DNA of 11,635 nt. Source: Thermoplasmata archaeon (GTDB taxonomy: Archaea; Thermoplasmatota; Thermoplasmata; Thermoplasmatales; Thermoplasmataceae). The stretch is taken from positions 1 through 11,635 of the forward strand of contig JAKAAK010000086.1 of the NCBI GenBank assembly GCA_021797025.1. Reading direction: 5' to 3'. A model generated the notes under the pieces. It saw only the letters and a list, made by a program, of their open reading frames with translations. It ran no database searches and was not told where the DNA came from. Below are positions 1 through 11,635 of the stretch, one piece after another. Positions within the stretch are counted from its first letter, which is position 1, and each line of letters starts with the position of its first letter. The position numbers and the translations under genes are program-made.

Positions 1-1
1 C

Positions 2-163
2 GAGGAAAATACAAGTACTCCCCATAAAATTCATGATAATGCATTGTCTGCAGCAAGAATATCACTCATTGATGATAGATATGATATTTCTAAAACGCCA
101 GTAAAATTCAGTAGAAAAAATATTTATGAAAAAGAATTTACAACCTTGCATTCATTGATTTAA
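2..163 (+). CDS. C-terminal fragment of an unrecognised protein
   Basis: An open frame enters from the left edge and runs 53 codons to a TAA at 161-163. It is read here as the 3' end of a gene whose start lies outside the window. The visible tail is soluble and mixed-charge, with HDNALSAARISLIDDRYD near its start and a basic stretch (KFSRKN) further on. No membrane segment or zinc motif is visible. The HDNALSAA stretch faintly recalls the last acidic helix of RNase H-fold nucleases (resolvases, transposases), but that is a guess from a few residues and I do not assign a family. The gene converges with the surface-protein gene at 185-1015, leaving only 21 bp between the two stops. The other two plus-strand frames are interrupted or shorter here, which favours this frame. 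Confidence 0.5.
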   Translation, partial: EENTSTPHKIHDNALSAARISLIDDRYDISKTPVKFSRKNIYEKEFTTLHSLI

Positions 164-184
164 AGTTTAAAGAAAGTTAATTAA

Positions 185-1015
185 TTATTTACTCTTCTGT
201 GTTTTCTTTGATGATTTTGATCTTTTCCACTTAGGTACACGCACGGTATTTCTTCTTCCGGACGCAACAATAAGGAATATTGCAAATGCAACTGCAACAG
301 CGGCTATGTAATATACCCAATCATAATTTGGTGCCTTACCATTATAGAATACTATGGATGATTTTCCCTGAAGTGTTATAACCGGATTATTTGTGGTTAC
401 TGTTAATGTATTCTTTCCTTTATATACAGAAGCCGCCGGAACGGTAATATTATCCTTATAAACAGAATTTCCATTTATTTTAGCTATATGGCTTGGGGGC
501 AGGACTTTGGAAGATGTTCCATGGGCTATAGTATAAGTCAGAGTTATGTTATATATAGGTACAGGGTCTGAATTTTTAACTGTTGCACTTAAAACTATGG
601 GTCTACTGACGTTGATCGTTATGCTGGAAGTGTATGAAATTTTATGACCGGTTGAATTTATAGCATAGCCATCTACGTATCCATAAATATTTTCGCATTC
701 TGATGGTGCAGTAACGGCTATAGAGAACGTTCCATTTGTTGAGCTATGATAATAAAATAGTGGAGAGAGACCGGTGTCGTTAACAGCTCCGAAATACGCC
801 GCAACAGAGTAATTATGATACCCAGAATGTGCAATACTAAGATTAACGTTGAATGTTTCGTTTTCATAAACGCAGGCCGGAGCTGATGGAGTAAAAGAGA
901 AATTGGATGCGGAGGCTTCCGGTATCTCTGTATGTATGCTTGAAACTGGAGCTACACCTGATAATGCGATTAGAGCGAAAATCACTGAAAACATGATTAA
1001 TAATGTATATTTCAT
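185..1015 (-). CDS. Type I membrane-anchored, sequon-rich surface protein
   Basis: A 276-residue protein of unknown family. Residues 1 to about 22 are a hydrophobic export signal or anchor (MKYTLLIMFSVIFALIALSG). Residues about 25-230 form a Ser/Thr/Asn-rich, beta-strand-like ectodomain with ten N-x-S/T sequons by hand count (N38, N52, N58, N68, N79, N94, N120, N135, N156, N189) and two cysteines (C48, C107) that could pair. Residues about 138-225 read like an Ig-like or CARDB-type sandwich. A single membrane helix follows (about 232-251), then a strongly basic cytoplasmic tail (RRNTVRVPKWKRSKSSKK...). The start is fixed by a good ribosome binding site 7 nt upstream, lying over the end of aglB. 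The gap to the aglB stop is 5 bp, so the two are almost certainly co-transcribed. Inference: it is an N-glycosylated surface protein and either a substrate or a partner of AglB. The function itself is unknown. Confidence 0.85.
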   Translation of the reverse strand: MKYTLLIMFSVIFALIALSGVAPVSSIHTEIPEASASNFSFTPSAPACVYENETFNVNLSIAHSGYHNYSVAAYFGAVNDTGLSPLFYYHSSTNGTFSIAVTAPSECENIYGYVDGYAINSTGHKISYTSSITINVSRPIVLSATVKNSDPVPIYNITLTYTIAHGTSSKVLPPSHIAKINGNSVYKDNITVPAASVYKGKNTLTVTTNNPVITLQGKSSIVFYNGKAPNYDWVYYIAAVAVAFAIFLIVASGRRNTVRVPKWKRSKSSKKTQKSK

Positions 1016-1020
1016 TTAAT

Positions 1021-4000
1021 TTACCTCTTTTTCCTCGATCTGATTGAAGAACCGATAATTCCTGCAAGTAATGCAGCTACTATTATGCCGATGCCTATAT
1101 AGATTGTAATATCAGGATTCGCTGTGTAATCATTAATTATAGTGGTTCCTGATGATCCTGTACCTATTGTGGCTGAAGGCAGCACTGGGGTAATGGTCTT
1201 ATTATCATAAATTTCTCCTATACTCGTTGTAGTATTAGTGTCAACATCTATTGGCACTGAGTGTAATATTCTTCCATGTATACCATTTGCGTAGATATAT
1301 ACTATGATACTCTCCCCCGGATTTAGTGTTATATTTGTAAGGTTTTTGCCGTTATAGGTGAGATATGCACTTATATCATCTACCGATTTCAAATGGGCCG
1401 AATTTGAAATGCTCATGAATATATTCAGCGAAGTACTATTTGTATTCTTAATGGTTATGGGAATCATGTTTATTGTTCCGTTTACAGCAGCGTAATTAGA
1501 GTACGTGAAATTATACCCTGCCCCTTTTAGCACGTCCACCGTTATATTACCTATGCTCTGTGCAAAGTTGGTGTTATTAACCTTTATCCAGATAGGTATT
1601 GTGTTGTTACCAGCAGGAACAGCAGGAATTTCAATAACAATACTTACACTTTTTGTGGTATTTACTGGAATTGTGAAATTATTTTCGGAGAAATTTAGAT
1701 TCCATATACTTTTACCCGAATAAAGGTAAATTGTATTATTTATATTCCCTTTGTTCTGTATAGTTACATTTGTTGTGACCTTCTCACCGACATATCCGGT
1801 TACACTTGGGTCTGTAAGCACATATTTATATAGAGGCACAAGCTTAAGTGTGAGAGTCTCGGTAATTGATTTATTAAGGTATAGCGATACAGATTTTGAA
1901 TAATTAAACCATATTCCATTCTGGCTTGTTGAATTTATTAGTGTAAATTCGTAAGTACTGTTAGCCGGTAGGAAAATAGTGTGCGTTATTTCTGATGTGG
2001 TTATATACATTGAAGAATCGATGATGGTAAGATTTGTTGGAACATCCTTGCTGTTATACCCTTTAAGAGTAACGCTGAATGCGGGCATCATAAAAATATT
2101 GAAGGTCTTATTACTGAATGCATTTAATGTCGCGTTTTCGAAGTATGCATAATGATTTCCAGAATACGTATAGTTTGCATATATTCCATATGTTCCTGGA
2201 TTAAGGCCACTTACGGAGTAATTACCAGAAGAGGTCGAGTTTGTACTTTCAACAGTTTTTCCATCTCTTGTAATATCGATATGCACTCTACCGGAAATGG
2301 CTGTACTATTTGAATAATAAACGACGTTACCACTTAACTTGTCTTTAATTTCTGTGGGGACAAGACCGATCTTGAAGGTAGTATTGCCTGCAGATACTGT
2401 TACATTTATATATTGACCTTTGGCGTTTACATATGAATACGCGCCTGTTGAATTTATGAAGTTACCGCTCGAGGTTATTGTGTAATTGGATGACGGCAAC
2501 ACCATAGTTGTGTTACTGCTCTGCGCCGTCTCTATTTCCTCGGTTCCGTTCTTAATGCGGTATGATGCTGGTATATTCAGATTATTTGTAATATCTATTT
2601 TATAACCTTTAACATAAACGATATCCACTGTTGTATTTTGAGTTATTGTAATTCTGCTAAGATTTACAATAGTCCCGTTTACTTCATTGGTTTCATTATA
2701 AGAATACAGTGTGTATGTCCCTGCGGGTATATGTGATAATCTAACAGGAATTCCAGTTGAATTAATGAGATAGGTTACAGGTCGTTCTATTGTCTTATTT
2801 GAATTTATCAGGCTAAAATAGAGGTCTGTATTCTTCATAAATATCTGGGAATTGGAGTTATTGACTACAGTGCCTGTTATTACCGGCACTATGTAAGCAC
2901 TCTTACTTGAAACTTGGGTATAGTATATGCCCTCAGCAACTTCTCCAATTGCCGTATTGTTTGTCATCTTTAATGTATAGGTGTTATATGAACCAATTAA
3001 AGATATATTTCCATTGTAATCTCTCGATGAATCGTTGTAAATGGATATATTTACACTAACCAGTTTCTGGGATACATTATATATTTGTTCATTTATATTG
3101 TTATTTGTATTATTATAGTAATATGGAGATTCGATTCTTACAGTGCTTGTATTATAACCATAAAGAGTGGCAATTCCGCTATTGAGCTCTGAATAATAAT
3201 ATGGAACCGTTCCATTGTATACTATTAGTATCCCCTCCGTAGCATAGCGAAGAGAGTTGTTGGTTGATGCTGTAATATTGTATGGAGCCTTAATATCAAG
3301 GTTCAATGTAATATTATAAGAGGTATCAGGGTTTGATACATTGAATCCGGATAAGGTGGTGCTGTTAAACGTTCCAGTTCCAGAGATTGAATAATTTCCA
3401 ATTGGCAGATAAATACGGTAAACATTACTGGAATTGGAATAAACAGAATACAGGAACGCACTTGAATTTGTGGCGAGTATTTCATAATGCCCACTGTAAT
3501 CCTTTGTCCCCTTCATTGTAGATCGAATATTGTAATAATGTGCCTGATGATAATTTATATTCATCACTACGTTACCTGTAACATTCAATGTCTGTACGAA
3601 TGCTTTTCCTGAGTCGTTGGAATAAATAGTATATACACCGTATGGCATATTTATATGGTAATATCCGGTAGAATTGGCGGTTACGTTCAGTGCATCTGAT
3701 ATTATCCCATTGAAGTATACCCAAACTTTAGCACCAGGGGCGGCTTTTCCTGATACATTGGCTGTCAATTCTGGTGTAAGTGTGATTGATTTTGTATTAT
3801 TCCATCCAGAAAGTGTAACAGAATTTTTATCCTCACTCCCATTTGATTTTATTGTAACAATATAGGTTCCAGGGAATACTGAGATACTTACCGTTCCGTT
3901 ACTCGGAGTTATTGCTTTGAATGTATAATTTCCCTCTGTTTGATTTACATAAACTGTATATCCAGATAGAGCAAGACTGTCCACGGAAGCTGTTACCTTA

Positions 4001-7000
4001 ATCTGATCCATTTTTATGGTTAAATTATAATGCTGCTGTGTTTTATAGCTAACATCTATTGTTGTGAAATTTTTATATATGTTACCGTCTGTTTTTACCG
4101 TTACATTATAGTTATATGGAATCACATTGCTCACAGAGTAAATGCCATTTGTTATGGTCACATTCCTTGTGATTCCGTATGTAGAATTGTCAAGTATAAT
4201 TGTACCGCTGTTTACGGCGTTGGAAGATGTTATATTATCAAGTATAACATTACCATAAACCGTATTCCTATGCAGGATCATATTCTCTGTAATGTTATAG
4301 TTACCGATCCGCTCTCCCTGATTGGTAGATACATTTACTGAGTTCGTACCAATAATATTTGTACCTTCCATAGAAAGCGAATTTACACTTCCTGTAGAAT
4401 AAACAAGGGTGTCATTTCCTGGTAATCCGGTTATTGTATAATATCCGGCGCTGTTTGTTGTAACTATCTCATGAGGTATTCCATACTGATCATCAATTGT
4501 TATATGAACTCCAGCAACACCTGCACCTGTGGCTGATGTTACCCTGCCGGTTATTACTGCACCCGGGTAATACTGGATGATTGGATCCTCTTCGCCGATC
4601 AGGTTTGCAGGGAGGAGCACTTCTGTTCCTTTTCCTTCCTTCTGATATGTGTATGCTGTCTGTATGGGTATAAGTGTCCATCCTGGAGTGGTGGATGTTG
4701 CATTCTTTGTAGGATTGTATTCTGAAGCATAATAAACCAGTTCAAAATTGCTCATATTAAATGCTGGAGATACAGATATTCTACCCCCCTCTAGTTCGCT
4801 TAGATACTGTGGTGGTATACCAACAACAGTGTTGTATATAGTAGTGTTATAAAACGTGGGTGTGTAGCTAAGGCTATAACTGGTCACTGTGGCACCTGCT
4901 GGGAGTTTGTTAAGTGGATATGTGGCACCAGTGCTTGTTGTTGCAATTACATTATAGTAGTTTATGGGCACAACTTCTCCATCTGCCGTATATGACGCCG
5001 TATCTGTTAGGTATGCAGGAGCATAGAAAATTCCCGGATTGTTCCCTGAAAATGGAAATAGTGCATGATCTATCTGAATATATGATAATGATGATCCTGT
5101 TACCTTTTCGAGGCCGGTATATGCAGATACAAGTATACTCACATTATATTTTGTAGACAGTTGGCCCATTATAAGTGCGTGCATTGCATTACCTGATGTA
5201 GTCACATTTATCTGATGGCTGCCATATGCAGTTTCATTTAACAGAGGGAGGTACCGTGAAGCCAGTGGATTTCCATACATGCCTGTTAAGGTATTTGTTT
5301 CATTGATTCCAAAATATTTATCCATGACAGCTGTTATAGTTGCGTTGAAATGACCATCGGAATAGCCGCCTGGAGTCTGCAGAACTCTTGATATGAAGAG
5401 TGAAATCCTCTGTGTCTGATTCTGCGCCAATAATATCTGCCCTGCGCTGGCTATTCCCTGCTGGAAATCATCGGCCACTGTTGGATGCCGGCCCTGCTCA
5501 AGTTCCTGGAAACCATAATCCCACCACGAAACATATGCTGGCCTATCCTGTATAGATTCATTGGCGTTCTGAGTTGCAAGCCATTCAAACGATGCTGCTA
5601 GAGGCTGGGTTTTATTGTCTATTGCTAGTCCATAATTCCCAAATGGATTGTCCGGTCTCAAGCCCTTGGGCAGCGTTGAATTTAGTATATGATCATATGA
5701 AGCCGCACTGTTTTCAGGTACTGACGCAGAAAATGCACCCATCCCGGATGGTATTATTAATATTAAAATTACAATTATGGCAAATCCCACTGTTACACCA
5801 CTGATATTTTTATGCAGTGATTTTCTACCACTTACATGTTTTGATTTCTTTGTGGCTTCATTATGCCTTATTATATCGGCAAAGTACATTATTAGCCCAC
5901 CACCTAGTATAGCATATACTGGTGCAGCAGTGATATTGAATCTTGCAGCCTCAAAACTCATGAATATGGAGAATATTGCAAATATAATTACCAGAAGAAT
6001 TGCTTCCTTTTTCTCTTTCAGAAATCTATATATTATAAATGGTACACCAGCAATTCCGAGCAGGAATAAACCGGGTCCAAAATCCGAAATATACTGACCA
6101 AGAGGTGGAGCGGCAGCCTCTGCAATAGTTGAGTATACCCTGGATTTGACAAAATACCCATCCCCAGTTATAAGTTCTTTGAGTATTGCTGGATTGGTCT
6201 TACTTAATACAAATAATGCTGCAACAATAACTATTACCATGGACGGAATTGTTATTATCCATGGCCTCCTTGCAACAATATTTACAAGAATCCCAAACCC
6301 AACTATCATAAGTCCCATGACCAGTGGTGGAATAAACCATGTATGCAGCATAAATGTCACATCATAATAATAGAATCCGATTGGGAAGGATGCTGCAACA
6401 TAAATGGCTGTGAGATACGTTAAATATCCTGTAGGTTTTTTAACTATTAAGTTGTAAATAAGCTGAACTGCGACATAGATAAGTAGTATAACTTCTATAT
6501 AAGGGAATCCCTGCCAGAAAACTATCAATCCGCCTAGGGAAACCGCGGCCATGAGAATATAAATCGTAGCTATTTTATTTTCTTCGTAATATTTCTTTAT
6601 TGAAGTGAAATATGATCTTGTATCTGTGAGTTTACTTATAATTACTCCTTTTTTGGCAGATATTACTGCCATTTCAAAGAAGTATATTGAAAGGAATGCA
6701 AATATAAGTTCCGGTGTATGGGCTCTACCGTCTGTGAGTATGCCGGATGTCAAGTTTCCTGGCATAATTGTGAATAATACAGCCGCGAACAACCCTGCTT
6801 TCTTTCCAAATATCTGTTTCGTAATAAGGTAAACAGGTATGATCAAAAGTGCACCATAGAAGGCGTCTGATTCCTGGAATGCATAATAAGCTCCCATTTT
6901 AAGTCCCATGAACGGAGAAAGTATGTATCCTGCAAAAACTATACTCCACTGATAGAAAGGTGGTCTCGGATTGACTGTACCTGCTGGATAATTAAGCAGT

Positions 7001-7221
7001 ATTGTATGAGTTAGCTGGGTGTGGGTGTTCAGTATGTACTGAACGAGATAATAATTAAAATAAGGGTCACTACCTCCTGATACGTTGAGGTATGATTGCT
7101 GAAACGCCAGAGACCATGCAAAAAAGTTTGACAGGAACATGTAAAGGGCAAGCAGCCCTATCAAAACTGGGATCTCTGGATGCCGGGTTAAGTTTTGCTT
7201 AATTCTATCTGTAATTTCCAT
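1021..7221 (-). CDS. aglB: Giant STT3/AglB oligosaccharyltransferase with beta-sandwich stalk
   Basis: Catalytic subunit of archaeal protein N-glycosylation. By family knowledge it transfers a lipid-linked glycan to Asn in N-x-S/T outside the membrane. Residues about 15-495 form a polytopic domain of roughly a dozen helices. The first-loop catalytic aspartate lies in GGSDPYF (D52), the EL5 motif is TIAE (365-368) and the hallmark WWDYG is at 566-570. A possible DK-type helix is MDKYFGI (633-639). The second acidic motif is irregular (DGRAHTPE, 164-171). Most AglBs end near 850-950 residues. This one continues with a CarboxypepD_reg/PEGA-like domain at about 886-942 (GRVTSATGAGVAGVHI...GYYTITGLPG), about ten diverged sandwich repeats to 1766, two larger Ig-like (NEW3/CARDB-like) domains at about 1800-2000, a membrane helix at about 2037-2058 and the tail RSRKKR. 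I count about 74 sequons after residue 880 and no cysteine in the whole protein. The frame is unbroken. A TATA box without a Shine-Dalgarno indicates leaderless or near-leaderless expression. Confidence 0.93.
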   Translation of the reverse strand: MEITDRIKQNLTRHPEIPVLIGLLALYMFLSNFFAWSLAFQQSYLNVSGGSDPYFNYYLVQYILNTHTQLTHTILLNYPAGTVNPRPPFYQWSIVFAGYILSPFMGLKMGAYYAFQESDAFYGALLIIPVYLITKQIFGKKAGLFAAVLFTIMPGNLTSGILTDGRAHTPELIFAFLSIYFFEMAVISAKKGVIISKLTDTRSYFTSIKKYYEENKIATIYILMAAVSLGGLIVFWQGFPYIEVILLIYVAVQLIYNLIVKKPTGYLTYLTAIYVAASFPIGFYYYDVTFMLHTWFIPPLVMGLMIVGFGILVNIVARRPWIITIPSMVIVIVAALFVLSKTNPAILKELITGDGYFVKSRVYSTIAEAAAPPLGQYISDFGPGLFLLGIAGVPFIIYRFLKEKKEAILLVIIFAIFSIFMSFEAARFNITAAPVYAILGGGLIMYFADIIRHNEATKKSKHVSGRKSLHKNISGVTVGFAIIVILILIIPSGMGAFSASVPENSAASYDHILNSTLPKGLRPDNPFGNYGLAIDNKTQPLAASFEWLATQNANESIQDRPAYVSWWDYGFQELEQGRHPTVADDFQQGIASAGQILLAQNQTQRISLFISRVLQTPGGYSDGHFNATITAVMDKYFGINETNTLTGMYGNPLASRYLPLLNETAYGSHQINVTTSGNAMHALIMGQLSTKYNVSILVSAYTGLEKVTGSSLSYIQIDHALFPFSGNNPGIFYAPAYLTDTASYTADGEVVPINYYNVIATTSTGATYPLNKLPAGATVTSYSLSYTPTFYNTTIYNTVVGIPPQYLSELEGGRISVSPAFNMSNFELVYYASEYNPTKNATSTTPGWTLIPIQTAYTYQKEGKGTEVLLPANLIGEEDPIIQYYPGAVITGRVTSATGAGVAGVHITIDDQYGIPHEIVTTNSAGYYTITGLPGNDTLVYSTGSVNSLSMEGTNIIGTNSVNVSTNQGERIGNYNITENMILHRNTVYGNVILDNITSSNAVNSGTIILDNSTYGITRNVTITNGIYSVSNVIPYNYNVTVKTDGNIYKNFTTIDVSYKTQQHYNLTIKMDQIKVTASVDSLALSGYTVYVNQTEGNYTFKAITPSNGTVSISVFPGTYIVTIKSNGSEDKNSVTLSGWNNTKSITLTPELTANVSGKAAPGAKVWVYFNGIISDALNVTANSTGYYHINMPYGVYTIYSNDSGKAFVQTLNVTGNVVMNINYHQAHYYNIRSTMKGTKDYSGHYEILATNSSAFLYSVYSNSSNVYRIYLPIGNYSISGTGTFNSTTLSGFNVSNPDTSYNITLNLDIKAPYNITASTNNSLRYATEGILIVYNGTVPYYYSELNSGIATLYGYNTSTVRIESPYYYNNTNNNINEQIYNVSQKLVSVNISIYNDSSRDYNGNISLIGSYNTYTLKMTNNTAIGEVAEGIYYTQVSSKSAYIVPVITGTVVNNSNSQIFMKNTDLYFSLINSNKTIERPVTYLINSTGIPVRLSHIPAGTYTLYSYNETNEVNGTIVNLSRITITQNTTVDIVYVKGYKIDITNNLNIPASYRIKNGTEEIETAQSSNTTMVLPSSNYTITSSGNFINSTGAYSYVNAKGQYINVTVSAGNTTFKIGLVPTEIKDKLSGNVVYYSNSTAISGRVHIDITRDGKTVESTNSTSSGNYSVSGLNPGTYGIYANYTYSGNHYAYFENATLNAFSNKTFNIFMMPAFSVTLKGYNSKDVPTNLTIIDSSMYITTSEITHTIFLPANSTYEFTLINSTSQNGIWFNYSKSVSLYLNKSITETLTLKLVPLYKYVLTDPSVTGYVGEKVTTNVTIQNKGNINNTIYLYSGKSIWNLNFSENNFTIPVNTTKSVSIVIEIPAVPAGNNTIPIWIKVNNTNFAQSIGNITVDVLKGAGYNFTYSNYAAVNGTINMIPITIKNTNSTSLNIFMSISNSAHLKSVDDISAYLTYNGKNLTNITLNPGESIIVYIYANGIHGRILHSVPIDVDTNTTTSIGEIYDNKTITPVLPSATIGTGSSGTTIINDYTANPDITIYIGIGIIVAALLAGIIGSSIRSRKKR
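1023..1028 (-). promoter_or_regulatory. Ribosome binding site for the 276-residue surface protein
   Basis: Read on the minus strand the sequence is AGAGGT, then a 7-nt spacer and ATG at 1015. It overlaps the last codon and stop of aglB. It is one of the few convincing Shine-Dalgarno sequences here, as expected for an internal operon gene in an archaeon whose first genes are leaderless. Confidence 0.75.
1927..4566 (-). repeat. Protein-level array of about 11 small beta-sandwich modules in aglB
   Basis: This covers AglB residues 886-1765. The modules are 50-60 residues and highly diverged. Each begins with a strand such as ITGRVTS, VSGKAAPG or LSGNVVYY and ends with a turn of the form G-x-Y-x-(I/V), for example FPGTYIVTI, PYGVYTIYS, PIGNYSISG, PAGTYTLYS and NPGTYGIYA. 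This is the carboxypeptidase-regulatory/PEGA/CnaB style. Approximate module starts are residues 886, 988, 1074, 1150, 1225, 1308, 1386, 1461, 1540, 1627 and 1714. There is no obvious DNA-level tandem repeat, so any duplication is old. The first and tenth modules are the most canonical. The boundaries are by eye. Confidence 0.7.
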
Positions 7222-7247
7222 AGTTTAATTGCGATAATGAAATTAAG

Positions 7248-7256
7248 ATATAAAAA
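7248..7256 (-). promoter_or_regulatory. TATA box of aglB
   Basis: The minus strand reads TTTTTATAT, centred about 30 nt upstream of the aglB ATG in the 41-bp gap after the permease. This predicts transcription starting a few nucleotides before the ATG. No ribosome binding site is visible in the AATTAAACT that precedes the start codon. It suggests that aglB and the downstream surface protein form their own transcription unit, although read-through from the permease is possible. Confidence 0.6.
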
Positions 7257-7262
7257 TTTACC

Positions 7263-8618
7263 TTATTTTAAGTCATTATTGTTCTCTGGTGCATTGTTCA
7301 TCATGTCTAAATACTCAAATCTGATTTTTTTATAAAATTCATGCCTCACTTTTTTAATATATATTACCAGTATGATTGAAAAAGATATATAGCACAGAAG
7401 CAAATAATTGATTACTGCAAAATATCCAGTATTCCCGTAAAATGACAAAATAAAGGCAATTGAGAGTATAATTGATGATAAAAACGGAAGGAAGAACTTT
7501 TGTTTCCTGAATATCCGTATCAATGACATATTAGATATGATATGTATTATGATATAGAGAAAGCTGATTATACCTGCAATTATTACGAAGGAATCAAAAA
7601 AACCAACGTAATGAATGAAAATTAATGATATTACTATAGAAAATATAAAAAGTCCGAGCATGAATTTATTTTTGCTGAAATTCTTCTTTACATTAAAATC
7701 ATTATAGAATTTTGGCATCATATGTACAAAGGCGTTTAGATATGAAACACTAAGGTTGAAGGCACTCATTAACCCGAATGTGGAAAATATTATAAGAAAT
7801 GGTACGCCTAGCCTTGCTCTTACGAGTTCTGTTATGTAGAATGAATTAGATTCATAGAGTGAGAGACCGTGGTATCCTGCAAACATCAGCAAGGCAAAAG
7901 CTGAAAATATCATAATAAGCCCTGATATGGTAAAAGATATAATTAAAGACCGTGGAGTGTTCATATGTGCCTTCGACGTTTCCTCAGACAAAAATATGCT
8001 TGAACCGCCTCCGGAAAATGCCAGTATCCCGAAGATTACACCAAAGAAAAATGGATTGAATGAAAATTTTATTCCTGAAAATGAAAAATCCGGCGATCTA
8101 AATATTAGAAAGATTATACTCATAGATATTACAAATGCTATTTCTATGAACCCTGCGATAAGTGTATACTTGATCGATATTCTGAAACTCCTTGATACTA
8201 CAAAATAAACTGTTGCAGTAAATGCAAATAAAAATATATATTCAATGTATGCCCCTTGGAATCCAAAAAGCTGTAGTATGGAATAAAGAAAACCTGATAT
8301 AAAGATAGAAATATTGGGAATAGTCAGCGCTGAATAACCGATATAAAGCAGGAATACAAGAAATCCTGCACCCTTCCCGAGGCCATTCCCAGCATATGAG
8401 TAATAGCCACCATTTGTTACATATACCTTGGAAAATGAGTATATGGTGTAAAGCGTGAAATATGAAAGCAGAAATGAGAATATTACAACAAATGGGAGCA
8501 TCGACCCTGAATAAAGGGCTATGATAGAAAACAGTGCGATAAAGTCCAGCATAGGACCAATGGAGGTGAATGATTGCATAACAGCCTCTCTGAGGTTTAC
8601 AGTTTCCATGGCAGCCAT
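7263..8618 (-). CDS. APC-superfamily amino acid permease
   Basis: A 451-residue integral membrane transporter, probably for an amino acid or amine coupled to protons or another cation. The substrate cannot be read from the sequence. I estimate about 12 hydrophobic segments between residues 17 and 422, the usual size for the family. Family signatures are a Gly-containing first helix (SFTSIGPMLDFIALF, 16-30), the GGYYSYAGNGLGKGAGF loop (70-86) that follows the second helix in APC permeases, and the sixth-helix region FSGGGSSIFLSEE leading into SKAHMNTPRSL (201-225). The last corresponds to the conserved A-E-E-x-x-x-P-x-x-x-I-P-R stretch. The C-terminal tail is short, charged and Asn-rich (NNAPENNNDLK). 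It starts 23 bp after the pheT stop. Met4 (ATG at 8609) is an alternative start. Neither start has a ribosome binding site, so a leaderless transcript from an AT-rich element near 8633-8645 or coupling to pheT are both possible. Confidence 0.85.
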   Translation of the reverse strand: MAAMETVNLREAVMQSFTSIGPMLDFIALFSIIALYSGSMLPFVVIFSFLLSYFTLYTIYSFSKVYVTNGGYYSYAGNGLGKGAGFLVFLLYIGYSALTIPNISIFISGFLYSILQLFGFQGAYIEYIFLFAFTATVYFVVSRSFRISIKYTLIAGFIEIAFVISMSIIFLIFRSPDFSFSGIKFSFNPFFFGVIFGILAFSGGGSSIFLSEETSKAHMNTPRSLIISFTISGLIMIFSAFALLMFAGYHGLSLYESNSFYITELVRARLGVPFLIIFSTFGLMSAFNLSVSYLNAFVHMMPKFYNDFNVKKNFSKNKFMLGLFIFSIVISLIFIHYVGFFDSFVIIAGIISFLYIIIHIISNMSLIRIFRKQKFFLPFLSSIILSIAFILSFYGNTGYFAVINYLLLCYISFSIILVIYIKKVRHEFYKKIRFEYLDMMNNAPENNNDLK

Positions 8619-8641
8619 ATCATTACATTTGTTAAAAATTT

Positions 8642-10237
8642 TTATTTGATTCTTGAAAACAGGCTTTCTAGGTTTATTTCAACAAAGGCAACTGGATTCT
8701 GTACCCCGAAGTTTGTGAATACATCCGGATTCATTTCACCGATGATCCCAGAATAAATGTCATTAATTATGATCTTGCCTCCCCTACCGTTAATCATTTC
8801 TGGCATTTCTGCCGGGTCTACCCGGAAGTTTTTTCCTGCGGTTCTCGAAATTAAATATTCCATGACAGAATATATATCAGAATATGATGCGCGGGAATTA
8901 TTAAACAGTATGCAGAGATGGCTTTCCTGGATTCCTGATACAATAACATCGCCTATTTCAAATATTTTAACTGGTAGGCTTCTTCTGCGGTTTATACTCA
9001 AAATGTTAAGAAGGCCCGGAAATATTTTATCCCTTACGATTGAATAATCCAAGCTTTTTGGGTTTTCTATACTTACGTTACCGACATATCCTGTATTCCG
9101 GTAAAATTCCCCTGAATTCAGAACAAATGTTTTTACCTCTTGATAGTTAAGAGATATGAGGATTTCACTAATTATTCTATTATAATCGTTATAGATATAG
9201 GGATGGCCCGTGCCTGATGTCACAAGTATCTTCTCTTCAATATTGTCATATCCGTATGCCTTGGCTATATCCTCTATAAGATCAACCGGGCCCATTACAT
9301 CAATTCTGTTCCCAGGAACCTTAACATGATAACCGTTGGATGCAATTTCACATCTGTATCCCATTTTTCTGAGAAGCATAACTGTACTTTCAGGTTCTAT
9401 TCCCATAACTTTTTTAATCTCTCCGTGGGAAAGGTTGATTTCTCTCCAGTCATATTTTTTACCTTTACCTGTTATTTCTGGTATTGAAACTGAATAACCG
9501 ATAAATGTCATCTCATATGCGAATAGATACAATGCATGAAGTACAGCATTGTAGTCAGTACCTGTGATATCGAAGAAAATATTTGATGTGTTCTCTTCTA
9601 TTCTGGATTTAATCCCATTGATAATAGGTGGCATTGAAAGAATATCACCATCGCTATCAAGTATTACCGGAACAGAAGTTTTAGATTTTATTAGATTCCC
9701 ATATTGTTTCCCCTTATCATGATTTACCAGGATCTCTTCAGCAGTACCGTGGAAATTATCATATGTAGTAAATGATATTTCTTTCTTTCTTTTCATGATA
9801 AATTTAAACGGTGGTGTAATTTTATCCATGTCATGTATGCCTATTGCCATTTTTTTCCTGGATTTTCCTGCAGTATCATGTAGCCTTTCCTGATAGTCTA
9901 TAATATGCTTGTAATATTTTCCAAGTGGTTTTCCCTTCGCAATAAAGGACATTGCAAATGGCCTTTCACTCTCCACTGATTTATCTACTTTTAACAGTGA
10001 TTCAATTTTATGGAACACAGGCTTTATCGGATAGTCACCATCATAAAATATTTTCATTGCAGATTTCAGGGCATAAAATGAAAACAGATCTGGCCTGTCC
10101 GGATTGAATTCCAGTTTAATCTCTTCATCCTCTTCTATTGAATACCCTATAATGCCTGCAAAGTCATAGAGTTTTGAAAAATAATTTTTTCCTATATCAT
10201 TAATCAGATTCTGTTTTGTATTACGTATTACGACCAT
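8642..10237 (-). CDS. pheT: Phenylalanyl-tRNA synthetase beta subunit
   Basis: Cytoplasmic beta chain of the alpha2-beta2 PheRS, which charges tRNA-Phe. By family knowledge it carries tRNA binding and the B3/B4 editing module that clears Tyr-tRNA-Phe. At 531 residues it has the short archaeal/eukaryotic architecture without the bacterial N-terminal EMAP and C-terminal anticodon-binding extensions. Landmarks: LEFNPDRPDLFSFYAL (42-57) near the N terminus; the B3/4 module around KKMAIGIHDMDKITPPF (128-144) and TTYDNFHGTAEEIL (157-170); the B5 DNA-binding-like domain from REINLSHGEIKKVMGI (265-280) to VPGNRIDVMGPVDLIEDIAKAYGYDNIEE (307-335); and the pseudo-catalytic core with SIENPKSLDYSIVRDKIFPGLL (389-410) and FEIGDV (426-431). 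No pheS is in the window, and the two subunits are often unlinked in archaea. The ATG has a well-placed TATA box and only a weak AGGT upstream. Confidence 0.95.
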   Translation of the reverse strand: MVVIRNTKQNLINDIGKNYFSKLYDFAGIIGYSIEEDEEIKLEFNPDRPDLFSFYALKSAMKIFYDGDYPIKPVFHKIESLLKVDKSVESERPFAMSFIAKGKPLGKYYKHIIDYQERLHDTAGKSRKKMAIGIHDMDKITPPFKFIMKRKKEISFTTYDNFHGTAEEILVNHDKGKQYGNLIKSKTSVPVILDSDGDILSMPPIINGIKSRIEENTSNIFFDITGTDYNAVLHALYLFAYEMTFIGYSVSIPEITGKGKKYDWREINLSHGEIKKVMGIEPESTVMLLRKMGYRCEIASNGYHVKVPGNRIDVMGPVDLIEDIAKAYGYDNIEEKILVTSGTGHPYIYNDYNRIISEILISLNYQEVKTFVLNSGEFYRNTGYVGNVSIENPKSLDYSIVRDKIFPGLLNILSINRRRSLPVKIFEIGDVIVSGIQESHLCILFNNSRASYSDIYSVMEYLISRTAGKNFRVDPAEMPEMINGRGGKIIINDIYSGIIGEMNPDVFTNFGVQNPVAFVEINLESLFSRIK

Positions 10238-10258
10238 TAAAAACCTATATCCACAATT

Positions 10259-10266
10259 TATTTAAA
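10259..10266 (-). promoter_or_regulatory. TATA box of pheT
   Basis: The minus strand reads TTTAAATA, centred about 25 nt before the pheT ATG, which is the spacing expected for a leaderless archaeal transcript. It sits immediately after the stop codon of the ribbon-helix-helix gene. pheT can therefore be transcribed alone as well as by read-through. Confidence 0.6.
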
Positions 10267-10267
10267 T

Positions 10268-10558
10268 TTAGTTTTTTGTTTTTCCCTTTGCATATTCTCT
10301 TAAAATAAAACGTATAAGATCATTAACAGATATGGCATTCCCATTGTTAACCTCTTCTTCCAGTTCAGCATAAATATTTCTTGGGAGTTTTAAATCAACC
10401 TTGCTGGTAGAATTTACATGATTCTTTGATATGAATTCGTTTATTGCAAGGCGAATAGCCTCGGAAATTGTATTATAATGATTTTTCTCTACAATTTCCT
10501 GAAGCTGGTTAATTAAATCTTCTGAGACCCTGATAGTAATTCTGTACGGTACCGACAT
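10268..10558 (-). CDS. Tandem ribbon-helix-helix DNA-binding protein
   Basis: A 96-residue predicted transcription regulator that appears to contain two ribbon-helix-helix units in one chain. Unit 1 has a strand at 6-12 (RITIRVS), helix A at about 13-25, the turn NHYNTIS and helix B at about 31-44 (ISEAIRLAINEFIS). Unit 2 has a strand at 53-59 (KVDLKLP), helix A at about 60-71 (RNIYAELEEEVN) and helix B at about 77-90 (SVNDLIRFILREYA). Normal family members have one unit and bind DNA as dimers through a two-stranded ribbon. Two units in one polypeptide could form an intramolecular pseudo-dimer, as described for TraY of plasmid F. Alternating residues exposed on the two strands (R6, T8, R10 and K53, D55, K57) would contact DNA. 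It is divergent from truA across 108 bp and sits 30 bp upstream of pheT. The target is unknown: autoregulation, truA and pheT are all plausible. Confidence 0.85.
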   Translation of the reverse strand: MSVPYRITIRVSEDLINQLQEIVEKNHYNTISEAIRLAINEFISKNHVNSTSKVDLKLPRNIYAELEEEVNNGNAISVNDLIRFILREYAKGKTKN

Positions 10559-10582
10559 TTCAATAGATTAAATTAACAGCCG

Positions 10583-10596
10583 ATATAAAGTTTTGC
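10583..10596 (-). promoter_or_regulatory. BRE/TATA promoter of the ribbon-helix-helix gene
   Basis: The minus strand reads GCAAAACTTTATAT, a near-consensus archaeal BRE plus TATA box. The TATA part (10583-10589) is centred about 28 nt before the ATG at 10558. This predicts a leaderless or almost leaderless mRNA, and no ribosome binding site precedes the ATG. Confidence 0.65.
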
Positions 10597-10610
10597 CATG
10601 TTACCCCAGT

Positions 10611-10624
10611 ATTCATTGATGAAT
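10611..10624. promoter_or_regulatory. Perfect 14-bp palindrome, candidate operator
   Basis: ATTCAT-TG-ATGAAT is a perfect 6-2-6 inverted repeat in the divergent gap. It ends three bases before the putative TATA box of truA and lies about 15 bp outside the regulator's BRE. A second, overlapping 8-bp palindrome (AATGCATT, 10622-10629) runs into the truA TATA box. The position suits a binding site for the adjacent ribbon-helix-helix protein, but there is no direct evidence that it is bound. Confidence 0.4.
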
Positions 10625-10627
10625 GCA

Positions 10628-10635
10628 TTTATTTA
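10628..10635 (+). promoter_or_regulatory. Putative TATA box of truA
   Basis: TTTATTTA centred about 35 nt before the truA ATG predicts a short leader of about 10 nt. That leader would start at or near the GGGGATGA motif. It is less consensus than the opposing promoter. Confidence 0.45.
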
Positions 10636-10655
10636 ATGGAATTAGGATTACTACA

Positions 10656-10663
10656 GGGGATGA
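10656..10663 (+). promoter_or_regulatory. Ribosome binding site of truA
   Basis: GGGGATGA ends three bases before the ATG at 10667 and partly matches the archaeal GGAGGTGA consensus. It decides the start. The upstream ATG at 10660 inside this motif is out of frame and stops after seven codons. Confidence 0.5.
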
Positions 10664-10666
10664 ATA

Positions 10667-11407
10667 ATGTATTATTTCATTAAATACGGTTATGATGGTA
10701 CCAAATTCAGTGGATTCCAGAGAGGAAATGGCAGGAATAGCGTGGAAGATTCCATTATAAGCATATTATCCAGATATGAGATATGTCAAAATATTGAAAG
10801 TGCAGCAAGAACAGATAGAAACGTTTCCGCTAATGGAAATGTCTTTCTTATCAATACTGAGAGAAATATCATAGATATAATGGGGATCCTGAATGCGGAG
10901 TTAGAAGATATGTTTTTCCTTTCATATGCTATACTTGAAAATTATATGAATCCCAGGCATAATTCAATGAAAATGTATTCATATATACTTACAGAACGGC
11001 GTGATATGGAAGATTTGATGAACAGACTCTACGAATTTAAAGGAACACATGATTTCAGAAATTTTTGTAAACTTGATACACGGAATACAGTGAGAACCAT
11101 AGACAATATTTCATATTCAGAAGTAGATAAATTTAGCGTAATAAATTTCTATGGTAAAAGTTTCATATGGCATCAACTGAGAAGTATTATGGCTTTCGTA
11201 CTTTCAGGTAATACAGACCCATTTTCCCTGAAAAAGAAGTATTCGTACATGGCACCTCCTGAGCCACTGATTCTCAGGAATATTATGTATGATGGGATAG
11301 CTTTTACAGAATTCAACTATATAAAACATAAGAGATATATGCAAAGAACATCAGACCTGATAAAGATCAGGTATATGCTCTATGAAATTTTTAACGGTAA
11401 TATTTGA
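10667..11407 (+). CDS. truA: tRNA pseudouridine synthase TruA
   Basis: A 246-residue cytoplasmic RNA-modifying enzyme. In this family it converts uridines at positions 38-40 of the tRNA anticodon stem-loop to pseudouridine. The catalytic aspartate is D50 in SAARTDRNVSA (45-55), matching the family signature G-R-T-D-x-x-V. Other family landmarks are the N-terminal strand and loop YGYDGTKFSGFQ (7-18), the Tyr-containing YSYIL (104-108), GTHDFRNFCK (126-135) and the C-terminal helix FIWHQLRSIMAFVLSGN (166-182). The length is typical of compact archaeal TruA. It is alone on its strand after the divergent ribbon-helix-helix gene and is followed by an AlaX-like gene, so its neighbours point to tRNA maturation and quality. 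Asp50 and the flanking Arg48 and Thr49 are intact, so it should be active. Confidence 0.95.
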   Translation: MYYFIKYGYDGTKFSGFQRGNGRNSVEDSIISILSRYEICQNIESAARTDRNVSANGNVFLINTERNIIDIMGILNAELEDMFFLSYAILENYMNPRHNSMKMYSYILTERRDMEDLMNRLYEFKGTHDFRNFCKLDTRNTVRTIDNISYSEVDKFSVINFYGKSFIWHQLRSIMAFVLSGNTDPFSLKKKYSYMAPPEPLILRNIMYDGIAFTEFNYIKHKRYMQRTSDLIKIRYMLYEIFNGNI

Positions 11408-11471
11408 CTCAGGTATTATGATATACTTCTATAATATTGACAATAATTTCATGCATTTATATGAACTACCT

Positions 11472-11510
11472 ATGCACAGTTCCAGTGTTGTGTGGCCCTA
11501 AACTGTACAT
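11472..11510 (+). repeat. Inverted repeat in the truA-alaX gap
   Basis: ATGCACAGTT (11472-11481) pairs with AACTGTACAT (11501-11510) with one mismatch in ten, around a 19-base loop that is richer in G and C than its surroundings. It lies 65 bp past the truA stop and 15 bp before the TATA box of the next gene. No U-run follows directly, so a simple terminator is unlikely. The remainder of the 148-bp gap (11408-11555) shows only AT-rich sequence, a weak TTCAT/ATGAA pair (11448-11465) and the promoter listed next. Confidence 0.5.
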
Positions 11511-11525
11511 TAGAAATAAAATAAA

Positions 11526-11533
11526 ATTATATA
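11526..11533 (+). promoter_or_regulatory. TATA box of the alaX-like gene
   Basis: ATTATATA, preceded by an A-rich stretch, is centred about 26 nt before the ATG at 11556. This is the spacing for leaderless transcription. No purine-rich ribosome binding site precedes the ATG, which follows CTTACCTCTATA. Confidence 0.6.
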
Positions 11534-11555
11534 GAAATAAGTTCTTACCTCTATA

Positions 11556-11635
11556 ATGATAACAGAAGAGATATTCTTGAAGGATTCATACTTAAAAGAA
11601 TGCGATGGTAAAGTCTTAATGTGCGAATTTACAGA
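11556..11635 (+). CDS. AlaX-like alanyl-tRNA editing protein, N-terminal part
   Basis: Only 26 codons are visible before the right edge: MITEEIFLKDSYLKECDGKV then LMCEFT. The pattern (E/K)-x-(I/L)-(F/Y)-L-(K/R)-D-(S/A)-Y-L-(K/R)-E followed by a hydrophobic strand matches the start of AlaX proteins. These free-standing homologues of the alanyl-tRNA synthetase editing domain hydrolyse Ser-tRNA-Ala or Gly-tRNA-Ala in trans. The HxxxH and C-x-x-x-H zinc ligands that would confirm it lie beyond the window. The start is supported by the correctly spaced TATA box. A C-terminal AlaRS-like extension cannot be excluded because the length is unknown. Confidence 0.7.
   Translation, partial: MITEEIFLKDSYLKECDGKVLMCEFT

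What the first reader, a model, noticed from the sequence alone, without database searches (positions are those of the whole stretch)
1021..7221. Oligosaccharyltransferase fused to a 1150-residue surface stalk
AglB normally ends after its soluble C-terminal domain, at about 850-950 residues. Here the same unbroken frame continues with about 11 small beta-sandwich modules, two larger Ig-like domains, a second membrane anchor and a basic tail, for 2066 residues in total. The enzyme is thus tethered at both ends and carries a long extracellular arm. In wall-less Thermoplasmatales such an arm could be structural glycocalyx, a spacer that presents acceptor sites, or a scaffold that captures exported substrates near the active site. 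I know of no described function for such an arm, and whether it is lineage-wide is unknown to me.
Basis: partly seen in the sequence, partly recalled or inferred. Interest (0 to 1): 0.75.

Follow-up and report, generated by a model that had tools for sequence, protein, structure and literature searches.

The report
Double-anchored archaeal sugar-attaching enzyme with partner
In a whole branch of archaea, many of them without a cell wall, the enzyme that attaches sugar chains to exported proteins carries a long outer arm, full of sugar-attachment sites, that returns to the membrane, and its gene is followed by that of a small, unstudied membrane protein that is probably its partner.

Summary
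On the minus strand, 1021-7221 encodes one 2066-aa AglB-type oligosaccharyltransferase: membrane part (1-500), soluble catalytic part (501-879), eleven transthyretin-like modules (~880-1796), two Ig-like domains (1797-2016), a second membrane anchor and a basic tail. It is no artefact: full-length relatives occur in Ferroplasma, Thermoplasma, Oxyplasma and Cuniculiplasma. Of 220 Thermoplasmatota genomes whose AglB frame I saw, 211 have one of at least 1,100 aa and 172 of at least 1,800. Acidiplasma lost the middle modules but kept both ends. Module 1 is as conserved as the enzyme and probably belongs to it. It follows AglB in 54 of 54 testable close loci, usually overlapping it by 4 nt, and lies downstream on the same strand in 116 of 124 diverse genomes; many other Thermoplasmatota lack a recognised copy. 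Best reading: a two-gene, double-anchored oligosaccharyltransferase in which arm and partner form an accessory scaffold, comparable in layout (homology not shown) to eukaryotic NOMO and OST1. Its function is inferred. New variant of a known enzyme, with a candidate new accessory subunit.

The parts
1021..7221 (-). Whole AglB-arm ORF, 2066 aa, stop codon included
   Evidence: Pfam/NCBIfam; relatives
5722..7221 (-). Residues 1-500: STT3/AglB membrane domain with D52 (GGSD) and TIAE (E368)
4585..5721 (-). Residues 501-879: soluble catalytic part with WWDYG (566-570)
   Evidence: WWDYG invariant 56 of 56; fold match to AglB structures
4264..4584 (-). Residues 880-986: module 1, TTR/CarboxypepD_reg-like, DQYGIPH motif; as conserved as the enzyme and probably the counterpart of the P1 unit of AfAglB-L (inference)
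   Evidence: conservation; column counts; VIA alignment of AfAglB runs to model residue 981; module-1 profile significant in 6 of 9 other Thermoplasmatota AglBs; sequence comparison with the PDB and with three short AglBs negative
1834..4263 (-). Residues 987-1796: modules 2-11 of the arm, TTR/prealbumin-like (limits approximate, read by eye)
   Evidence: DSSP of the arm model, Pfam CarboxypepD_reg/SdrD_B, profile similarity among modules, M6 weak
1174..1833 (-). Residues 1797-2016: two Ig-like domains
1030..1116 (-). Residues 2036-2064: second membrane anchor
   Evidence: helix in the model; family tails
1024..1044 (-). Residues 2060-2066: basic tail IRSRKKR, cytosolic side inferred
   Evidence: family tails; mean pairwise identity of 2026-2066 45%, against 36% for 881-1230 and 25-29% for 1231-2025
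185..1015 (-). Partner gene, 276 aa: signal peptide, CARDB/Ig-like ectodomain, one anchor, basic tail with PKW; starts 5 nt after the AglB stop
   Evidence: adjacency across the phylum

Best explanation
A lineage-wide oligosaccharyltransferase made of two linked gene products. SHOWN (sequence, predicted structure, comparison): AglB of Thermoplasmatales is continued by an array of ten further TTR-like modules and two Ig-like domains and ends in a second membrane anchor with a basic tail, so that the arm, if not cleaved, must form an arch rather than a free spike; the next gene encodes a small membrane protein with CARDB/Ig-like ectodomain and a basic tail with PKW, and stays next to it. INFERRED: the partner binds AglB; module 1 packs on the catalytic domain, the arch stands over or beside the active site, and its middle is a spacer while its ends are functional. 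Arm plus partner work as accessory scaffold: they hold export substrates and the enzyme together at the secretion site, with the basic tails of arm and partner facing the ribosome/SecYEG side, doing the job that separate accessory subunits do in eukaryotic OST and translocon. The arm itself carries many sequons and is probably densely glycosylated, which would also protect it in hot acid.
For: Stable architecture: 55 distinct relatives (chosen by length 2,000-2,140 aa) align over the whole length with few gaps; module profiles from six close relatives have their best hit at the orthologous position in 27 to 42 of 42 distant sequences, depending on the module, although several of these scores are low. 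Ends constrained, middle less: module 1 as conserved as the enzyme, last 41 residues 45% identical, 1231-2025 only 25-29%; Acidiplasma aeolicum and two related MAGs, 1,425-1,442 aa long, lack roughly residues 1153/1225 to 1880/1907 but keep modules 1-4 (or 1-3), the last Ig domain, anchor, tail and partner. Other Thermoplasmatota arms differ greatly in length, yet 9 of 10 ORFs read in full end in one predicted anchor. Partner: present behind AglB in 54 of 54 loci with enough sequence; 43 of 52 inferred starts overlap the AglB stop by 4 nt (longest ATG/GTG/TTG start taken, 32 of the 43 with ATG); in 116 of 124 genomes downstream on the same strand within 5.5 kb of the end of the AglB match. One STT3 above cut-off per genome in the 8 of 12 genomes where the Pfam model rings. 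Sequon observed/expected 1.98-2.55 in the arm and 2.10 in the partner, 0.86 in the cytosolic control PheT.
Against: No interaction, localisation or activity datum exists here. The arm's low sequence conservation is what a passive stalk would also show. Arm and partner do not need each other everywhere: 35 genomes with a printed AglB row have no printed partner row, 20 of them with frames over 3,000 aa, and of the 72 genomes none outside the ten that I entered has a printed partner row. In one of the ten ORFs read in full (L132, 1395 aa) there is no second anchor. Nothing shows contact with ribosome or SecYEG; short basic tails are common on single-span proteins (general knowledge).
Confidence: 0.45

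Rival explanations
1. Surface stalk or glycocalyx: the arm is a glycan-loaded structural protein of wall-less cells that happens to be fused to the enzyme, as SlaB-like stalks are in S-layers.
Against: The partner ectodomain (2.10) and the enzyme's own soluble part (2.04) have similar sequon excess, so the excess is not special to the arm. An enzyme is a poor bulk coat protein (inference). The module array is stable within the order. Both ends are anchored.
Confidence: 0.25
2. Self-acceptor or spacer: the arm mainly presents many acceptor sites or sets the distance of the active site from the membrane or coat, without binding anything.
For: Dense sequons; middle modules dispensable in Acidiplasma; AglB length free to vary across the phylum.
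Against: Does not explain the second anchor with conserved tail nor the adjoining, usually overlapping partner gene.
Confidence: 0.15
3. Neutral accretion: beta-sandwich modules were added to the enzyme's own terminal beta-domain and are kept only because removal is rarely neutral.
For: TTR-like domains occur in many unrelated proteins; modules 1-11 are linked by profile similarity except that M6 is weak.
Against: Stable length and module order in 55 distinct sequences (chosen by length); conserved tail; linked partner gene.
Confidence: 0.12
4. Assembly or gene-calling artefact joining AglB to a neighbouring stalk gene.
For: Two relatives (L040, L061) show broken frames.
Against: The same single frame in complete genomes (Ferroplasma acidarmanus Fer1 NC_021592; T. 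volcanium GSS1) and in dozens of independent assemblies.
Confidence: 0.01

Closest known systems
Archaeoglobus fulgidus AglB-L (O29867; 3waj, 5gmy, 7e9s)
   Different: AfAglB chains end near residue 870; no arm, no second anchor. Its C-terminal region has units CC, IS and P1 (PMC3703281, section 7 read)
NOMO (BOS complex, eukaryotic multipass translocon)
   Same: A long extracytoplasmic array of prealbumin/TTR-like domains ending in one anchor (layout of NOMO partly recalled); best PDB sequence match of the arm profile (9c7v_B, E 3.5e-9)
   Different: The NOMO match is the sum of weak stretches, best 20.0 bits; NOMO is a separate polypeptide, not fused to OST; NOMO-type Pfam models are also listed for bacterial proteins
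OST1/ribophorin I and TRAP-alpha (for the partner gene)
   Same: Signal peptide, beta-sandwich ectodomain, single anchor, cytosolic C-terminal segment (topology of OST1 and TRAP-alpha recalled); the OST1 cytosolic domain of an Asgard archaeon binds ribosomes (PMC11417166, abstract and passages)
   Different: Neither is among the Pfam families shown for the partner (25 of 33 shown); the partner's tail is short; OST1 is reported there from eukaryotes, TACK and Asgard archaea
SlaB of the Sulfolobus S-layer and Gram-positive adhesin/pilin stalks (TIE, SdrD, SpaD)
   Same: Tandem beta-sandwich stalk folds
   Different: No enzyme attached; anchoring differs in the Gram-positive ones (recalled)

Membership tests
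AglB/STT3 oligosaccharyltransferase | STT3-type fold | tested here: met
AglB/STT3 oligosaccharyltransferase | WWDYG motif, first acidic catalytic residue and TIxE motif | tested here: met
   WWDYG, D52, T365/I366/E368 invariant in 56 of 56 (roles of the motifs recalled)
AglB/STT3 oligosaccharyltransferase | Second acidic (DxD-type) motif | tested here: inconclusive
   D164 in 42 of 56, G in 12, W in 2; flanking G165, R166, H168, T169, P170, E171 each in 54-55 of 56
AglB/STT3 oligosaccharyltransferase | DK or MI motif of the sequon pocket | not tested
   not located here
AglB/STT3 oligosaccharyltransferase | NCBIfam TIGR04154 (archaeosortase-associated subfamily) cut-off | tested here: not met
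   168.5 bits against 450; so not filed in that subfamily
AglB/STT3 oligosaccharyltransferase | Glycan transfer activity | not testable with these tools
   needs biochemistry
NOMO (for the arm) | Array of prealbumin/TTR-like domains followed by one C-terminal anchor | tested here: met
   but the arm also has two Ig-like domains before the anchor
NOMO (for the arm) | Specific sequence relationship to NOMO rather than to TTR-like domains in general | tested here: inconclusive
   best PDB hit but weak per stretch; NOMO models just over cut-off in P0118 and L130; none for the window protein at E <= 1; one search shows the models are unspecific; not among the 50 rows
NOMO (for the arm) | Separate polypeptide in a complex with nicalin and TMEM147 | not tested
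   here the array is fused to AglB; nicalin/TMEM147 relatives were not sought
OST1/ribophorin I (for the partner) | Signal peptide, beta-sandwich ectodomain, one anchor, C-terminal cytosolic segment | tested here: met
   (sequence, CARDB profile and hydropathy; no structure of the partner was predicted)
OST1/ribophorin I (for the partner) | Ribophorin_I profile | tested here: inconclusive
   0 of 12 genomes, but the controls ring in only 1 of 14 and below cut-off; not among the 25 of 33 families shown for 34 partner sequences
CARDB-domain membrane proteins (for the partner) | CARDB profile | tested here: met
   30 of 34 members at E <= 0.1, best 6.9e-10; the window's own copy does not match; best PDB match 2l0d, 'cell surface protein', E 2.6e-4

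The most novel reading that the evidence does not exclude
Thermoplasmata use a two-component, translocon-coupled oligosaccharyltransferase: the NOMO-like arch fused to AglB and the CARDB/Ig-anchor partner encoded behind it together play the parts of OST accessory and translocon subunits, an independent answer to the same problem in archaea outside the TACK/Asgard lineages where OST1 has been reported.
Probability: 0.25. Interest if true: 0.85.

Novelty: new variant of a known kind. Interest (0 to 1): 0.62.

Why it matters
Archaeal AglB is usually treated as a single-subunit enzyme of about 850-1000 residues (recalled). Here most of the genomes sampled from an archaeal phylum show enlarged forms, in many cases next to a membrane protein that no annotation seen here names. 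If the partner is a true subunit, it would be a candidate accessory OST subunit outside the TACK/Asgard archaea, and whether archaeal N-glycosylation is coupled to export becomes directly testable in cultivated species (Thermoplasma, Ferroplasma, Acidiplasma), with Acidiplasma as a natural short-arm variant.

Tried and rejected
Artefact reading rejected. NOMO homology: not claimed; the summed E-value 3.5e-9 rests on four weak stretches, best 20.0 bits, while a single bacterial domain (6hif_Y) scores 24.9 bits in one stretch, and NOMO-type Pfam entries are listed for unrelated bacterial proteins too. NOMO was not among the 50 rows of either structural list, which excludes nothing. TRAP homology of the partner: no support in what searches show. 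Module 1 as counterpart of AfAglB P1: supported only by the range of a structural alignment; the module-1 profile found no AglB in the PDB and hhalign against three short AglBs was negative (probability under 1). Partner derived from the arm's Ig domains: hhalign probability 90 for the pair, 67 and 8 for Ig1 and Ig2 alone, left open.

Literature: in seven searches no listed title or abstract start deals with an AglB arm or with this partner; the library lacks most subscription journals, so published mention is not excluded. AglB surveys that I recall could not be read; Vinogradov 2012 on T. acidophilum glycans was seen only as a reference.

Weak points of my counts: the 55 distinct sequences come from 69 chosen by a length of 2,000-2,140 aa (shorter, truncated, broken and the 2,197-aa forms and L049 were left out), so near-constant length there is partly by choice. 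One search prints the best-scoring 149 of 381 matching genomes, which favours long forms; the 72 genomes are part of the 232 not printed, taken in handle order; for G054 and G045 I counted the longer of two pieces; open-frame lengths run stop to stop and some are cut by contig ends. One search prints 149 of 178 matching genomes; into I entered 149 AglB rows and 10 (the roughly 1,860-2,030-aa group; one, G110, cut at a contig end). 25 partner genomes had no AglB row to compare; 35 AglB genomes had no partner row, at least 9 of them with weak unprinted partner matches. 'Downstream' means within 5.5 kb of the end of the AglB match, with the rest of the arm between where the match is partial. Partner start sites are inferred (longest start). 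One search looked only 500 nt downstream. Module limits are read by eye from DSSP; M6 is the least certain. Genome names were not available for G handles; that the 3,000-3,240-aa forms could be Poseidoniales is a guess.
Full report
WHAT IS THERE. The finding's coordinates are right, but the gene lies on the minus strand: 1021-7221, ATG to stop, 2066 aa. Pfam finds STT3 at 43-455, exactly at its cut-off, and CarboxypepD_reg with 68 bits in five stretches, the best at 890-942. NCBIfam's archaeal STT3 model matches 20-604 with 168.5 bits, below its 450 cut-off. The closest solved sequence is A. fulgidus AglB.

WHERE THE ENZYME ENDS. Module 1 (880-986) is as conserved as the catalytic part (information 3.1 bits for 901-950; 50-residue blocks of the enzyme range from 2.4 to 3.6), has a nearly invariant DQYGIPH stretch, and the structural alignment of A. 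fulgidus AglB runs on to model residue 981. That enzyme's C-terminal region holds a beta-rich P1 unit (PMC3703281, section 7). I therefore think module 1 is the counterpart of P1 and the true extension begins near 987. This is inference: sequence profiles do not link module 1 to AglBs in the PDB or to three short AglBs, although a module-1 profile finds the corresponding stretch in 6 of 9 other AglBs of the phylum tested.

HOW WIDESPREAD. A search of 5.8 billion proteins gave 125 relatives; of the 120 listed, 111 are 2,052-2,188 aa long and 104 align over at least 90% of the query in one BLASTP piece, among them T. volcanium TVG1271204, Oxyplasma and Cuniculiplasma (shorter than 0.55 times the query cannot appear). 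The scan of reference genomes gave 61 loci including Ferroplasma acidarmanus Fer1 and Acidiplasma aeolicum. In 391 genomes of the phylum of Ferroplasma, 381 matched; of the 149 whose rows were printed (the best-scoring ones), 137 have an AglB open frame of at least 1,800 aa, 11 of 1,100-1,799 and 1 shorter. Of 72 of the other 232, taken in handle order and searched with TIGR04154, 71 matched: 35 of at least 1,800 aa, 28 of 1,100-1,799, 8 shorter. Together 211 of 220 are at least 1,100 aa and 172 at least 1,800. Ten such ORFs were read in full: 9 of 10 end in one predicted anchor, with proteins of 1,868 to 3,139 aa; the tenth, 1,395 aa, has none. The tails behind the anchor are short and mostly basic. 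Pfam finds CarboxypepD_reg in 6 of the 8 that were scanned and CARDB in 3 of 8. In 12 genomes searched with the Pfam STT3 model 8 ring, and in each the only hit above cut-off is the long AglB; 4, Ferroplasma among them, do not ring with that model.

EVOLUTION OF THE ARM. Fifty-five distinct relatives of 2,000-2,140 aa plus the window align with few gaps (at most 16% in any 50-residue block): mean pairwise identity 52-53% in the enzyme, 36% for 881-1230, 25-29% for 1231-2025, and 45% for the anchor and tail. Module profiles from six close relatives find their best match at the orthologous position in 27 to 42 of 42 distant sequences, depending on the module; scores are low for several. So this looks like a fixed array rather than a recombining repeat. 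Acidiplasma is a natural experiment: in A. aeolicum (1,425 aa) and two related MAGs (1,442 aa each; lengths) BLAST segments end at residue 1152-1224 and resume at 1881-1908, so the middle is gone while the first modules, the last Ig domain, anchor, tail and the partner gene remain.

THE PARTNER. The next gene, 185-1015 on the minus strand, starts 5 nt behind the AglB stop. Its product has a signal peptide, a CARDB/Ig-like ectodomain, one anchor and a basic tail; in 34 aligned sequences a motif F-Y-x-G-x-x-P-x-Y-x-W before the anchor and PKW behind it are nearly invariant. Of 60 loci with a readable AglB frame (L061 is broken), 54 have it: 52 by BLAST, L057 and L060 by layout and position; the six others end within 272 nt of AglB. 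Of 52 starts inferred directly behind AglB, 43 overlap the AglB stop by 4 nt, 32 of these with ATG. Genes of the same layout follow the deeply diverged L128, L133, L134 and L136 but were not seen within 500 nt behind L127, L129, L130, L131, L132 and L135. A profile search over the phylum matched 178 of 391 genomes. For 124 genomes both an AglB and a partner position were at hand; in 116 the partner lies on the same strand within 5.5 kb of the end of the AglB match; in 7 of the 8 exceptions the two are on different contigs, in the eighth at opposite ends of one contig. Thirty-five genomes with an AglB row had no partner row, 20 of them with frames over 3,000 aa. So the partner belongs to a large part of the phylum, not to all of it. 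Pfam knows only CARDB in it with any frequency (30 of 34 members at E <= 0.1, not the window's own); its 49 protein-database relatives carry no functional name beyond 'CARDB' (2) and one ribbon-helix-helix label that looks wrong.

GLYCOSYLATION SITES. The window's arm (881-2030) has 74 N-x-S/T sequons against 32.8 (s.d. 4.7) in shuffles. Over 48 sequences observed/expected is 1.98 for modules 2-11, 2.55 for the Ig domains, 2.23 for module 1, 2.04 for the enzyme's soluble part, 1.85 for the membrane part; 2.10 for 52 partner ectodomains, and 0.86 for 41 cytosolic PheT. So the exported parts are enriched in sequons generally; the arm adds 43-83 sites per molecule in the 56 sequences counted.

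MECHANISM. Shown: architecture, stable order, conserved ends, gene neighbourhood. Inferred: since both ends are anchored, the uncleaved arm is an arch, with a maximal height of about half its contour length. Conserved ends and a dispensable middle suggest that the junction with the enzyme (module 1) and the membrane-proximal end are the working parts. Gene order with a 4-nt overlap suggests the partner is made together with AglB and bound to it. The most economical function is a scaffold that keeps enzyme, substrate and export site together. Coat, acceptor and neutral readings remain possible and are scored as rivals.

COMPARISON WITH WHAT IS KNOWN. The arm profile's best PDB hit is NOMO2 of the eukaryotic BOS complex (E 3.5e-9), but as a sum of weak stretches, and the similarity is at the level of the TTR/prealbumin superfamily. 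NOMO's prealbumin-like domains are numbered up to 12 (PMC11186639, passages). The partner resembles OST1 and TRAP-alpha in layout only. OST1 is reported from eukaryotes, TACK and Asgard archaea, and its cytosolic domain binds ribosomes (PMC11417166, passages). The Cuniculiplasma genome paper mentions AglB only as present (PMC5155288, passages). In seven literature searches no listed title or abstract start deals with the arm or the partner; the library is incomplete.

VERDICT. A real, lineage-wide and phylum-spread variant of a known enzyme, plus a strongly linked, unnamed candidate subunit. Its anatomy is secure; its function is inferred.

Noticed in passing
window 185-1015 (minus): Unnamed signal-peptide/CARDB/anchor protein with PKW tail directly behind AglB, usually with a 4-nt overlap in relatives; made part of the finding.
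   Followed up: yes
window 8642-10237 and 10268-10558 (minus); L001-L061: pheT-like and ribbon-helix-helix genes have relatives near AglB in 41 loci each, 38 of 41 on the same strand; conserved neighbourhood of unclear meaning. The permease at 7263-8618 has relatives near AglB in 10 loci.
   Followed up: no
G027, G309 and others (L127, L131): AglB open frames of about 3,000-3,280 aa in many Thermoplasmatota genomes, with one final anchor in the two read in full and no partner of the usual layout within 500 nt.
   Followed up: partly
window protein residues 160-172 (window 6706-6744): The second acidic motif region is GILxDGRxHTPEL-like, with D164 replaced by G in 12 and W in 2 of 56 sequences; it looked unusual for AglB to me.
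   Followed up: no
L007, L008, L009 (Acidiplasma aeolicum and two related MAGs): AglB of 1,425-1,442 aa: the middle of the arm is missing while both ends and the partner are kept; a natural short-arm form.
   Followed up: yes
L040 (E-plasma scaffold) and L061 (Thermogymnomonas): AglB frame is broken into pieces; sequencing error or real, not examined.
   Followed up: no
L128 and L136: AglB-like proteins of 1,868 and 2,013 aa without CarboxypepD_reg in Pfam (no Pfam family at all at E <= 0.1 for L128) and without a match to the pattern WW[DE].G, yet with final anchor, basic tail and the partner gene; arm and active site there may be of another type.
   Followed up: no
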